Below, piece by piece: positions 1 through 64,000 of a stretch of 64,000 nucleotides of DNA. Source of the stretch: Pedosphaera parvula Ellin514 (GTDB lineage Bacteria > Verrucomicrobiota > Verrucomicrobiia > Limisphaerales > Pedosphaeraceae); the NCBI RefSeq assembly GCF_000172555.1, contig NZ_ABOX02000011.1, positions 1-64,000 of the forward strand. The letters run 5' to 3'. The notes under the pieces were generated by a model, which worked only from the letters and a program-made list of their open reading frames with translations, was not told the origin of the DNA and ran no database searches. Both the position numbers and the translations under genes were made by a program. The stretch's first letter is position 1, and every line of letters starts with the position of its first letter.

Positions 1-44
1 TTGCGATTTTAAGCTCGCCACAAGTCTGCCAAAACAAGGTACCG

Positions 45-115
45 TGTCAACAACAAAGTGCCATACACACGTATCATTCTTTCATCAACCCATCAGGATG
101 TGTCGTTGGGTCACC
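45..115. repeat. dispersed ~71-bp diverged repeat, copy 1
   Basis: Seen by eye: an ungapped alignment of this stretch with 60890-60960 gives about 49 of 71 identical positions, including the shared core tgccatacac and the shared ends tgtcaa and gttg. Both copies lie on the same strand, upstream of plus-strand genes for membrane or exported proteins. It could be a shared regulatory region or an old mobile repeat. It overlaps the 3' end of the gene fragment at 85-268. Confidence 0.5.
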
Positions 116-268
116 CCTTTTCGGCTGGAAACCAACTGCCAGCTACCATCACGAGACAACAACAAGTTCGCATCCCCTTGCTCACAGAGCCATTGATAAC
201 CCCAAGCCGGCTCACAAAACGGCTCAAGCAACCCGTCGCCCCGATCCCATCCGTCCCCGGCGGCGGAC
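85..268 (-). pseudogene. 3' fragment of a paralogue of the 2392-2766 gene
   Basis: The minus-strand reading here matches the last ~40 codons of the intact small gene at 2392-2766. Both contain a GWDR motif, then LEPF, then GYQWLCE and ANLLLS.DGSW. The copy here lacks the stop after the final Trp and runs on about 19 codons to a TGA at 85-87. Upstream of about 268 the similarity ends and the plus-strand gene at 314 begins, so the 5' two thirds are missing. I read it as a truncated duplicate with no start of its own. The alternative, a recently evolved short gene, is less likely because the reading upstream is simply antisense to the 314 gene. Confidence 0.6.
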
Positions 269-313
269 CGCGATTTCTTGACGGACGCGCGGTTTTTGTC
301 AATGTGCACAGAC

Positions 314-1225
314 ATGGCTTCGCAGAAAACCGTCAAACTCCTTTTCGCCCTTCTGGTCCTCGGAAACGTCCTGTTTGCAGCCGTTATTCTCCTGGGAGGC
401 ATCAAACCCTCGACCCCTACAAAATCCGTAATGCCAAATCCAAATGGCTTTGATAATTTCGTACAAGCCACCCATATCCTTCCAACTGCAAGTTATTCCG
501 AATTTAACGACCTTTCCGTTGATCAACTTAGGACGTTAGTCAGTAATGCCACGCCCGCCCTCAATATCCTCCGCCAAGGACTCACCAACGAATCCAGATT
601 TCCTGATGACTACTCCGTCGATTACATCCAAAAATACATGTCCACCATCATCTCCTTTAGACAGATGGGCCAGGCTCTTGTCGCCGAAGGCCGGCTGGCT
701 GAACTCGAGGGCCGCGCCAATGAAGCCGCACAAGCGTACCTGAATACCATTCATTTCGGCCAAAAATCCAGCCAGGGAGGCGTTATGGTTTATAAAGGTG
801 TGGGCACGGCCATCGAAGCCCTTGGGCGGGATCATCTCTGTCGTCTCATCAATTCGGTCGATGCCCAACACTCCCGCCAAATTGCCAGGAGCCTCGAAAT
901 GGTCGACTCTCAAGAACCACCGGTCGATGAAAATCTCCGACAGGAAAAAATCTGGTCGCTGAAGACCACCCGTTTGATCGATCGACTTAAGGATCTCTGG
1001 AATTACAAAGAGCAGAACGCAATTAAGAGCAATTTCGTCGCCAGAGTCCACTCCACCCAACTCCGCCGCCGCCAAACCATCCTGGACTTCGCCACCCGAG
1101 CCTACGAACTCGACCACGGCAAACTACCCCAATCCCCTTCCGACCTTGTCACCAACTATGTCATCGCCATTCCCAGAGACCCCATCACCGGAACTAACCT
1201 CTCGATCCCCACCTCCACGCGGTAG
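314..1225 (+). CDS. membrane-anchored hypothetical protein with pseudopilin-like C-terminus
   Basis: Function unknown, about 303 residues. From the ATG at 314 there is a short basic N-terminus (ASQKTVK) followed by a strongly hydrophobic stretch (residues ~7-28), so it looks like a single-pass inner-membrane anchor with an external body. In-frame ATGs at 278 and 302 exist but would put polar residues ahead of the anchor, so 314 is preferred; no strong Shine-Dalgarno decides it. The middle is helical and alanine-rich, with a TPR-like patch around residues 125-150. The end (LDHGKLPQSPSDLV, then IPRDPITG) resembles the C-terminal region of type II secretion pseudopilin G, where a line of this kind precedes the DP-containing calcium loop. 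The next gene (1317) carries secretin-like and GspC-like features, so a role in a secretion or pilus-like apparatus is a reasonable inference but is not shown. Confidence 0.75.
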   Translation: MASQKTVKLLFALLVLGNVLFAAVILLGGIKPSTPTKSVMPNPNGFDNFVQATHILPTASYSEFNDLSVDQLRTLVSNATPALNILRQGLTNESRFPDDYSVDYIQKYMSTIISFRQMGQALVAEGRLAELEGRANEAAQAYLNTIHFGQKSSQGGVMVYKGVGTAIEALGRDHLCRLINSVDAQHSRQIARSLEMVDSQEPPVDENLRQEKIWSLKTTRLIDRLKDLWNYKEQNAIKSNFVARVHSTQLRRRQTILDFATRAYELDHGKLPQSPSDLVTNYVIAIPRDPITGTNLSIPTSTR

Positions 1226-1316
1226 TGGGAAAGTCCAACATTCAGGTATGTCCCCTGTTTCTCTCTACTTTTCGGTTGATTGCCCATGCAAACCTCTGCA
1301 AATTATTTACACCAAG

Positions 1317-2219
1317 ATGAAAAACTCGTCTCTTCCATCCCTTCTGCTTTGCCTTTCCCTTTTCTCCGTTTCCATCCAGGCTGCGCCGCCACAGGTCAAG
1401 CTCACAGGCATCATCAACATGCCCGATTACAAATCTGCCTTGCTGGAAATCACCGACACTATAGATCATACCGAGACTACAATTCTCACCGAAGGCCAGG
1501 CTGAATCATTCAGTCCAAAACTCCGTCTGGAAATCATTCAGGTCAATCCGGTCAAACGCACAGCGAAGCTCAACCTTACCGCCAACCAAACCAACTCCAT
1601 CATCACTCTCGCCCTGGATAACGAGACCAAGTCGTCCGCCGATGCTCCCGCCATCCAATTCCGCAACGCCGACCTGAACCAGGTCCTGCGTCTCTATGCT
1701 AAATTCTCCAACCGCACCGTCCTGCACCCACCCCTCCCCTCCATTGAGATGAGTTGCAACGCCAACGCCACCAACGAAACCGACGCCGCCGAGGCCCTTG
1801 CCAAAGCACTTAATAAAAACGGATATACCAACATCCTCGACGGAACCAAATTCGTCATGGTACTGCGATCCGACCGTGCCTCTATGGCTCACCCCCGTTC
1901 TGCTGAAATCAAATCCTCTGCACCTGCGCCCGATCCCCCTAGTACTCGCACGAACATAATTCCAGCAGGAGAAATCAATTTTCCGGGCGTTGATCCCTAC
2001 CAGGTCGCTCATATTTACGCCGAGCTGATAGGAGGCCGCAAATTCGACTTCAACACGCGGTTTCCACACTACGTTGACCTCATTCACTTCGTCAGCCAAA
2101 CACCCCTCTCCAAGGAGGAAGTCATCTACGCCCTCGACACCCTCTTCGCCTGGCAAAACATAAAACTCATCCCCATCGGCAAAGACCTCGTCCAAGCCGT
2201 TGAAATTAAACCGGAGTAA
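1317..2219 (+). CDS. exported protein with GspC-like and secretin-N-like regions
   Basis: About 300 residues. The start is the ATG at 1317 because it opens directly onto a good signal peptide (MKNSSLPSLLLCLSLFSVSIQA, cleavage expected after the second Ala). A reading upstream of this ATG is open but overlaps the previous gene and is not protein-like. After the signal, residues ~25-100 have the strand-rich pattern of a GspC/PilP homology-region domain (LTGIINM, then ILTEGQ and LEIIQVNP). Residues ~110-180 (IQFRNADLNQVLRLYAKFSN) look like a secretin N or STN domain. A proline-rich linker leads to a second secretin-N-like unit at ~215-297 (INFPGVDPYQVAHIYAELIG). No beta-barrel secretin domain is present, so it cannot form an outer-membrane pore alone. 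It is probably periplasmic. It lies 91 bases after the 314 gene on the same strand. Confidence 0.75.
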   Translation: MKNSSLPSLLLCLSLFSVSIQAAPPQVKLTGIINMPDYKSALLEITDTIDHTETTILTEGQAESFSPKLRLEIIQVNPVKRTAKLNLTANQTNSIITLALDNETKSSADAPAIQFRNADLNQVLRLYAKFSNRTVLHPPLPSIEMSCNANATNETDAAEALAKALNKNGYTNILDGTKFVMVLRSDRASMAHPRSAEIKSSAPAPDPPSTRTNIIPAGEINFPGVDPYQVAHIYAELIGGRKFDFNTRFPHYVDLIHFVSQTPLSKEEVIYALDTLFAWQNIKLIPIGKDLVQAVEIKPE

Positions 2220-2391
2220 CCGCATCCCATTAAATTAAGAATGCAACTGCAGGATCCACGCATTTAAATCCCGAACCATTTAATAGGTTTTTTCGCGAAT
2301 ATGGCTGTACAGACAACACCAACAAAAGGCAATGAGGCAATCTGTCCGGTCCAAAGCGTTAGCAATCATCTGGATTGAAAGCACGACCAAC

Positions 2392-2766
2392 TTACCAGCT
2401 TCCATCATGAGACAACAAAAGATTTGCCGCCCCTTTCTCACAGAGCCATTGATAACCTGAACTCGGTTCAAGAAACGGCTCCAGGCAATCAAACACCCGG
2501 TCCCATCCTTCACTTGCCAGCACCACCTCAAACCCATTCTTCCCGACACCAACAACTCCTCGATCGCTGTTTCCTCGCACAAACGCCAGTTCCACACCGC
2601 CAATCGACGTGACTGGGACAATATCCTTCAGCTTGAACCGTGAAACGGAACCATCAATCAAACGCATCACCGCAGCCCGGAGCTTCTGAATATCCGCACT
2701 GCTGAACTCATAAAGCCGAATCAACGGACAATCCTCCGAACCATTTTCCAGATATTCCAGTTTCAC
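2392..2766 (-). CDS. small hypothetical protein, 124 aa
   Basis: Function unknown. The frame starts with GTG at 2766 and no strong ribosome site is visible. The protein is acidic and soluble with no signal or membrane segment. Its C-terminal third contains GWDRVFDCLEPF, GYQWLCEKG and ANLLLSHDGSW, the part also found in the fragment at 85-268. The shared, conserved end argues that this is a real gene and that the family exists in more than one copy in this genome. It is the last of three small minus-strand genes (3712 to 2392) with short spacers of about 26-32 bases, so they may be co-transcribed, possibly with the RCC1 gene upstream. Confidence 0.65.
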   Translation of the reverse strand: MKLEYLENGSEDCPLIRLYEFSSADIQKLRAAVMRLIDGSVSRFKLKDIVPVTSIGGVELAFVRGNSDRGVVGVGKNGFEVVLASEGWDRVFDCLEPFLEPSSGYQWLCEKGAANLLLSHDGSW

Positions 2767-2798
2767 AAATTCTTTGTTTTAAATTTTCATGACCTTCA

Positions 2799-3317
2799 TC
2801 ACGGCACTTTGGAGAGCATTGAGGTAAATCTTAATCCTTCCTGATTCCAGGCATGCTTTAGTTCAGGAATGCCATACCAAACATTATGCCGCTTGAAAGT
2901 CGGAAAATCAGTGAGAAGAATCTGTTCTATTTCAGAATCCCGGTACCAGACCGGCTCCATTGGCAGCCGGCCTTTTGAATCCGGTTTCAAATGTTGAAAC
3001 CGGGTGATAATCTTCCCTGCAAGCTCTCGGCTTGTATTCAGAGCAAAGGTAAAGTCAACCAGGTCGCAGTAAATCCTGTGTTCATGGCCCCAAAAGCATT
3101 CCTCCAGACTAAGCGCGGAACCGAGCCAGTTAACATAAAGATCTGATTTGCTGACTATCATCCCCCTACACCCGATCCAGGTATAAGGAATGTACCACCA
3201 GGAATCAGTTTCCTTGACCTTCCCAGCATCATATTTCAGCTGACCTTTAAAATTGTCTTTCGCGAACCTGCGACGAATCGCCTCCTCCGCATCAACCAAT
3301 GAGTATTTGGCTTTCAT
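2799..3317 (-). CDS. hypothetical protein, 172 aa
   Basis: Not recognised with certainty. It is a soluble protein without signal peptide, rich in aromatic residues. Residues ~38-95 contain WWYIPYTWIGCRGMIVSK, then NWLGSA and a Trp-Gly-His run. That reminds me of the small single-domain folds used by bacterial immunity and YrhB-like proteins (W..P..WIG..G.IV, then GSA), but this is a visual resemblance only. The C-terminal half has several charged helices and ends in a hydrophobic strand. The start is the ATG at 3317, 26 bases after the 3344-3712 gene ends. No partner toxin is visible in the window. Confidence 0.7.
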   Translation of the reverse strand: MKAKYSLVDAEEAIRRRFAKDNFKGQLKYDAGKVKETDSWWYIPYTWIGCRGMIVSKSDLYVNWLGSALSLEECFWGHEHRIYCDLVDFTFALNTSRELAGKIITRFQHLKPDSKGRLPMEPVWYRDSEIEQILLTDFPTFKRHNVWYGIPELKHAWNQEGLRFTSMLSKVP

Positions 3318-3343
3318 TTAATAATATTTCAAAGCTTCCACGA

Positions 3344-3712
3344 CTAATTCGTCCCTCCGTTTAGAGCCTTGAACTGCACCCACGTTGGTGCACTCACATT
3401 TCTCGCACGAGCCATCACCACTTCAGTCGTTTCAGTCCTGACCCACTCATCAATGCTCGCCTCCAATTTCCCGATAGCCGCAAAATCGATGACCGGTATT
3501 TCCTTGCTATCATCACATACTATACCCAACGCAGGTCCAAAACCTCCGTGACGACACTGTGCAATTAATTCGATCTCTAAACCAGCCGTCCAGGGAACAA
3601 TGGTTGGGAGATTAAGCCGGATATATTCGAGACATTGGAGTATCAGGTCCTGATCCGGCCAAAGACTTTCCCAGAAAGTTGGCTCGATTAACGTATACCC
3701 TTTTGTACTCAT
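3344..3712 (-). CDS. hypothetical protein, 122 aa
   Basis: Function unknown. The start at 3712 is chosen over the upstream ATG at 3739 because a good Shine-Dalgarno (GAAGAGG, five bases before the ATG) precedes it. The longer form would also begin almost at the stop of the preceding RCC1 gene. The protein is small, mildly acidic and soluble. Its N-terminus (FWESLWPDQDLILQCLEYI) looks like an amphipathic helix, and the middle (IELIAQCRHGGFGPALGIV) a strand-turn-strand. The 30-base gap to the end of the RCC1 gene suggests readthrough transcription from it. Confidence 0.7.
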   Translation of the reverse strand: MSTKGYTLIEPTFWESLWPDQDLILQCLEYIRLNLPTIVPWTAGLEIELIAQCRHGGFGPALGIVCDDSKEIPVIDFAAIGKLEASIDEWVRTETTEVVMARARNVSAPTWVQFKALNGGTN

Positions 3713-3742
3713 GCTCGCCTCTTCACTATATATTCTCAACTT

Positions 3743-5716
3743 CTACAATCGCTTCAAACGATAAAATTTCGTGGGAGGCACAGCATTCGTATCCGTGACA
3801 AACGCATCAAACCCATTTCCCGAAATCGTCCCAATCGGCAGTTCAGCCCAACCACCGTCGATGAAATTGGTCGAGCATTCCACTCCATACTGCTCACCAG
3901 CAAAAGTCCGGAGACCGAAGGTCGCAGTATGGTTCGTTACTTGCAACGAAGTAAATTGCAGGCCCACTGGAATGGCCAAACTGTAACTGCGATACCGTGA
4001 GTTGCTGAAATCCACGCTACCACCGACTGCGATGAAGGCAACTTTGCCTAATACAACTGGAACATTCGTCTGCCCTTCGGAGTTTCCACCCCACGCGATA
4101 ACTTGTCCATCTGCCCTCAAAGCGACGCTGTGATGTTTGCCAGCAGCGATCGCGACGATATTTGTCAATCCATTCAGCCCGGGAACGTCGCCCCAACTCA
4201 CTACCGAACCGTCGGCCTTTAACGCAAGACTGTGAGCCCCACCGGCAGAAATGGCGATTACATTAGTGACGGTTGGAGGAACGTTGGTTTGACCGGCGCT
4301 ATTGCTGCCCCAGGCGATGACGCTACCATCCTGTTTCAAGGCAAGTCCATGCGTACCGCCCGCCGCGATCGAAGTTACATTACTCAACCCTGCAATGACA
4401 TTGGTTTGCCCGTTGAGACCAAGTCCCCACGCAACCACAGTGCCGTCGCCCTTTAGCGCCAGACTGAATCCACTGCTGTAATCCAATCCACCAGCAGCAA
4501 TGCCAATAACATTCATCAACCCGGTTGGCACGTTGGTTTGGCCATTCTGATTCAATCCCCAGGCAGTCACGGAATGGTCGTTTCTGAGGGCCAGTGCATG
4601 GAAAGAACCGGCTGAGATGGCGGTAATATTGCTTAAACCGTTAGGTAAAGGCAGCAGGCCCCAACCGGCAACAGTTCCATTCTTCCTGAGTGCCAGGGTA
4701 AAGTTGCCACCACCTGCAGCTGTAACAACATCGTTCAACGCACCCGGTGCGTTTGCGGAGCCGAAATCATTGTTGCCCCATGCCACAATTTTTCCATCAC
4801 TCGTAAGGGCAACGCAGTGGCTGAAGCCGGAGGCGATGGAGACCACGTTGCTCAAACCGGGAGGAACATTTGTCTGGCCCTTTGAATTGTCCCCCCATGC
4901 AACCACGGTGCCGTCCCTTTTCAATGCCAGACTGTTGGATCCACCAGCAGCGATGGCGATCACATTCGTCAGGCCGGACGGGACATTGGTTTGGCCGGAT
5001 GCAGTGTTTCCCCACGCGATGACGGTGCCATCACTCTTGAGAACCAGATTGTGAGTTCCCCCGGCGCTGATGGCGATTACATTGCTTAAACCGGCCGGAA
5101 CGGTTGCCATGTTAAACGAATTGTCCCCCCAGGCGAAAACCGAACCATCGTTCGCCAGTGCCATGGCGTGTCCCCCGCCATGGGTCCAACCTCCACCAGC
5201 AGAAATGGCGACAATGTTGCTCAGTCCTGTTTGGGAACCAATGCTGCCCCATGTAACGAGAGTTCCGTCACTTTTCAGCGCCAGGCTGAAATCCAGTCCG
5301 GCGGAAATCGAAACAACATTACTCAGTCCCGCCGGGACATTGGTTTGCCCAACGTAGCCGTATCCCCATGCCACCACGGTTCCATCACTTTTGAGAGCCA
5401 GCGAATGGCCAAAGGTGTCAACCGTGTAATCGCGTCCGCCGGCAACGGCAACAACATTGCTGAGGCCATTCGGAATGGCCACCTGCCCGGAATCATTGCA
5501 CCCCCAACCGAGAACCGTGCCATCGTTCAGAATACCGAGGTTATGATGGCCCCCCGCGGCAATATTGGTGAATGATTTCCCCGGAGGCAGATAAGGCAAT
5601 ACAACAGTGCCCCAACTGACCACTTGTCCGGCAGGTAACCCGCTGGCAAATGCTGATTCTGAAAGAAACAAGCCGACGACGTACAACACGTGTGTAAGCA
5701 GGCGAACCCTTGTCAT
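3743..5716 (-). CDS. exported RCC1-repeat (alpha-tubulin-suppressor-like) protein
   Basis: About 657 residues. The start at 5716 gives a clear signal peptide (MTRVRLLTHVLYVVGLFL, cleavage near SAFA); the longer frame from 5809 adds 31 non-signal residues. The mature part is built almost entirely of RCC1-like units of ~40 residues, with the signature V-[IV]-x-W-G and the refrain GLSNVVAIAAGG....ALKSDG. I count 14 V..WG units, which fits two seven-bladed propellers in tandem. The last ~80 residues are not RCC1: they have strand pattern, Y.VE.S, a Trp, and end FYRLKRL. That resembles the end of the metalloprotease at 21647-24751. The location is probably cell surface or extracellular, with a binding role. 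No catalytic motif is visible. The DNA repeats are imperfect, so length variation between strains is plausible. Confidence 0.9.
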   Translation of the reverse strand: MTRVRLLTHVLYVVGLFLSESAFASGLPAGQVVSWGTVVLPYLPPGKSFTNIAAGGHHNLGILNDGTVLGWGCNDSGQVAIPNGLSNVVAVAGGRDYTVDTFGHSLALKSDGTVVAWGYGYVGQTNVPAGLSNVVSISAGLDFSLALKSDGTLVTWGSIGSQTGLSNIVAISAGGGWTHGGGHAMALANDGSVFAWGDNSFNMATVPAGLSNVIAISAGGTHNLVLKSDGTVIAWGNTASGQTNVPSGLTNVIAIAAGGSNSLALKRDGTVVAWGDNSKGQTNVPPGLSNVVSIASGFSHCVALTSDGKIVAWGNNDFGSANAPGALNDVVTAAGGGNFTLALRKNGTVAGWGLLPLPNGLSNITAISAGSFHALALRNDHSVTAWGLNQNGQTNVPTGLMNVIGIAAGGLDYSSGFSLALKGDGTVVAWGLGLNGQTNVIAGLSNVTSIAAGGTHGLALKQDGSVIAWGSNSAGQTNVPPTVTNVIAISAGGAHSLALKADGSVVSWGDVPGLNGLTNIVAIAAGKHHSVALRADGQVIAWGGNSEGQTNVPVVLGKVAFIAVGGSVDFSNSRYRSYSLAIPVGLQFTSLQVTNHTATFGLRTFAGEQYGVECSTNFIDGGWAELPIGTISGNGFDAFVTDTNAVPPTKFYRLKRL

Positions 5717-5913
5717 AAATTGAACAGTAAATCTGGAGCCGGCTTTGTAAACAAAATTCTCTTTCCATTCTGCATCACGCAACGCGTAAAACAATTCCAC
5801 GACCACCATCCCTCTCCGAAGGATGTTATAGGCCCCTTCAAGTTTGGTTCCTCCACTGTCCGTGGATTAACAACCATTTGAATTTTTCACCCATGGATAA
5901 AGTCTATATGGTT

Positions 5914-5979
5914 GAACAGCTACGAGTTGCTGTTCTGTAAGGGTCGGGCCAGTCTCAGTTCGAGGCTGGCCTTTTGTTT
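5914..5979 (+). ncRNA. candidate small structured RNA (two tandem hairpins)
   Basis: Two hairpins stand 11 bases apart in a gene-free gap. The first pairs GAACAGC (5914-5920) perfectly with GCTGTTC (5929-5935) across an 8-base loop. The second pairs 5947-5956 with 5962-5971 through ten base pairs (one G-T) and a 5-base loop, and is followed by ttttgttt. That is the end of a factor-independent terminator reading rightward. No gene lies upstream on this strand for thousands of bases, so the terminator must serve a short transcript starting nearby or stop antisense transcription. A tatat box at 5905-5909 is suggestive, but no properly spaced -35 was found. Confidence 0.35.
5947..5979 (+). terminator. 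factor-independent terminator, rightward
   Basis: The arms ggccagtctc and gaggctggcc pair over ten positions with one G-T wobble, loop agttc, followed directly by a T-rich tract (ttttgttt). On the minus strand there is no T tract after the hairpin, so it is directional. Confidence 0.6.
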
Positions 5980-6203
5980 CGCTGAACAAAGTGGGTCGAA
6001 AATCAGTCGCCTTTGAAGAATACCATAATACCTAACTTGCTTTGTTTCTGCTTCTTGGATAATTTTAAAAAGACTGTTTAAAATTGACTCGAAACGATGA
6101 CAAACCAGCTTAAGCTCGCTCCAAAGCCGGGGTGCAAAATCATCCACAGTCTGCGTGACACACCTGCGGTGCTGCAAGCTCCAGACCTGAAGCCTGATTA
6201 CCA

Positions 6204-8828
6204 ATGAACGGCCCCCCCCAAAAGCAGGAGCAAGACGTTGAGCAGAGGATTGCCGAGCTCGTCGCCAAAATGCGCGAGACACAACAGGAGTTACAATCAC
6301 TTACCGGTAGGCAGTCACTCGCCGTCGACGTCCTGCAAAACGAGGATCAGCAGCGAGAAGCAGAAGCAGCGCGGGAAAAATTGGGATGGAACGCAACTCT
6401 GCAGCGCATCGCTGGCAAGGCCGCACGCCTGGGTGGATGGGCGATCGAACTACCCGAATACAAACTCACCTGGTCGGATGAAACCTGCGTCATCCACGAC
6501 TTGCCGCCCGGGTACCAGCCAACTTTTGAAGAGGGTGTCAGCATGTTTCCTGTCGAGTATCGGGACGAAGTCATCCGGCTTGTCAAAAATTGTGCACAGG
6601 AAGGCACGCCTTACGATTTCGAGGTTCCAAAAATGACCGCCAAGGGGCGGCGAATCTGGGTACGTTCCATGGGCGAAGCCGTACGTGATGCTGAGGGAAA
6701 AATTATCCGTCTGCAGGGAGCGTTTCAGGATATCACCGAGCGCAAACAGGCCGAGCTGGATTTGTGCAAGTCAAACCGGGCATTGCGGATGCTCAGTGCC
6801 TGCAGCGAAGCCCTCACCCGGATCTCTGATGAAAAGCAGCTACTCGCAGAAGTTTGCCGTCTGGCAGTGGAAATCGGAGGCTACCGCATGGCTTGGGTGG
6901 GCTATGCTCAAGATGATGAGTCTCGCTCCATCATCCCGATAACTCATGCGGGCGAGGAGCAAGGCTATTTGAGTGGGATTAAGACCAGTTGGTCCGAAGA
7001 TAATATAACTGGCCGGGGACCCGCCGGACAGACCATTCGCAGCCGACAGGCCGTGGTCTATGAGGATATCACCAGTCATTCTGACTTTCTTCACTGGCGG
7101 GAAAACGCTCAAGCGTGCGGCTTTCGTGGCGTCATTTTTCTGCCCTTGCGCGATGAACACCGCGCGTTCGGTTTGCTCGGGCTTTATGCCGGCCAGGTTA
7201 CCCAACCCGGGCGGGACGAGCTCAAACTGTTGCAGGAACTGGCCGATGATTTGGCTTTTGGCATCAACAGTCTGCGCGCGCGCGCAGAACACCGCATCGC
7301 CGAGCAAAAAATGGCACAGCAGGCGGCATTGCTTGATAAAGCCAGAGATGCAATTTTCGTCCGCGACCTCGCAAATCTGGTCTTGTTCTGGAATAAGGGC
7401 GCCGAGCGCGTTTATGGCTGGAACGCAGTTGAGGTACTCGGCCGCTCAACCAGCGAGTTTTTGTCTACCGACCAGCGCACTTTTTTGCCAGCCGTCCAGG
7501 CGTTGCTGCAAAAAGGCGAATGGGCTGGCGAACTTCAGAAGAAAACCAAAGCCGGTCATGTCATCACTGTGGACTGCCGTTGGACACTGGTGCGCGATGA
7601 GCGCCAGGAACCCAATTCAGTCCTCTGCATCGAAACGGACATTACCGAGAGGAAGCAACTGGAAGCCAACTTCCTCCGCGCTCAGCGTATGGAAAGCATC
7701 GGCACCCTGGCCGGTGGCATCGCGCACGATCTCAACAATGTGTTCGCGCCGATCCTGATGTCTGTCGCCCTTCTCCGGATGAATATGCCGGACGAGGAGT
7801 CAAAAGATTTGCTCCATACCTTGCAAACCAGCGCGCAGCGGGGAGCCGAGCTGGTGAAGCAAGTGCTTTCCTTCGCCCGCGGCGTCGAAGGCGAGCGCAT
7901 CGAAGTCAATCCCGTCCATCTCATGCGTGAAATCTTGAACGTGGTGCGGGACACTTTCCCCAAATCCATCGTGTTTAATTTTTTGGATAAACAGGATCTC
8001 TGGAACGTGACGGGTGACCCCACCCAGCTGCATCAGGTTTTCCTGAATTTATGTGTCAATGCCCGTGATGCCATGCCCAATGGCGGCGATCTAACCCTAA
8101 AGTTGGAGAACGTTGTGCTGGACGCAACTTACGCCACAACGAACCCCGACTCCCGTCCCGGTGCCTATGTGGTCGTGCAAGTTGCAGACACAGGTGCCGG
8201 CATCCCTCCGGAGATTCGGGATAAAATCTTTGAGCCATTCTTCACCACGAAGGAATTCGGCAAGGGCACCGGCCTCGGCCTCTCCACCACCCTGGCGATT
8301 GTGAAAAGCCACGGCGGCTTCATCAAAGTTTGCAGCGAAGTTGGCCAAGGCACAAATTTCGAGGTCTATCTGCCCGCCAACACCACGGAGGCGGCGGCAC
8401 ATCAAGCCGCCGTTGAACCGACCAGGCTGCCGCTCGGCAATGGGGAGCTGATTCTGGTGGTAGACGATGAGGAAGGCCTTCGCAAAATTGCCCGGCGCAC
8501 GCTGGAGCGTTTCGGTTACCGCGTCCTGCTGGCCGCCCATGGTGCGGAGGCCGTCGCCCTGTACGTCCAACATTCACAGGAAATCGCAGTTGTTCTAACC
8601 GACATGGCGATGCCAATCATGGATGGTCCCGCGCTGATCCTTGCTCTTAAGTCGCTGAATCCCCAGGCCCGCATCATCGGCTCCAGCGGCCTCACCTCCG
8701 CTGACGGCTTGGCCAAGGCGGTTGGTGCGGGCGTCAGCCATTTCGTGCCCAAACCTTATACCGCCGAACTCATGCTCAAGACTCTGCATGAGGCGTTGAA
8801 CGAACGACCAGGCGGTAAAAAGAAATAG
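6204..8828 (+). CDS. PAS-GAF-PAS hybrid sensor histidine kinase with receiver domain
   Basis: About 874 residues, cytoplasmic (no membrane segment). Order: an N-terminal coiled coil (~10-70); a PAS/PAC unit ending in GAFQDITERKQAE (~75-185); a GAF domain (~190-360, with GGYRMAWVGYA); a second PAS/PAC (~370-490, ending IETDITERKQ); a HisKA box with the phospho-accepting His508 in AGGIAHDLNN; an ATPase domain with N, G1 (DTGAGIP) and G2 (GTGLGLS) boxes (~600-730); and a receiver with acidic pair 754-755, phospho-acceptor Asp800 in LTDMAMP and the conserved KPY lysine. The kinase core can therefore pass phosphate to its own receiver. There is no DNA-binding output, so it needs a separate phosphotransfer partner or acts by protein contact. 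No regulator gene is adjacent. The signal is unknown; the PAS and GAF domains would sense a small ligand, redox state or light. The start ATG at 6204 has no strong ribosome site. Confidence 0.93.
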   Translation: MNGPPQKQEQDVEQRIAELVAKMRETQQELQSLTGRQSLAVDVLQNEDQQREAEAAREKLGWNATLQRIAGKAARLGGWAIELPEYKLTWSDETCVIHDLPPGYQPTFEEGVSMFPVEYRDEVIRLVKNCAQEGTPYDFEVPKMTAKGRRIWVRSMGEAVRDAEGKIIRLQGAFQDITERKQAELDLCKSNRALRMLSACSEALTRISDEKQLLAEVCRLAVEIGGYRMAWVGYAQDDESRSIIPITHAGEEQGYLSGIKTSWSEDNITGRGPAGQTIRSRQAVVYEDITSHSDFLHWRENAQACGFRGVIFLPLRDEHRAFGLLGLYAGQVTQPGRDELKLLQELADDLAFGINSLRARAEHRIAEQKMAQQAALLDKARDAIFVRDLANLVLFWNKGAERVYGWNAVEVLGRSTSEFLSTDQRTFLPAVQALLQKGEWAGELQKKTKAGHVITVDCRWTLVRDERQEPNSVLCIETDITERKQLEANFLRAQRMESIGTLAGGIAHDLNNVFAPILMSVALLRMNMPDEESKDLLHTLQTSAQRGAELVKQVLSFARGVEGERIEVNPVHLMREILNVVRDTFPKSIVFNFLDKQDLWNVTGDPTQLHQVFLNLCVNARDAMPNGGDLTLKLENVVLDATYATTNPDSRPGAYVVVQVADTGAGIPPEIRDKIFEPFFTTKEFGKGTGLGLSTTLAIVKSHGGFIKVCSEVGQGTNFEVYLPANTTEAAAHQAAVEPTRLPLGNGELILVVDDEEGLRKIARRTLERFGYRVLLAAHGAEAVALYVQHSQEIAVVLTDMAMPIMDGPALILALKSLNPQARIIGSSGLTSADGLAKAVGAGVSHFVPKPYTAELMLKTLHEALNERPGGKKK

Positions 8829-9068
8829 GATTTTTTAATGGGGCCATCGAACGGGTTGAAATTGCGCACCTAAGCCGGATCAAAGCATTATGAGGATTTG
8901 TCGGCAAAGCCCTCGCTCCGCCAGCCTTCACACAATCGCCCGGCCCAGCCCGATGCCCGTTGCTCCAGCCGGTACATCAGCTCCAACAAATCCATGACGC
9001 AACTCTGTCTTGCTTGTAGGATGTACCGACGCGTCTGATATTTTTAAAAATTTCATTGGCAATCGCTC
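8829..9068. other. gap, no confident gene
   Basis: No promoter, terminator or gene could be called. On the minus strand a reading ending at 8928 contains GADVPAGATGIGLGRAIV and is protein-like, but it is short, has no clear start and matches nothing I can name. Confidence 0.3.
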
Positions 9069-11282
9069 ATGAGCAAGTCGCGAAATTTCGCAAACAGCCT
9101 GATCGAAAAGATCACTCTACGCCCCGACGTAAGCCGGGCTCTGCGCTCGACCGTGGCGTTTACGATTCCGCTGATCGTTTGTCACTGGCTCGGTCGGCCC
9201 CAGGAGGCCGTCTTCATGGCCATGGTCGCGCAAAATCTATCGCTCCAGGATTTGCGCGGAGCTTATCCCGTCCGTTTTAGCATTCTGGCCGTGATGGCCC
9301 TTGTGGCCGCCGGTTCGACCCTGCTGGGCGTCCTGACCGCGAACAGCACCCTTTCCGCCACCTTGGCGATGGGAGCCATTGCCCTGCTCGGTGGTTGCTG
9401 GCGGCATCTGAGCGCTGATTACGGCCCCAGTGCCGCAATCTTTTCCACCCTCATGTTCCTGCTCGGTCTTTCCCAGCCCGGTGGCTGGCCTGTCGGTATT
9501 CATCTGCTCGGATTGGTGGCCCTCGGCGCTGCAATCGCCACGGTGATGCAGGTTGGTTTCTGGCTCTTCCGCCCACAACATCCCTCACGTTACGCCGTTG
9601 CAGAAACCTGGGTGGCCTTGTCCGATCTGATTGCCAGCATGCAACCCAGTGCAAAAACCAACGATCCTCTTCGCAACGAGCCCTTCGCCGCCCGCGAGCG
9701 GGAACTCAGGGTTTCTTTGGATCGCACGTTCCTGATTCTCGGTGCTGCGGAAAAACATCTTCAATCACCGCTCCTTAAGCATCTGGAGGCAATGCGGCGC
9801 GAGGTCGTGCATTTCGCGATGCGCATTCTAGCCCTCAACACCTCGCTCGAACCGATCATCAACCGACCGGACTTCGCACGAACCCTTCCCGTTCTAGACT
9901 CCGTTTTGAAGACTCTCAGCGAAACCACACGCTCAGTAGCTGTTACTCTCATTGTATATCGTCAGGAAAATTTCGCCGCCAGTCGGGTGCGCTTGCGGCG
10001 TTGTCAGCATCTCATCCGGGTACTCGATGAACAAATCGCGGCGATTTCGACAGACAGTGACATCAGCCAACTGCGCGTCAGCCTGGAGCAGATCGCCCGG
10101 GTTCTCCCCCGCGTTAGTGCTGCTCTGGGTGAAACCGTTGACCACAGCCCCGCGCGCCTGCGCTTTCCTTCAGCACTGCCCGAATTGAGCTCCCGCTCGA
10201 TTCACTCCCTGGCAGGCTGGATCAATCCAGCGACGCAACTGGACCCCGTGTTGTTGCGCCATTCCGCCCGCATGGCCGTGCTGACCATGTTTGCTGTGGC
10301 ACTCTACAAGGGATTTGCCATCCATCGCGGCTATTGGATTGCCTTTACGATTATGGTCGTGCTCCAGCCCGATTACGGTTCAACCCGCCAGCGTGCCGGG
10401 GCGCGCATAGGCGGCACAGTCACTGGCGTTATTCTGGCCAGCTTGCTGTTCTGGATCCAACTGCCGCTTTTCCTGCTCGATGGGATGGCAGCCTTGATGT
10501 CCTTCGGATTCGCTTACTTTTTAAGGCGCAAATACTGGGTCGCAATCTTCTTTGTCACCATAATGATTGTCATCCTCACCGATACCACGGGACCGGTTCA
10601 TGCCGATTTCACCATCGCCCGACTCCTCTCCACCTTGCTCGGTGGCGCTCTCGCCTTGGTAGCTGCCCTGCTCTTCTGGCCAGATTGGGAGCGGGAAAAG
10701 TTTCCAGCCCTGCTGGCTGCGGCAGTCCGCGCCAACCGCAACTATATTGATGCCATGTCCGTCTGGTTGGGTGTGGCTGAGTCTACAAAGACCACTCCGC
10801 TAATGGCCAAACGACGGGCGGAAAATGCCAACCGCTTTGCCGCCGCCTCACTGGAACGGCTCCTGGGCGAGCCTGCCCGTCTCAATGAAAACCGGGAACG
10901 CGCCGCAGCGCTGGCCACCTACAACCAGCGGGTGACCCGCACACTCACCACCCTTGCGGTCCATCTGGAGGACGGCGCCAGAAGCAATGCTCCGGGCATC
11001 TCGGAAATCATTCGGCAGATCAACAACACGTTGGAAAGTCTGGCGCATGCCATCGAGAGTGGTCTCCAGGACTCTGCAATCGCTGAATTGACCTCGAACC
11101 TGCGGCAATTGGAATCAGTCGTTGCCAACGCCAACGTGGATGCTTCCAAAGAACTTGGCCTCACACCATCCCCCGAAAAGCTGATTTGGACTCAAATCGC
11201 TAAAACAGTTGCTGAGATTCAGGCCATGGTGCTGGCACTGGACATGCCCAACCACCAACAACTCGCGTCACTCGCTATTTAA
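9069..11282 (+). CDS. FUSC-family membrane protein (aromatic acid exporter type)
   Basis: About 737 residues in the layout of the YccS/AaeB group. There are two membrane blocks of about five to six helices each (residues ~25-175 and ~395-545), and each is followed by a long helical cytoplasmic region (~180-380 and ~550-735). The second block carries the family's best-conserved stretch, with YWIAFTIMVVLQPDYGST followed by R...R..GT..G (~425-465). The family is associated with proton-driven efflux of aromatic carboxylic acids or other stress metabolites; the substrate here is unknown. No membrane-fusion partner (AaeA-type) is next to it, so export to the periplasm alone is possible. The ATG at 9069 is preceded by no clear ribosome site. 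It follows the sensor kinase by 240 bases, and co-regulation is not shown. Confidence 0.88.
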   Translation: MSKSRNFANSLIEKITLRPDVSRALRSTVAFTIPLIVCHWLGRPQEAVFMAMVAQNLSLQDLRGAYPVRFSILAVMALVAAGSTLLGVLTANSTLSATLAMGAIALLGGCWRHLSADYGPSAAIFSTLMFLLGLSQPGGWPVGIHLLGLVALGAAIATVMQVGFWLFRPQHPSRYAVAETWVALSDLIASMQPSAKTNDPLRNEPFAARERELRVSLDRTFLILGAAEKHLQSPLLKHLEAMRREVVHFAMRILALNTSLEPIINRPDFARTLPVLDSVLKTLSETTRSVAVTLIVYRQENFAASRVRLRRCQHLIRVLDEQIAAISTDSDISQLRVSLEQIARVLPRVSAALGETVDHSPARLRFPSALPELSSRSIHSLAGWINPATQLDPVLLRHSARMAVLTMFAVALYKGFAIHRGYWIAFTIMVVLQPDYGSTRQRAGARIGGTVTGVILASLLFWIQLPLFLLDGMAALMSFGFAYFLRRKYWVAIFFVTIMIVILTDTTGPVHADFTIARLLSTLLGGALALVAALLFWPDWEREKFPALLAAAVRANRNYIDAMSVWLGVAESTKTTPLMAKRRAENANRFAAASLERLLGEPARLNENRERAAALATYNQRVTRTLTTLAVHLEDGARSNAPGISEIIRQINNTLESLAHAIESGLQDSAIAELTSNLRQLESVVANANVDASKELGLTPSPEKLIWTQIAKTVAEIQAMVLALDMPNHQQLASLAI

Positions 11283-11486
11283 AATGAACGACGCGGTAAT
11301 AGCCCGGCCCTTGATGTCCGTCAACATGAATGAAAAGGTCTTGTCCTGTTTGACACTTTCGGGCATTCATATTCCGCACTCACTATAGTCAGATGGCCAT
11401 TAATTTACGCTCCTTGAGCGCAGCGCCTTCGGACGCGGATGAGCAGGTATGGATGAACAAGAAACGAATATTTTGAAAGGACACTC

Positions 11487-12530
11487 ATGAGCCAAAATCT
11501 TTTTCCAAAATTGCACAACGCCATGTGGCCCGGTCTCGTCGGCAAAGGCAGCCCCGGTGCTGAACCTTCCATCGATCTCGATACCATGCTTGACCTCACC
11601 GCCAAGGCCGAAGTCAACGGTGTCAAATTCGATGGCGTCGATCTCTTCCTCTTCGATCCCCACGTCAGCATTGATTCCAGCGATGACGATCTGAAAAAAC
11701 TCGCCGACAAAATTCGCAAAAAGGGTTTCGTGGTCGGTTCTGTCGTCGCACCAGTTTGGCCTCCCACCGGCGGTGGTTCAGCCATGGGCGGTGATGAAGA
11801 CCGTAAGAAATTTGTCGACCAGGTCAAGAAGGCTTGCCGCATCGCCAAAAAATTGCGTGATCTCGATATTCGTCCCTACGGCGTCGTTCGCATCGACTCC
11901 GCAGCCGGCGTCACCGATTGGGAAAAAGATCCCAAAGGCAACACGAAGAAGATCGCAAAAACTTTCAAGGAAGCTGCCAAGGTCGCCAAGGATCATGGCG
12001 AACGTCTCGCGGCCGAAGGCGAAATCTGCTGGGGCGGCATGCACAGTTGGAAATACATGGTTCAACTCCTCGAAGAAGTCGGTCAACCCAAGGTCGTCGG
12101 CTTCCAGGCAGACATGGCCCACACCCTTCTCTACACTCTCGGCTATAACGCCCCTGAACACCGTATTGTCCCCACTAAGTATCACTGGGAACCGGATCAA
12201 TTCCATACGGCGATGAAGAAAATGACGAAGGCACTGCGCCCATGGACCATGGACTTCCACGTCGCTCAAAATGACGCCACGGTAAAAGGTTCTGGCTCAC
12301 ACGACAAAACCGGCCGCCACTGCCTTGCCACTGACCCCAACGGCAAATTAAACATTGCCCGCGATGCCGGCTACTGGATGCGCGACGATGCCGGCAAGGT
12401 CACCAAAAAGTTCAAGCACATCTGTTGGGACGGTTGCATGTTTCCCAATGAAGTCATGCATAAACAGGAAACCTGGAACAATATCCTGGCCTCCATGATT
12501 CAAGTCCGCGAAAACCACGGCTGGGCCTGA
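11487..12530 (+). CDS. sugar phosphate isomerase/epimerase-like TIM-barrel protein
   Basis: About 347 residues. The ATG at 11487 follows an AAAGGA ribosome site by about six bases. The chain shows the pattern of the AP-endonuclease-2/xylose-isomerase-like barrel: an early [11 protein letters not shown] strand, [29 protein letters not shown] (Glu and His as metal ligands), [11 protein letters not shown] (Asp-x-x-His), and MDFHVAQND (His/Asp near the end). These are the expected divalent-metal ligands of sugar isomerases or epimerases. Its neighbour at 13004 is a Gfo/Idh/MocA oxidoreductase, and such pairs are typical of catabolic pathways for inositol-like or unusual sugars. The actual substrate cannot be read from sequence. 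It is soluble with no signal peptide. Confidence 0.85.
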
Positions 12531-12543
12531 AGCCTCTGCCTTG

Positions 12544-12571
12544 CCACAAAAAGCACAAAAAAGCACAAAAA
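12544..12571. repeat. left inverted repeat flanking the GxxExxY gene
   Basis: The stretch has the pattern ccac, A-run, gcac, A-run, gcac, A-run. Its reverse complement aligns with 12965-12990 on the far side of the GxxExxY gene with only a few mismatches, both ending in gtgg at the outer edge. The right end of this arm sits three bases before the gene's ATG. Confidence 0.6.
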
Positions 12572-12574
12572 GTT

Positions 12575-12964
12575 ATGAGTGACATCATGCGTCTGTGCGA
12601 TGTGATAAGAGAAACGGGATATGCGATTCATCGTTATCACCGTAACGGCCACGTGGAAAAGATTTACGAGAACGCCTTGGTAAACCGCCTGCGGAAGCAA
12701 GGCCTCGAGGTGCAACAGCAACATCCATTACAAGTATTTGATGAAGATGGAGCCTTGTTGGGCAACTTTTCCGCAGATCTCCTTGTGGAAAACCAGTTAA
12801 TCGTAGAATTGAAAGCAGTCCGCGCCGTCGTAGATGAACATGTGGCACAGTTATTGGGATACCTTCGTGCATCAAGAATCGAACACGGCTTGCTAATCAA
12901 CTTCGGAGCAGGAAAATTCCAGATCAAAAAATACATCATCAACGACGTAATAGAAAAATTTTAA
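12575..12964 (+). CDS. GxxExxY family protein
   Basis: About 129 residues. The defining motif is seen as GHVEKIYENAL (G-x-x-E-x-x-Y, residues ~25-33). It is followed by the family's typical run: LRKQGLEVQQQ, then the strand ADLLVENQLIVELKAV with a Glu-x-Lys pair, QLLGYLRAS, and LLINFGAGKFQIKKYI. The D...E.K spacing (ADLLVENQLIVELK) resembles the PD-(D/E)XK nuclease core, and a nuclease-like fold has been suggested for this family; no activity can be claimed here. Such genes occur sporadically and often in several copies per genome. This one sits between two sugar-metabolism genes to which it has no obvious relation, and is framed tightly by inverted repeats (12544-12571, 12965-12990), which suggests insertion as a cassette. 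Confidence 0.88.
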   Translation: MSDIMRLCDVIRETGYAIHRYHRNGHVEKIYENALVNRLRKQGLEVQQQHPLQVFDEDGALLGNFSADLLVENQLIVELKAVRAVVDEHVAQLLGYLRASRIEHGLLINFGAGKFQIKKYIINDVIEKF

Positions 12965-12990
12965 TTTGTGCCTTTTGTGCCTTTTCGTGG
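12965..12990. repeat. right inverted repeat flanking the GxxExxY gene
   Basis: It reads tttgtgcc-ttttgtgcc-ttttcgtgg, i.e. the reverse complement of 12544-12571 apart from a few changes. It begins directly after the GxxExxY stop codon and ends 13 bases before the next ATG. Confidence 0.6.
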
Positions 12991-13003
12991 CCATTTTTAA
13001 TTT

Positions 13004-14146
13004 ATGAAACCATTAAATGTAGGTCTTATCGGTTACGGCTTTATGGGCCGTACGCACTCCAATGCCTTCCGCAAGGTCAATAATTTCTTCGACCTGGAAT
13101 ATCAACCCGTCCTTAAGGCCATCTGCGCGCGTGACGGCGAAAAAGCCACTGCTTTCGCGAAGAAGTGGGGTTACGAATCTGTCGAAACCGATTGGCGCAA
13201 ACTTATCGCCCGCGATGACATCGATCTCATCGATATTGCCACACCGAATAACACCCACGCCGAAATCGCCATGGCTGCTGCCAAAGCTGGCAAAATGATC
13301 CTCTGCGAGAAGCCGCTTTCCATGAATGGCCCCGAAGGCGAAAAGATGGTGGCTGCGATCAAAAAAGCCGGCGTGCCAAACATGGTTTGGTATAACTATC
13401 GCCGCGTCCCTGCCGTAACCCTCGCCAAACAACTCATCGATGAAGGAAAGCTCGGTCGCATCTTCCATTACCGCGCCAAGTTCCTCCAGGACTGGACCAT
13501 CTCCAAAGACCTCCCTCAAGGCGGCGCCGGGCTCTGGCGTCTGGATGTCAAAGCCGCTGGCAGCGGTGTGACGGGCGATCTTCTGGCACACTGCATCGAC
13601 ACCGCCATCTGGCTCAACGGCAGCATCAACACTGTGACCGCGATGACGGAAACCTTCATCAAGGAACGCAAGCATACGCTTACCGGCAAGGTTCAAAAAG
13701 TTGGCATCGATGACGCCTGCGCATTCCTGGCCCGCTTCAACAACGGCTCGCTCGCCACGTTCGAATCGACTCGTTACGCCCGCGGTCACAAGGCGCTCTA
13801 CACCTTCGAAATTAACGGTGAAAACGCCTCTATCGCCTGGGATCTCCACGATCTGCATCGCCTGCAATATTTTGATCACCGCGACGAAGGCCGTACTCGC
13901 GGCTGGCGTTCCATCCATGTGACCGATCCCGACCAGCCCTACATGAAGAACTGGTGGGTGCCCGGCCTCCAAATTGGTTACGAGCATACCTTCATTCATC
14001 AGGTGGCGGATTTCCTGAAGAGCCTGGAATCCACCAAGAGCGCCCATCCCGATTTCCGCGACGCCCTGGAAACCCAATACGTTTGCGACGCCGTTCTGAA
14101 GTCCGCCAAAACCGGCAAATGGGAAAAAGTGCCTAAACTGAAGTAA
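13004..14146 (+). CDS. Gfo/Idh/MocA family oxidoreductase
   Basis: About 380 residues, cytoplasmic. The N-terminal Rossmann fold begins [16 protein letters not shown] (dinucleotide-binding GxGxxG). It is followed by the family's CEKPLSMN motif (~residues 103-110), whose Lys is the usual catalytic/cofactor-contact residue. The C-terminal alpha/beta domain contains [14 protein letters not shown], with the Asp/His pair expected for substrate and proton transfer. Family members oxidise sugars or inositols with NAD(P). Together with the TIM-barrel isomerase 470 bases upstream it probably acts on an uncommon sugar. The original pair may have been adjacent before the GxxExxY cassette came between them (inference). 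It is followed by a strong hairpin. Confidence 0.93.
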
Positions 14147-14156
14147 ATGAGGTTCG

Positions 14157-14189
14157 AATACCGAAGTTTCCCCCTGAAACTACGGTATT
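14157..14189 (+). terminator. hairpin after the oxidoreductase gene
   Basis: AATACCG pairs with CGGTATT and AGTTTC with GAAACT, separated by a single A-A mismatch, loop CCCCT. That gives 13 pairs in total, starting 11 bases after the stop codon. The following T run is short (ttta), so it is only a probable terminator. Confidence 0.5.
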
Positions 14190-14266
14190 TACCCCGACTG
14201 AATGTTTTTGACGGCGAAACCGTCTTGAATCATAATTGAGTCCGCAATTTAAAGCATATCAATACA

Positions 14267-14689
14267 ATGAAATCTTTAACTCTCAGTGTAGCGATTACCT
14301 CCGTTCTCGCTTTCTCCCTCTTTTCGGCCTCGGCAGCTGAGGAAAAGGCAATGGATGCGAGCAAACTCCCCCCTGCCGCCACCAAGACAGGTGTGAGCTA
14401 CGCCACGGATATCAAACCGCTCCTCGAAAAATCCTGCTTCAAGTGCCACGGCCCAGACAAGCAGAAATCCAAACTCCGCCTCGACAGCATCGAAGCTGCC
14501 ATCAAAGGTGGCGAAAATGGCCCTGACATCATCGCAGGCAAAAGCGAGAAGAGCCTGCTGGTTTTTTCTGTGGCACACGCCGGCGACGAAGACGACTTCA
14601 TGCCCCCACCCAAGAGCAAGGACACCCCTCAGCTCACCAAGGAGCAGGTCAGCCTCGTCCGGGCCTGGATCGACCAGGGCGCCAAGTAA
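14267..14689 (+). CDS. exported c-type cytochrome, planctomycete PSCyt1 type
   Basis: About 140 residues. It has a signal peptide (MKSLTLSVAITSVLAFSLFS, cleavage near ASA) and then a single haem-binding motif C-F-K-C-H (residues ~57-61) in the context LLEKSCFKCHGP. It continues with KSKLRLDS..AA..GG, FMPPP and a final LV..W...GA helix. This is the layout of the PSCyt1 (planctomycete cytochrome C) domain; the MPP motif supplies the distal Met region. It is usually found fused to large catabolic proteins in Planctomycetes and Verrucomicrobia, whereas here it stands alone as a small periplasmic electron carrier or sensor. Its partner is unknown. It has its own terminator and is transcribed towards the PHP gene. 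Confidence 0.9.
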   Translation: MKSLTLSVAITSVLAFSLFSASAAEEKAMDASKLPPAATKTGVSYATDIKPLLEKSCFKCHGPDKQKSKLRLDSIEAAIKGGENGPDIIAGKSEKSLLVFSVAHAGDEDDFMPPPKSKDTPQLTKEQVSLVRAWIDQGAK

Positions 14690-14711
14690 TCCGAATTTGA
14701 AATTCACGCCA

Positions 14712-14743
14712 ACGCTTCCGATTCACGTCGGAAGCGTTTTTAT
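14712..14743 (+). terminator. factor-independent terminator of the cytochrome gene
   Basis: ACGCTTCCGA (14712-14721) pairs perfectly with TCGGAAGCGT (14728-14737) across a 6-base loop, followed by ttttattt. Its end lies at the stop codon of the converging PHP gene. Confidence 0.85.
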
Positions 14744-16017
14744 TTCACTCCAGTTACCAACGGCTGCACCCACGCCGTCTCCAGATCGCCCTTCTGATAA
14801 TAATTTTCCTTCAGCTTCGAAGAAATCACCTTGGCCCGGACATAAATTTCATCTCCCTTCAAATTATAACAGGGAGATGTGCCTTTTACTTCCGCCAGCA
14901 CCATCCCAATCTCATCACTATACTTGCGCGTCGTTGGAAATGGATTGCCTCCCTTCAAAGGCAACGGTTCGCTCTTCGTATCATACCCTTTGCGAGTTCC
15001 AATGAATTGTGTCGTATACGTCACTCCTTCTTCCGGCTCAATCTCGATGGCAAGCTTATCCTTCTCGCGCCGAATCTCCTTCAACTTCACCCCGCTGCTC
15101 GCATAAAAATCCCCGGCTTCCATCGCCGCAATAATGCTCTCCGGGGTCAACTTCTCCGCATGCACCATTATCCATCCACGGCCTGGACGACTCTCTTTCT
15201 CCACCGTGCCCAGATAATGATGTGCATCATCCACCGCGGTGCACCAGATTGGTTCCATCCCCAGCTCCGCCAATCGTTTCGTTAGCACAATGTCATAGAT
15301 TCTTTCCACACTGGCGTGGTCCTTGTCTCCATAGTTATGTACCACGGGATGGCCATTCCAAATCTCCATGAATCGCTCCCCCTTTACTCCCATGATATCC
15401 TCCGCCGTGAGCGCCCAACCGAAGTTCGGATGATTGATATGTGGAATCATCGGCTGGCCGGTGACCATTCGCTGCTCCAAAACCGCATTGACGTTATTCT
15501 GCAGCACCTCGGCCCGACTGCCTCCTGTCTGAGGCAGAACGACATCGCGTATGTTCGACACGCACATGTGAATTGGCAGAACTTTATACTGGGCGCTGAT
15601 TTCTTCTCCCGGCACCAACAAAAACTTTCCCGGCTCCTCAAATTTTCCACGAAATTCCGCCAGGGTCTTCAATCTTACTGCAGTTTTTCCCGCCTCGGTT
15701 TTAAGCTCCACCCAGTTCGTCCCGAATTTTGCCACGTATCTTTCCAGGGCCACACTGCCTCCCCGGTTTGTATTTGCTCCAGTCCACCGCTGCCCGCTGA
15801 GGAGCACATTGTGATCGGAAAGCGCAAGGAAGTTGTAGCCATGCTCCTTGTACCAATCCACAATCATCTCCGGATAATCATTGCCGTCGCTCCAAAGCGA
15901 ATGGGTATGAAGATTCCCCTTCAACCACTGCCCTTTCTCCTCTGCCGGAACATTTAATCCAGAGAGCAGAACGACCGCCAGGATCGCGCCAAATAAAAGA
16001 ACTCTCGCATCTTTCAT
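14740..16017 (-). CDS. exported PHP-domain metal-dependent phosphoesterase-like protein
   Basis: About 425 residues. The start at 16017 (MKDARVLLFG) gives a signal peptide or anchor (hydrophobic residues ~5-20, then VPAEE); the upstream ATG at 16107 adds 30 residues without signal character. The mature part opens with WLKGNLHTHSLWSDG, the H-x-H metal site of PHP proteins. It is followed by ALSDHNVL, LVPGEEIS, HINHPNFGW, AVDDAHHYLG and ASSGVKL, which together give the usual set of His/Asp/Glu ligands. PHP proteins hydrolyse phosphoesters with two or three metal ions. An exported member probably scavenges phosphate from organic esters, but the substrate is unknown. The C-terminal ~90 residues look like a strand-rich accessory domain. 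It converges on the cytochrome gene with its stop inside the terminator T tract. Confidence 0.85.
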   Translation of the reverse strand: MKDARVLLFGAILAVVLLSGLNVPAEEKGQWLKGNLHTHSLWSDGNDYPEMIVDWYKEHGYNFLALSDHNVLLSGQRWTGANTNRGGSVALERYVAKFGTNWVELKTEAGKTAVRLKTLAEFRGKFEEPGKFLLVPGEEISAQYKVLPIHMCVSNIRDVVLPQTGGSRAEVLQNNVNAVLEQRMVTGQPMIPHINHPNFGWALTAEDIMGVKGERFMEIWNGHPVVHNYGDKDHASVERIYDIVLTKRLAELGMEPIWCTAVDDAHHYLGTVEKESRPGRGWIMVHAEKLTPESIIAAMEAGDFYASSGVKLKEIRREKDKLAIEIEPEEGVTYTTQFIGTRKGYDTKSEPLPLKGGNPFPTTRKYSDEIGMVLAEVKGTSPCYNLKGDEIYVRAKVISSKLKENYYQKGDLETAWVQPLVTGVK

Positions 16018-16113
16018 AAAATCATCACGGAACGAACATGCGGAAGTGATTACCCGATTTGACTGCTGCCTCCAATCAAATTGAGGCACCACCTTAAAGG
16101 CCCCCATGCCGCG

Positions 16114-17931
16114 TCAAAAAGGTCCTTCCGGCTCTGCCAACGGAGTCAAAGGTTGACGCTTTAATTGCCTCAATTTCTGTTGCTGCACCAAAATGGCGAG
16201 GCGCTCTTCATCGCCCAAACCCGGCTTGCCGCTTTCCTGTGCCAGCACAGCCATTTGCCTTTCGATGAATTGATTGCGTAGCCTTAACACGATGTCATTC
16301 ATCTGCTGCGTTGGATTTGGAATGGGCCGCTCTTCTGATGATGCTTCAGTGATCAGGCTGCGCATCTCTTCGGACTCACAATCATTGAGAAAAGTCGCCA
16401 CTCCCTGCCATGTTCCTTGTGCATGAACCGCCAGCCGCATCACGGCGATTTGCCGCACCGTCAGGTGTTGAATCCAGTTGGGATCCAGATGCGCGTGAAT
16501 CCAATCCATTCCTTCCTCTTGAAGAAAAATCAGCTTTAAAAACCAATGCTCCGGAGTGTTCAAGGGAACTTTGCTTGGCTTTATCTCGATCGCTTCTTCA
16601 ACTTCAAGTGGTGTGGCATTTTTGGATCGTGAGGCCTTCCTGAATTCAGCTCGCACAGCCTCGGGAGGAACTCCCAATCGAAACGCTGTTTTTTGAGCGT
16701 AGGTATCGATTAACACGACATTGCCCGTCTTGTAAACCGCCTCCGCCATTTCCTGCAGGATAATGAGTCGCCCCTTGTCGCTGGCAACATCATTCGTTTC
16801 ACAAAGCCGGTTCAGGTAATAGTCGAAAAAACCGCTCGCCTTTTTCACCAACTCCTTAAAAGCCTCGCCCCCGTATTCCTTGATAAAACTATCAGGATCG
16901 TGTGGTGCAGGGACTACCGCCACACGGATGGCCAACCCGCTGGCGAGCAAACTATCGAGCGAACGCACCGCTGCATTCTGCCCCGCATTATCCGAATCAA
17001 AGCAGAGCACGACCTCCTCCGCATATCGTTTCAAAATACGCGCATGATCCGCCGTCAGCGCGGTCCCTTGCGGTGCCACCATGTTCTGCACGCCTGCCAT
17101 ATAGCAGGCGATCAAATCAAGCTGTCCTTCGCAAACAATCGCGGATTGTGCCTCCAGCAAGGCTCGCTTCGATTTATCCAATCCAAAGAAAACTTTGCCT
17201 TTGGTAAATATTGGCGTCTCCGGGGAGTTGACATATTTGGCAGTTTTTTGATCCCCTGAAAGCACCCGCCCGCTAAAACCAATCACCCGCCCCTGTTCAT
17301 CACAAATCGGAAAAATCAACCTTCCTCGAAACCGATCGTAATAATGATCCGATCCTTCCTTGCGCAATATCAATCCCGATTGCTCCATGACCACCGGATC
17401 AAATCCTTTGCTCCTGGACCAGTTAACCGTGTCCTCCCAGACATCCGGCGCATAGCCCAGGCGAAACAGTTTAATCGCTTCTTCGGTAACACCGCGTTGT
17501 ACAAGGTAATCACGGGCAATTTGTCCGGCTGCTTCATTGGCCAGCGCACTCTGCCACCGCTGGGTGATTTGCTCGTGGATTTGCAGGAGCACATCCTTTA
17601 AATGCCGACTCTGTTGCTGCGCGGGATTATTGTCCATTTCCAGAGGAATCTTGGCGCGTTCAGCCAGCCTTTTTACAGCATCCGGAAATGGAATGTTCTC
17701 GTACTCCTTGACGAAAGTAAAAACGTCGCCACCCTTATGACAACCGAAGCAATGAAAAATCTGCTTATGAGGATTGACGTTGAAACTGGGAGACTTTTCC
17801 TTGTGAAACGGACATAGCGCTACGAAGTTCGCCCCAGCCCGCTTCAATGGAAGATAGGAGCCAATGACATCTACAATATCACTGGCAGATCGAACTTGCT
17901 CTCTGGTTGCTTGCGAAAAAAAGCCGGTCAT
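16114..17931 (-). CDS. dnaG: DNA primase
   Basis: About 605 residues, normal for bacterial DnaG. The N-terminal CHC2 zinc site is seen as LCPFHKEKSPSF and, after ~15 residues, FHCFGCHKGGD. The RNA polymerase core follows (YFHTG-like region replaced by VNWSR...; GRLIFPI and GFSGR are present). The Toprim acidic residues are in VCEGQLDLI and CFDSDNAGQNAA. The C-terminal part is helical and would contact the replicative helicase DnaB. The ATG at 17931 (MTGFFSQAT) fits family N-termini better than the ATG four codons upstream. Instead of the common rpsU-dnaG-rpoD order, it is preceded by a cvpA-like gene and a TPR lipoprotein gene on the same strand, probably in one transcript. Confidence 0.96.
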   Translation of the reverse strand: MTGFFSQATREQVRSASDIVDVIGSYLPLKRAGANFVALCPFHKEKSPSFNVNPHKQIFHCFGCHKGGDVFTFVKEYENIPFPDAVKRLAERAKIPLEMDNNPAQQQSRHLKDVLLQIHEQITQRWQSALANEAAGQIARDYLVQRGVTEEAIKLFRLGYAPDVWEDTVNWSRSKGFDPVVMEQSGLILRKEGSDHYYDRFRGRLIFPICDEQGRVIGFSGRVLSGDQKTAKYVNSPETPIFTKGKVFFGLDKSKRALLEAQSAIVCEGQLDLIACYMAGVQNMVAPQGTALTADHARILKRYAEEVVLCFDSDNAGQNAAVRSLDSLLASGLAIRVAVVPAPHDPDSFIKEYGGEAFKELVKKASGFFDYYLNRLCETNDVASDKGRLIILQEMAEAVYKTGNVVLIDTYAQKTAFRLGVPPEAVRAEFRKASRSKNATPLEVEEAIEIKPSKVPLNTPEHWFLKLIFLQEEGMDWIHAHLDPNWIQHLTVRQIAVMRLAVHAQGTWQGVATFLNDCESEEMRSLITEASSEERPIPNPTQQMNDIVLRLRNQFIERQMAVLAQESGKPGLGDEERLAILVQQQKLRQLKRQPLTPLAEPEGPF

Positions 17932-17987
17932 GGAACAAAACAAATCACTATTTCAACACAGTGATCTGTTCTATCCCTAAAACGTGC

Positions 17988-18596
17988 TTATGGCAAATCC
18001 TCTCTTCGCTTTAAGTTCTTGGTTTCTGGAGGAGTAGACTTAATCAGCAGAAACTCCGCATTCGTTTTCACCAACTTTCCCAAATAAGAGCTTTTAAAAA
18101 CTTCCTGCTGGACCGTGGAAAGATCGGGAAAAAAGGTGCTGCCATAAACATCCCTTTGGAATGCGTCATACTGCGCGATCTCCTGTGGACTGTAAAATCT
18201 GGCGTTGAGGAGTGCCAGGCCAGCCATGAGTATGCATAGAAATCGGATCACCCCGCCTATCATCCCCAAATAATATTCACTCGCACCAAACATGTTGCTG
18301 CCCACCAATTTGCCTCCTGCACCTTTTTTCAGGACAGAAAAGATGCACTTAACCACGATGGCAATTGTTATATAAACAGCAATGTAGCTGGTCCAATGGG
18401 CAAACGGGCAGGAATCACTCAGCATATCTCCTAATCGCTTATAAAAGAGAGCCCCTACAGCCACAATGGCCATCCATTGAAACATCACCATCATTTCTCC
18501 TGACATACCGTGCTTCCGGCCTTTGTTGATGCCCAACAAGACCACGATTACCACGGCGATATCAAACCAGTTGATTGGAAGGTTCAGCAGATTCAT
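17988..18596 (-). CDS. CvpA-family membrane protein
   Basis: About 202 residues. The start at 18596 (MNLLNLPINWFDIAVVIVV) matches the N-terminal form of CvpA proteins; the ORF extends upstream but that part is polar and unlikely. There are four hydrophobic segments (about residues 10-27, 38-55, 70-92, 112-135). The first carries the family-like N-W-F-D followed by a glycine-containing GINKGRKHGM loop. CvpA proteins are small inner-membrane proteins linked in enterobacteria to colicin V production and to envelope stress tolerance; the molecular role is not settled. The C-terminal ~65 residues are soluble. It lies 56 bases before dnaG and 93 after the TPR lipoprotein gene. Confidence 0.8.
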   Translation of the reverse strand: MNLLNLPINWFDIAVVIVVLLGINKGRKHGMSGEMMVMFQWMAIVAVGALFYKRLGDMLSDSCPFAHWTSYIAVYITIAIVVKCIFSVLKKGAGGKLVGSNMFGASEYYLGMIGGVIRFLCILMAGLALLNARFYSPQEIAQYDAFQRDVYGSTFFPDLSTVQQEVFKSSYLGKLVKTNAEFLLIKSTPPETKNLKRREDLP

Positions 18597-18689
18597 ATGC
18601 TCAATATTTGGACACTTTACTTGTGCCCATGATGTTGTAAGCAGGTTTCTGGCCAACTTTCGACTTACCCCCTCCGGCAGTCAGTCGGT

Positions 18690-20534
18690 TTAAGGATTAT
18701 CCCGTAACCAGTAGCGGATGGCTGTGCCTTGGGAGTTCTGAGGATCCAGTTCCAGCACCTTCACATAGTGTGGTCGTGCCGCCTGCGGTTGATGCAACTG
18801 GTCGGCGTAAAGATTAGCCAGAACCAAATGGGCCGCTGCCACATTGTTCGCTGGTTCATTTGAACCGCACGCCAGCGCTTTTTCGAGTTCCTGGGCAGCA
18901 TCAATGATGTAACCCGATTTCTTTAGCCCCAGTGAGAAGTTAAAACGCGCACTAAATGCGTCTGGCTTGATGGCTAGTGCGTTTTCATAGGCTTGTAACG
19001 ACAAGCCCATCTCCCCCACCTCGTAGGCAGTCAGTCCGAGGCTGGATTGCGCTTCAAAGTAACTCGCGTCTGCTTGCACCGCGGATTGATACGAAGTTTC
19101 CGCATCCTTGGTGCGACGATCCCGCTGTGCTTGTGCACCTCGCGCTACCAATCGCTCTGCCTCAGTCCGATTTCCAGCTGTCGGTTTTTGACGGGACTTA
19201 TAGCTGTACCGCGGGTATGAAACCGTGGCATAGGTTGGTGAAGTCGTTTTGGACACGGCTTCAAAATTGCTGGACACTTGCGTGGATGAATTCGTTTCCG
19301 GGCTTTCTCCGGCTGTTTGCGCCCTTCCCGTGCTGGCGCTCTTAGGTTCGTGCTTAAACAAATTCGCAGGATTCATTTTTTGCAGAAAACCATGTTTCTC
19401 CTGCTGCTTCGCCGTTAACGCTGGAACCGTTGCTGTTGCCTGCGTTCGCGCCGGAGCTTCTGGAACCGCTTCGGCAGACTGCCTTTGTGGTGAGGCTGTA
19501 ACATCCTGCGCCGGTTTAACCGTGGGAGCTTCGGCCAATTTTACCACCTCAGGCTTTACCATCCTCTCAGGTTGTGATGCTGGCGGTACAGGAACAGTTT
19601 TATTGGTGGGAGGCGTATTTGCGACTTTTATGGAATTGGTGTTCACTTCAGACGTCCTGGCGGCGTTGGTAACCACATTCGCCACCCTCACCGGATTCGA
19701 GGCCACCGGTTTCAAATTGTTTGTTGCCGAATGCACAATTGCGGTTTGGACATTCGTTGCTGGATGTGCTGTGGGCGTGAGTTCCAGTTCCAGGTCTCTG
19801 GCCGCGCTGTTGGCAACTTCCCAATTTGCCGGCCGCGGCTTCAGGGCCAGGTATTCCCTATATTTTTGTAACGCAAGTGGCCGGTTATTTCGATACGTTT
19901 GCTCGACCACCGCCAGGTTCAGCAAAGCCGGAGCGTAATTTGGCTGCAGCCGCAAACAGGCATTCAAATAATTCTCCGCATCGGAAGGTCGATTTTTCTG
20001 CAGGTAAACAAGGGCAAGATCATTTAGCACTTCCGGGTTCTGTGGATTCATCCGTAGCGCTTCGTTAAAACTTTTCTCGGCAGCCGCTGTCTCACGCAGT
20101 CGGTGTTGCGCAGTCCCCAATTTCACCCAGCCGTCAACAACGTTATTCTGACGTAACGTGAACGCTGTCAGTTCATTCCTGGCGAAATCCGGCCGGTTTT
20201 GCTCCAAGTACAGGCAGCCCAGGTTGTAATGAACCATAACCAGATCATGGTTCAGCCCCAGCGCCTTTTGGTAAGCATCTACGGCGTTGGCTGGTTGTCC
20301 CCCGTACTGATAGGCCAAACCTAAATAGTTCCAGGCATTGGCATTGGTGGATAGCAGCGTGGTCGCCGTCTTTAACTTTTCAATCGCCTGCCCATATTTT
20401 CCTTCATCCAGCAGGCGTTTCCCATCCAGCAGCGCACGCGGCCCTGCCGGGGTACATCCTGTAAGGACAACCGCCGTAAACATGGCGACGAACACCCCAA
20501 GATAGCTCCCGAATCGCTTTTTGTTGGTTAGCAT
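18690..20534 (-). CDS. TPR-repeat lipoprotein
   Basis: About 614 residues. The N-terminal signal ends in a lipobox, VVLTGC (Cys ~27), so it should be lipid-anchored. Residues ~30-250 form about six TPR units of 34 residues (for example NAWNYLGLAYQYGGQPANAV and DLALVYLQKNRPSDAENYL). A low-complexity linker rich in Thr, Pro, Ala and Val (~255-445) follows and would be extended. A second TPR block of about four units lies at ~455-605. Two TPR platforms joined by a flexible linker suggest a periplasmic scaffold for envelope protein assembly, as with BamD- or NlpI-like proteins, though the match is to the repeat class and not to a particular family. It is divergent from the DUF362 gene across a gap of only about 60 bases. 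Confidence 0.88.
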   Translation of the reverse strand: MLTNKKRFGSYLGVFVAMFTAVVLTGCTPAGPRALLDGKRLLDEGKYGQAIEKLKTATTLLSTNANAWNYLGLAYQYGGQPANAVDAYQKALGLNHDLVMVHYNLGCLYLEQNRPDFARNELTAFTLRQNNVVDGWVKLGTAQHRLRETAAAEKSFNEALRMNPQNPEVLNDLALVYLQKNRPSDAENYLNACLRLQPNYAPALLNLAVVEQTYRNNRPLALQKYREYLALKPRPANWEVANSAARDLELELTPTAHPATNVQTAIVHSATNNLKPVASNPVRVANVVTNAARTSEVNTNSIKVANTPPTNKTVPVPPASQPERMVKPEVVKLAEAPTVKPAQDVTASPQRQSAEAVPEAPARTQATATVPALTAKQQEKHGFLQKMNPANLFKHEPKSASTGRAQTAGESPETNSSTQVSSNFEAVSKTTSPTYATVSYPRYSYKSRQKPTAGNRTEAERLVARGAQAQRDRRTKDAETSYQSAVQADASYFEAQSSLGLTAYEVGEMGLSLQAYENALAIKPDAFSARFNFSLGLKKSGYIIDAAQELEKALACGSNEPANNVAAAHLVLANLYADQLHQPQAARPHYVKVLELDPQNSQGTAIRYWLRDNP

Positions 20535-20595
20535 TCAATGCAGGTGGTAACATTCGCGCCTTGACGTGTCAAGAAACGCACGGTTTATAACGTTT

Positions 20596-21639
20596 ATGTT
20601 TTGGTTATTTTCACGAATAGTCATATTTTTATCGATTCTGCTTTTGCTTTCTCAGGCACAGGCTCAAAATCTCTTTTCCTCTGCTGACAGAAAGACAACC
20701 AAAGCGCGCGTAGTCATAGTCCACGACCCCGAGGCCACCGAGTCTTTGCAGCCAATTCCGGAGAGAATTCGAAGCCTGCTCGATCAGGGGATTACCAATG
20801 TGACGGGTAAAGCCACCGTGAAGGCGGCCTGGCTGAGCCTTATCTCCACTCAGGATATCGTCGGTATCAAGGTCTACTCGACTCCCGGGCCGAACAGTGG
20901 CACTCGCCCAGCCGTGGTTGCTGCGGTTATTCAAACCCTTTTGGAAACCGGATTACCTGCCACAAACATTATCGTGTGGGATAAGCGTTCTGTGGATTTA
21001 CGCCTTGCCGGTTTCTACGAATTTGAAAAGCGATTTGGCATTCGGGTTGCGAGCAGTGTTGAGTCCGGGTACGATGAAAAAACTTTTTACGAGACTGCCC
21101 TTATTGGGAATCTGAGCTGGAGCGATATGGAATTTGGCAAAAAAGGACCTGGCATTGGCCGGAAATCCTACGTTTCCAAGCTGGTCAGCCAGCAAATGAC
21201 CAAAATCATCAACATTACTCCATTGATGCACCATAATCTGGCTGGTGTGTCCGGCAATCTCTACAGCCTCGCCCTCGGTAGTGTGGATAATGTTCTTCGC
21301 TTTGAAACGGACGCTGATAATCTATCCCGCGCCGTTCCGGAAATCTACGCGCTGCCTATCCTGGGTGATCGTGTGGTTCTAAACATCGTTGATTCACTCA
21401 TCTGCCAATATGATGGCGAGGAAAAAGGACTGCTGCACTATTCATCAGTTCTGAATGAACTGCGGATCAGCAAAGATCCCGTGGCCCTGGATGTTCTCTC
21501 GCTCCGGGAAATTGATCGCCAACGGCAGTTGGCCGGAGTCCCCGTCCTCAAGACGAATCTGGAACTTTACGTCAATGCATCGCTTCTTGAGATCGGTATA
21601 AGCGATCTCAAGAAAATCGAGACGGACAGGCTTCACTAG
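20596..21639 (+). CDS. exported DUF362-domain protein
   Basis: About 347 residues. I prefer the ATG at 20596 because it opens a compact signal peptide (MFWLFSRIVIFLSILLLL, cleavage near SQAQA); an in-frame GTG at 20566 gives 10 more residues and is also possible. The mature part has the DUF362 pattern: DIVGIKVYSTPGPNSGTRP, VVAAVIQTLLETG, NIIVWDKRSVDLRLAGF, and later INITPLMHHNLAGVSGNLYSLALG and DRVVLNIVDSLICQYDG. The domain occurs in iron-sulphur proteins and in stand-alone exported forms with a twin histidine in the middle, as here, and its chemistry is unknown. No cysteine cluster is present, so this is not a ferredoxin fusion. It converges with the metalloprotease gene, with seven bases between the stops. 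Confidence 0.85.
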   Translation: MFWLFSRIVIFLSILLLLSQAQAQNLFSSADRKTTKARVVIVHDPEATESLQPIPERIRSLLDQGITNVTGKATVKAAWLSLISTQDIVGIKVYSTPGPNSGTRPAVVAAVIQTLLETGLPATNIIVWDKRSVDLRLAGFYEFEKRFGIRVASSVESGYDEKTFYETALIGNLSWSDMEFGKKGPGIGRKSYVSKLVSQQMTKIINITPLMHHNLAGVSGNLYSLALGSVDNVLRFETDADNLSRAVPEIYALPILGDRVVLNIVDSLICQYDGEEKGLLHYSSVLNELRISKDPVALDVLSLREIDRQRQLAGVPVLKTNLELYVNASLLEIGISDLKKIETDRLH

Positions 21640-21646
21640 TCCCCTG

Positions 21647-25350
<3,704 letters not shown>

Positions 25351-25423
25351 TCGTGCATTATGGAAAAAACTTCGCGGTTGTCAAACTTGACGTTTCGGAA
25401 TGCTTTTATTTGCCACCACTTAT

Positions 25424-25435
25424 TACGCATGCGTA
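25424..25435. promoter_or_regulatory. 12-bp perfect palindrome, possible operator
   Basis: The sequence tacgcatgcgta is its own reverse complement. It lies about 75 bases upstream of the glutathione peroxidase start, where an operator would be expected. No regulator is known for it. Confidence 0.3.
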
Positions 25436-25448
25436 TTACAGCGCGCTT

Positions 25449-25714
25449 TTACCCCTTAAACATCGCCAGACACTTTGGCCGTTGTTCTTCATGAATGTTC
25501 CTTCCATTTACATAATCATAAAAGCGCCTTGAAATAAATTTGTCCAGCGTCTCGCGAGTTGCGTGTTCGCCTGCGGAAGGAATGCTTTGGGTTAATGGAA
25601 GACCGAGTTCAGCAGCGTCCAGTGGAATAGGTTCTGATTTAATCTTCGCGTAAGACTTCTGGATTTATCGGAAATGCGTAAATCCCAACGGAACCAATGG
25701 ATGGCAATTTTCAC
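25449..25714 (-). pseudogene. decayed deoxyribodipyrimidine photolyase (two joined fragments)
   Basis: From GTG 25714 the minus strand reads VKIAIHWFRWDLRISDK, the hallmark N-terminus of class I photolyases (normally ..WFR.DLR..DN). This frame meets a stop at 25592. In the overlapping frame from about 25655 the text continues EPIPLDAAELGLPLTQSIP, GEHATRETLDKFI and YDYVNGRN, which matches the linker and start of the photolyase helical FAD-binding domain (LGLP...GGE..A...L..F....Y...RN). It then stops at 25449. So roughly residues 20-170 of the alpha/beta domain and the whole FAD domain are gone, with a frame change at the join. It cannot be functional. It lies between nuoN and the glutathione peroxidase gene. 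Confidence 0.75.
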
Positions 25715-25770
25715 GCTCCGAAGCTGGCACAACGGTCTTCGAAAACAAATCGAGCGCCGCCCTCCATATG

Positions 25771-27297
25771 TTAGCGAATAACGAACTCCATTGCCATTAC
25801 CAGTCGCCCCACGAGAATATTCGGCGCGCATCCCAGTATCACGACTGCCAATGCCAATACAGATATGGCAATCCTACTCGAGATGGGGACTGAGGTGATT
25901 TGATGGTTCACATCTCCAGGAACCACATAGATCTGTTTCAAAACTTGTAGATAATAATACAGCGATACTGCACTCATCGCGATCGCCAGGATCACCAGCC
26001 ATAACAATCCAAGATTTTTCACCGCTCCAGCCGCTGCGGTGAAGAGATAGAACTTTCCAAAGAATCCGGCCAATGGCGGAATGCCAGCCAGTGACAGCAT
26101 AAAGACCAGCATGCATCCTGCAAGTAACGGCTCGCGTCTTCCAAAACCGGCAAAATCAGAAATCTCCGCCTTCCCACTTTTTTCTTCCACTACTGCCACC
26201 ACACCAAAAGCACCCAGCACCGTCAGCCCATACGTGATGACGTAATAGATTAGCGAAGTCATGCCCTCTTGAGTATTGGCGAGCAAGCCCAACAACGCAT
26301 AACCTGCGTGGGCAATCGCTGAATAGGCCAACAATCGTTTCACATTGCTCTGAACAATCGCGGCCAGGTTTCCCACCACCAGTGAGCAAGTGGCCACGAT
26401 CGCAATTACTGGCATCCAGCCAACCGCATATTGGTGCCATGCAGCGTTGCCGGGTGCATGCTCGAACGCTTTCATCATCACCCGGGCAAAGATAAAGAAA
26501 CTCGCCACCTTCGAACCCGAGGCAATCAACGCCGCACTGGGCGTCGGCGCCCCCTGATAGGCATCCGGTGCCCAAAGATGAAATGGCACCGCAGCGACCT
26601 TGAAACCAAAGCCAATCACGGTCATGACAATGGCCCCTAATAATAAAGGGTCCAGCTTCTGTCCCGATAAGTTCGCTGCAATTTCGAAGAAGCGCGTCGA
26701 ACCGGATACACCGTAAACCAGGCTTATTCCGAAGAGGGTAAAAGCTGCCGACGTTCCACCGAACAGAAAGTATTTGAGCGCCGCTTCCGCCGATTGAATG
26801 TTCCGTTTGTTGAATGCAGTCAGCACGTAAAGCGATAAACTGGTCAGTTCCAAGGCAATGAAGACCATCAACAGGTCCTCCGCACTGATTAAAAACAGCA
26901 TTCCAACCGTGGCCAGCAGAATAAGTGCAAGGTATTCCCCGATGTGATCGGTAAAATTTGACTCCATCGAGAGAATGGTCGTGAATATTGCCATGATCAA
27001 AACGGCGGTCTTCACCAACCGCACCAACAAATCATCCGTATACATTCCGACTAACAACGAATGAGTCCCACCGTCAAGCGCGGCATGAGGAGGCAAGTTC
27101 ATGCTCAGCAACCAGGCAATTGCGGCAACGCAGCCCACTCCGGCCAGAGCCGCCCCGATCCTAAACCGATATCGGTGCGGCTTTTCTCGCATAACAAGTA
27201 AGTCACTCGCTAAAACGACCAGAGCTGTGATGCTCAATATGAATTCCGGAGCGACGAACTTCAGTATTTCGGAGTAGGAGTAGCTGAAACCGCTCAC
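25771..27297 (-). CDS. nuoN: NADH-quinone oxidoreductase subunit N
   Basis: About 508 residues with roughly 14 membrane helices. This antiporter-like subunit forms the proton channel nearest the Q-module arm. The family signature is present: LEL in IALELTSLSLY (TM5 Glu), the TM7 lysine region GFGFKVAAVPFHLWAPDAY, YSAIAHAGYALLG, and GIPPLAGFFGKFYLF (Lys in TM12, as usual for NuoN). The start at 27297 overlaps the stop of the preceding nuoM copy by four bases (ATGA), indicating translational coupling. It is the last gene of the operon. The 474-base gap to the next gene on this strand holds the photolyase fossil and no clear terminator. Confidence 0.95.
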   Translation of the reverse strand: MSGFSYSYSEILKFVAPEFILSITALVVLASDLLVMREKPHRYRFRIGAALAGVGCVAAIAWLLSMNLPPHAALDGGTHSLLVGMYTDDLLVRLVKTAVLIMAIFTTILSMESNFTDHIGEYLALILLATVGMLFLISAEDLLMVFIALELTSLSLYVLTAFNKRNIQSAEAALKYFLFGGTSAAFTLFGISLVYGVSGSTRFFEIAANLSGQKLDPLLLGAIVMTVIGFGFKVAAVPFHLWAPDAYQGAPTPSAALIASGSKVASFFIFARVMMKAFEHAPGNAAWHQYAVGWMPVIAIVATCSLVVGNLAAIVQSNVKRLLAYSAIAHAGYALLGLLANTQEGMTSLIYYVITYGLTVLGAFGVVAVVEEKSGKAEISDFAGFGRREPLLAGCMLVFMLSLAGIPPLAGFFGKFYLFTAAAGAVKNLGLLWLVILAIAMSAVSLYYYLQVLKQIYVVPGDVNHQITSVPISSRIAISVLALAVVILGCAPNILVGRLVMAMEFVIR

Positions 27298-28790
27298 AGC
27301 CCTGCTCCTTTCCTCAGCCCCTCAAATAGCGGCGAATCAAAACTCGGCCCGATCAGATCCAGCAATAACTTTGGATAAATTCCAATTACTATCGTAATAC
27401 CCAGGAGGATGGCCGCCCCCAACCGCTCAGGAACTGAGATGGTCGGTAAAGGATGGGTCGCTTCACCCGCTTCACCCTCGATGGCCGGCGTGGGATCGTT
27501 GAAGAATGACAACTGCAACACTCTCAATGTATAGGCAACTCCCACGAGCACCCCAAATCCTGCCAACACAGCATAGACCGGAAATGCTTTCCAGGCCCCA
27601 ATGAGCACCTGCAGTTCCGCTGCAAAACCACTGAAGCCTGGCATGCCCATCGAGGCAAGACTGGCGAGGGCAAAGGTGCAGGCGGCAAACGGCAAAGCCT
27701 TGCTTAATCCCAGCTTTTTCAGCACGGGCAGCTCGCGCGTGTGCGTGCGGTCATAAACCATCCGTCCAACCACACCGAATAGCAGCCCGGCTATGATTCC
27801 GTGCGAGAACATCTGCAATACCGCCCCACTCCACCCAATGGTGTTCAACGTCAGCAAGCCCAACAGCACAAATCCCATGTGACTGACACTGGAATAGCCG
27901 ATAACAAATTTGAAATCCTTCTGTACCAGCGCAACCATCGCCCCATAAACAATTCCAATCACCGCCAGCAACCCGATTACGTCCTTCCAAATCGCCAATC
28001 CTTGAGGGAACAACGTCATCGCCACCCTGAGTGCCCCATAAGCTCCCAATTTCATCACCACTCCCGCCAACAGCATCGATGCCGCCGTCGGTGCTGCAAC
28101 GTGGCCCGTGGGTGCCCAGGTGTGAAAAGGCCAGAGTCCCGCGAGAATCGCGAAACCCACAAACACCAGCGGAAATGCCCAATGTTGAAATGATTCCGGA
28201 AAAGCATATTTCGCCAACTCCAGCAGATTCATGGTCTTGACGGGAGACATTACATAAGTCGCCACCAATCCAATCAATACCATCGCACTGCCAAGGAAGG
28301 AGTATAATGCCAGCTTCATCGCTCCATATTCCTTGTTTGTCGATCCCCAAATGGCGATGAGAAAATATTTCGGAATGATTGCCAGTTCGTAAAAGACGAA
28401 AAGCAGAAACAAATCAAAGCTCAGGAACACTCCATATACCCCGCCTATCAATGCGAGATAGAATGCAAAGAACTCCTTCGCTCGATGCTCAATGTTCCAG
28501 GAAAATAGAATCCCCACCACTGCGGCAATTCCCGTCAACAACACCAAGGTTAAACTGATCCCATCCGCTCCTAAAAAATATTCAATGCCCAACGATGGAA
28601 CCCATGGCACCTTCGTTATGGTATCAATCTCAGTTGGAGCCTTGTGTTGAAGAATACCAGAGATCCCGCCCAACAACCCAAGCACCGCGGCCAGCAACGC
28701 AACCTTGCGCGCCGCGCGAACTGCCCCCGCCGGCAGCAGCAACAGTACGAACACCCCGATAAATGAAATGTAAATGGTCCAGGCCAGCAT
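27294..28790 (-). CDS. nuoM: NADH-quinone oxidoreductase subunit M, second copy
   Basis: About 498 residues, antiporter-like proton-channel subunit. Compared with the copy at 28800 it is clearly diverged but has the same fold: EYFLGADGISL, FLLFVFYELAIIPKYFLI (TM5 Glu kept), HTWAPTGHVAAPTAASMLLAGVVMKLGAYG (TM8 Lys kept), GYSSVSHMGF, GMPGFSGFAAELQVL (TM12 Glu kept). At the TM7 position where NuoM normally has a lysine (AVK.P..PFHTW) it has Leu216 in FAILAGLWPFHTW, so one residue of the classical proton path is missing. It starts 9 bases after the stop of the other copy. Two NuoM genes imply an extra membrane unit in the complex or alternative complexes; which one cannot be read from sequence. 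Confidence 0.93.
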   Translation of the reverse strand: MLAWTIYISFIGVFVLLLLPAGAVRAARKVALLAAVLGLLGGISGILQHKAPTEIDTITKVPWVPSLGIEYFLGADGISLTLVLLTGIAAVVGILFSWNIEHRAKEFFAFYLALIGGVYGVFLSFDLFLLFVFYELAIIPKYFLIAIWGSTNKEYGAMKLALYSFLGSAMVLIGLVATYVMSPVKTMNLLELAKYAFPESFQHWAFPLVFVGFAILAGLWPFHTWAPTGHVAAPTAASMLLAGVVMKLGAYGALRVAMTLFPQGLAIWKDVIGLLAVIGIVYGAMVALVQKDFKFVIGYSSVSHMGFVLLGLLTLNTIGWSGAVLQMFSHGIIAGLLFGVVGRMVYDRTHTRELPVLKKLGLSKALPFAACTFALASLASMGMPGFSGFAAELQVLIGAWKAFPVYAVLAGFGVLVGVAYTLRVLQLSFFNDPTPAIEGEAGEATHPLPTISVPERLGAAILLGITIVIGIYPKLLLDLIGPSFDSPLFEGLRKGAGL

Positions 28791-28799
28791 CGCGTCTTT

Positions 28800-30356
28800 C
28801 TAATACTTCATCAAATCCACCATCTGCATCACGGTCGTGTTGATTTTTCCAATCACAATCTGCGGATAAATTCCCATCACGAGCATAAGCGCCGTTGCAG
28901 GTAAAACCAACAAACACTCCTTCAATGTAAGATCCGGCAAGCCAGCCCACTTGGCATTGAGTGGTCCGTTAAAAACTCGTTGGATGATCGTGAGCAAAAA
29001 GATGGCCGTGACCAACAATCCGATGACCGACATTGCCGTCGCCCAGGTCACGATTGGAAAAGAACCTTTGAAGATCAGGAACTCGCCAATAAACCCATTC
29101 AGCCCGGGCAATCCCAGCGAAGCAAAAATGGAAATACCCATTAAGCCGCAAAAGACAGGAGCCACCCTGCGCAGTCCGCCAAATTGATCCAAATCACGCA
29201 ATCCCCCGCTCCGTTGTTCCAGGAAACCTATGAAACAAAACAAAATGGAGGCAGTCAGTCCGTGATTGAACATTTGCAACATGACACCATTCATTGCCGC
29301 CGCCTTCTCCAGGTTCCAATGTGCGTCACTGCCAGTAAATTTCGCGAAGGCGAACACCCCCAGCAGGCAGTAACCGAGATGGTTGATGGAAGAATAGGCA
29401 AAGACTTTCTTTAGATCCTTTTGCACAAACGCTGAATAAGCCGAAAACACAATGGTAATTACCGCCAACCACAACAACGGAGTCATTATGATCCTCATCT
29501 GCTCGGGAAAAAACGGCATCAAAATGCGAATAAATCCATAGACGCCCATCTTCGACATAGCACCCGTCAGCAACATCGTTGTGCCTGTCGGTGCCTCAGC
29601 ATAGGTCGTCGGCAACCATGTATGGAACGGGATCAACGGCACCTTTACTGCAAACCCTAGAAAGATACCTGCGAAGATGAAGAGCGGGAATTGCCGGCTA
29701 TTCAAACCATAAACGCCAAGGTTCAGATTGAGCATGGACGCCAGTTCACCGGTATGTCCTTTCTCAGCCAACTGCACGAAATCAAACGTGTGGGCAGCCA
29801 AATAGATCGCCAAAAAGGATAGGAGCATCGCGACACTTCCAACCATGGTATAAACAAAAAATTGCGTCGCTGCCGCACTCCGATTCGGCCCGCCCCAAAG
29901 TTTGATCAAGAAGAATGCCGGCACCAGGCTGAGTTCCCAAAACAAAAACCAATGAAAACAATTGAGTGCGGTGAAGGTTCCTAACAAACCCGCCTCAAGA
30001 AATAACATCATCGCAAAATAAATCGGTACCTTCTCTGAAATCCTCCACGAACTCAGCATGGCCATCGGCGTCACCAGGGCGGTGAGCAGCACCATCAGCA
30101 GCCCCAGCCCATCCACACCAACAAAGTATTCTGCACTGAAGGAAGGTATCCATGGATGCCGCTCTACGAATTGGAGATCAATGGCACTCGAGTCAAAGTG
30201 TATCCACATCACCGCAACAAGCACCAGCGAAGCCAGACTGAATCCTAATCCCAGACATCGCGCCAACCGCTTGCGCTCCGCATCCAGCCCCACCAACATG
30301 ATCGCGCCGATCAGCGGGATGAAGGTGATTGTGGAAATCAGGGGAAATCCGTTCAT
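28800..30356 (-). CDS. nuoM: NADH-quinone oxidoreductase subunit M, first copy
   Basis: About 518 residues. The start at 30356 (MNGFPLISTITFIPLIG) overlaps the nuoL stop as ATGA and matches NuoM N-termini; the upstream extension is antisense-like and rejected. All classical channel residues are visible: TM5 Glu in LFWELSLVPAFFLIKLWGG, TM7 Lys238 in GFAVKVPLIPFHTWLP, TM8 Lys in LTGAMSKMGVYG, and TM12 Glu in LPGLNGFIGEFLI. It is therefore the orthodox NuoM, and the copy that follows is the unusual one. It forms part of the distal membrane arm of complex I and pumps one proton per cycle in current models. Confidence 0.95.
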   Translation of the reverse strand: MNGFPLISTITFIPLIGAIMLVGLDAERKRLARCLGLGFSLASLVLVAVMWIHFDSSAIDLQFVERHPWIPSFSAEYFVGVDGLGLLMVLLTALVTPMAMLSSWRISEKVPIYFAMMLFLEAGLLGTFTALNCFHWFLFWELSLVPAFFLIKLWGGPNRSAAATQFFVYTMVGSVAMLLSFLAIYLAAHTFDFVQLAEKGHTGELASMLNLNLGVYGLNSRQFPLFIFAGIFLGFAVKVPLIPFHTWLPTTYAEAPTGTTMLLTGAMSKMGVYGFIRILMPFFPEQMRIIMTPLLWLAVITIVFSAYSAFVQKDLKKVFAYSSINHLGYCLLGVFAFAKFTGSDAHWNLEKAAAMNGVMLQMFNHGLTASILFCFIGFLEQRSGGLRDLDQFGGLRRVAPVFCGLMGISIFASLGLPGLNGFIGEFLIFKGSFPIVTWATAMSVIGLLVTAIFLLTIIQRVFNGPLNAKWAGLPDLTLKECLLVLPATALMLVMGIYPQIVIGKINTTVMQMVDLMKY

Positions 30357-32479
30357 GATGATCTGCACCCCCAAATCAAAACCAGGACCAAAACGACGAG
30401 TGCAATACCGATCACTCGCAAATAATTTTGCACCTGGCCGTCCTGCAGCCGGGAAATCCATCCCCCGGCCTTTCGGATATCCCGGGAACCTTCATCAAAA
30501 CCCAGGTTGATGACATAGTCGTCGACAAACTTGTTCAACCACGCCAGACCAATTACCAGAAAACTGACCGCCACCACGGCAAAGTTGAAGACCCAATAAT
30601 CGACCGTGTCACAGAATTTGGCAAACCAGGCGTTGAACCGGATGATCGTGTAATCATAAAAATCATCCACATAGAATTTGTTTTGCAGCAGAGTATAAAT
30701 GTCGGGTTGCACCCGCTCGAGAAAATCCTTTTCGTCCAGCGACGCCATTGGTTTGCGGCCATAAAGCCACCACCCAATATATATCCCGGTGAGTGCGACC
30801 ACGCTTGATACTAAAAGTATCCAGCCTTCTTCGATATTCAAGAGGGACCGAAAATCCAGTTTGGATTCATCCCCGAGCAAAAATGATTGGAACCATGGCC
30901 AGGCAGGAGTTCCAAGGAATCCCAGCACGATGGCAAAGGCCGACAAAATAATCAAAGGCCACGTCATTACCGCCGGACTCTCGTGGGGCACCAATTCGGG
31001 CTCGAGGTTATGTTCATGACCTTCCGAGTCACCTGCGGTGTGGTTCGCAAAAGGCGCAGGCTTCGCACACGTGGTCGCTCCGCGATAACTTCCGAAGAAC
31101 ACATAACACACCTGCCGCGTCATATAGAAGGCAGTCAGCAGAGCTCCAATAATCCCCAGGTAATATGGACCTCGCGAAAGCGGCCAATCGTGTGCTGCGC
31201 TGAGGATGGCATCCTTGCTCCAGAAACCGGAGAAGAAAATTGGCACTCCCGATAATGCCATCATGCCAATTGCATATGTCGCAAAAGTTATCGGCATGAA
31301 CCGTTTCAGGCCACCCATCCTGCGAATATCCTGTTCCTCGTGACATCCGTGAATGACCGAGCCAGCTCCCAGGAACAGCAGGGCTTTGAAAAAGGCGTGT
31401 GTAATCAAATGAAAAATCCCCACACTCACGCCTCCGGTGCCAAGTCCCATCATCATGAACCCAAGTTGTGAAACTGTGGAATAGGCAAGAATGCGTTTAA
31501 TATCTGTCTGCGCCACGGCAATGCACGCGGCGAAAACAGCAGTAATTGCTCCCACCCAAGCCACCGCTGTTAAGGCAGCAGAACTTCCCATCACTCCAGC
31601 AGCACTCGGATTCAACAACGGATAAACACGCGCAATCAAAAACACACCTGCGGCCACCATCGTCGCCGCATGGATCAAGGCACTTACCGGTGTGGGACCT
31701 TCCATCGCATCCGGCAGCCAGACATGCAATGGCACTTGACCAGACTTCCCAATCGCTCCGCAAAAAATTAACAAACCAATCCCCGTGGTAACGGCCATGC
31801 CCCCGACTGTCGTCCTGCCAACCAATTCTCTCAGGACCGAGTTTTCCAAACAACCCTGGCCATGATCGTAAAAGAGCAGCGTGCCAGATTGTGAATACAA
31901 ATAGAGGATTCCCAAAAAGAAAAGCACGTCTCCAATGCGGGTCGTAATAAATGCCTTTTTCGCCGCTGCCGCTGCGCTCGGCTTTTGATACCAGAAACCA
32001 ATCAGTAAATACGATGCCAGGCCCACTAATTCCCAACACATGAAAAGCAGCAGCAGATTATTGGCGATCAATAAACCCAACATTGCCGCCGCGAACAGGG
32101 AAAGAAAACAAAAGAACCTTGTGAAATTTTCATCATGCGCCATGTAACCGACGCTATAGATAAAAATGAGCAGTCCAACAAAACTGACCATGACCAGCAT
32201 AATTGCGGCCAGAGGATCCAGCACCCATCCCAACCGCAAGCTACTTTCACCGATTTGAAACCAATTGAAATTATATACCTCATGGAAGTTCGGTGCCGAG
32301 CTTGGGCGTCCCAAAGTGCTGGCAAATGCTATGCAGGACAAAAATAGCGCCCCAACCATGGAACCAATCGCCAATGCACTCGCGAATCGCCGATACGGCT
32401 GCTTCGTCAGCGCAGTCACTCCCGCCGCCATTAGCGGCAGAACCGGAATGAGCCATAGGTTTTGGGCAATCCAACTCAT
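30353..32479 (-). CDS. nuoL: NADH-quinone oxidoreductase subunit L
   Basis: About 708 residues, roughly 90-100 longer than the E. coli protein. Core motifs are present: LLFMCWELVGLASYLLIGFW (TM5 Glu), GKSGQVPLHVWLPDAMEGPTPVSAL (TM7 Lys), HAATMVAAGVFL, YSTVSQLGFM, and LSGVPIFFSGFWSKDAIL (TM12 Lys). After about residue 560 comes the lateral-helix region: NKFYVDDFYDYTI, a long amphipathic to hydrophobic stretch including VVAVSFLVIGLAW, then LQDGQVQNYLRVIG and a final membrane helix. The region between the core and the last helix looks long, which would suit spanning an additional antiporter subunit, but that needs alignment. It starts 1 base after nuoK ends and is coupled to nuoM by ATGA. Confidence 0.95.
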   Translation of the reverse strand: MSWIAQNLWLIPVLPLMAAGVTALTKQPYRRFASALAIGSMVGALFLSCIAFASTLGRPSSAPNFHEVYNFNWFQIGESSLRLGWVLDPLAAIMLVMVSFVGLLIFIYSVGYMAHDENFTRFFCFLSLFAAAMLGLLIANNLLLLFMCWELVGLASYLLIGFWYQKPSAAAAAKKAFITTRIGDVLFFLGILYLYSQSGTLLFYDHGQGCLENSVLRELVGRTTVGGMAVTTGIGLLIFCGAIGKSGQVPLHVWLPDAMEGPTPVSALIHAATMVAAGVFLIARVYPLLNPSAAGVMGSSAALTAVAWVGAITAVFAACIAVAQTDIKRILAYSTVSQLGFMMMGLGTGGVSVGIFHLITHAFFKALLFLGAGSVIHGCHEEQDIRRMGGLKRFMPITFATYAIGMMALSGVPIFFSGFWSKDAILSAAHDWPLSRGPYYLGIIGALLTAFYMTRQVCYVFFGSYRGATTCAKPAPFANHTAGDSEGHEHNLEPELVPHESPAVMTWPLIILSAFAIVLGFLGTPAWPWFQSFLLGDESKLDFRSLLNIEEGWILLVSSVVALTGIYIGWWLYGRKPMASLDEKDFLERVQPDIYTLLQNKFYVDDFYDYTIIRFNAWFAKFCDTVDYWVFNFAVVAVSFLVIGLAWLNKFVDDYVINLGFDEGSRDIRKAGGWISRLQDGQVQNYLRVIGIALVVLVLVLIWGCRSS

Positions 32480-32480
32480 T

Positions 32481-32792
32481 TCATCCCTTGAGCGAATCCA
32501 CCTTCGTCAAATCCACCGTTCTATAATGTCGATAGATGGCAATAATCAACGCCAAACCAACCGCCGCTTCTGCTGCGGCCACGGCAATCGAAAAAATGAC
32601 GAACATCATCCCGGTCAACGCCTCCGGATTTGGACTGAAACGCCAGAAGGCAATGAAGTTCAAATTTGCGGCGTTTAACATTAGCTCGATGCCCACCAGG
32701 ACCAGAATGGCGTTGCGCCGGATCAGCGCTCCTGCAAGGCCGATCGAGAACAACAAAGCTGAAAATATTAAGTAATAAGAAAGTGGCGCCAT
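32481..32792 (-). CDS. nuoK: NADH-quinone oxidoreductase subunit K
   Basis: About 103 residues with three membrane helices, the normal NuoK size. The conserved glutamates of the E-channel are in GIELMLNAANLNF and AVAAAEAAVGLAL. It is related to MrpC of cation antiporters and links the Q-module to the pumping arm. It lies 10 bases after the nuoJ stop and 1 base before nuoL. Confidence 0.96.
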   Translation of the reverse strand: MAPLSYYLIFSALLFSIGLAGALIRRNAILVLVGIELMLNAANLNFIAFWRFSPNPEALTGMMFVIFSIAVAAAEAAVGLALIIAIYRHYRTVDLTKVDSLKG

Positions 32793-32802
32793 TGGTTAGC
32801 CG

Positions 32803-33378
32803 TTAGGTTTTCAAGTCTTTCATCAATTCTGATTGAGGAGTTGTTCCCGGGACCGGGTGTGAATCATTGCCGCGCAATTGTAAACCAGCTTTCGTCTTTT
32901 CATTCATCGCGATGATAACGGCCCCGATCGTTGCCACAGTAAGCAGTAATCCCATGGCTTCCAATGGCAGAACAAAGCGGGTCATAAGTTGATCACCAAT
33001 CTGCTTCACCGTCGGTCCCGGCTTTTCTGGCCACCCACGTTGGGCTATGGGACTGGAAGCAATCAACCTGATCATTACACCAAAGACAGCTACTGCGATT
33101 GCAATTCCTACAATCCATGAACGGGAAATGACCGGTTGCGGGGCTTCGCTGCTGCGGGTTAGCAAAATGGCAAAGACGATTAAAATGGCGACAGCACCAA
33201 TGTACACCAGGATTTGTGCAAATCCTACAAATTGCGCATCCAGTTGCAGATACATGGCTGCAAGCCCGGCGAAAGTAATCGCCAGACTTAACGCGCAGTG
33301 CACAAGATTGCGCAAGCTCATTGCGGCAATCCCACTTACCAGCGTCAACGCAGCTATGATGGCAAAAGTAATTCTCAT
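32803..33378 (-). CDS. nuoJ: NADH-quinone oxidoreductase subunit J
   Basis: About 191 residues with five membrane helices: the N-terminal MRITFAIIAALTLVSGI, the conserved HCALSLAITFAGLAAMYLQLDAQF region shortened here to its landmark F.G.AQILVYIGAVAILIVF, and a helix with MGLLLTVATIGAVIIAM. The helix with YIGAV is the one that undergoes a pi-bulge change in complex I structures. The C-terminal tail is cytoplasmic and ends in a charged stretch. Its start follows the nuoH stop directly with no spacer. Confidence 0.94.
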   Translation of the reverse strand: MRITFAIIAALTLVSGIAAMSLRNLVHCALSLAITFAGLAAMYLQLDAQFVGFAQILVYIGAVAILIVFAILLTRSSEAPQPVISRSWIVGIAIAVAVFGVMIRLIASSPIAQRGWPEKPGPTVKQIGDQLMTRFVLPLEAMGLLLTVATIGAVIIAMNEKTKAGLQLRGNDSHPVPGTTPQSELMKDLKT

Positions 33379-34608
33379 TTAACTCGCAAACCGATATGTC
33401 CGATGTGTCACCTTTTTCTGTCCTACCAAAGAGCGCCCCAGCCAAATGTACGGAATCGCAATCATGGCGGCGCACAAAATCCATCGCCCGACACCTCCTG
33501 CTACAGTGTCCCAACCGGACGTGAAATGCCAAATGGCTGCAACAAATAAATTAATCAGTGACATCGGCAGCAAAAATTTCCAGGCAAAGTTCAGAAGCTG
33601 ATCCACCCGGAGACGCGGCAGCGTGCCACGAATCCAGATGAAAACGAAAACCAATGCCAATAGCTTCAAGAAAAACCAGATGTATGATAGCCAACCTTCC
33701 AAAAAAGGCAGCGGTGCGTGCCACCCGCCTAAAAAGAGTGTTACTCCCAATCCACTCACTGCAAACATGCCCAGGTACTCGGCTAAAAAGAACAACGCGT
33801 ATTTAAATCCGGAATACTCGGTCAAATGTCCCGCAATGATTTCCGATTCAGCTTCGGGAATATCAAAAGGGGAACGATTCGATTCCGCCAGCGATGAGAT
33901 GAGGAAAATGATAAAGCCGGCAAAACCCCAAGGAGTGAATACAAACCAGCGTGGCAGGAAATGAAAGTGGTAACCACCTTGCTTTTCGACAATATCGACC
34001 AAGGACAGCGACCCCACGATCATGATCACGGAAACAGATGAAAGTATAAGCGGTATCTCATAACTGATCATTTGAGCAATGGCCCGCATTGCGCCCAGCA
34101 AGGAATATTTATTTCGACTCGACCATCCAGCCATGAAAACCGAAAGCTCCGTGGAAGCTCCCACCGCAAAGAAAAACAGAATTCCGGCATCCAGGTTGAT
34201 CGGCACCATGTTCCGTCCGATTGGCAACACAGCATAAGCCAGCAGTGTCGGAACCAGCAGGACAACGGGCGCTAAAAAGTGCACAACCTTATCGGCGGAA
34301 TGCGGAACAATGTCTTCCTTCGTCAACATCTTCAGGCCATCTGCCACAGGTTGAAAAAGTCCGACGGGACCAACCCTGTTGGGTCCGAGCCTGTTCTGTA
34401 TGCGACCCAAGACTTTTCGCTCAAGCCAGGTGGTAAGTGCGAACAATCCTGCAAAAACCAAAATGATCGGCACGATGGATAACAGGACCGAGATGAGTGG
34501 CTGCAGCACATCAGGAAATACCGAAAGAAACTCGGCTTTCGAGTCAGGCTGGTCTGAAACCACCTTCCAAATCATCAAAAACAATCCCCTAAAAAAATCC
34601 CCAATCAT
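33379..34608 (-). CDS. nuoH: NADH-quinone oxidoreductase subunit H
   Basis: About 409 residues, somewhat longer than usual at the N-terminus. It forms part of the quinone chamber. Typical landmarks: TTWLERKVLGRIQNRLGPN, GLFQPVADGLKMLTKEDI, then AESNRSPFDIPEAESEIIAG with its EAESE acidic run facing the quinone path, a GFKYALFFLAEYLGMF helix, and the final RGTLPRLRVDQLLNFAWKFLLP. Nine or so membrane helices can be traced. The gene order is I-H instead of H-I. It overlaps the nuoI stop by four bases (ATGA). Confidence 0.95.
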   Translation of the reverse strand: MIGDFFRGLFLMIWKVVSDQPDSKAEFLSVFPDVLQPLISVLLSIVPIILVFAGLFALTTWLERKVLGRIQNRLGPNRVGPVGLFQPVADGLKMLTKEDIVPHSADKVVHFLAPVVLLVPTLLAYAVLPIGRNMVPINLDAGILFFFAVGASTELSVFMAGWSSRNKYSLLGAMRAIAQMISYEIPLILSSVSVIMIVGSLSLVDIVEKQGGYHFHFLPRWFVFTPWGFAGFIIFLISSLAESNRSPFDIPEAESEIIAGHLTEYSGFKYALFFLAEYLGMFAVSGLGVTLFLGGWHAPLPFLEGWLSYIWFFLKLLALVFVFIWIRGTLPRLRVDQLLNFAWKFLLPMSLINLFVAAIWHFTSGWDTVAGGVGRWILCAAMIAIPYIWLGRSLVGQKKVTHRTYRFAS

Positions 34609-35234
34609 TTTGATGGCGCTCGTTCAGGTGGTGATGTCCCGGGAGATGCAGTCGTTGCCGCAGTTGCAGCCGCCGCTTTGGCTTCAGCATCAGCCTGTGC
34701 CTTTGCGTCTGCCTTCACTTTCTCGGCCTCAAGGCGCTCATCGACCTCCGTTGCCTCGGTCGAATGAATCTTGTGATAGTATTGGTTTGATTTCGCGAGT
34801 TGTTGCTTATTGAGTAACAATCCTTGAAACCGGTCTTCAGTTGCGAGCTCAAACTTCGTATCCATCTTGATCGCTTCAAACGGACAAACCTCCACACAAA
34901 TCTGGCAGCTCATGCAAACCGAAACATCAATATCAAATACTTTCGGCTGAATCTGCATCTTGCCCATGTAGTCGGGCTTCTTTACCGAGTCTTTGATGAT
35001 GTAGATGCATTTCGGCGGACACTCCTTTTCACAAATCTGGCAGGCCACGCAACGAAGCCCCTTCATCGGGTCTTCACCGTCATAAACGAGAAACGGAAAA
35101 TTGCGCGCATTTTCCTTGGGCGGAACTCTTTGCTCAGGATATTCGACCGTTACGAGGCGCTCAGGGTCATGATAGCTGCCGACGAAATTTCTCGCCGTCT
35201 CCACCATGCCTTTGATGATTCCTTCGCCGAGCAT
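34605..35234 (-). CDS. nuoI: NADH-quinone oxidoreductase subunit I, with Ala-rich tail
   Basis: About 209 residues, carrying the two 4Fe-4S clusters N6a/N6b. The motifs are CVACQICEKECPPKCI and CMSCQICVEVCPFEAI. I place the start at ATG 35234 (MLGEGIIKG), seven bases after the nuoD stop; a GTG at 35276 in frame lies inside nuoD and would add 14 residues. After the second cluster and the usual helical segment there is a ~45-residue tail made almost only of Ala, Lys, Glu, Asp, Thr, Pro (for example AEKVKADAKAQADAEAKAAA). Standard NuoI lacks this; it is probably disordered or a lone coiled helix on the cytoplasmic side. Confidence 0.93.
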   Translation of the reverse strand: MLGEGIIKGMVETARNFVGSYHDPERLVTVEYPEQRVPPKENARNFPFLVYDGEDPMKGLRCVACQICEKECPPKCIYIIKDSVKKPDYMGKMQIQPKVFDIDVSVCMSCQICVEVCPFEAIKMDTKFELATEDRFQGLLLNKQQLAKSNQYYHKIHSTEATEVDERLEAEKVKADAKAQADAEAKAAAATAATTASPGTSPPERAPSK

Positions 35235-35241
35235 AAAATTT

Positions 35242-36465
35242 TTATCGATCCACTTCTCCCAATACAATATCCACACTACCCAGTATAACTACAACGTCCG
35301 CCACCGATTGCCCCAAACACATATCTTCCAGCACTGTTAGATTAATCAAGCTGGGCGGACGCACCCGATAACGGTATGGGTTGGGCGAACCATCGCTGAT
35401 GAGATAAAAACCCAGTTCACCCTTTGGCCCTTCGATGCGACCGTAAGCTTCACCTGCTTTTGGGCGAAACCCGCGAATCTTCGCCTTGGGATCCATGATT
35501 GGCCCTGCAGGTATATCCCGCAAAGCTTGATCCAAAATCTTCACCGACTCCCGCATCTCCAGCACGCGAACCATGTAGCGATCATAAACGTCACCATGAT
35601 CTCCAATCGGAACGCGAAAATTAAAGCGGTCGTAGATTCCGTATTTGTCAACTTTGCGAATATCATAATTGACACCACTGGCGCGCAACATCGGACCCGT
35701 GATGCTTGCGTTAATCGCTAATTCGGCTGGCAACACACCAACGCCCTGAGTCCGCGATACCAGAATTTCGTTTTCGGTGAGCAACTTCTCGAATTCGTCG
35801 AGAAAACGCGGGAAATTTTTCACCGCCTGCTTTGCCTGTGCCAGCCACTCCGCAGATGGATCAACCCTGCACCCACCAAAGCGCATGTAATTGCACATCA
35901 TACGCGAGCCGCTGAGAGACTCAAAGAGGTCCAAAATCGTTTCCCGCTCGCGGAACGCATACATTAACGGCGTACCAAGTGCTCCCATATCTTGCAGCAG
36001 AAATCCCACCAGACAGGTGTGATTCACCAACCGGGTAAGTTCAGCGGTAATGATGCGAACGTATTCCGCCCGTTCAGGAGGCTGCAGTCCGGCCAACTTT
36101 TCCACGCTCAGCGCATACGCCCAGTTATTTGTCATGGAACAGAAATAATCCAGGCGATCGGTATAAGGCATCGACCCAAGATAAGTTGTGCTTTCGGCGA
36201 TCTGTTCGTGATTACGATGCAGATAACCGAACACCGGCTTGAGCTTTACCACCTGCTCCCCATTAAGCACCACATCCATGCGAAAAACCCCATGGGTGGA
36301 CGGATGCTGTGGTCCCATGGCAACCTCGAGCAATTCTCCATCAGCAGGGTTTTCCGCGCTTTTGGGCAACAATGTGTAATTGGGCTGCCCCGCACCTTCC
36401 GGCATTATCACCGGCGGAAAAGAGCCACTCGCAGCATCCAATTCATTTGTTGTGTCTGCTCTCAT
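35242..36465 (-). CDS. nuoD: NADH-quinone oxidoreductase subunit D
   Basis: About 407 residues, the 49-kDa-type subunit that forms the quinone pocket with NuoB. Landmarks: [13 protein letters not shown] (His in the quinone site), [33 protein letters not shown]-like [19 protein letters not shown], and [33 protein letters not shown] at the end. About 40 N-terminal residues ([16 protein letters not shown]...) are extra relative to the minimal subunit and look disordered. NuoC and NuoD are separate proteins, not fused as in E. coli. The start ATG overlaps the nuoC stop as TAATG. Confidence 0.96.
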
Positions 36466-37097
36466 TACTTTGCATCTGCTGGATAATGTTCCTTCGCCCG
36501 CTCCAACACTTCGTCATGGGGCGTCGGCTCATACTCAAAATCGTCCGGTGCCACATAATCCTTGCGCATTGGATGATCCGCAAAGCCTTCCCACATCAAC
36601 AGTCGGCGCAGATCGGGATGTCCATCAAAGACAATTCCGTAAAGATCGTAAATTTCCCGCTCCTGAAATTCTACCCCCCGCCATATTGGGGTCAGCGATG
36701 GGAGATGGACTCTGTCAATCCGATTCCCTGTGCGCAGGCGAAAGATCAATGGTCCATGCTTCAAAGACATCGAGTATAGATGATAGACTGCTTCAAGGTA
36801 GCCAGGCCTTTTCTTCTCTACAGACTCCTCAACTTCCTTTTCCACGCCGTCGACCAATCTCTTTACCTTCACTTTTTCCTTGAGCACCGCATCCAACCAA
36901 TCCACACCGGTGACATTCGACGCGTAATCAAATCGTAACTGCGGATCAGCGCACAGAAACTTCGCGACCGCGAAGGCGTGCTCGTGATCGAGCAGAAGCG
37001 AGCGTTGATTGGATGGGCTGTCATTCGGAACAATTTCCAATCGAGCGCCCGGCACAGCAGCTTCGATCCGGCTTTTTATTTGTTCCAGGGAATCCAT
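36465..37097 (-). CDS. nuoC: NADH-quinone oxidoreductase subunit C
   Basis: About 210 residues, the 30-kDa-type peripheral subunit. The conserved C-terminal part is clear: [34 protein letters not shown] and HPMRKDYV. The N-terminal half contains a highly charged insert at residues ~70-98 ([19 protein letters not shown], then [11 protein letters not shown]) that is not part of the minimal fold. Such inserts probably form a hairpin on the surface of the hydrophilic arm, perhaps contacting whatever replaces the missing NADH module (inference). It lies 26 bases after the nuoB stop and is joined to nuoD by TAATG. Confidence 0.94.
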
Positions 37098-37123
37098 TGG
37101 TTATCGTTTCACTCTATCAGTGC

Positions 37124-37735
37124 TTATTTTCGGACAATTTCCATTGGTTTCCACACCGTCGGATTGTTCGCTGGCTCAAGATCATGCGCACCAAACTTGG
37201 GAACCGGAAATTCACTTGGGGCTTCTGGATCCAGGTGGCGTGGTCGATTTGGGCCCGTCAACTTCTGTGCATCGATCTTCCTTTGCAGCGCCATGAACGC
37301 CTCGATCAAAGCCTCCGGTCTTGGTGGACATCCGGGGATATGCACGTCGACAGGAATAAAACGATCAATTCCCTTCAGGACGTTATAGCCCTGTTTGAAT
37401 GGCCCACCTGAAATCGCACAGGCTCCCATGGCTATCACGTACTTCGGTTCGGGCATCTGATTGTAAAGACGCACAACCTGCGGAGCCATCTTCTTGGTCA
37501 CGGTGCCGGCAACAATCATCAGGTCGGCCTGTCGCGGCGACGGACGAAATACCTCCGCACCAAACCTTGCCAGGTCATAACGAGCCATCGTGGTTGCAAT
37601 CATTTCAATCGCGCAGCAAGCCAGTCCAAATTGCATTGGCCAGACCGAGTTTTTCCGTCCCCAGTTGTACAACGCTTCCATGGAGGTCGTGAAGATCCCC
37701 TGCTTGCTCAATTCATTGCGCAGTCCTTCGTCCAT
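37124..37735 (-). CDS. nuoB: NADH-quinone oxidoreductase subunit B
   Basis: About 203 residues. It carries the terminal cluster N2. The ligands are visible as tandem cysteines in [12 protein letters not shown], then [10 protein letters not shown] and [13 protein letters not shown]. The quinone-site loop around [21 protein letters not shown] is intact. The last ~45 residues (after [11 protein letters not shown]) form a proline-rich tail. It lies 15 bases after nuoA. Confidence 0.97.
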
Positions 37736-37750
37736 GAATACTAGCTCAAC

Positions 37751-38128
37751 TCACTTCCAACTCAAAACGCCTTTCTGCCAGGCCCAGACCAGCCCTTCCA
37801 CCAACAGGAGCAAAAACACCACCATGGCGATGAAGGCACCAATCGGCAGACCGGTAAATGAAACCGCGAAAGGCAGCAAAAAAATTACCTCCACATCGAA
37901 AATAAGAAAAATAATCCCATAAAGATAATACTCTGACCTGAATTGCACCCATGCATCCCCTTTGGCTTCAAGACCGCATTCGTAAATAGCGTTCTTATCA
38001 GGTCCGGGCTTTTTTGGTGAAAATTTCTTTGACCAGACCCACGCGGTAAAGAGAGGTGCAACTGCAAAGAGAACTGCTGCGATGAGAAACACAGCAATGA
38101 GTAAGTAGGGATTATAATCGACAGCCAT
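37751..38128 (-). CDS. nuoA: NADH-quinone oxidoreductase subunit A
   Basis: About 125 residues with three membrane helices, and the first gene of the operon. The conserved loop KNAIYECGLEAKGDAWVQFRSEYYLYGI contains the Cys-Gly pair typical of NuoA, and FLIFDVEVIFLLPFAV is the Asp/Glu-containing second helix. The 106 bases upstream hold a weak promoter candidate. Confidence 0.95.
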   Translation of the reverse strand: MAVDYNPYLLIAVFLIAAVLFAVAPLFTAWVWSKKFSPKKPGPDKNAIYECGLEAKGDAWVQFRSEYYLYGIIFLIFDVEVIFLLPFAVSFTGLPIGAFIAMVVFLLLLVEGLVWAWQKGVLSWK

Positions 38129-38163
38129 AAATACCGACCCACTTTGTTACTTTTTCACAAGCA

Positions 38164-38192
38164 ACGGTAATTGTTGCAAATCAAGGAGTCAA
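38164..38192 (-). promoter_or_regulatory. possible promoter of the nuo operon
   Basis: Reading leftward, TTGACT (38192-38187) is followed 17 bases later by TACCGT (38169-38164), a poor -10. A small inverted repeat, GCAAC/GTTGC (38161-38165 and 38173-38177), overlaps it. This is only a candidate. Confidence 0.25.
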
Positions 38193-38234
38193 GAGTCGCA
38201 GGTGCAATTCAACTTGTGACCGTGCAGCCCGGAA

Positions 38235-38501
38235 CTATTGAGAATCTGTTCTGCGGAGACCTACGGAATGAGCGATGTCGTCAAACTCTTCCCGGCTGAC
38301 TTCCTCAAGCTTTTTCCCTTTCTTAGTCAGCTTCTCATTAATTTTGATGACCTTCTCAGTCATGTCCTCATGAGTTTCCTGCCCGCCGCCAACGAGAGCA
38401 AAATTAGGGCCGGTCGTAATGCGTTTGTGGCCATCAGAATCCAACCCAACACCCAAAATCATGGCCTTCGGTGATTTGTTCTTCTTTGACGAATTCGCCA
38501 T
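38235..38501 (-). CDS. small conserved hypothetical protein, 88 aa
   Basis: Function unknown. It is a basic, soluble protein. After a Lys/Ser-rich start (MANSSKKNKSPKA) comes MILGVGLDSDGHKRITTGPNF and LVGGGQETHEDMTEKVIKINE, then LTKKGKKLEEVSREEFDDI. I recall small proteins of this pattern from Planctomycetes and Verrucomicrobia but no assigned role. The G-V-G-L-D, GPNF and GG..ETHE..TE motifs are the conserved parts as far as I can judge. It is 106 bases upstream of nuoA on the same strand and downstream of the dnaJ-like gene across a 239-base gap, so it may have its own transcript. Confidence 0.7.
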   Translation of the reverse strand: MANSSKKNKSPKAMILGVGLDSDGHKRITTGPNFALVGGGQETHEDMTEKVIKINEKLTKKGKKLEEVSREEFDDIAHSVGLRRTDSQ

Positions 38502-38740
38502 GTAAAAAAACGTAAAGCCTTATTTCAGAAAATACAAAGCGAAAAGTTTTCTTTGAAAACCCGGAGAAGGTTCTCTACGGGCGGAATTTAGGTGAACTCT
38601 CAGGTAAATGCGTGCGAACAACTACCTGGCACCAACTGTGCTCAAGCGATGAAAAGAACATGAGTGTCTCTCTGATTACAGGCTTCTCGAAGCCTCCATC
38701 AAAGAGTTATCGAACCAACACCCTGCTGCCCGGACGAAAG

Positions 38741-39814
38741 TTATGCTCGAGGATTAAAATGCGATATTTTGCCGAGTTGCTCCCAAACTTTTCTCTCTTC
38801 ATCAGAAATTTTATCGGGGACTTCAACACGTGTTACCACGATCAAATCACCGTTCGTTCCCGAACGTTGCGGGAGACCACGTCCTCGAACACGAAACTTT
38901 TGCCCGCTTTGCGTCCCAGGTGGAATTTTGATATTTACTGTTCCATCAACCGTGGGAACTGAAAGATTCGTTCCCAACACCGCTTCCCAAGGCGCAAGAT
39001 CCGCCTCATAAATGAGATTGTGGTCTTCCACCTTGAAATCCGGATGCTTGGATAACCGCACTTTCAAATACAGATCGCCCGGAGGACCGCCATTCAGCCC
39101 GGCTTCGCCCCGTCCCGGGATTCGCAGGCGTTGTCCTTCTGTCACTCCAGCGGGAATTTTTACCTGGTAGGTTTCGGTCTTGGTTACGTGCCCGCTGCCG
39201 GAGCAGGTTGGGCAGACGCGTCCATTTTTTTCGCCCGTACCTCCGCAGGTCTCGCACGGAACCGCCCGACGCAGTGAAATGGAACGAACCGAGCCGCGCA
39301 TGGCTTCCTCGAGCGTCACCATGATCTCGCCCTCAACGTCCCGGCCTTTCTCCGCCAAATTCTCACCGGCGAATCCGCCACGCCCCCCAAATCCGCCACC
39401 GGCATCACCTCCACGGCCACCGCGCATTCGGGAGCCAAAAAGTTGCTCAAAGAAATCACTGAAGCCGGTGGTACCACCAAATTCAAAATCGTACTCCTGC
39501 CTTTGGCCAGCTCTGCCGCCTCCGCCAAAAGGCGTGCCTTGCTGCTGATACTGCCAGCCCGGCGGAGGACGGAATTCGGACCCCTGCTTCCAGTTGGGGC
39601 CAAGTTCGTCATACTTCTTGCGCTTGGCGGAATCGCTCAGCACCTCGTATGCTTCGTTGATTTCCTTGAATTTTTCCTCGGCTCCTTTTTTGGTCTTGGC
39701 CACGTCCGGGTGGTACTGGCGGGCGAGTTTGCGAAATGCTTTTTTTATCTCCTCGTCACTCGCACTGCGAGGAACTCCAAGAACTTCGTAATAATCTTTG
39801 AATTGCACGGCCAT
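38741..39814 (-). CDS. DnaJ-like co-chaperone with reduced zinc finger
   Basis: About 357 residues. The start at 39814 ([14 protein letters not shown]) is preceded by GGGA at good spacing. The J-domain (residues ~5-70) has the essential HPD in [12 protein letters not shown] Gly/Phe/Arg-rich linker (~75-155) follows, with [17 protein letters not shown]. The zinc region contains only two CxxCxGxG motifs (CETCGGTG and CPTCSGSG) where standard DnaJ has four, so it can hold one zinc ion and not two. The two client-binding beta domains and the short dimerisation end follow ([24 protein letters not shown]). The protein stimulates DnaK ATPase and hands over clients; the half zinc finger would put it between DnaJ and CbpA types. 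It lies 76 bases downstream of ftsH and may be co-transcribed with it. Confidence 0.92.
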
Positions 39815-39890
39815 AATTTCCCAAAGCAATCTGCTGGACTTCGATTACGACATGAGTCGTATCAATTCTCCAGCAAAAACGTGCATTCAA

Positions 39891-41852
39891 TTACGGATTT
39901 GTCAAAATCCCCGGTCTGGGTGCGGATGGTTGTTCACGATGTTCCCCATCAACGGCCTCCATTCCAATCAACTTCCTGAAAGTTTGGCCGTCCATGCTTT
40001 CGCGCTTCAGCAACTCCCGTGTCACCAACTCAAGTTGATCTCTGTGTTCATTAATAATTTGCTTGGCTTCTGTATAGGCACAATCAAGGAGTTGCTTCAC
40101 TTCCCTATCGATTTCCTCGGCAGTCTTTTCACTACAGTCCAGTTGAAAGCTGCCATCACCACTATTCAAATAAAAAGGCCCATGCCTCTGTGCGGAACGT
40201 GCCAGCCCCAGTCGTTCATTCATTCCAAAAAGGCAGATCATTTGCCGGGCCATGGCCGTGACCCGTTCCAAATCGTTTTCTGCTCCCGTAGTGACTTCAC
40301 CGAATACCACCTGTTCTGCCGCACGACCGCCCAATGCACCTCGTATGCGATCAATCAACTCCGAGCGAGTCATCAGGTACTGATCTTCCTCGGGAAGTTG
40401 CAAGGTATAACCCAAAGCAGCGCGCCCCCGTGGAATAATACTGATCTTGTGCACCGGATCAGCATGTTTGCTGTAAGCAGCAACCAGGGCATGGCCGGTT
40501 TCGTGGTAGGCCACCCGTCGTTTGATTTCCTCAGTCATCCTCCGGCTCTTGCGCTCCGGGCCTGCCACGACTTTTTCCACCGCTTCTTCCAAATCACGCT
40601 CTTCAATTCTGCGCGCATTTCGTCGGGCTGCCAAAAGCGCTGCCTCATTAACGGCATTGGCGAGGTCAGCACCGGAAAATCCAGGTGTTGACTTGGCAAT
40701 CCTCCGCAGTTGCACATCGTCCGCCAGTGGGACCAGGCGCGTGTGCACCCGAAGAATAGCCTCTCTCCCCTCAATATCCGGTGCATCCACTATTACCTGC
40801 CGATCAAAGCGGCCCGGACGCAACAGCGCGCGATCAAGCACCTCAGGACGGTTCGTTGCGGCCAGCAGAATGACGCCGGTATTTGGCGCAAAGCCATCCA
40901 TTTCCACCAGCAATGCATTCAACGTCTGTTCGCGTTCGTCGTTTACCGGTCCCACGTGTACACCACGTTCGCGTCCAATGGCATCCAACTCATCAATAAA
41001 GACAATGCACGGTGCCTGTGCCTTTGCCTGGACAAATAAGTCTCGCACCCGCGCAGCACCCACCCCCACGAACATCTCCACGAAGTCACTGCCGCTGATG
41101 GAAAAGAAAGGAACCTGGGCTTCACCTGCAACCGCCTTCGCCAACAATGTCTTGCCAGTTCCGGGAGGGCCTACCAACAAAACGCCCTTGGGAATTTTGG
41201 CTCCCAATGACTTGTAACGGTTCGGATTCTTTAGAAAATCCACCACTTCCTGCAGTTCATACTTTGCTTCATCGCATCCGGCAACGTCGTTGAACGTAAC
41301 CCCCGTCTCCTTCTCAGCAACCAACCTGGCGCGACTCTTCCCGAAACTCAGAATGGATTGTCCAGCCCCTCCCGACCCCATCCGGCGGCTGATGAAAGAC
41401 CAAATGACCACCATCAACCCAAGCGGTAAAATCCATGCAAGTAAAACCTGCGAAAGTATTCCAGGTCGTACTCCGGTAAAATTAACCTTGGCCGCCTCCA
41501 GTTCCTCAACCAGTTTGGGATCTTCCACCCGGATGGTTCTAAAATTGAATGGCTTATCGAGGCCCGCAGTCGCGTTTGTTTGATTTTGATTACTCTTTGG
41601 GACAGCAGTGGCTTTCGGCTGAATTCTGCCTTCAATGCTATCGGTTTTAACAACCGCTTCGGTTATGGCTCCAGACCGTAAATAATTTTTAAAATCGCTA
41701 TACGAAATATTTTTGACAGATAAACCGGAAATAGTTCCCTGCCACATCCAAATAAAAAGGAACATCAATGGAAGATACCAAATAATTGCGGTCCATGCAT
41801 TTCGAGGACTCTTGGGGTTTCCCTTCGGCAAAGGTGGTTTGTCGGGTTTCAT
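39891..41852 (-). CDS. ftsH: ATP-dependent zinc metalloprotease
   Basis: About 653 residues. Two membrane helices (residues ~20-37 and ~137-155) flank a periplasmic domain with an unusual Asn/Thr/Gln-rich patch. The AAA module has Walker A GPPGTGKT, Walker [12 protein letters not shown], the pore motif F-V in [11 protein letters not shown], and the second region of homology [20 protein letters not shown]. The protease site is [12 protein letters not shown] (H-E-x-x-H), with the third metal ligand in the GAENDLE region. It degrades misfolded and regulatory membrane proteins. The C-terminal tail after the protease domain is short and Pro-rich. It is divergent from the plus-strand glycosidase gene at 42098. 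Confidence 0.96.
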
Positions 41853-42097
41853 GCCTTGAAATTGTTTGCATCTGCTTCCATGCTACTGCGAACAACCGTT
41901 TTAGCTGTTCTCTTTAACATAGTTCCCCGCTCGGAGATTTCAAACTCCAGTCCGCAGTTCCAGAAATTCCCCAATGAATCCGCACATCATCGCCAACCGC
42001 ATTTGGCATGTGTTAACCACAGGTTTGACACCTTCCCACGTTTATTGTCTGATGCCGCTTCGTTTGGACAACTGAACTTATGATTCCTGATCATTAC

Positions 42098-43759
42098 ATG
42101 AAGCGTACGTCTTGGCGGCTTTGGCGTTTTTTGTCCATTATTTGCTTTTTTCTCTCAAATACCTGCTTCTGCCAGGCAAAGGTCATCCCTTGGCCTGTGA
42201 TTGCAAAGTGGGGTGTTTTTGAGAAGGAATTCAGGAGTTCGGTTACCTATGCCAATCCTTTGCAGGACATCACGCTAAGCGTTGAATTTACCTCTCCGCA
42301 GGGTGAAAAAATTAAAACGTATGGTTTCTGGGATGGAGCACGTATCTGGAAGTTCCGCTTCTCTCCCGATCAAGCGGGCAAATGGACATATCAAACCTCT
42401 TGTTCCGATGCCGCCAATACCAACTTGAATAAGGTAATAGGCGAATTCCTCTGCGTTAAGACCACCCGCAAATCACGCTTTGATCTTCATGGGCCCATCC
42501 AATTGTCACACGATCAGGTTTGTCTCGAACACCAGGATCATACTCCGTTTCTGTGGTTGGCAGATATCGCCTGGAGCGGCGCACTGCTTTCGAAATCTAC
42601 CGAGTGGGAAACGTACGCCGGACAACGGGCAAAACAGAGCTTCACGGCCGTTCAGTGGGTGGCTGCTCCCGGTAGGAATTCCAGAAATCAAAGCGTTTTC
42701 GAAAGCACCTCTACAACCCTCACCATCAACCTCAACCTCTTTCAGCAGCTCGATTCAAGGATCGAAACCCTCAACCGCGCAGGTCTGTTGAGCGCAATTC
42801 TTCCGCTGCGAGATTTAGAGGCGCAAGCCCCTGGCTTGGAAACCATTCCCGAGGAACAAGCGGTTCAGCTTCTCCGTTACATGGTCGCCCGCTGGGGAGC
42901 TTACAATGTGGCATGGATAATCATGTGCGAGGGCGATAATCTGAGCACTCAAGTGGCACGTTGGAAACGCGTCGGACGAAGTGTGTTCGCGAATCAGCAC
43001 CACGCGCCGGTAATTTTGCACCCCGGAACAACTTACTGGGTGTTGGATGAATTCCGTGCTGAACCCTGGGTTGATGTTTTAAGTTACCAAAGTGGGCAGG
43101 AAGCGGACGACAACGCTCTGCAATGGCTTCTTGCTGGTCCATTGGCGATAGACTGGCAACGGGTTCCCTTGAAACCGTTCATTAATCTGGCCCCTTATTA
43201 CGAGAACTCGTCTGCCCCAGCCTCTGTTACACAGACCTCCATGGTCCGCCGCCTCATTTATTGGAGCCTGCTCAATGCACCCACTGCCGGGGTCAGCTAC
43301 GGTGCTGACGGAGTTTGGAATTGGCAAAAGGAGGCTGCAAATAAAAGACCAAACTCAAACGCTGGGTCTCCTGTCTGGCAAAAGAACCTCACAATGCCTG
43401 TTGCGGAACAAATGAAAATAGTTGGGCAAATTTTTAACTCCATCGAGTTCTGGCGGCTAAGACCCGCACCCGGGATGCTCGTCGTGCAACCGGGTGATGA
43501 ACATCCGGCCCGACACATATCCGCTACGCAAAGCTCCCTCAAGGATTTATCGGTGATCTATATTCCGGAAGAACGCTCAGTCGATTTGAAAGCAACCACG
43601 ATTCCAACCCCATTGAAAGCCACCTGGATTAATGCACGAACTGGCGATCGCATGGATGCTGTCGGATACGTAGCCGGACCAATCTGCCGGTTCATTACTC
43701 CTCAGCCCGGCGACTGGCTTTTGCTAATCCAACCAGATCCTTTACCATCAGCACATTGA
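42098..43759 (+). CDS. exported DUF5060/DUF4038-type glycoside hydrolase-like protein
   Basis: About 553 residues. The start at 42098 (MKRTSWRLWRFLSIICFFL) gives a basic n-region and a hydrophobic signal, with cleavage near CFCQA. An N-terminal Ig-like DUF5060 domain (~30-135) shows WGVFEKEF, ANPLQDITLSVEFTSPQG and GFWDGARIWKFRFSPDQAG. A TIM-barrel region of the DUF4038 kind (~145-440) follows (FDLHGPIQ, FLWLADIAW, and LLRYMVARWGAYNVAWIIMCEGDN with an acidic residue at a typical strand end). The last ~90 residues resemble the C-terminal sandwich attached to such barrels (LKATWINARTGDRMDAVG). It is likely a secreted or periplasmic polysaccharide enzyme with unknown substrate. It converges with anmK; the stops are separated by a 9-bp inverted repeat. 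Confidence 0.85.
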   Translation: MKRTSWRLWRFLSIICFFLSNTCFCQAKVIPWPVIAKWGVFEKEFRSSVTYANPLQDITLSVEFTSPQGEKIKTYGFWDGARIWKFRFSPDQAGKWTYQTSCSDAANTNLNKVIGEFLCVKTTRKSRFDLHGPIQLSHDQVCLEHQDHTPFLWLADIAWSGALLSKSTEWETYAGQRAKQSFTAVQWVAAPGRNSRNQSVFESTSTTLTINLNLFQQLDSRIETLNRAGLLSAILPLRDLEAQAPGLETIPEEQAVQLLRYMVARWGAYNVAWIIMCEGDNLSTQVARWKRVGRSVFANQHHAPVILHPGTTYWVLDEFRAEPWVDVLSYQSGQEADDNALQWLLAGPLAIDWQRVPLKPFINLAPYYENSSAPASVTQTSMVRRLIYWSLLNAPTAGVSYGADGVWNWQKEAANKRPNSNAGSPVWQKNLTMPVAEQMKIVGQIFNSIEFWRLRPAPGMLVVQPGDEHPARHISATQSSLKDLSVIYIPEERSVDLKATTIPTPLKATWINARTGDRMDAVGYVAGPICRFITPQPGDWLLLIQPDPLPSAH

Positions 43760-43763
43760 TAGC

Positions 43764-43798
43764 GATGACGGTGACGGCTTGTTTGAAATACCGTCATC
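43764..43798. repeat. 9-bp inverted repeat between convergent genes
   Basis: Gatgacggt (43764-43772) and accgtcatc (43790-43798) are perfect complements around a 17-base loop. It could end transcription from both sides, but no T run follows on either strand. It touches the stop codon of the kinase gene. Confidence 0.45.
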
Positions 43799-44994
43799 TA
43801 TTCCTTCCAGGAATTACCCGGAACAATCTTGCCTAAAACAACCGACCGTTTGGCTCCAGTAGCAGACGGTACGTTCGAAGGCCGATGGTTTAAGGTTTCA
43901 TGCGCCAGGATGGCGAAGGCCAGCGCTTCCTTGGCTGCACTCGAATTGCCCAAATCGTCCTGCGTCAGAACAGTTACCGGAGAAATCAATTCCGCCAACA
44001 TGTTTTGAAGTGTGGGATTTTTAGCTCCTCCCCCACCCAGGATGACTTGCATATCTTTAATCAGTTTGGCGGAAATCTTCGGGAAAATGAACTTTTGATA
44101 AGCTTGTGCTATACTGGCGGCAGTAAACATCGTGGCGGTGGCAATGATGTCTTCATCTTTCAGGCGCAGCTCGCGCGCCGCATTCAAAAGCGATTGCACA
44201 AAAGGCGCGCCAAACTCTTCACGACCGGTGGTTTTAGGTGGTTTGCGAGCGAGAAATGGATGGCGCAGTAATCGACTTAACAGTTTTTCAGAAACTTTTC
44301 CGCGAGCAGCCCAGGAGCCTCCACGATCATAGGTAAACCGCCCGGAACTCAAAGCCATTACTACAGCATCCATCACCATGTTACCAGGCCCCGTGTCGAA
44401 GGCTTGGACTTGATCCAATCTGGCATTGGGAGGCAGGTAGGTGAGATTCCCAATTCCTCCAATATTCTGCAAAATTCGCGGATGTTTTTTATCGGCATGA
44501 ATTGCCCAATCGACATATGGAACCAATGGCGCCCCCTGTCCTCCGGCAGCCATATCGCGAACACGAAAATCAGCGACGGTAGTGATGCCAGTTCTTTCAG
44601 CGATGACTGCAGGCTCGGCAATTTGCAAGGTGGAGGGAGTTTTGGCACGCGGCAAATGATGGACAGTCTGACCATGAGACCCAATTGCGGCAATTTCCCC
44701 GGGTTTCAAGCCAGCTTTTTGAATCACTGCCAAAGCTGCGCGAGCGAAGTGTTCACCGAGTAGAAAATTTAGCTCACAGATTTCTGCGACCGTTCCATGC
44801 AGGCAGGCACATAGAATCCGTTCACGCAGTGCTTTGGGCCAGGGATACTGTACATGCGCCATCAATTGCGCCTTAAGTCCGCGCGCTGTGCCCGAAACAC
44901 TTGCAACCACAGCATCAATCCCGTCAGTCGATGTGCCCGACATTAACCCGATGAAATGGCGAGCATTTCGTCGGCGCTGAATTCTTTTGCGCAT
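43798..44994 (-). CDS. anmK: anhydro-N-acetylmuramic acid kinase
   Basis: About 398 residues. It has an actin-like two-domain ATPase fold with the family's opening FIGLMSGTSTDGIDAVV, AAIGSHGQTVHHLPR, TTVADFRVRDMAAGGQGAPLVP (Asp and Arg at the active site), ILQNIGGIGNLTYLPP, AFDTGPGNMVMDAVV, and VILGGGGAKNPTLQNML. It converts 1,6-anhydro-MurNAc, released from peptidoglycan turnover, to MurNAc-6-phosphate for recycling, in the cytoplasm. No MurQ etherase gene is next to it in the window. The N-terminus (MRKRIQRRRNAR) is unusually basic. Confidence 0.95.
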   Translation of the reverse strand: MRKRIQRRRNARHFIGLMSGTSTDGIDAVVASVSGTARGLKAQLMAHVQYPWPKALRERILCACLHGTVAEICELNFLLGEHFARAALAVIQKAGLKPGEIAAIGSHGQTVHHLPRAKTPSTLQIAEPAVIAERTGITTVADFRVRDMAAGGQGAPLVPYVDWAIHADKKHPRILQNIGGIGNLTYLPPNARLDQVQAFDTGPGNMVMDAVVMALSSGRFTYDRGGSWAARGKVSEKLLSRLLRHPFLARKPPKTTGREEFGAPFVQSLLNAARELRLKDEDIIATATMFTAASIAQAYQKFIFPKISAKLIKDMQVILGGGGAKNPTLQNMLAELISPVTVLTQDDLGNSSAAKEALAFAILAHETLNHRPSNVPSATGAKRSVVLGKIVPGNSWKE

Positions 44995-45073
44995 GCCCTA
45001 AACTAGCGAACCGGCAAACCACGGACAAGAGATACCTTGGCTGACATTCCACCAGAAAAGAAGAGGACTTCCA

Positions 45074-45289
45074 TCAAGCCGTTCTCTCAATCGTGAAGCC
45101 GATTTTCACTGTGACCTGCCAATGGTTTATTTTGTTATCTTCGATCTGGCCACGTGTTTCAACCACCTCGAACCAACGCATGTTTCGCACACTCTGCCCG
45201 GCAACTGTCACAGCATTGTTAACCGCATCCTCCAGGCTTGTGGAAGATGATCCGACAATTTCAATTTTCTTGTAAACATGGTCTGTCAT
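45074..45289 (-). CDS. dodecin family flavin-binding protein
   Basis: About 71 residues, the full dodecin size. The start at 45289 ([15 protein letters not shown]) follows an AAAGGA ribosome site by about six bases. The single small domain of one helix and three strands contains [13 protein letters not shown] (helix), [13 protein letters not shown] (the Trp that stacks on flavin), and [13 protein letters not shown]. Twelve copies assemble into a hollow sphere that stores flavins in bacteria and archaea. The Gln at the usual position facing the flavin (VTRGQI-like) is seen in ETRGQIE. It is cytoplasmic. The gene is monocistronic or follows DUF2959 by 46 bases. Confidence 0.94.
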
Positions 45290-45335
45290 GACATTCCTTT
45301 CCAAACATTGGACTCGTATCGGCTGGTGGTCAGCA

Positions 45336-45977
45336 CTAATGCAGGTTCTGAATAAAGCGATCGGCCTCAGCTATGGAGGCGTTCATATCCGCCAGTAATT
45401 TGGTGATATCAGCCTGAATGTTGGCAGACTCACCCTGCAAAGATCCGATTGCTGCCGCATTCAGGTTGTGTTTGAGATACAATACTTGATCGTGAAATTG
45501 CGTTAAAACCGGATCCATGCTTCGTTCCGCCCGCTTTAATGCTTCATGCAGATCATCGTATCTCGCCCGTGTTTCTCGTAATTTGTCCCGACTGCCTTGC
45601 TGAAGGGTAGGAGAGGAGATTTGGTGAATTTCCTTTTCCCATTCTGTGAAGAGGTCCCCGGCGACCGTTTCCATCTGTTTGATCCGGTCATGAACCGCAT
45701 TAGCACGCTCCACAGAACGCTCATAATCTCGATTCAGCACATTGTAGGTTTTTTCAAGATTGCCCCCCTGGTAGCCATACAATTCCTTCAGATGCGTCAA
45801 GGCGTTGGTGAACTGCTGACTGGCCGCCTTCTGGTCGTCGCGCGCTTCCAGCACCTTCTTTTTCAAAATGTCTCGTTTATAAACCCCGAAGGTTTCCATG
45901 GTTGAATAGTACGCACCGCGACAACCGCAAATGAGGAGCATGGAAAAGAGAATCCCCAGCCAAAGGCGATGCTTCAT
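45336..45977 (-). CDS. DUF2959-type lipoprotein
   Basis: About 213 residues. The start at 45977 ([19 protein letters not shown]) gives a signal with lipobox LICGC, so lipid anchoring is expected; the 15-residue upstream extension was rejected. The mature part is a continuous set of long charged helices: [36 protein letters not shown], and a coiled coil through ~130-200, ending in [20 protein letters not shown]. This matches the DUF2959 group of small helical lipoproteins, whose role is unknown. It sits between dodecin and the DNA glycosylase gene on the same strand. Confidence 0.82.
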
Positions 45978-46039
45978 ATTGCCCGCAAAGTAGCTCGGAC
46001 TAACGCACAATGCAACCGACACAACAAAACCTTAAGAGT

Positions 46040-46681
46040 CTAACTGCCAGCGGGTAGGGACTTTCTCGCACGGGAAATTCGGCGCGATACGAAAGGGCTG
46101 GCATCGAGGTAGAATCGCCATGGCTTATCTGCTGCTTTGGTAATTCCTATTCGTGTGGTTGTCACGATTGGTCCCCGGTCATTTATGTACGCTTTCCGAT
46201 CCGGATTTCGGGCGATGAATAGAGGAGACTCCGAATGGCATAAATCCGTTCCGTCCAGGTTGCGATCTATTTGCAAAGCCGTGCATAACTTGGCGGGTCC
46301 ATTGGTCAAATGTTTACGATCTGCCACCGGGCGCTGTTGATGCATGAAATCCTCCCCAATTTCCGGCTCCAGAGCACGAATCAGCACTGCCTCCCCTACG
46401 CCTGGAGGCTGGCACACGGCATTGAAGCAGCAATGGTAGCCATAAATAAGATAGACGTAACCATGGCCTGGCGGCCCCCACATCGCTTTGTTGCGCTCCG
46501 TCTTTCCACCAAAAGCGTGACAGGCGGGATCATCGGTCAGGTAGGCTTCCACCTCCACAATTGGTCCTCCACACGGCCCGTGTGGGGTATTCCGAATGAG
46601 CCAGTGGCCCAGAAGTGCCGGTGCTACTTCATCTGCTGCCGGTTGATAAAAGGATCGAGGTAACGGCACAAATTTGCTCAT
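46040..46681 (-). CDS. DNA-3-methyladenine glycosylase, AAG/MPG type
   Basis: About 213 residues, the normal bacterial size of this family. Active-site markers: LLGHWLIRN, IVEVEAYLTDDPACHAFGG (the catalytic Glu in VEVEAY), TERNKAMWGPPGHGYVYLIYGYH (Tyr flips the damaged base), AVLIRALEP, and LTNGPAKLC near the start of the last third. The enzyme removes alkylated and deaminated purines in base excision repair. The window also contains an unrelated AlkA-type glycosylase (55745), so alkylation damage is covered by two folds. The C-terminus ends in a basic stretch. Confidence 0.95.
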   Translation of the reverse strand: MSKFVPLPRSFYQPAADEVAPALLGHWLIRNTPHGPCGGPIVEVEAYLTDDPACHAFGGKTERNKAMWGPPGHGYVYLIYGYHCCFNAVCQPPGVGEAVLIRALEPEIGEDFMHQQRPVADRKHLTNGPAKLCTALQIDRNLDGTDLCHSESPLFIARNPDRKAYINDRGPIVTTTRIGITKAADKPWRFYLDASPFVSRRISRARKSLPAGS

Positions 46682-46793
46682 GAGCTAAACAAGTTTAAAT
46701 CGCTTTTCATTTAACTGTCGAGTTCCGCCATCCCCATCCCCCATGGCTGCGCCACTTTAAATTCCCTCCTATTTGAAGCATATTGTCGTTGCA

Positions 46794-47351
46794 ATGATTT
46801 CTCCCTCAAAAGAGATTTGGACAATCGGCCATTCAACTCGAAGTCTGGCGGAATTTACCGCCCTCCTCAAACAAAACCAAATTGAATCATTGGCTGATAT
46901 AAGGCGCTTTCCGGGCTCAAGGCGATATCCACAATTTGGGAGAGACCAGCTTGCTATGGGACTACAAAACGAAGGTATCGCTTATGAGCATTTTGAAAAA
47001 CTTGGTGGTCGTCGTGCCCCAGTGCCCGACTCTCCAAATACCGCCTGGCGCAACACAGGGTTTCGCGGTTATGCGGATTACATGGTGACGGCGGCTTTCG
47101 ATGAGGGAATTCGGCGCCTTATCATTTTGGCCGCGGCCAAACGCACTGTGATCATGTGCGCAGAAGCTGTATGGTGGCAATGTCACCGCTCCCTCATTGC
47201 CGACTACCTCAAAGCTTCAGGAATGGCTGTGTGGCACATCATTGGTGCTTCCAAAGTAGAATTGCATCCATACACGTCTCCAGCGCACCTTATTGATGGT
47301 CGTCTTTCCTACCGAAAGGAAGATTTCCAGCGGGAACTCCCATTGCTATGA
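46794..47351 (+). CDS. DUF488 family protein
   Basis: About 185 residues. The start at 46794 (MISPSKEIWTIGHSTRSL) is favoured over the ATG at 46773 because IWTIGHS is the family's N-terminal motif. Further markers are SLADIRRFPGSRRYPQFGRDQL, YEHFEKLGGRR, FRGYADYM, and MCAEAVWWQCHRSLIADYL with the family's C-(A/E)-x..CHR pattern. The domain is found in bacteria with a role that is not established; the conserved Cys-His pair has been taken to suggest a catalytic or metal site. Its last 43 bases overlap the last bases of the convergent topoisomerase gene, so the two stops cross. Confidence 0.88.
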   Translation: MISPSKEIWTIGHSTRSLAEFTALLKQNQIESLADIRRFPGSRRYPQFGRDQLAMGLQNEGIAYEHFEKLGGRRAPVPDSPNTAWRNTGFRGYADYMVTAAFDEGIRRLIILAAAKRTVIMCAEAVWWQCHRSLIADYLKASGMAVWHIIGASKVELHPYTSPAHLIDGRLSYRKEDFQRELPLL

Positions 47352-48436
47352 TTGGCTGCACCTTTCTCCCTTTCCAAACGTTTTTCAAGCATGGCCAAAA
47401 CAGCGGCTTCCTGCGGACTCAATTCCTGTAGAGATTCGGAGAGGACCTTTCCTGCTTGTTGAGTCAATGTTTCCACCAGCGCGGCATCCATGTACAATTC
47501 CAGAATTGCAGGATGCACATAACATTTTCGGCAAATCGTCGGAGTATTCCCAAGGCGTTGAGAAACTGATTTAATGGCCTGTATAACGTTCTTTTTCGCC
47601 TCCACCTCGCTATCGCACTTTTTAAATTCCTGAAGCGCTTGAGCAGCCAGGATTGTCCCAGCCCAGGTGCGAAAGCATTTCGCGGTAAAGTCCTCACCAG
47701 TAATTTCCTTTAAATATGTGTTAACATCATCCGAATCGACCTGCTTTCTTTGACCGTCATCGTCAATGTATTGAAAAAGTTCCTGTCCGGGCAGGTCCTG
47801 CACTCCTTTGACGATTTTCGCCAATTTTCGATCGTGAATGTCAATCTCATGATTCTTGCCACTCTTGCCTTTAAAATGAAAATGAAGCTTTGATCCGGAA
47901 ATATCCACATGCCGATCTTTCAAGGTAGTCAGCCCATAAGAACGATTCTCCTTCGCATACTCCTCGTTGCCTACGCGAATCAGGGTAACTTCCAAAAGCT
48001 TTACCACGGTGGCCAGCACCTTAGCCCGAGGAAATCCCGACAGCGCAAGATCCGCATCCACTCGCTGCCGAATTTGGGGCAAAGCTTTTGCAAAAGCTAT
48101 CATTTGGGCATATTTGTTTTGATCGCGGATTTCCCGCCACTTCGGATGATAACGATGCTGTTTTCGCTTGCGCGCGTCACGTCCGGTAGCCTGCAGGTGG
48201 CCATTCGCGTAAGGACAGATCCAAACCTCGGTCCAAGCCGGTGGGATTGCCAGGGAATTGATCCGGTCCAAGGTTTTTTCATCCGTCACTCGTTTGCCTT
48301 CCGCATCGATGAAACGAAAATCATCGCCCGCTTTCTCTCTCGAAATCCCCGACGTATCATCAGTTACATACCGCAATCGAACAATTTTAGCGGATTCAAC
48401 GGGATCCGGCATTGTAAGCAAAGCTCTATCAGACAT
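47309..48436 (-). CDS. DNA topoisomerase IB (eukaryotic/poxvirus type)
   Basis: About 375 residues. The start at 48436 (MSDRALLTMPDPVESAK) gives an N-terminus like that of bacterial TopIB. An ATG at 48412 (MPDPVESAK) is also plausible. The N-terminal domain has LRYVTDDTSGI, FRFIDAEGKRVTDE, and IPPAWTEVWICP followed by GHLQATGRDARKRKQHRYHP. The catalytic domain contains VGNEEYAKENRSYGLTTL, HFKGKSGK, then KCFRTWAGT (Arg of the active site), and the nucleophilic Tyr in TICRKCYVHPAILELY. The enzyme relaxes supercoils by a 3'-phosphotyrosine intermediate. Its 5' end overlaps the 3' end of the AI-2E-type gene by roughly 50-75 bases, and its 3' end overlaps the DUF488 gene. Confidence 0.93.
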   Translation of the reverse strand: MSDRALLTMPDPVESAKIVRLRYVTDDTSGISREKAGDDFRFIDAEGKRVTDEKTLDRINSLAIPPAWTEVWICPYANGHLQATGRDARKRKQHRYHPKWREIRDQNKYAQMIAFAKALPQIRQRVDADLALSGFPRAKVLATVVKLLEVTLIRVGNEEYAKENRSYGLTTLKDRHVDISGSKLHFHFKGKSGKNHEIDIHDRKLAKIVKGVQDLPGQELFQYIDDDGQRKQVDSDDVNTYLKEITGEDFTAKCFRTWAGTILAAQALQEFKKCDSEVEAKKNVIQAIKSVSQRLGNTPTICRKCYVHPAILELYMDAALVETLTQQAGKVLSESLQELSPQEAAVLAMLEKRLEREKGAANHSNGSSRWKSSFR

Positions 48437-50313
48437 ATTGTGCGGTTCGGGATTTGGGAACTGTATCCCGGCCCTGCGCTGGTTGTCGCAAGGGGTAAGA
48501 TTCGCTCCACCGCTAGTTTCAGACTGGTCACGATGTTGTCCGGTGATACCGCAGGAAAACGCCTTCGGATCTCCTGAGCATCCTGTTTTTCGTTCCACAA
48601 ACCAACTATGATCCTACTCTCGGGCAGGTCGGTCGCCAAACGCTTCAGAAGATGCCGGGCATGAAGCGACCGAGAGGGAGCGACGGCGGAGATACAGACA
48701 ACATTCGCCTTTTCATTCTTAATTAAGTCCGCCTTTTCTGAAATGAAGGCGGAAGCTGGGACCACCTTCACCGGAATGCCCCGCTCATCCAACAACTGAG
48801 ACAACATTGTGGCTGCAATTTCATCCGCTTCGTTTCGCGCAGGCACACATAGAACTGGAAAGGCATTAATGACAGTTTCCGCGCCATGGTGATCTGCCGG
48901 CAGTGCGGAGCCACACGCATGCTCGCTTTCAAATCGTTCCTTGACCTCCTGGCTGTAATCGGCCAGGTCATCCACCAGGAACCGGACCGTCTGCACGATT
49001 TGTCTATGCTTAAGATCGTCCAGGGCTCCACGCTGGCGGTCTGCTTCAGCCAATGTTAAAGCGGGTATTACCATGTCATCATAAAGTTCAGCCAGCGATT
49101 TTTCCTTAAGATACTGCTCGCTGATTTCCGCAGCCTCCTCTTGATCCATGGCCAATAGGCGCTGATAAAACCTTGCAGGCGGGCTGAGAACGGGTTCATC
49201 ACCCAAAAGGATATTTATGAAGCTCAGAGCTGGAATGTACCTTCCCATCGTGACCAGACAGACAGTCAGGGGTGTGGAAAGAAGCAATCCAACGGGCCCC
49301 CATAACCAGGTCCAGAACACCGCGGCGAAAAGCACCGCCAATGGCGTTATACCGGTGGATGTCCCGTACAGCCATGGTTCCAAAAGATTCGCGACCGTAA
49401 GCTCCAATGCTCCGAATAGCCCGATTGTGAGCAGCGGTTTGGTCCAACCGGGATCCACAGCCAGCCCAAGAGCGAAAGGCATTGTCACAGCGACCCAAAT
49501 CCCCGCGTAGGGAATATAACGAAAAATTCCGGCCAGCAGTCCCCACAACAATGCGTTCGGAATTCCAATGAAATACAATCCTATCCCGGCCAAAATCCCA
49601 TAAGTGGCGTTCACCATCAATTGCACACGGAGGTAACGGCTGACTCTCTGTCCGGCATCATCCAACAACTGCGTGGTTGTGTTCAATTTTCCGGTGCCAA
49701 TCATTCGGATGAGTCGATCCCGCATGTCCTCCCGCTCCATCAGCATGAAGATCACAAAAAACACCACTACAAAAGCGTTGATGGCAATGCCCAAAAGTGA
49801 ACCCATTATTTTTTGGATTACTTCCACCGGCGACAGTGTTCCCCCCTTGATCTCCACGGGAACAGGCTTTTGCGTGCCCGCTGGTTGGGGTTGCTGTGGC
49901 TGGATTCCGGGAGGCGGCGTTATGTCCTTCTGAAATTCAGCGATCGTCCGATTTATTCGACTGAACTTTCCCTCTTGTCCAATGTGAAAAGATAAGAGTT
50001 TTTTATGGATGTTCTCCTGGTATTGCGGCAGTTTGCGAATGACATCGGCCGTTTGAAAAAACATCAACGCGCCTATCGCTCCAACCAGGGAGAAGGATAA
50101 CACAACAACCACCAACACCGAATGGAGGCGGCCAAAGTGCCAGCGCCGAAGATGGATAACAAGGGGACCAAGGAGAAAACTAAACAGCAATGCCAGGGCA
50201 AGGGGAACGAACACTTTCCGGGCGAAATAAAGTGCAGCGACCACAATGACCACGGCCAACATGGCCGCGCTTCCTGAAGAAGAAGAAGAAGAAGAAGAGG
50301 AGCGATTGGTCAT
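48364..50313 (-). CDS. AI-2E-type permease with C-terminal Rossmann-like domain
   Basis: About 649 residues. The N-terminus is MTNR followed by nine serines encoded by a (TCT) repeat. The first ~380 residues have the eight-helix pattern of AI-2E/YdiK/YhhQ permeases (GLLAGIFRYIPYAGIWVAVT, then LEPWLYGTSTGITPLAVL and WTWLWGPVGLLLSTPLTVCLV). Members transport or tolerate diverse small molecules; the substrate is unknown. Residues ~480-600 form a separate soluble domain (FPVLCVPARNEADEIAA, AATMLSQLLDERGI, VVCISAVAPSRSLHARHLL, SRIIVGLWNE), which has the alternating alpha/beta pattern of B12-binding or response-type folds, without the His-box needed to bind cobalamin. It ends within the topoisomerase reading frame. 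Confidence 0.85.
   Translation of the reverse strand: MTNRSSSSSSSSSGSAAMLAVVIVVAALYFARKVFVPLALALLFSFLLGPLVIHLRRWHFGRLHSVLVVVVLSFSLVGAIGALMFFQTADVIRKLPQYQENIHKKLLSFHIGQEGKFSRINRTIAEFQKDITPPPGIQPQQPQPAGTQKPVPVEIKGGTLSPVEVIQKIMGSLLGIAINAFVVVFFVIFMLMEREDMRDRLIRMIGTGKLNTTTQLLDDAGQRVSRYLRVQLMVNATYGILAGIGLYFIGIPNALLWGLLAGIFRYIPYAGIWVAVTMPFALGLAVDPGWTKPLLTIGLFGALELTVANLLEPWLYGTSTGITPLAVLFAAVFWTWLWGPVGLLLSTPLTVCLVTMGRYIPALSFINILLGDEPVLSPPARFYQRLLAMDQEEAAEISEQYLKEKSLAELYDDMVIPALTLAEADRQRGALDDLKHRQIVQTVRFLVDDLADYSQEVKERFESEHACGSALPADHHGAETVINAFPVLCVPARNEADEIAATMLSQLLDERGIPVKVVPASAFISEKADLIKNEKANVVCISAVAPSRSLHARHLLKRLATDLPESRIIVGLWNEKQDAQEIRRRFPAVSPDNIVTSLKLAVERILPLATTSAGPGYSSQIPNRTICLIELCLQCRIPLNPLKLFDCGM
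50270..50302. repeat. (AGA)n trinucleotide tract coding poly-Ser
   Basis: On the plus strand seven to eight AGA units run just inside the permease start, giving nine serines on the minus strand. Slippage would change the count in frame. Confidence 0.7.
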
Positions 50314-50548
50314 TGGCGCTGGCTATTGGGTGCTTACTGCAACGCGAGTCATACGGATTCCACGGGCATTAGGATTGTAAACTGCAAATCAATCTAAGCT
50401 GATTCCAAGCCTTTACCAATGGGCTGAATACCTAAGACACCGGCGAAGCGCGGTGTGAGGCTCATGAGTCTGATGGGATACAATTACGCGCTCCGTTTCC
50501 GATCATTTTGAAGGACGTTTTATAAGGATGTGGCAAGCCATTAGCCCA

Positions 50549-51265
50549 CTAGGCCATCAGGTCTTCCTGTATGGAAAGCCGGTCGTTCTTTGCCCTCACC
50601 TGTCGCACCCGTCTTTCGTGAGCAGCATGGTCGAGAAGTCGGCTAACCTCTCCATCTGGAATTTGAATAAAGTCCGAATACCAGGCCCCAACTGCATAAA
50701 AGGGTTCAGGAGTTAGCGCACAAATAACCGTATCAGCTTCGTTTCTCAGTTGGATACAGGTATCTGCCGAACCAATTGGCACTGCAATGTTAACAGATTT
50801 GGGTCCCCGCTTGCGAACGGCATGCACTGCCGCCCGCATGCTCGCGCCAGTAGCCAGACCATCATCAACCAGGATTACTGTGCGTCCCTCAATGGGGATG
50901 GCCTCACGGTTGCCGCGATAGATAAGCTCCCTGCGCTCCAACTCCTGCAATTTTTCCTGGGCCATCGCTTCGATCATGCGCTCGGAAATCCCCAGACGTT
51001 GAATGACTTCATCGTTAAGAACACGCACGCCGCCGGAAGCGACTGCACCCATGGCCAGTTCTTCATATCCAGGCACACCCATTTTCCGGACGAGAAAAAC
51101 ATCCATTGGGGCATTTAATAACCGAGCCACTTCGTAGGCAACCGGAACCCCGCCACGTGGTAGTGCCAAAACCAATACTGAGGGATCATCATTAAATTGC
51201 GTGAGTTTGGCTGCCAAAAATTGGCCGGCTTCATACCGATCCTGGAATTGGGCGGTTACAGTCAT
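50549..51265 (-). CDS. phosphoribosyltransferase-like protein
   Basis: About 238 residues. The start at 51265 overlaps the stop of the hydrolase gene as ATGA; the frame is open further upstream but within the hydrolase. The type I PRT fold is shown by LVLALPRGGVPVAYEVARLL, DVFLVRKMGVPGYEELAMGAV and the PRPP loop VILVDDGLATGASMRAA (~residues 125-140). A C-terminal addition follows (EPFYAVGAWYSDFIQIPDGEV). This type is often coupled or fused to a dienelactone-hydrolase-like partner in dormancy regulons of actinobacteria; here the pair remains two separate genes. The substrate base is unknown. Confidence 0.9.
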   Translation of the reverse strand: MTVTAQFQDRYEAGQFLAAKLTQFNDDPSVLVLALPRGGVPVAYEVARLLNAPMDVFLVRKMGVPGYEELAMGAVASGGVRVLNDEVIQRLGISERMIEAMAQEKLQELERRELIYRGNREAIPIEGRTVILVDDGLATGASMRAAVHAVRKRGPKSVNIAVPIGSADTCIQLRNEADTVICALTPEPFYAVGAWYSDFIQIPDGEVSRLLDHAAHERRVRQVRAKNDRLSIQEDLMA

Positions 51266-51927
51266 AAGGGATGGTGTTCGAGTGGATGCAGATGATTTAC
51301 AAACCATTCTGAAGCAAGGCGGGATACTCGTTCCAATGCCCCGGTTTCTGTAAATAAGTGGGTGGCACCGGGTATGAGTTTCAAAATCTTTTCGCACTGA
51401 AGCCGTGCGTATGCCTCTTCGTTTAAGGTGATTACTGGCTGGTCATTACCCCCGACAATGAGCAGTGTTGCTGCAGTTACCTTTTCGAGAGCGCTCCCGG
51501 CAAGGTCGGGTCGCCCTCCCCTGGACACGATGGAGTTGATCTTGTCTCCGAGTTCAGCCCCTGCCACCAATGCCGCCGCCGCCCCGGTACTGGAGCCGAA
51601 GTAACCAATACTTAAATGTCGGGCAAACTCCTGCTCAAGAACCCAGTGTGTTGCCTCGGCCAGTCGGCTAGCCAGAAGATCAATATCAAACCGCAGATGC
51701 CGGGTATATGCCTCAAGTTCCTCCTCTTGCGCAGTGAGCAGGTCAAAAAGTAATGTCCCAATTCCCGCCTCGTTAAGAACCCGGGCCACGTAATGATTCC
51801 GGGGACTATGCCTGCTGCTGCCACTGCCGTGCGCGAACACCACAAGTCCCCTCGGCTCAGGCGGTATGGCCACTTCGCCTTCCAGTTGGACCGGTCCAAC
51901 TGGAATAATTACCTGATTCGTTTGCAT
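51262..51927 (-). CDS. dienelactone-hydrolase-like alpha/beta hydrolase
   Basis: About 221 residues, soluble. The ATG at 51927 has an excellent ribosome site (GGAGG, six bases upstream). The alpha/beta fold is shown by LVVFAHGSGSSRHSPRN (oxyanion loop), LFDLLTAQEEE, the nucleophile region IGYFGSSTGAAAAL, a strand with TLLIVGGNDQPV (acid) and IPGATHLFTETG (catalytic His). The serine of GSSTGA takes the role of the usual GxSxG nucleophile. It is translationally coupled to the phosphoribosyltransferase by ATGA, so the two products are probably needed together. Confidence 0.9.
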   Translation of the reverse strand: MQTNQVIIPVGPVQLEGEVAIPPEPRGLVVFAHGSGSSRHSPRNHYVARVLNEAGIGTLLFDLLTAQEEELEAYTRHLRFDIDLLASRLAEATHWVLEQEFARHLSIGYFGSSTGAAAALVAGAELGDKINSIVSRGGRPDLAGSALEKVTAATLLIVGGNDQPVITLNEEAYARLQCEKILKLIPGATHLFTETGALERVSRLASEWFVNHLHPLEHHPL

Positions 51928-52172
51928 CTTGAACCTCCAGCTTTACATCCATCAATTAAATCTCGTTTCCATGTTCAGCAATTGCAGGCAAATCCCCATT
52001 TTTGCCTGATAAATACCCGTTGTACCAACATTTTTACTCTCGCCTATTTTCCGGGTGGTGCAACTGCGGCCGATGACAATTTCCATTTTTGAAGGTTACC
52101 AGGATCAATTGTCGATCTGCTTTTTTTGCTGGCTGATAGTTAATGGGATAGTAGCTTTCTTAAGGGTGAACT

Positions 52173-52535
52173 ATGGAAAAGATTTTTGCATTGAATGAAG
52201 CGGAACTGGAAGAAACCTTCAGCCGTTCATCCGGCCCGGGTGGACAGAACGTGAACAAGGTGGCAACCCGTGTGACCTTGCGTCATCTCCCTACAAACGT
52301 AACGGTATCTGTCCAGGACTCGCGTTCCCAGTTCATGAACCGCCAACTCGCTCGCGAACGGCTGTTATTGGCACTACAGAACAGGCACCAGGAAGCAAAG
52401 GATGCTGAAAAGCATCGGCGGGCAAAATTACGCCGCCAGCAAGCCAGGCGGCCAACCGGGTTGAAGGAAAGAATCCTCGAATCTAAACACCGTCGCTCCA
52501 AAGTGAAACGCGATCGCAAATGGTCTTCTGATTAG
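52173..52535 (+). CDS. ArfB/YaeJ-like peptide chain release factor
   Basis: About 120 residues, much shorter than RF1/RF2. The GGQ loop is complete: FSRSSGPGGQNVNKVATRVTL, which catalyses peptidyl-tRNA hydrolysis. The C-terminal half is a basic tail rich in Arg, Lys and Gln (HRRAKLRRQQARRPTGLK, SKHRRSKVKRDRK), fitting insertion in the empty mRNA channel of stalled ribosomes. It probably rescues non-stop complexes independently of tmRNA. The start ATG at 52173 follows AGGGTG by about five bases. Confidence 0.92.
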   Translation: MEKIFALNEAELEETFSRSSGPGGQNVNKVATRVTLRHLPTNVTVSVQDSRSQFMNRQLARERLLLALQNRHQEAKDAEKHRRAKLRRQQARRPTGLKERILESKHRRSKVKRDRKWSSD

Positions 52536-52735
52536 ATTTCCTAACCTAACCTTCTTTAGATTTCCTCTGCTGCTTGGAACCAACCCTCTTCTGAAGCTGA
52601 TCTTATAGTTCTTCATCGCAGATTGCGTGGCACGGAAAATGGTTTAGTTCTCTCAAAATCCAACGTGTGGCGAGTGAGAGGGTATAGGGCTCGCAATCAG
52701 GAACGATGTTCCCCGCACGAGAAGGAAGGAAACAT

Positions 52736-52987
52736 ATGAAAATTAGCCCCGAACCACTTCATCCCTTGCGTAGCTGGCGCGAACTCTGGCAGCCAGAACC
52801 CATGTCCTTTATCCATGGAATCCCGGGAGCAAGCCTCGGCTCAAACCCTCATCTGCAAACAGCAAAAGCGCTCTGCTTTTCACTGGATAAGCCATTTGTT
52901 CACTCGCAACGTGCAACGCTGAACGAGCAGCTCTCATTCAAGCATTGGCGAGGCAGCCATTCAGCCTATGGGGCTTGTTTCCTGTAA
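52736..52987 (+). CDS. small hypothetical protein, 83 aa
   Basis: Uncertain gene. The ATG at 52736 is preceded by a strong ribosome site (AAGGAAGG, about six bases upstream), the main support. The product (MKISPEPLHPLRSWRELWQP...) is not recognised, with no signal, membrane segment or clear domain. It could be a real orphan or a chance frame. No terminator follows. Confidence 0.4.
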   Translation: MKISPEPLHPLRSWRELWQPEPMSFIHGIPGASLGSNPHLQTAKALCFSLDKPFVHSQRATLNEQLSFKHWRGSHSAYGACFL

Positions 52988-53448
52988 GCTGCTGATGTTG
53001 ATAAAGTTGTCAATGTATAATAAAAACTGCCTATCAAGGTTCGACAACTGTCCAAGATTGAGCCAATCGTCCTAAGTCACCATACCTCTAAGGCTTGCCC
53101 TAGTTTAAATTCTCTCCCAGGTAGCCATTGCCCAGCCGCAATTTTCGTTTCAGTCAGCACTTTTTCAACCATTTCCGTTCGACGCTTCGTAAGCTATTTG
53201 TGTCCAAGGCCACGACAGTCAATAATGTTTTGAACTGAACTGCTTTCTGAGTTTTTCTCCCACTTTATTTGGAACCCGCCATCAAAGCAGTCAGAGCGCA
53301 TGGTTCCACCAGAGATTCGCCGACTGAACTGCCGGCTGGTTTGATCAAAAGGCCGCCAGGAATCAGGCATGCAGCATCACGGCACCGCAAAGAAAAACAT
53401 TGAGGATTGTTACACATTGGGAGGATGTCAGGAATTTGTCCGCTCGGC
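52988..53448. other. gap without confident gene
   Basis: A 461-base stretch between the small ORF and the rhomboid stop. It is AT-richer than its surroundings near 53000-53040, where tataat occurs, but no properly spaced -35 was found. A small inverted repeat (agttgtc ... gacaact) lies near its left edge. Nothing coding could be supported. Confidence 0.4.
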
Positions 53449-54348
53449 TCATCGGTGCCTAAGGCTTGATAAATACCCCCACGAGATCCCCATGATCAAG
53501 CCGACGGCATGTGCTGTGTTCGCAATGTTTCCTATCATGCCACTAAGACAAAGGAAAAACCAAATAATCATCATAACCACCGTAGAGTTATGTAGGTACA
53601 GGCCTGAGCCCGGATCACGTTTACCTCGGATCCAAATATACCCCATTAAGCCATAAACAACGCCGGACATTCCTCCAAAGTCTGGACTGCTAGCGAGATA
53701 CTGGCCAAGGTTTGAACCAGCGGCGAACACGACGATCAGAATCGCAAGGGTCAGACTGCTTTGCCGCCCTTCAATCATACTGCCAAGATCACGCAACCAA
53801 AGCATGTTGAAGAAAATATGAAGGAACCCGAAATGTATTAGCATGGGAGTGATTAGCCGCCACACCTCCCCATGTCGAATCTCTGGTAACCCCGCCTGCC
53901 AATGTATATAACCGCCAACTATTTCAAAGCGGGTAATAAACAGATCCATGATTGCCTGCTTGTTATCACCGCCTTTTGAAAAGATAAAAACAACCACGCT
54001 GGCGCAGATCAAAATAAACGTTAACGGTCCAAACCCGTAGGTGGTCAATGGCCGGAACAAATGCCTGCGCTCCTTCAATCTCTTTTCGTACGCGATCTGT
54101 TCCTTGCGCTTTTGCTCCCTTCGGTCTTCAGCTGCTGCGGCCGTGGCGCGAAATCTGGGCTCCTCTGGATTTTGCATGTACTGGACCAGGAGCGACTTTG
54201 CTTTGTCCAAATGCTCTTCGTTATGAATCCACACTGCCCACGAATCGTCCTTTTCCACTTCCACCTGATTATCTATCCCCAACGCGTACAGGTAGTCGCC
54301 AAAGGTCCGAGCCCTCGCTTCCCCTTCCAAATTCCCAATCATTCGCAT
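53449..54348 (-). CDS. rhomboid family intramembrane serine protease (GlpG type)
   Basis: About 299 residues. The N-terminal ~95 residues are soluble and begin MRMIGNLEGEARARTFGDYL, followed by a charged helical linker (RREQKRKEQIAYEKRLKER), in the GlpG style. Six membrane helices follow from ~105. Catalytic markers: RLITPMLIHFGFLHIFFNMLWLRDLG (HxxxN oxyanion area), FGGMSGVVYGLMGY with the nucleophilic Ser in GMSG, and the His in NIANTAHAVGLIMG. It cleaves membrane proteins within the bilayer. Its substrate is unknown. It is divergent from lepB across ~310 bases. Confidence 0.94.
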   Translation of the reverse strand: MRMIGNLEGEARARTFGDYLYALGIDNQVEVEKDDSWAVWIHNEEHLDKAKSLLVQYMQNPEEPRFRATAAAAEDRREQKRKEQIAYEKRLKERRHLFRPLTTYGFGPLTFILICASVVVFIFSKGGDNKQAIMDLFITRFEIVGGYIHWQAGLPEIRHGEVWRLITPMLIHFGFLHIFFNMLWLRDLGSMIEGRQSSLTLAILIVVFAAGSNLGQYLASSPDFGGMSGVVYGLMGYIWIRGKRDPGSGLYLHNSTVVMMIIWFFLCLSGMIGNIANTAHAVGLIMGISWGYLSSLRHR

Positions 54349-54660
54349 AGCAGTAGGAGACTACTCTCAAAAATCAGAGCGTAAATAGGAAATCAGATCA
54401 AAGGTTAAATAGCCGGGCGATGAAATGGAAAAATAAACCCAGGTGCATTGCGCTTCACACTCTTAATGTTATCTTCGTCCTTGATGCACGCACCGAGGTT
54501 TCACCGTGATTACGGAGAGATTCAGACCATCGGCAGGTCCACGGGGACAACCTCGACATTTCGTCATCAGGGAGAAATCTCCAGATTATTCCGTCTCCCG
54601 CTTGTGTTTTACCTGCTTCTCTGGTTTAGTTCTGCCGACACTGGGTGATAGAGCATAAAT
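54349..54660. other. gap between divergent rhomboid and lepB genes
   Basis: This 312-base region must hold both promoters, but no clear hexamers were found. A short hairpin (ggagaaatctcc) is seen near 54570. A plus-strand frame at 54448-54648 is not protein-like. Confidence 0.3.
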
Positions 54661-55206
54661 ATGGATGGCGAAACAAAGTCGACAGGGGTGCTTCATTGGT
54701 TAAAGGTCATTGTAGTTGGGCGCAATCCCAAGCGAACTGCCATTCGTCTTGCCATTCTAATCATCGGCAGTTTTATTATTTTTGGCTACGTCCTCTTTCC
54801 TGTTCGCATCTCCGGTATCAGCATGAACCCGACCTACGAGAATGGTAAGGTCAATTTCATCAATCGACTGGCTTATGTCTGGAGGGAACCTCGTCGCGGA
54901 GATATCGTCGGCATTCGCTATTCCGGAAAGCACCTGATGCTGATGAAACGGATCGTGGCACTGCCGGGAGAAACGGTTTCCTTTTCCAGAGGAGTTTTGC
55001 AGATCAATGGTCAGCCCATGCCGGAGTCGTATGTAAAACTGCGCAGCAAACTTTGGGACAGTGAAGGAGATCCCGAGTCTTGCAAAGTTACCACCTTGAA
55101 GGAGGACGAATATTACGTGGTGGGAGATAATCGGGAAATGGCTCCAAGGGACCATGACCATGGCATCGCTGAACGGAATCGTATCGTCGGAAAAGCGCTA
55201 TTATGA
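54661..55206 (+). CDS. lepB: signal peptidase I
   Basis: About 181 residues, with one membrane helix (~residues 27-47) before the catalytic domain. The nucleophile Ser lies in SGISMNPTYENG and the general-base Lys in MLMKRIVALPGETV. The conserved box D is represented by YYVVGDNREMAPRDHDHG, where the usual S-D-S-R is replaced by EMAPRDHD, a small variation. The protein releases exported proteins from their signal peptides at the periplasmic face. It overlaps the next gene by ATGA. Confidence 0.92.
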   Translation: MDGETKSTGVLHWLKVIVVGRNPKRTAIRLAILIIGSFIIFGYVLFPVRISGISMNPTYENGKVNFINRLAYVWREPRRGDIVGIRYSGKHLMLMKRIVALPGETVSFSRGVLQINGQPMPESYVKLRSKLWDSEGDPESCKVTTLKEDEYYVVGDNREMAPRDHDHGIAERNRIVGKALL

Positions 55207-55700
55207 AGATTGTTGTTCGTCTGGTTTTGTTGGTGGTTTTGGCTGCTTTGGGCTATTGGATTTACACTGTTCTTTTTCCACCAACAGAAGTTGTCATTCG
55301 CAAACGTCTCAACAAGATTGCAGAACTCGCTTCGTTTTCCTCCGGCCAGGGTAACATCATAAAAGTCGCCAATCTTGAGCGCCTTGGGACCTACTTTAAA
55401 GATAATGTCGAAGTGGTCGTGGATGTTCCCGGTTTTGGCCCCCATACTTTTAACCAAAAAGCCGAGTTGATGCAGGCTGCCGGAGCGGCCCGCTCAACCG
55501 TGCCAAGTCTAAACGCAAAGTTCATTGATATTAATGTGGACGTGGGCTCCGCAAAACATCTGGCGACCGCCGATCTGACGCTGGAAGCCAGCGTTGGCGG
55601 CCAAAAGGACGCCATCGTGCAGGAGCTGAAGTTCACCTTGGAGAATGTGAACGGCACCTGGCTGGTTGCGCGCATCGAAACTGTGAAGACCCTCAAATAG
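55203..55700 (+). CDS. anchored small protein, NTF2/SnoaL-like
   Basis: About 165 residues. It has an N-terminal membrane anchor (MKIVVRLVLLVVLAALGYWIY) and an external domain. The body has a helix-strand pattern (IRKRLNKIAELASFSSGQ, then VVVDVPGFGPHTFNQKAELMQAA, IDINVDVGSAKHLATADLTL, LKFTLENVNGTWLVARIETV) compatible with the NTF2-like cone. No catalytic residues stand out, so a structural or binding role is likely. It is translationally coupled to signal peptidase I by ATGA, hinting at a shared function at the membrane. Confidence 0.7.
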   Translation: MKIVVRLVLLVVLAALGYWIYTVLFPPTEVVIRKRLNKIAELASFSSGQGNIIKVANLERLGTYFKDNVEVVVDVPGFGPHTFNQKAELMQAAGAARSTVPSLNAKFIDINVDVGSAKHLATADLTLEASVGGQKDAIVQELKFTLENVNGTWLVARIETVKTLK

Positions 55701-55744
55701 GAGCCTCTCTGCAAACGACCACCGAAGCCGCAGTCGAGCACCTC

Positions 55745-56338
55745 ATGAAGGTGGATAAAACCCTCGCTGCCTTGATAAATCGCGTTGGCCCTTGTGCCTG
55801 GAAACCCACCAAACGACGAACTCCATTCGAAGCTCTGGTGCAGTCAGTGGCTTATCAACAGCTTAATGGTCTCGCAGCGGCAACCATTTTCGGCCGGTTC
55901 AAAGCACTCTATCCCAAAACTCGCTTTCCCACTCCGCAGGCCATCCTGGAAACCCCGGATGAACGGCTTCGCACCGCTGGGCTCTCACGCGCAAAGGTCG
56001 CCGCCATCAAGGACATTGCCGCCAAAACAGTCGAAGGCATCGTTCCCAACTCGCGCTCCATAGCTCGTTTGGACAATTCAACAATTATCTCCCAGCTTAC
56101 GACCATTCGCGGCATCGGCACTTGGACCGTTGAAATGCTTCTCATTTTCAAATTGGGCCGACTCGATGTTTTACCAACGACGGACTATGCAGTGCGCAAG
56201 GGCTTCGCTGTCACCTACGGATGGAACGACCTGCCCAAACCCGCTGAACTCCTTAAACACGGTGAGATTTGGCGTCCTTATCGCACCGTTGCTTCATGGT
56301 ATCTCTGGCGCTCCCTGGATATTCAGGTAACGCTGTAA
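55745..56338 (+). CDS. DNA-3-methyladenine glycosylase II (AlkA-like, HhH-GPD)
   Basis: About 197 residues. It is the short form of AlkA without the N-terminal TBP-like domain. It has the helix-hairpin-helix LTTIRGIGTWTVEMLLIF followed by the catalytic Asp in VLPTTDYAVRKG (the D-Y pair). The early part shows PFEALVQSVAYQQLNGLAAATI, where Q-S..QQ lines the DNA. It removes 3-methyladenine and related lesions. Its stop is 21 bases from that of the convergent RNase R gene. Confidence 0.95.
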   Translation: MKVDKTLAALINRVGPCAWKPTKRRTPFEALVQSVAYQQLNGLAAATIFGRFKALYPKTRFPTPQAILETPDERLRTAGLSRAKVAAIKDIAAKTVEGIVPNSRSIARLDNSTIISQLTTIRGIGTWTVEMLLIFKLGRLDVLPTTDYAVRKGFAVTYGWNDLPKPAELLKHGEIWRPYRTVASWYLWRSLDIQVTL

Positions 56339-56359
56339 TCCCAAAATTCTTACCGCACC

Positions 56360-58582
56360 TCATCTTCGCTTCGCCCGGCGAGAAGAATAGCTCAATTTAA
56401 ATTGCGGTCTCTCAAGCCGTTGAATCTGCGGCTTTGGTCTTTCGTACTTCGGCACTTCCTTTCTCGGCAGCTCCTTGCGCTCCGGACCTGCCAATCGAAA
56501 ATCCACCTGCTTCTTAAATTTATCCACCTTGTGGATTTGCACCTCAACCTTGTCCCCAAGCTTAAACACCCTGCGACTGCGTCGCCCAATGAGCTGGTTA
56601 CGATTTGAATCGAATTGGAAAAAGTCATCTGGAAGTGTGGAAAGCGGAACCACCCCGCTCATTCCCAAACCTGGCACATCCACAAAAAAACCAAAGTTTC
56701 TGACATCGGTCACCAATCCGGGATAACGCTGAGGCCGTCCCGAGTCGAGCTGACTTTGCAAATAGGCAAACAACTTCACATCCTTGCTGTCACGCTCCGC
56801 ATCCGCTGAATTTCGCTCGGTATCAGAAATGTGTTCCGCCACGTTCCTGAGCGATTCGGCCGCCACTTTCTCTCTTCCCTTTTGGAAAAGCGAACGATGC
56901 ACCACCAGATCCGCATAGCGCCGAATGGGTGATGTAAAATGCGTATACTTCGCTTTTGCCAAACCATAATGCCCCAGCGGCTCGACTGCATATCTCGCCC
57001 TCATCAATGATTTCAAAAAGCCAATCTTCAAGGCTGGCCCTATCGGCAGGGAATTGAGTTTCTGCAGCAGCTTTTGGACTTCATGCCGGTTGGTGAGATT
57101 GCCACACTGAATCTGGTGGCTCAGAACGTCCTCTCGAAATTCCTGCAAACGCTTGTCATCTGGTGGCTCATGAATGCGATAAACCGTTTGACGATCCAAC
57201 GCCATCAGCTTGCCCGCCACGGCTTCATTCGCCAGCAACATGTACTCTTCAATGAGCTGATGGGAAATATCATTTTCCACCCTGTCAATGCGCAGGATCT
57301 TGCCCTGTTCATCCAGGCGAATTTTACTCTCGGGAAAATCGAGGTCCAGCGAACCCGCCTGCATACGTGCTCGTCGGAGCCGCTGCGCCATCGTATTCGC
57401 GTGGTGTAACATTTCCTCAATCGGTCCGGCGGGTTTGCGTTGCAACGCCTCCAGCACCTCCTCGTAAGTGAAACGCCGTTTCGAATGAATGACGGCAGGA
57501 TAGAATCGGGACCTGATTACCTTGCCCTCAGCCGAAAGCAAAAATTCGACGCACTTCGTCAATCGCTCCACACCGGGCTTCAACGAACAGAGCTCGTTGC
57601 TCAAAGCCTCTGGCAACATCGGAATCACCCGGTCCACCAGGTACGTCGAGTTGCCACGTTTCTGGGCCTCCTCGTCCAAGGCACTCCCAACCTTCACATA
57701 ATGGGAGACATCGGCAATGTGTACCCACAGCTTCCAATGCCCATTTGGCGCGGCCTCCAAACAAATTGCATCATCGAAATCTTTTGCATCGACCGGGTCG
57801 ATGGTGACTACCGTATGCGCCCTGCAGTCTTCGCGTCCCGCAATATCGCGTTCGTCGATTTGATTTCCAATGGCATGCGCTTCTTGCAACACGGTCTTCG
57901 GAAAATGCAACGGCAGGTTGTACTGCCGCAATACCGAGAGCATGTCCACGCCTTCTTCATCCGGGGCTCCCAGCACCTCGATGATCTCCCCCTCGGGATT
58001 GAGCTCGCGCGACTCCCACAGCTTCAGTTCCACAACCACTTTGTCACCCAGATTTGGCCGACGTCCGACATCGCGAGGTTCGGTCACATAAATATCATGC
58101 GGAATCCGGGGATCGTCCGGGATGACATAAAGAAACCGATTGCTGCTTTGAAAGGTGCCGACGAGTTGCGTCCGCTCACGTTCCAGAATCCGAATCACTT
58201 TCCCTGTTTCTTCTTCTTGAAATATCCTGCTCCGCCCGCGGTATCGCACATCGCGACGCACTAAAACCCGATCGTTATTAAATGCCGTGCCGGTCGCATG
58301 TTCAGGTACAACAATCGTCGGCAATTTCGGATCATCCGCCTCTAAAAATCCTTTGCCCTGGCGATTGATTCGGATGCGTCCCGGAATTAAATCCGCCTCT
58401 TGAGGTAAAATAAATCGGTTCCCTTTGATACGTGCAATGCGCCCTTCGCGTTCCAATCGCGCAAGTCGCTTCTCCACCTCAGGCTTGTCGTTGGGGGCCA
58501 GCTTCAACCGCCGCATTAGCTGAGAAATATTGATCGGAGTGTAATCCGGCTGTCCGAACAATTTTAAAATCTTATCTTCCAT
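56360..58582 (-). CDS. rnr: ribonuclease R
   Basis: About 740 residues, the usual RNase R length. An N-terminal winged-helix-like part (~1-60, ISQLMRRLKLAPNDKPEVEKRL) is followed by cold-shock-like beta-barrels (IPGRIRINRQGKGFLEADD). The catalytic RNB domain has its key acids in HTVVTIDPVDAKDFDDAICLE, with YEEVLEAL..., RRYADLVVHR and PIRRYAD-type motifs near residue ~555. The S1 domain comes near 640-715 (PGLVTDVRNFGFFVDVPGLGMSG), and a basic Lys/Arg-rich tail follows. This 3'-5' exonuclease degrades structured RNA and works in quality control. The N-terminus overlaps the frameshifted HD ORF by 11 bases, an overlap that vanishes if the frameshift is corrected. Confidence 0.95.
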   Translation of the reverse strand: MEDKILKLFGQPDYTPINISQLMRRLKLAPNDKPEVEKRLARLEREGRIARIKGNRFILPQEADLIPGRIRINRQGKGFLEADDPKLPTIVVPEHATGTAFNNDRVLVRRDVRYRGRSRIFQEEETGKVIRILERERTQLVGTFQSSNRFLYVIPDDPRIPHDIYVTEPRDVGRRPNLGDKVVVELKLWESRELNPEGEIIEVLGAPDEEGVDMLSVLRQYNLPLHFPKTVLQEAHAIGNQIDERDIAGREDCRAHTVVTIDPVDAKDFDDAICLEAAPNGHWKLWVHIADVSHYVKVGSALDEEAQKRGNSTYLVDRVIPMLPEALSNELCSLKPGVERLTKCVEFLLSAEGKVIRSRFYPAVIHSKRRFTYEEVLEALQRKPAGPIEEMLHHANTMAQRLRRARMQAGSLDLDFPESKIRLDEQGKILRIDRVENDISHQLIEEYMLLANEAVAGKLMALDRQTVYRIHEPPDDKRLQEFREDVLSHQIQCGNLTNRHEVQKLLQKLNSLPIGPALKIGFLKSLMRARYAVEPLGHYGLAKAKYTHFTSPIRRYADLVVHRSLFQKGREKVAAESLRNVAEHISDTERNSADAERDSKDVKLFAYLQSQLDSGRPQRYPGLVTDVRNFGFFVDVPGLGMSGVVPLSTLPDDFFQFDSNRNQLIGRRSRRVFKLGDKVEVQIHKVDKFKKQVDFRLAGPERKELPRKEVPKYERPKPQIQRLERPQFKLSYSSRRAKRR

Positions 58583-59168
58583 GGTCTGATTCCAGCTTAT
58601 CAGGTGACTTGCCGATGGCTACCTTATTTCTAATCATTCCAGCCATGTGTGGGTCCTGCTCTTGCAGCATGCAGAAGTTCATTTCCCATCCTGCCTGTGC
58701 ACAATCTCGTAAAAACTTCCGGCCCTCGCCACTTCCTTGCCAAACGCCGTGCTCATATAATCCTCCTGTGGAATGATCCCCACCCTCCCCCAAATCCAAC
58801 CGGTCCGCATCCCAACACGTTCCAATGGTCACATCATTTGTGAATTGTTGATTGGTGTGCCAGATGCATGCGTATTCCAACAACGCGAACGCTGCATCAT
58901 CCAACTCATACTTCTCGCCTCGCAATGCTTTCGCAAAGGCAGACCCTCTCGCCCCGTGCCCAGGATCGTCATCGTCATTTACCCGTTTCGAATCATGAAA
59001 CACGGCAAACAATTTCACGACCTCCACATTCGCCCCGGTTTTCTCGGCGAGAACCAGCCCATTCTTCTCCACCCGTTTCCAATGGCCCAAACCGTGCACC
59101 ATCGAACTCGCCGCCACGGTCTGTTCAACAACGTGTTCCCACAATTCAATTAAATCATTTGATCCCAT
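58572..59168 (-). CDS. HD-domain protein, apparent frameshift near the end
   Basis: The uninterrupted frame gives about 198 residues: an HD-type core with HGLGHWKRVE, VKLFAVFHDSKR (the HD pair) and CWDADRLDLG. After this the frame becomes non-protein-like (GEGGDHSTGG...). Reading one base on, the minus strand gives VGIIPQEDYMSTAFGKEVAR and then GSFYEIVHRQDGK and a stop at 58679-58681. That is exactly the continuation expected after DLGR. One base too many in the C run at 58787-58791 explains it: dropping it restores a ~162-residue protein. Members are metal-dependent phosphohydrolases of unknown substrate. Whether the extra base is real or a sequencing error is unknown. Confidence 0.85.
   Translation of the reverse strand: MGSNDLIELWEHVVEQTVAASSMVHGLGHWKRVEKNGLVLAEKTGANVEVVKLFAVFHDSKRVNDDDDPGHGARGSAFAKALRGEKYELDDAAFALLEYACIWHTNQQFTNDVTIGTCWDADRLDLGEGGDHSTGGLYEHGVWQGSGEGRKFLRDCAQAGWEMNFCMLQEQDPHMAGMIRNKVAIGKSPDKLESDHGR
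58787..58791. other. homopolymer frameshift site in the HD gene
   Basis: A run of five C on the plus strand; four would keep the HD gene in frame. See the HD-domain entry. Confidence 0.7.
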
Positions 59169-59183
59169 ATCAAGTCCGCCCTG

Positions 59184-60401
59184 CTAATGTTTCGGAAAGG
59201 CAACTTCGAAACCTTCCTTCCTCAATCGTTCATGCAGCGTCTGAATATGCTTTGCATCGCGCGTTTCCACCACACACCGCACCACCACCGTGCTAATATC
59301 ACCTGATGCGAACGCCCGGTCATGCTCAATATCCACAACGTTCGCGCCCTCTCCGGCAACCAACGCCGCAAACTGCGCCAACCCGCCCGGCCGATCGCTG
59401 ATCGTCGCAGTGAACTGACACAACCTCCCGTCGGACGCCAATCCTCGCTCCAATACTCGTCCCAAAATCGTCGTGTCGATATTCCCGCCGCATAAAGGCA
59501 ACACCACTTTCTTCCCTTTCAGTTCGGGCACCAAACCGGCCAGACACGCCGCCAGCGGAGCTGCCCCTGCCCCTTCCACGACCGCCTTTTCCAGCTCCAC
59601 CAAACGCAGTACCGCGCGTGCGATATCCGCTTCCTTCACCACCACCACGTCATCCACGAACTTGCGCGCAATCTGGAACGAATTCTCTCCCACTTTCGAT
59701 ACTGCCAATCCATCCGCCAGAGTCGGTCGGACTTTGGTCAACACCGGCTTCCCCTCCTTTAACGCCGACATGTAAGCTAATGCATGATCGGCCTCGACCC
59801 CAATCACCCGCACCTCCGGCTTCCTCGATTTGATCGCCATCGCCACACCCGCAATCAAACCCGCCCCGCCAATCGGCACGATGATCGCATCCAAATCCGG
59901 CACCTGCTCCAGCACCTCCAGGCCCAGCGTCCCCTGCCCGGCAATCACCGCCCGGTCGTTAAAACCATGAATCAACGTCAACCCCTCTTGTTTCCCCAAC
60001 TCCGTCGCCTCCTGACGCGCCTCCTCATAATTATTCCCATGCAAAATGACATGGGCCCCCATCTGCTGACAATTCACCACCTTCGTCAATGGCGCCGTCT
60101 GCGGCATCACCACCGTCACTGGTATCCCTTGCAGCATCGCATGATATGTCACCCCCAGCGCATGATTCCCCGCCGACGCCGCAATCACTCCCCGCTGCTT
60201 CTGCTCCGGGCTCAGCAACAAAAGCGCATTGCACGCCCCCCGCTCCTTGAAACTCCCCGTCCTCTGCAAATATTCCAGTTTGCAATAAACCGACATGCCA
60301 GCGGCTTGCGAAAGCGCTCCCGATGGTGGACACGGGGTAAAAACCACCCTCCCCTTGATCCGTTCCGCCGCCGCCGTGATATCCGCAAACTCAACACCCA
60401 T
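59184..60401 (-). CDS. ilvA: threonine ammonia-lyase (threonine dehydratase)
   Basis: About 405 residues. The start at 60401 (MGVEFADITAAAERIKG) has a GGAAAG ribosome site about eight bases upstream and fits family N-termini; an ATG at 60479 in frame adds 26 residues. The PLP lysine is in LQRTGSFKERGACNAL. Further motifs: AASAGNHALGV (phosphate loop), VPIGGAGLIAGVA, and LPLCGGNIDTTILGRVL with its Ser/Cys near the pyridine nitrogen. A C-terminal ACT-like domain (~325-405: ISDRPGGLAQFAALV..) binds amino acids, so feedback control is possible. It produces 2-oxobutanoate for isoleucine synthesis. Whether it serves biosynthesis or degradation cannot be told from sequence. Confidence 0.93.
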   Translation of the reverse strand: MGVEFADITAAAERIKGRVVFTPCPPSGALSQAAGMSVYCKLEYLQRTGSFKERGACNALLLLSPEQKQRGVIAASAGNHALGVTYHAMLQGIPVTVVMPQTAPLTKVVNCQQMGAHVILHGNNYEEARQEATELGKQEGLTLIHGFNDRAVIAGQGTLGLEVLEQVPDLDAIIVPIGGAGLIAGVAMAIKSRKPEVRVIGVEADHALAYMSALKEGKPVLTKVRPTLADGLAVSKVGENSFQIARKFVDDVVVVKEADIARAVLRLVELEKAVVEGAGAAPLAACLAGLVPELKGKKVVLPLCGGNIDTTILGRVLERGLASDGRLCQFTATISDRPGGLAQFAALVAGEGANVVDIEHDRAFASGDISTVVVRCVVETRDAKHIQTLHERLRKEGFEVAFPKH

Positions 60402-60690
60402 TCCATACTTTCCATCCGCTGCGCGCCCTCTGTCAACCGCCGCGCTTTCATCTCCGCTTCCCAAAAATTCCGTTTTCATAAAATATCTATATCCCGTTAA
60501 CTGCTGTTAGCTTGGGTTTACTAAGGTTAACTCAGGCTGGAGACTGCTCCACTTCGTAACTTCCATAACCACCCTGCACCGTGGAATCTCTTCCGCACCC
60601 CCAGAAGGGACCATTTTTCAGATGAAATCTCTTTTCCATTTTGTCTCCTAACTCATGGCTCATGAATTTCGGACTTCTCCCAGATTTTTT

Positions 60691-60750
60691 TAACCTTCCG
60701 ATACCTTCCGATACCTTCCGATACCTTCCGATACCTTCCGATACCGACCG
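60691..60750. repeat. 10-bp tandem repeat (ataccttccg)
   Basis: Four perfect copies of ataccttccg stand in a row (60701-60740), with a truncated copy before and a degenerate one after. As the unit is not a multiple of three, slippage would shift any frame through it. Confidence 0.9.
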
Positions 60751-60889
60751 AACTGCACGACCCACAGCTCGCATAAAAACATCAGCTCGACAGCCTGTGA
60801 GCCAATCCACATTGTCTTGCTCGATAGTTTTTTTATGACTTTGATTCATTATGCCTCATTTCGAAAGAGCTTATAAAAACCCCAAACTC

Positions 60890-60960
60890 TGTCAATAAAC
60901 AAATGCCATACACGAGTATAAATAACACATCAACGAATGCGGATGCAACGTTGCCTGACC
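60890..60960. repeat. dispersed ~71-bp diverged repeat, copy 2
   Basis: Partner of 45-115 (about 49 of 71 positions identical without gaps). It ends about 80 bases before the GTG proposed as start of the HEAT-repeat gene. Confidence 0.5.
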
Positions 60961-61042
60961 TGACTGCCAAGCCGAACGCAATTTGGAATCCCACTCGTTG
61001 GTTTTGTCTAGCCTCCCATTAAGAACCCGCTATAAATCTCGC

Positions 61043-61859
61043 GTGCTGAAAAAGCTGATAATCATTGCCTGTGTCCTGCTTTCATTGGTTACCGGGAGTC
61101 GTGTTGTGGCCAACACTCCGCCCCCGCCCAAAAGAACCCGAATATCAGGGCAAAAAACTGCGAGCCTGGCTCGTTGATTACCAAAAGCAGTTTGATGAAC
61201 ACGGACTCTATCCTGAACACCCCGCCACGTCGACGCCGTCTCAGGACGCGATCCGAAAAATCGGGATAAACGCCATTCCTTACCTTCTTATGATGGCCGA
61301 AAGTCATGAAAACCGCATGAAGGCCATTCTCAAGCAAAAGATCTGTGAAACAATGCATGCTTCCAGCATGCCGTCGCCTGCCGAATTGGAGACTCAAATG
61401 CAGGCCGCTGACGGCTTTGAAGCTCTTGGCACCGCAGCAAAACCTGCGGTGCCTGCCTTGATTCAACTACTGGGAAATGGCAACGCGGATGTCCGATTCT
61501 CCGCTGCCTTGTCACTCAGCATGATTGGCCCTGCCGCGAAGGAAGCCGTCCCCGCTCTGCTCAAAAACATCAATGATCCATACCTGGACGTTCAGACACA
61601 CTCGGCAGTGGCGTTGGGAGAGATTCATGCCGCCGCCTCCACTGCCGTGCCGGCGTTGACCAACTTGTTGGCGGTAAATAGCAGGCTCTGTGAATGCCAC
61701 ATCATCCGTGCTCTCGGCAATTTCGGAGCAGAGGCAAAAGCAGCCGTGCCAATCCTCACCCCCTACTTGAACGGGCCAAATTCCCTCAACCGGGAATACG
61801 CAACCAACGCCCTGAAACAAATCGACCCCGCAGCCGCCGCCAAGGCCGGAGTGAAATGA
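61043..61859 (+). CDS. exported HEAT-repeat protein, apparent frameshift after the signal peptide
   Basis: From GTG 61043 the frame reads LKKLIIIACVLLSLVTGSRV, a good signal peptide, then NTPPPPK. After this the frame loses sense, while the frame one base on continues EPEYQGKKLRAWLVDYQ and runs to 61859. Removing one A from the AAAA at 61130-61133 joins them in a single ~270-residue protein. The body contains about four HEAT-type repeats (ALGTAAKPAVPALIQLLG, MIGPAAKEAVPALLKNIN, EIHAAASTAVPALTNLLA, NFGAEAKAAVPILTPYLN). It is a likely protein-binding scaffold outside the cytoplasm. As the sequence stands, only the part from an internal ATG (61065 frame) without signal could be made. Confidence 0.8.
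61130..61133. other. homopolymer frameshift site in the HEAT gene
   Basis: Four A where three would join the signal peptide to the HEAT-repeat body. See the HEAT-repeat entry. Confidence 0.65.
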
Positions 61860-62156
61860 ATAGCAGATGCCGCAACATCGTTCTTTATTGAAATACCCAG
61901 TCTCATTAAATCGTGAATAAAGGTAGGAATCTAATACCTACTAATTTTCAGGGCTGACGCATCAGAGGTTCTTATAATTTGAGGTTCTATCATTAACTCC
62001 GTGGCTTCAGCCCGGTGTTGCAAGGAACAGCGGGACTTGGAGCTGTTTCAACGTACCCGCCTCATGGACAATGGCTGGTGTTCGGGGCTGGATTATGAGA
62101 TATGGCGCGTGAACAACTGAGTCCTGACGCTCTCGCCAGCAGCCAAACCAATCCCA
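61860..62156. other. gap, weak hairpin and possible coding remnant
   Basis: A small hairpin (gtagg ... cctac, 61923-61941) followed by taatttt may end the HEAT transcript. A plus-strand frame ending at about 62120 contains LFQRTRLMDNGW and LDYEIWRVNN and is protein-like, but it has no start and is unrecognised. Confidence 0.3.
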
Positions 62157-63674
62157 TCAATGTTTGACCTTCTTCCCCTCCATGTCCGGATACTCTTTCA
62201 TCCGGGAGATTACCTCCGTGGCTTCTCCTTTGTCATTCTTAATGAAGGTCAATTGCGCACCATTGATCACGAAGAAATTCGTTTCCGATTCGGGATAAAT
62301 CTCAAACACACCTTGAAAGATGCGCTTGCCAAGAGTTTGCCCCATTAACTGCTCTCCCTGTCGCCAAACCTTGAACTTGATTGGTTCCCAGTGGAGATTA
62401 TTAGGCGCAAATTCGTACTCGCCGACGCATGCATCATACAATTTTGCATTGAGTTTGATGGCGGCACGCGCCGGGGATGGTTCGGGGGCCTTGATTCTTG
62501 GCGGCCGCCCCCATTGAAAGAGGGCGCAGCCCACGATGACGGCCAGGGCGACGTCGCCATCGAATCGTGATCCGTGACGCGCAGTAATCCGGCCCAGGAG
62601 TGTTCCTATGAGCAAAGCCGGTATGAAGACCACGCTTATAACCAGCGTGAAAACCGGCATGTGGGACATAAGAATGGAACGAATAGCTGGGATCGCAATC
62701 ACGCAAAACCAGAGCGCAACGGCCAGCATGGTAACACCCCACCATGGAACTCGCAGCCTGCCGAGACCCAGTAACACCAGAAAGGTGATAACAATCGCCG
62801 CGCCTTGCGCGGGGAAATATCGCAGATGCGGCATCACATCACGCCACATTCCGGTGGTGAGGACAAAAGCGATGATGAAAATAGTCGCAACAAACAATCC
62901 ACGCCCCCATGCCCAGGGTGGCGGGAACCTGGGCAAACAAAACGCCAGGCCGAGCACGCCCAGCATGGCGAGCACCACGCCAATGAGTCGCCAGCGCCAG
63001 CAAGTTGCAGCTGCGGGCGGCGGCTTGCCAACAGCAGTACATGCGACTTGGACGGCTGCATTAACGAGCAGACGATCCCAGGCCTCCAGCGCGTGTTCGG
63101 ACCAGGGAGAGATCACGCAGCGCGCATCCGTCCGCGCCTTGAGCATCGACGGCTTGAAGATTTCCTCCTTCGCGCCCGCCAGAAGCAGCAGTGGCGGGCC
63201 GTGTTCCCCCAGGATGGGGAGGGAACCCAAGGCAATGAAAAGCTTTGGTTTCAGGCCGCCTTCGCGCACGGCCTCGCCTCCCGTGAAGCCACCCATCGAA
63301 TGGCCGATGAAAACATCCACCGGCCCGACCGCATGTGCGACCGCCTCCAACGTCTGCACGGCCCCCATAAAGGAATACGATTGCGGCGACGCTCCGTGTC
63401 CGGGCTGTTCCACGGAATAGCACTCAAATCCGGCAGCGGCCAGCGCCTCACCATAGCAAACGAGGTTTTCTTTCGAGCCGCCGTAGCCGTGGGCGAGCAA
63501 CGCAACGGGGTGTGGTCCCGGACCCGCTGGCAGGAATTGAAGTGCCGGAGTGTCCCCGGCGAGGGTCACGGTCTGGACACGGACACCGGACTCGACCAGA
63601 CGTGAGCACGCCAGACCTGCGACCAGGCAGGCGCAGGTCACCATGAAAATGCACCAGTTAGCGCGTGAGCTCAT
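62157..63674 (-). CDS. alpha/beta hydrolase fused to a membrane domain and a C-terminal beta domain
   Basis: About 505 residues. The N-terminus (MSSRANWCIFMVTCACLVAGLAC) is a signal or anchor with a possible lipobox (VAGLAC). Residues ~35-215 are an alpha/beta hydrolase: LLAHGYGGSKENL (oxyanion), GPVDVFIGHSMGGFTGGEAV (nucleophile Ser in GHSMG), and a possible His in SPWSEHAL. Residues ~225-400 contain about six membrane helices (LIGVVLAMLGVLGLAFCL ... ALAVIVGCALFQWG). The last ~100 residues (LNAKLYDACVGEYEF, FKVWRQGEQLMGQTLG, VINGAQLTFIKNDKGEATEV) resemble the DUF3471-like domain that trails beta-lactamase-like hydrolases. It would face the periplasm if the hydrolase is exported. The combination of these three parts is unusual. 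Confidence 0.85.
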   Translation of the reverse strand: MSSRANWCIFMVTCACLVAGLACSRLVESGVRVQTVTLAGDTPALQFLPAGPGPHPVALLAHGYGGSKENLVCYGEALAAAGFECYSVEQPGHGASPQSYSFMGAVQTLEAVAHAVGPVDVFIGHSMGGFTGGEAVREGGLKPKLFIALGSLPILGEHGPPLLLLAGAKEEIFKPSMLKARTDARCVISPWSEHALEAWDRLLVNAAVQVACTAVGKPPPAAATCWRWRLIGVVLAMLGVLGLAFCLPRFPPPWAWGRGLFVATIFIIAFVLTTGMWRDVMPHLRYFPAQGAAIVITFLVLLGLGRLRVPWWGVTMLAVALWFCVIAIPAIRSILMSHMPVFTLVISVVFIPALLIGTLLGRITARHGSRFDGDVALAVIVGCALFQWGRPPRIKAPEPSPARAAIKLNAKLYDACVGEYEFAPNNLHWEPIKFKVWRQGEQLMGQTLGKRIFQGVFEIYPESETNFFVINGAQLTFIKNDKGEATEVISRMKEYPDMEGKKVKH

Positions 63675-63910
63675 GACGTTCGGCAGACGGTACCATTCGA
63701 TCCCGTTCAGGCGAAGCGAAATATGCTTGAGCGACTACTTGCTCCCTCGCTCCAGCTTTGGCCCAAGCTCGCGGCGTGAACTGTGGGCTGCTGTGACCAT
63801 GTCTGGCCAACGGGTAGAAGCCGTGGTGTTAACGAGAAAAGCGCCTATTTTAGATGTGTCAGCCCTATGGTAATTATTAGAAGTCAGCTTCTCAAATGCC
63901 TGGTTACAGC
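63675..63910. other. gap between hydrolase start and the edge gene
   Basis: 236 bases with no gene. It must contain the promoter of the minus-strand hydrolase and the 3' region of the next gene, but no clear elements were found. Confidence 0.4.
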
Positions 63911-64000
63911 TTAGAACGGGCCGTTCGGCACCGTAAAGAAGTCCAAGCTATTGGATTGAGTCTGGCTGGCGTTGGTGACGACGCGGACATAGGTCTCAGG
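63911..64000 (-). CDS. C-terminal end of a gene leaving the window
   Basis: A minus-strand frame runs open from the window edge to a TAA at 63911-63913. Its last 29 residues read PETYVRVVTNASQTQSNSL and then DFFTVPNGPF. Nothing can be assigned from so short an end; it is strand-like and fits an exported protein. It is partial. Confidence 0.5.
   Translation of the reverse strand, partial: PETYVRVVTNASQTQSNSLDFFTVPNGPF

Follow-up and report, generated by a model that had tools for sequence, protein, structure and literature searches.

Among described genetic systems, the closest parallel to the locus presented here is the RAYT-REP (REPIN) system. In this system, a gene is flanked by palindromic repeats of its own, inverted doublets lacking the gene are dispersed over the genome, and enzyme and repeats co-evolve (PMC3116915, PMC8266576). 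A second parallel is offered by the IVS of Coxiella, in which tandem heptamers (GACAGAT) precede an S23p gene (PMC4990558). The GxxExxY proteins form a sporadic family. Proposals for its function are almost absent, and the literature searched mentions it in passing only.

One gene of this family lies within the window, by which we mean the whole stretch of 64,000 nucleotides analyzed from Pedosphaera parvula Ellin514. The features of the locus are as follows:

11487..12530, plus strand: xylose-isomerase-like TIM barrel gene (AP_endonuc_2-type), the upstream host-site gene (profile match; neighbor conserved in relatives regardless of whether the cassette is present)
12543..12571, plus strand: left arm, three tandem words CCACAAAAAG / GCACAAAAAA / GCACAAAAA (sequence; arm also present at the orthologs in genomes G002 and G033)
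12575..12964, plus strand: GxxExxY gene, 129 aa, predicted nuclease of the PD-(D/E)XK fold (profile matches, motif residues, model)
12965..12991, minus strand: right arm, the words of the left arm inverted (minus-strand reading GCCACGAAAAGGCACAAAAGGCACAAA; sequence)
13004..14146, plus strand: Gfo/Idh/MocA oxidoreductase gene, the downstream host-site gene (profile match)

A first-pass annotation had described a GxxExxY gene between two probable sugar-pathway genes, framed by inverted repeats, and with three bases between the left repeat and the start codon. All of this was confirmed: the TIM barrel gene lies upstream and the oxidoreductase gene downstream, the left arm (GCCACAAAAAGCACAAAAAAGCACAAAAA, 12543-12571) is followed by GTT and then by the ATG at 12575, and the stop codon at 12962-12964 is followed immediately by the right arm (TTTGTGCCTTTTGTGCCTTTTCGTGGC, 12965-12991). 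The annotation had also seen the repeats as units of gtgc and T-runs. Their positions were correct, but the arms go beyond T-runs: in each, a ~10-bp word (GCACAAAA) plus spacer is present three times in tandem. Taken on their own, the window arms are an imperfect inverted pair (27 nt, 78% complementary) of low complexity, as a chance or compositional artifact of the A-rich flanks would be. The controls leave this explanation practically no probability. An arm score of 16 was reached at 0 of the 3175 same-geometry positions in the window (maximum 13) and by 3 of 5000 dinucleotide-block shuffles of both flanks. In addition, the orthologous copies at the same locus in G002 and G033 carry the same arms (TTAGCCACGAAAAAGCACAAAAGGCACAAAA and GGCCACGATAAGGCACAAGGAACACAAAA, respectively, each with its mirror), and a family-wide control, described below, gave the same outcome.

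Relatives in which the two sugar genes are adjacent, which the first-pass annotation had suggested looking for, were readily found. In nine relatives belonging to the order, the genes are separated by 24-104 bp and no arms are present; in two members of the same family, the distance is 32-47 bp. At the same locus, the cassette of G002 has a frameshifted gene between intact arms, G033, a member of another family, carries an ortholog with 70% identity in the same place, and in G060 this spot is occupied by a gene-less hairpin whose words belong to another class. As a separate observation, in G001, which belongs to the genus of the window genome, a short lysine/alanine-rich reading stretch with repeats replaces the cassette between the sugar genes (L264), and the upstream sugar gene is also more diverged (75%).

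Filled and empty sites were also found upstream of a pilT-like gene in Geothrix. In about twenty species, this junction measures 10-15 bp; in at least 6, it contains a cassette and spans 539-589 bp. In a tree of the flanks, the empty species are nested among the filled ones. The insert is positioned after the stop codon and before the ribosome-binding site of the next gene. Comparison of filled and empty sites with 87-96% identical flanks gave no clear target duplication, the 10-15-bp spacer itself being variable. In one genome of this group (G123, L320), the outer ACAGGATT arms have been kept and the gene has been lost, with a CACAAAG hairpin inside; by its sequence, this is a nested element, in which a hairpin of another class sits within a gene-lost remnant. 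The dS of the insert (0.8-2) exceeds that of the flanks (0.2-0.5), a gap that we rejected as proof of repeated arrival because the flanking genes are conserved and codon-biased, and the insert gene is short. The divergence of the insert rises with that of the flanks, so that the insertion may be old and mostly lost, rather than spreading. These divergences are compatible with transfer of the insert between alleles, as by homing, and equally with its absence.

Some sites have been used by more than one cassette. At the nuoF-nuoG junction, L005, L048, and L183 represent three different cassettes, each with its own word, and the valS junction holds two subfamilies (L004/L050 and L013) with 33% identity; we take these to be nuo and valS genes from reading their translated ends. 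Between L005 and L048, the flanking proteins are 92-94% identical, while the GxxExxY proteins are only 49% identical. L048 also has a complete hairpin on both sides of its gene.

Gene and arms behave as one unit that comes and goes at such sites, and no movement was observed in the genomes compared. The earlier proposal of a mobile unit without a transposase of its own is supported as regards the unit-like behavior, the empty sites, and the missing transposase, and is not supported as regards a shared arm sequence. Carriage by plasmids or phages was dropped as an explanation, as only 6 relatives were found on plasmids and none in phages. Free-standing homing endonucleases are similar in that a small nuclease gene occupies tolerated sites and is scattered between close relatives. 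What sets the GxxExxY unit apart is that it possesses repeat arms and also occurs in gene-less forms, without a demonstrated recognition site spanning the insertion point. Homing endonucleases are also known as enzymes of the LAGLIDADG, HNH, and GIY-YIG types, unlike the PD-(D/E)XK enzymes of the PDDEXK_3 family.

The window protein belongs to the GxxExxY family by profile cut-offs as well as by its residues. It matches TIGR04256 among the NCBIfam profiles (E 1.3e-34, 119 bits against a cut-off of 35) and PF13366 (PDDEXK_3) in Pfam (E 6.9e-31, 107.5 bits against a cut-off of 22), and both the Gx2Ex2Y motif and the D...ExK core (D68, E78-x-K80) are complete. D68, E78, and K80 are invariant across 36 sequences from many phyla. 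As Pfam and NCBIfam returned only PDDEXK_3 and GxxExxY, the protein is neither a HuH Y1 transposase (PF01797) nor an S23p-type four-helix-bundle protein by these profiles. The predicted model (pLDDT 92.5) has a restriction-endonuclease-like core, with Cas4/RecB-type, restriction, and Hjc (Holliday-junction) nucleases as top fold matches, such as 4ic1 (SSO0001; Z 9.2, 105 residues, rmsd 4.7) and 3ijm (Z 8.4, 102 residues, rmsd 3.4). Since many other nuclease-fold structures followed close behind the best matches, only the fold class was taken from this comparison; a sequence search of solved structures gave no match of weight. In Geothrix, the dN/dS of the gene is 0.05-0.14. To judge from these sequences, the GxxExxY gene is under purifying selection as a protein, with its predicted nuclease site intact.

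The window genome contains 4 copies of the family, and 30 of 40 related genomes have copies over the cut-off. To score arms across the family, the flanks of 55 full-length copies from the related genomes were compared with their own mirror images. Of these copies, 37 (67%) exceeded the 99th percentile of position-shifted controls, compared to 3% of mismatched flank pairs. A wider set of 80 loci, with titles from about 15 phyla, was chosen by protein similarity alone out of a collection of 84,980 species. It was restricted to subclade A3, because a broader alignment proved too diverse for scanning loci, and is hence biased to the ACAGGATT word class. Arms were present in 65 of these 80 copies (81%), nearly all of them ACAGGATT or a close variant. 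In the related genomes, the words varied, and included ACAGGATTA, CACGAATGG, CACAGATGG, CACGGATGA, CGCGAAGG, CGCGGAGG, CGCTAATC, and CACAAAGA, among others. Of 104 GxxExxY copies, 87 had an arm period of 9 or 10, and a period of 7 did not occur. Comparison of flanks, as suggested in the first-pass annotation, recovers arms in most copies of both sets, though about a third of copies lack clear arms; one of these, L002 (G000:C6:177315-177656), is among the four copies of the window genome and has no detectable arms. What the copies have in common is the design, three tandem words facing their inverted counterparts. The sequence itself, which the annotation had expected to be shared, differs and follows the protein subfamily.

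This last point was borne out by comparing arms and proteins between genomes. The mean arm score was 6.5, equal to background, at 35-40% protein identity, and rose to 12.4 at 50-60% and to 18 above 70%. Arm similarity and protein identity were correlated in Mantel tests among the relatives (r 0.43), in the wide set (r 0.39), and overall (r 0.61), values reached by 0 of 2000 permutations, while the similarity of flipped arms remained at background in the same test. Within one genome, copies of different subfamilies have different words. The word thus tracks the protein subfamily and not the host, a tie that may partly reflect common descent of the linked unit, for which the test makes no correction. 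As neutral intergenic DNA would be unrecognizable at 50-60% protein identity, the arms have been kept with the gene. This co-evolution suggests that each nuclease subfamily recognizes its own word.

Arms of this type also occur without a gene. A pattern for one word class detected arms in 26 of the 40 relatives, with up to 71 per genome, whereas the reversed-pattern control detected 0. Many of these gene-less arms are inverted pairs 24-99 bp apart. In the window genome itself, the word class of the window copy was found in single half-arms only, and in no solo hairpin. Among 24 gene-less hairpins, the variable word positions mismatched between the two arms in 6% of cases, against 33% expected from pairing arms of different elements, while the spacers mismatched in 62%, against 50% expected. 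Within an element, the words are therefore alike while the intervening bases vary freely, the mark of a repeated binding site. Full base-pairing of the arms is disfavored as the conserved feature of the solo hairpins, given their non-complementary spacers. The freedom of the spacers is not general, as in some gene cassettes the spacers agree between the arms, too.

G012 carries a multicopy hairpin family (L244-L263) of about 120-190 bp with CACAGAT arms. Its conservation extends past the arms (outer GCAGTTGAAA / TTTCAACTGCCGGATTTAAG), and its words are those of the GxxExxY cassette of G012 itself. Such short, gene-less palindromic elements, one family of them multicopy, resemble MITEs; the difference is that the matching gene-bearing form encodes a nuclease, and no parent IS with ends matching the hairpins was found. 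Across genomes, the number of solo arms was only weakly tied to the presence of a gene of the same class: of two word classes, one gave p = 0.015 and the other was not significant. G001 holds over 30 arms but lacks a GxxExxY gene altogether. Genes and arms thus turn over separately. The first-pass annotation had regarded repeats that lie in an unrelated setting, without the gene, as evidence against a cassette. They do occur, yet a REPIN- or MITE-like pairing of two forms predicts them.

Tandem words that are spaced by roughly one helical turn and flank the gene on either side resemble an array of protein-binding sites. The arms could accordingly be operators, to which the protein binds to regulate its own expression, in which case mobility would be ordinary recombination, and the solo hairpins would be relics or operators themselves. 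Inverted arrays on both sides would be unusual for an operator, however, as would tens of gene-less hairpins including a multicopy family, and the nuclease fold with its conserved catalytic set also argues against it. We regard this explanation as improbable.

On balance, we lean toward interpreting the feature as a copy of a two-part unit, consisting of a small PD-(D/E)XK nuclease gene and inverted arms of about three 9-10-bp words, which are read by the nuclease subfamily. Gene cassettes and gene-less hairpins would then be two forms of a single REPIN/RAYT-like repeat system. In the likely mechanism, each word of the array on a hairpin or cruciform arm would be occupied by one copy of the nuclease, and the arm would be cut or nicked there. 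Repair or copying could then insert the whole unit, or the arms alone, at intergenic positions that tolerate an insertion, for instance the gap that separates a stop codon from the ribosome-binding site downstream of it. This is the most economical reading of the data, in which nuclease activity and movement of the unit by the nuclease are putative steps.

The logic of this arrangement, a gene with cognate palindromic repeats and gene-less copies, is known from RAYT-REP, and the analogy extends to the GxxExxY gene being flanked by cognate-type repeats, with gene-less inverted doublets elsewhere. Enzyme and repeats are unrelated, however: a PD-(D/E)XK nuclease takes the place of the HuH tyrosine transposase, and tandem-word arms that of a single GC-rich, GTAG/CGTC-tagged stem. 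A text search with the arm sequences gave no match in the literature searched, and this enzyme, its repeat design, and the subfamily-specific words were absent from the open-access literature searched (no preprints), so that a description elsewhere is possible. An arm design found across about 15 phyla, with a word specific to each subfamily, suggests a type of gene-plus-repeat mobile unit that has yet to be described, as far as can be read from sequence. The link between enzyme subfamily and word gives the GxxExxY family a likely substrate, and would account for a widespread class of palindromic intergenic repeats. With it, a PD-(D/E)XK nuclease would join the enzymes that may sustain families of repeats. 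Should the word code prove readable from the protein sequence, GxxExxY would also be a new example of a small nuclease whose specificity shifts easily.

The first-pass annotation had instead assigned the binding of the repeats to an enzyme encoded elsewhere. A version of this idea is that a RAYT or IS200/IS605-type transposase mobilizes the hairpins, with the GxxExxY gene merely traveling along or being neutral. Y1 transposase genes are present in 9 of 9 genomes searched, and the solo arms of G001, without a gene, would fit this scenario. However, the RAYT (PF01797) genes of these genomes (L334-L363, e.g., L353, L354, and L342) have classical GC-rich REP hairpins on both sides and no CAC words. 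As their repeats share no words with the arms, RAYTs are disfavored as the mobilizer, and the encoded PD-(D/E)XK protein is the better candidate for reading the repeats; an enzyme from elsewhere is not needed. The tracking of the GxxExxY subfamily by the word class across phyla, and the purifying selection on the gene, likewise argue against a mere passenger, a role to which we assign little probability.

A stronger competitor, though still an unlikely one, is an RNA-level element similar to an IVS (intervening sequence), which in 23S rRNA holds an S23p gene and is excised by RNase III. Here, the arms would form an mRNA stem around the gene that renders the insertion harmless and may promote its spread via RNA, with the protein binding the repeats as RNA. 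Like an IVS, the unit is sporadic, measures ~430 nt, and has a small gene between inverted ends. Cassettes lie inside tight operon junctions and are co-oriented with their neighbors (downstream neighbor, 96/120, p 2e-11; upstream neighbor, 89/131), either because co-transcribed insertions survive or because the mechanism is strand-biased. This co-orientation may only mirror which insertions survive or become transcribed, however. In addition, the non-complementary spacers of the solo hairpins argue against a full duplex as the feature that is kept, and the best matches to the PD-(D/E)XK fold are mostly DNA enzymes. Further differences are that the window unit is intergenic between two protein genes rather than inserted in a helix of 23S rRNA, that its protein is unrelated and its word period is 9-10, and that RNA excision, a property of the IVS, would be hypothetical here.

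The RNA-level explanation stays in play through this co-orientation and through a parallel in the four-helix-bundle (S23p-type) genes of the same genomes (TIGR02436; L134-L163). These genes have the same arm design, inverted arms of tandem words, with a period of 7, in 21 of 24 copies. The Coxiella heptamers introduced above are an independent match to this period, and support the RNA-level explanation as well. Together with the RAYT and GxxExxY results, this means that three unrelated proteins each have their own repeat class. We tentatively consider, at somewhat less than even chances, that GxxExxY nucleases and four-helix-bundle proteins, which are unrelated, each drive their own tandem-word inverted repeats (periods 9-10 and 7, respectively). 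If so, protein-read word arrays may be a general principle, parallel to and independent of RAYT-REP, behind much of the unexplained short palindromic repeat content between genes in many phyla. An example of a period-7 arm is TTTCGAATTTCGAA, and one of the four-helix-bundle copies (L139, G000:C38:31601-31921) is present in the window genome.
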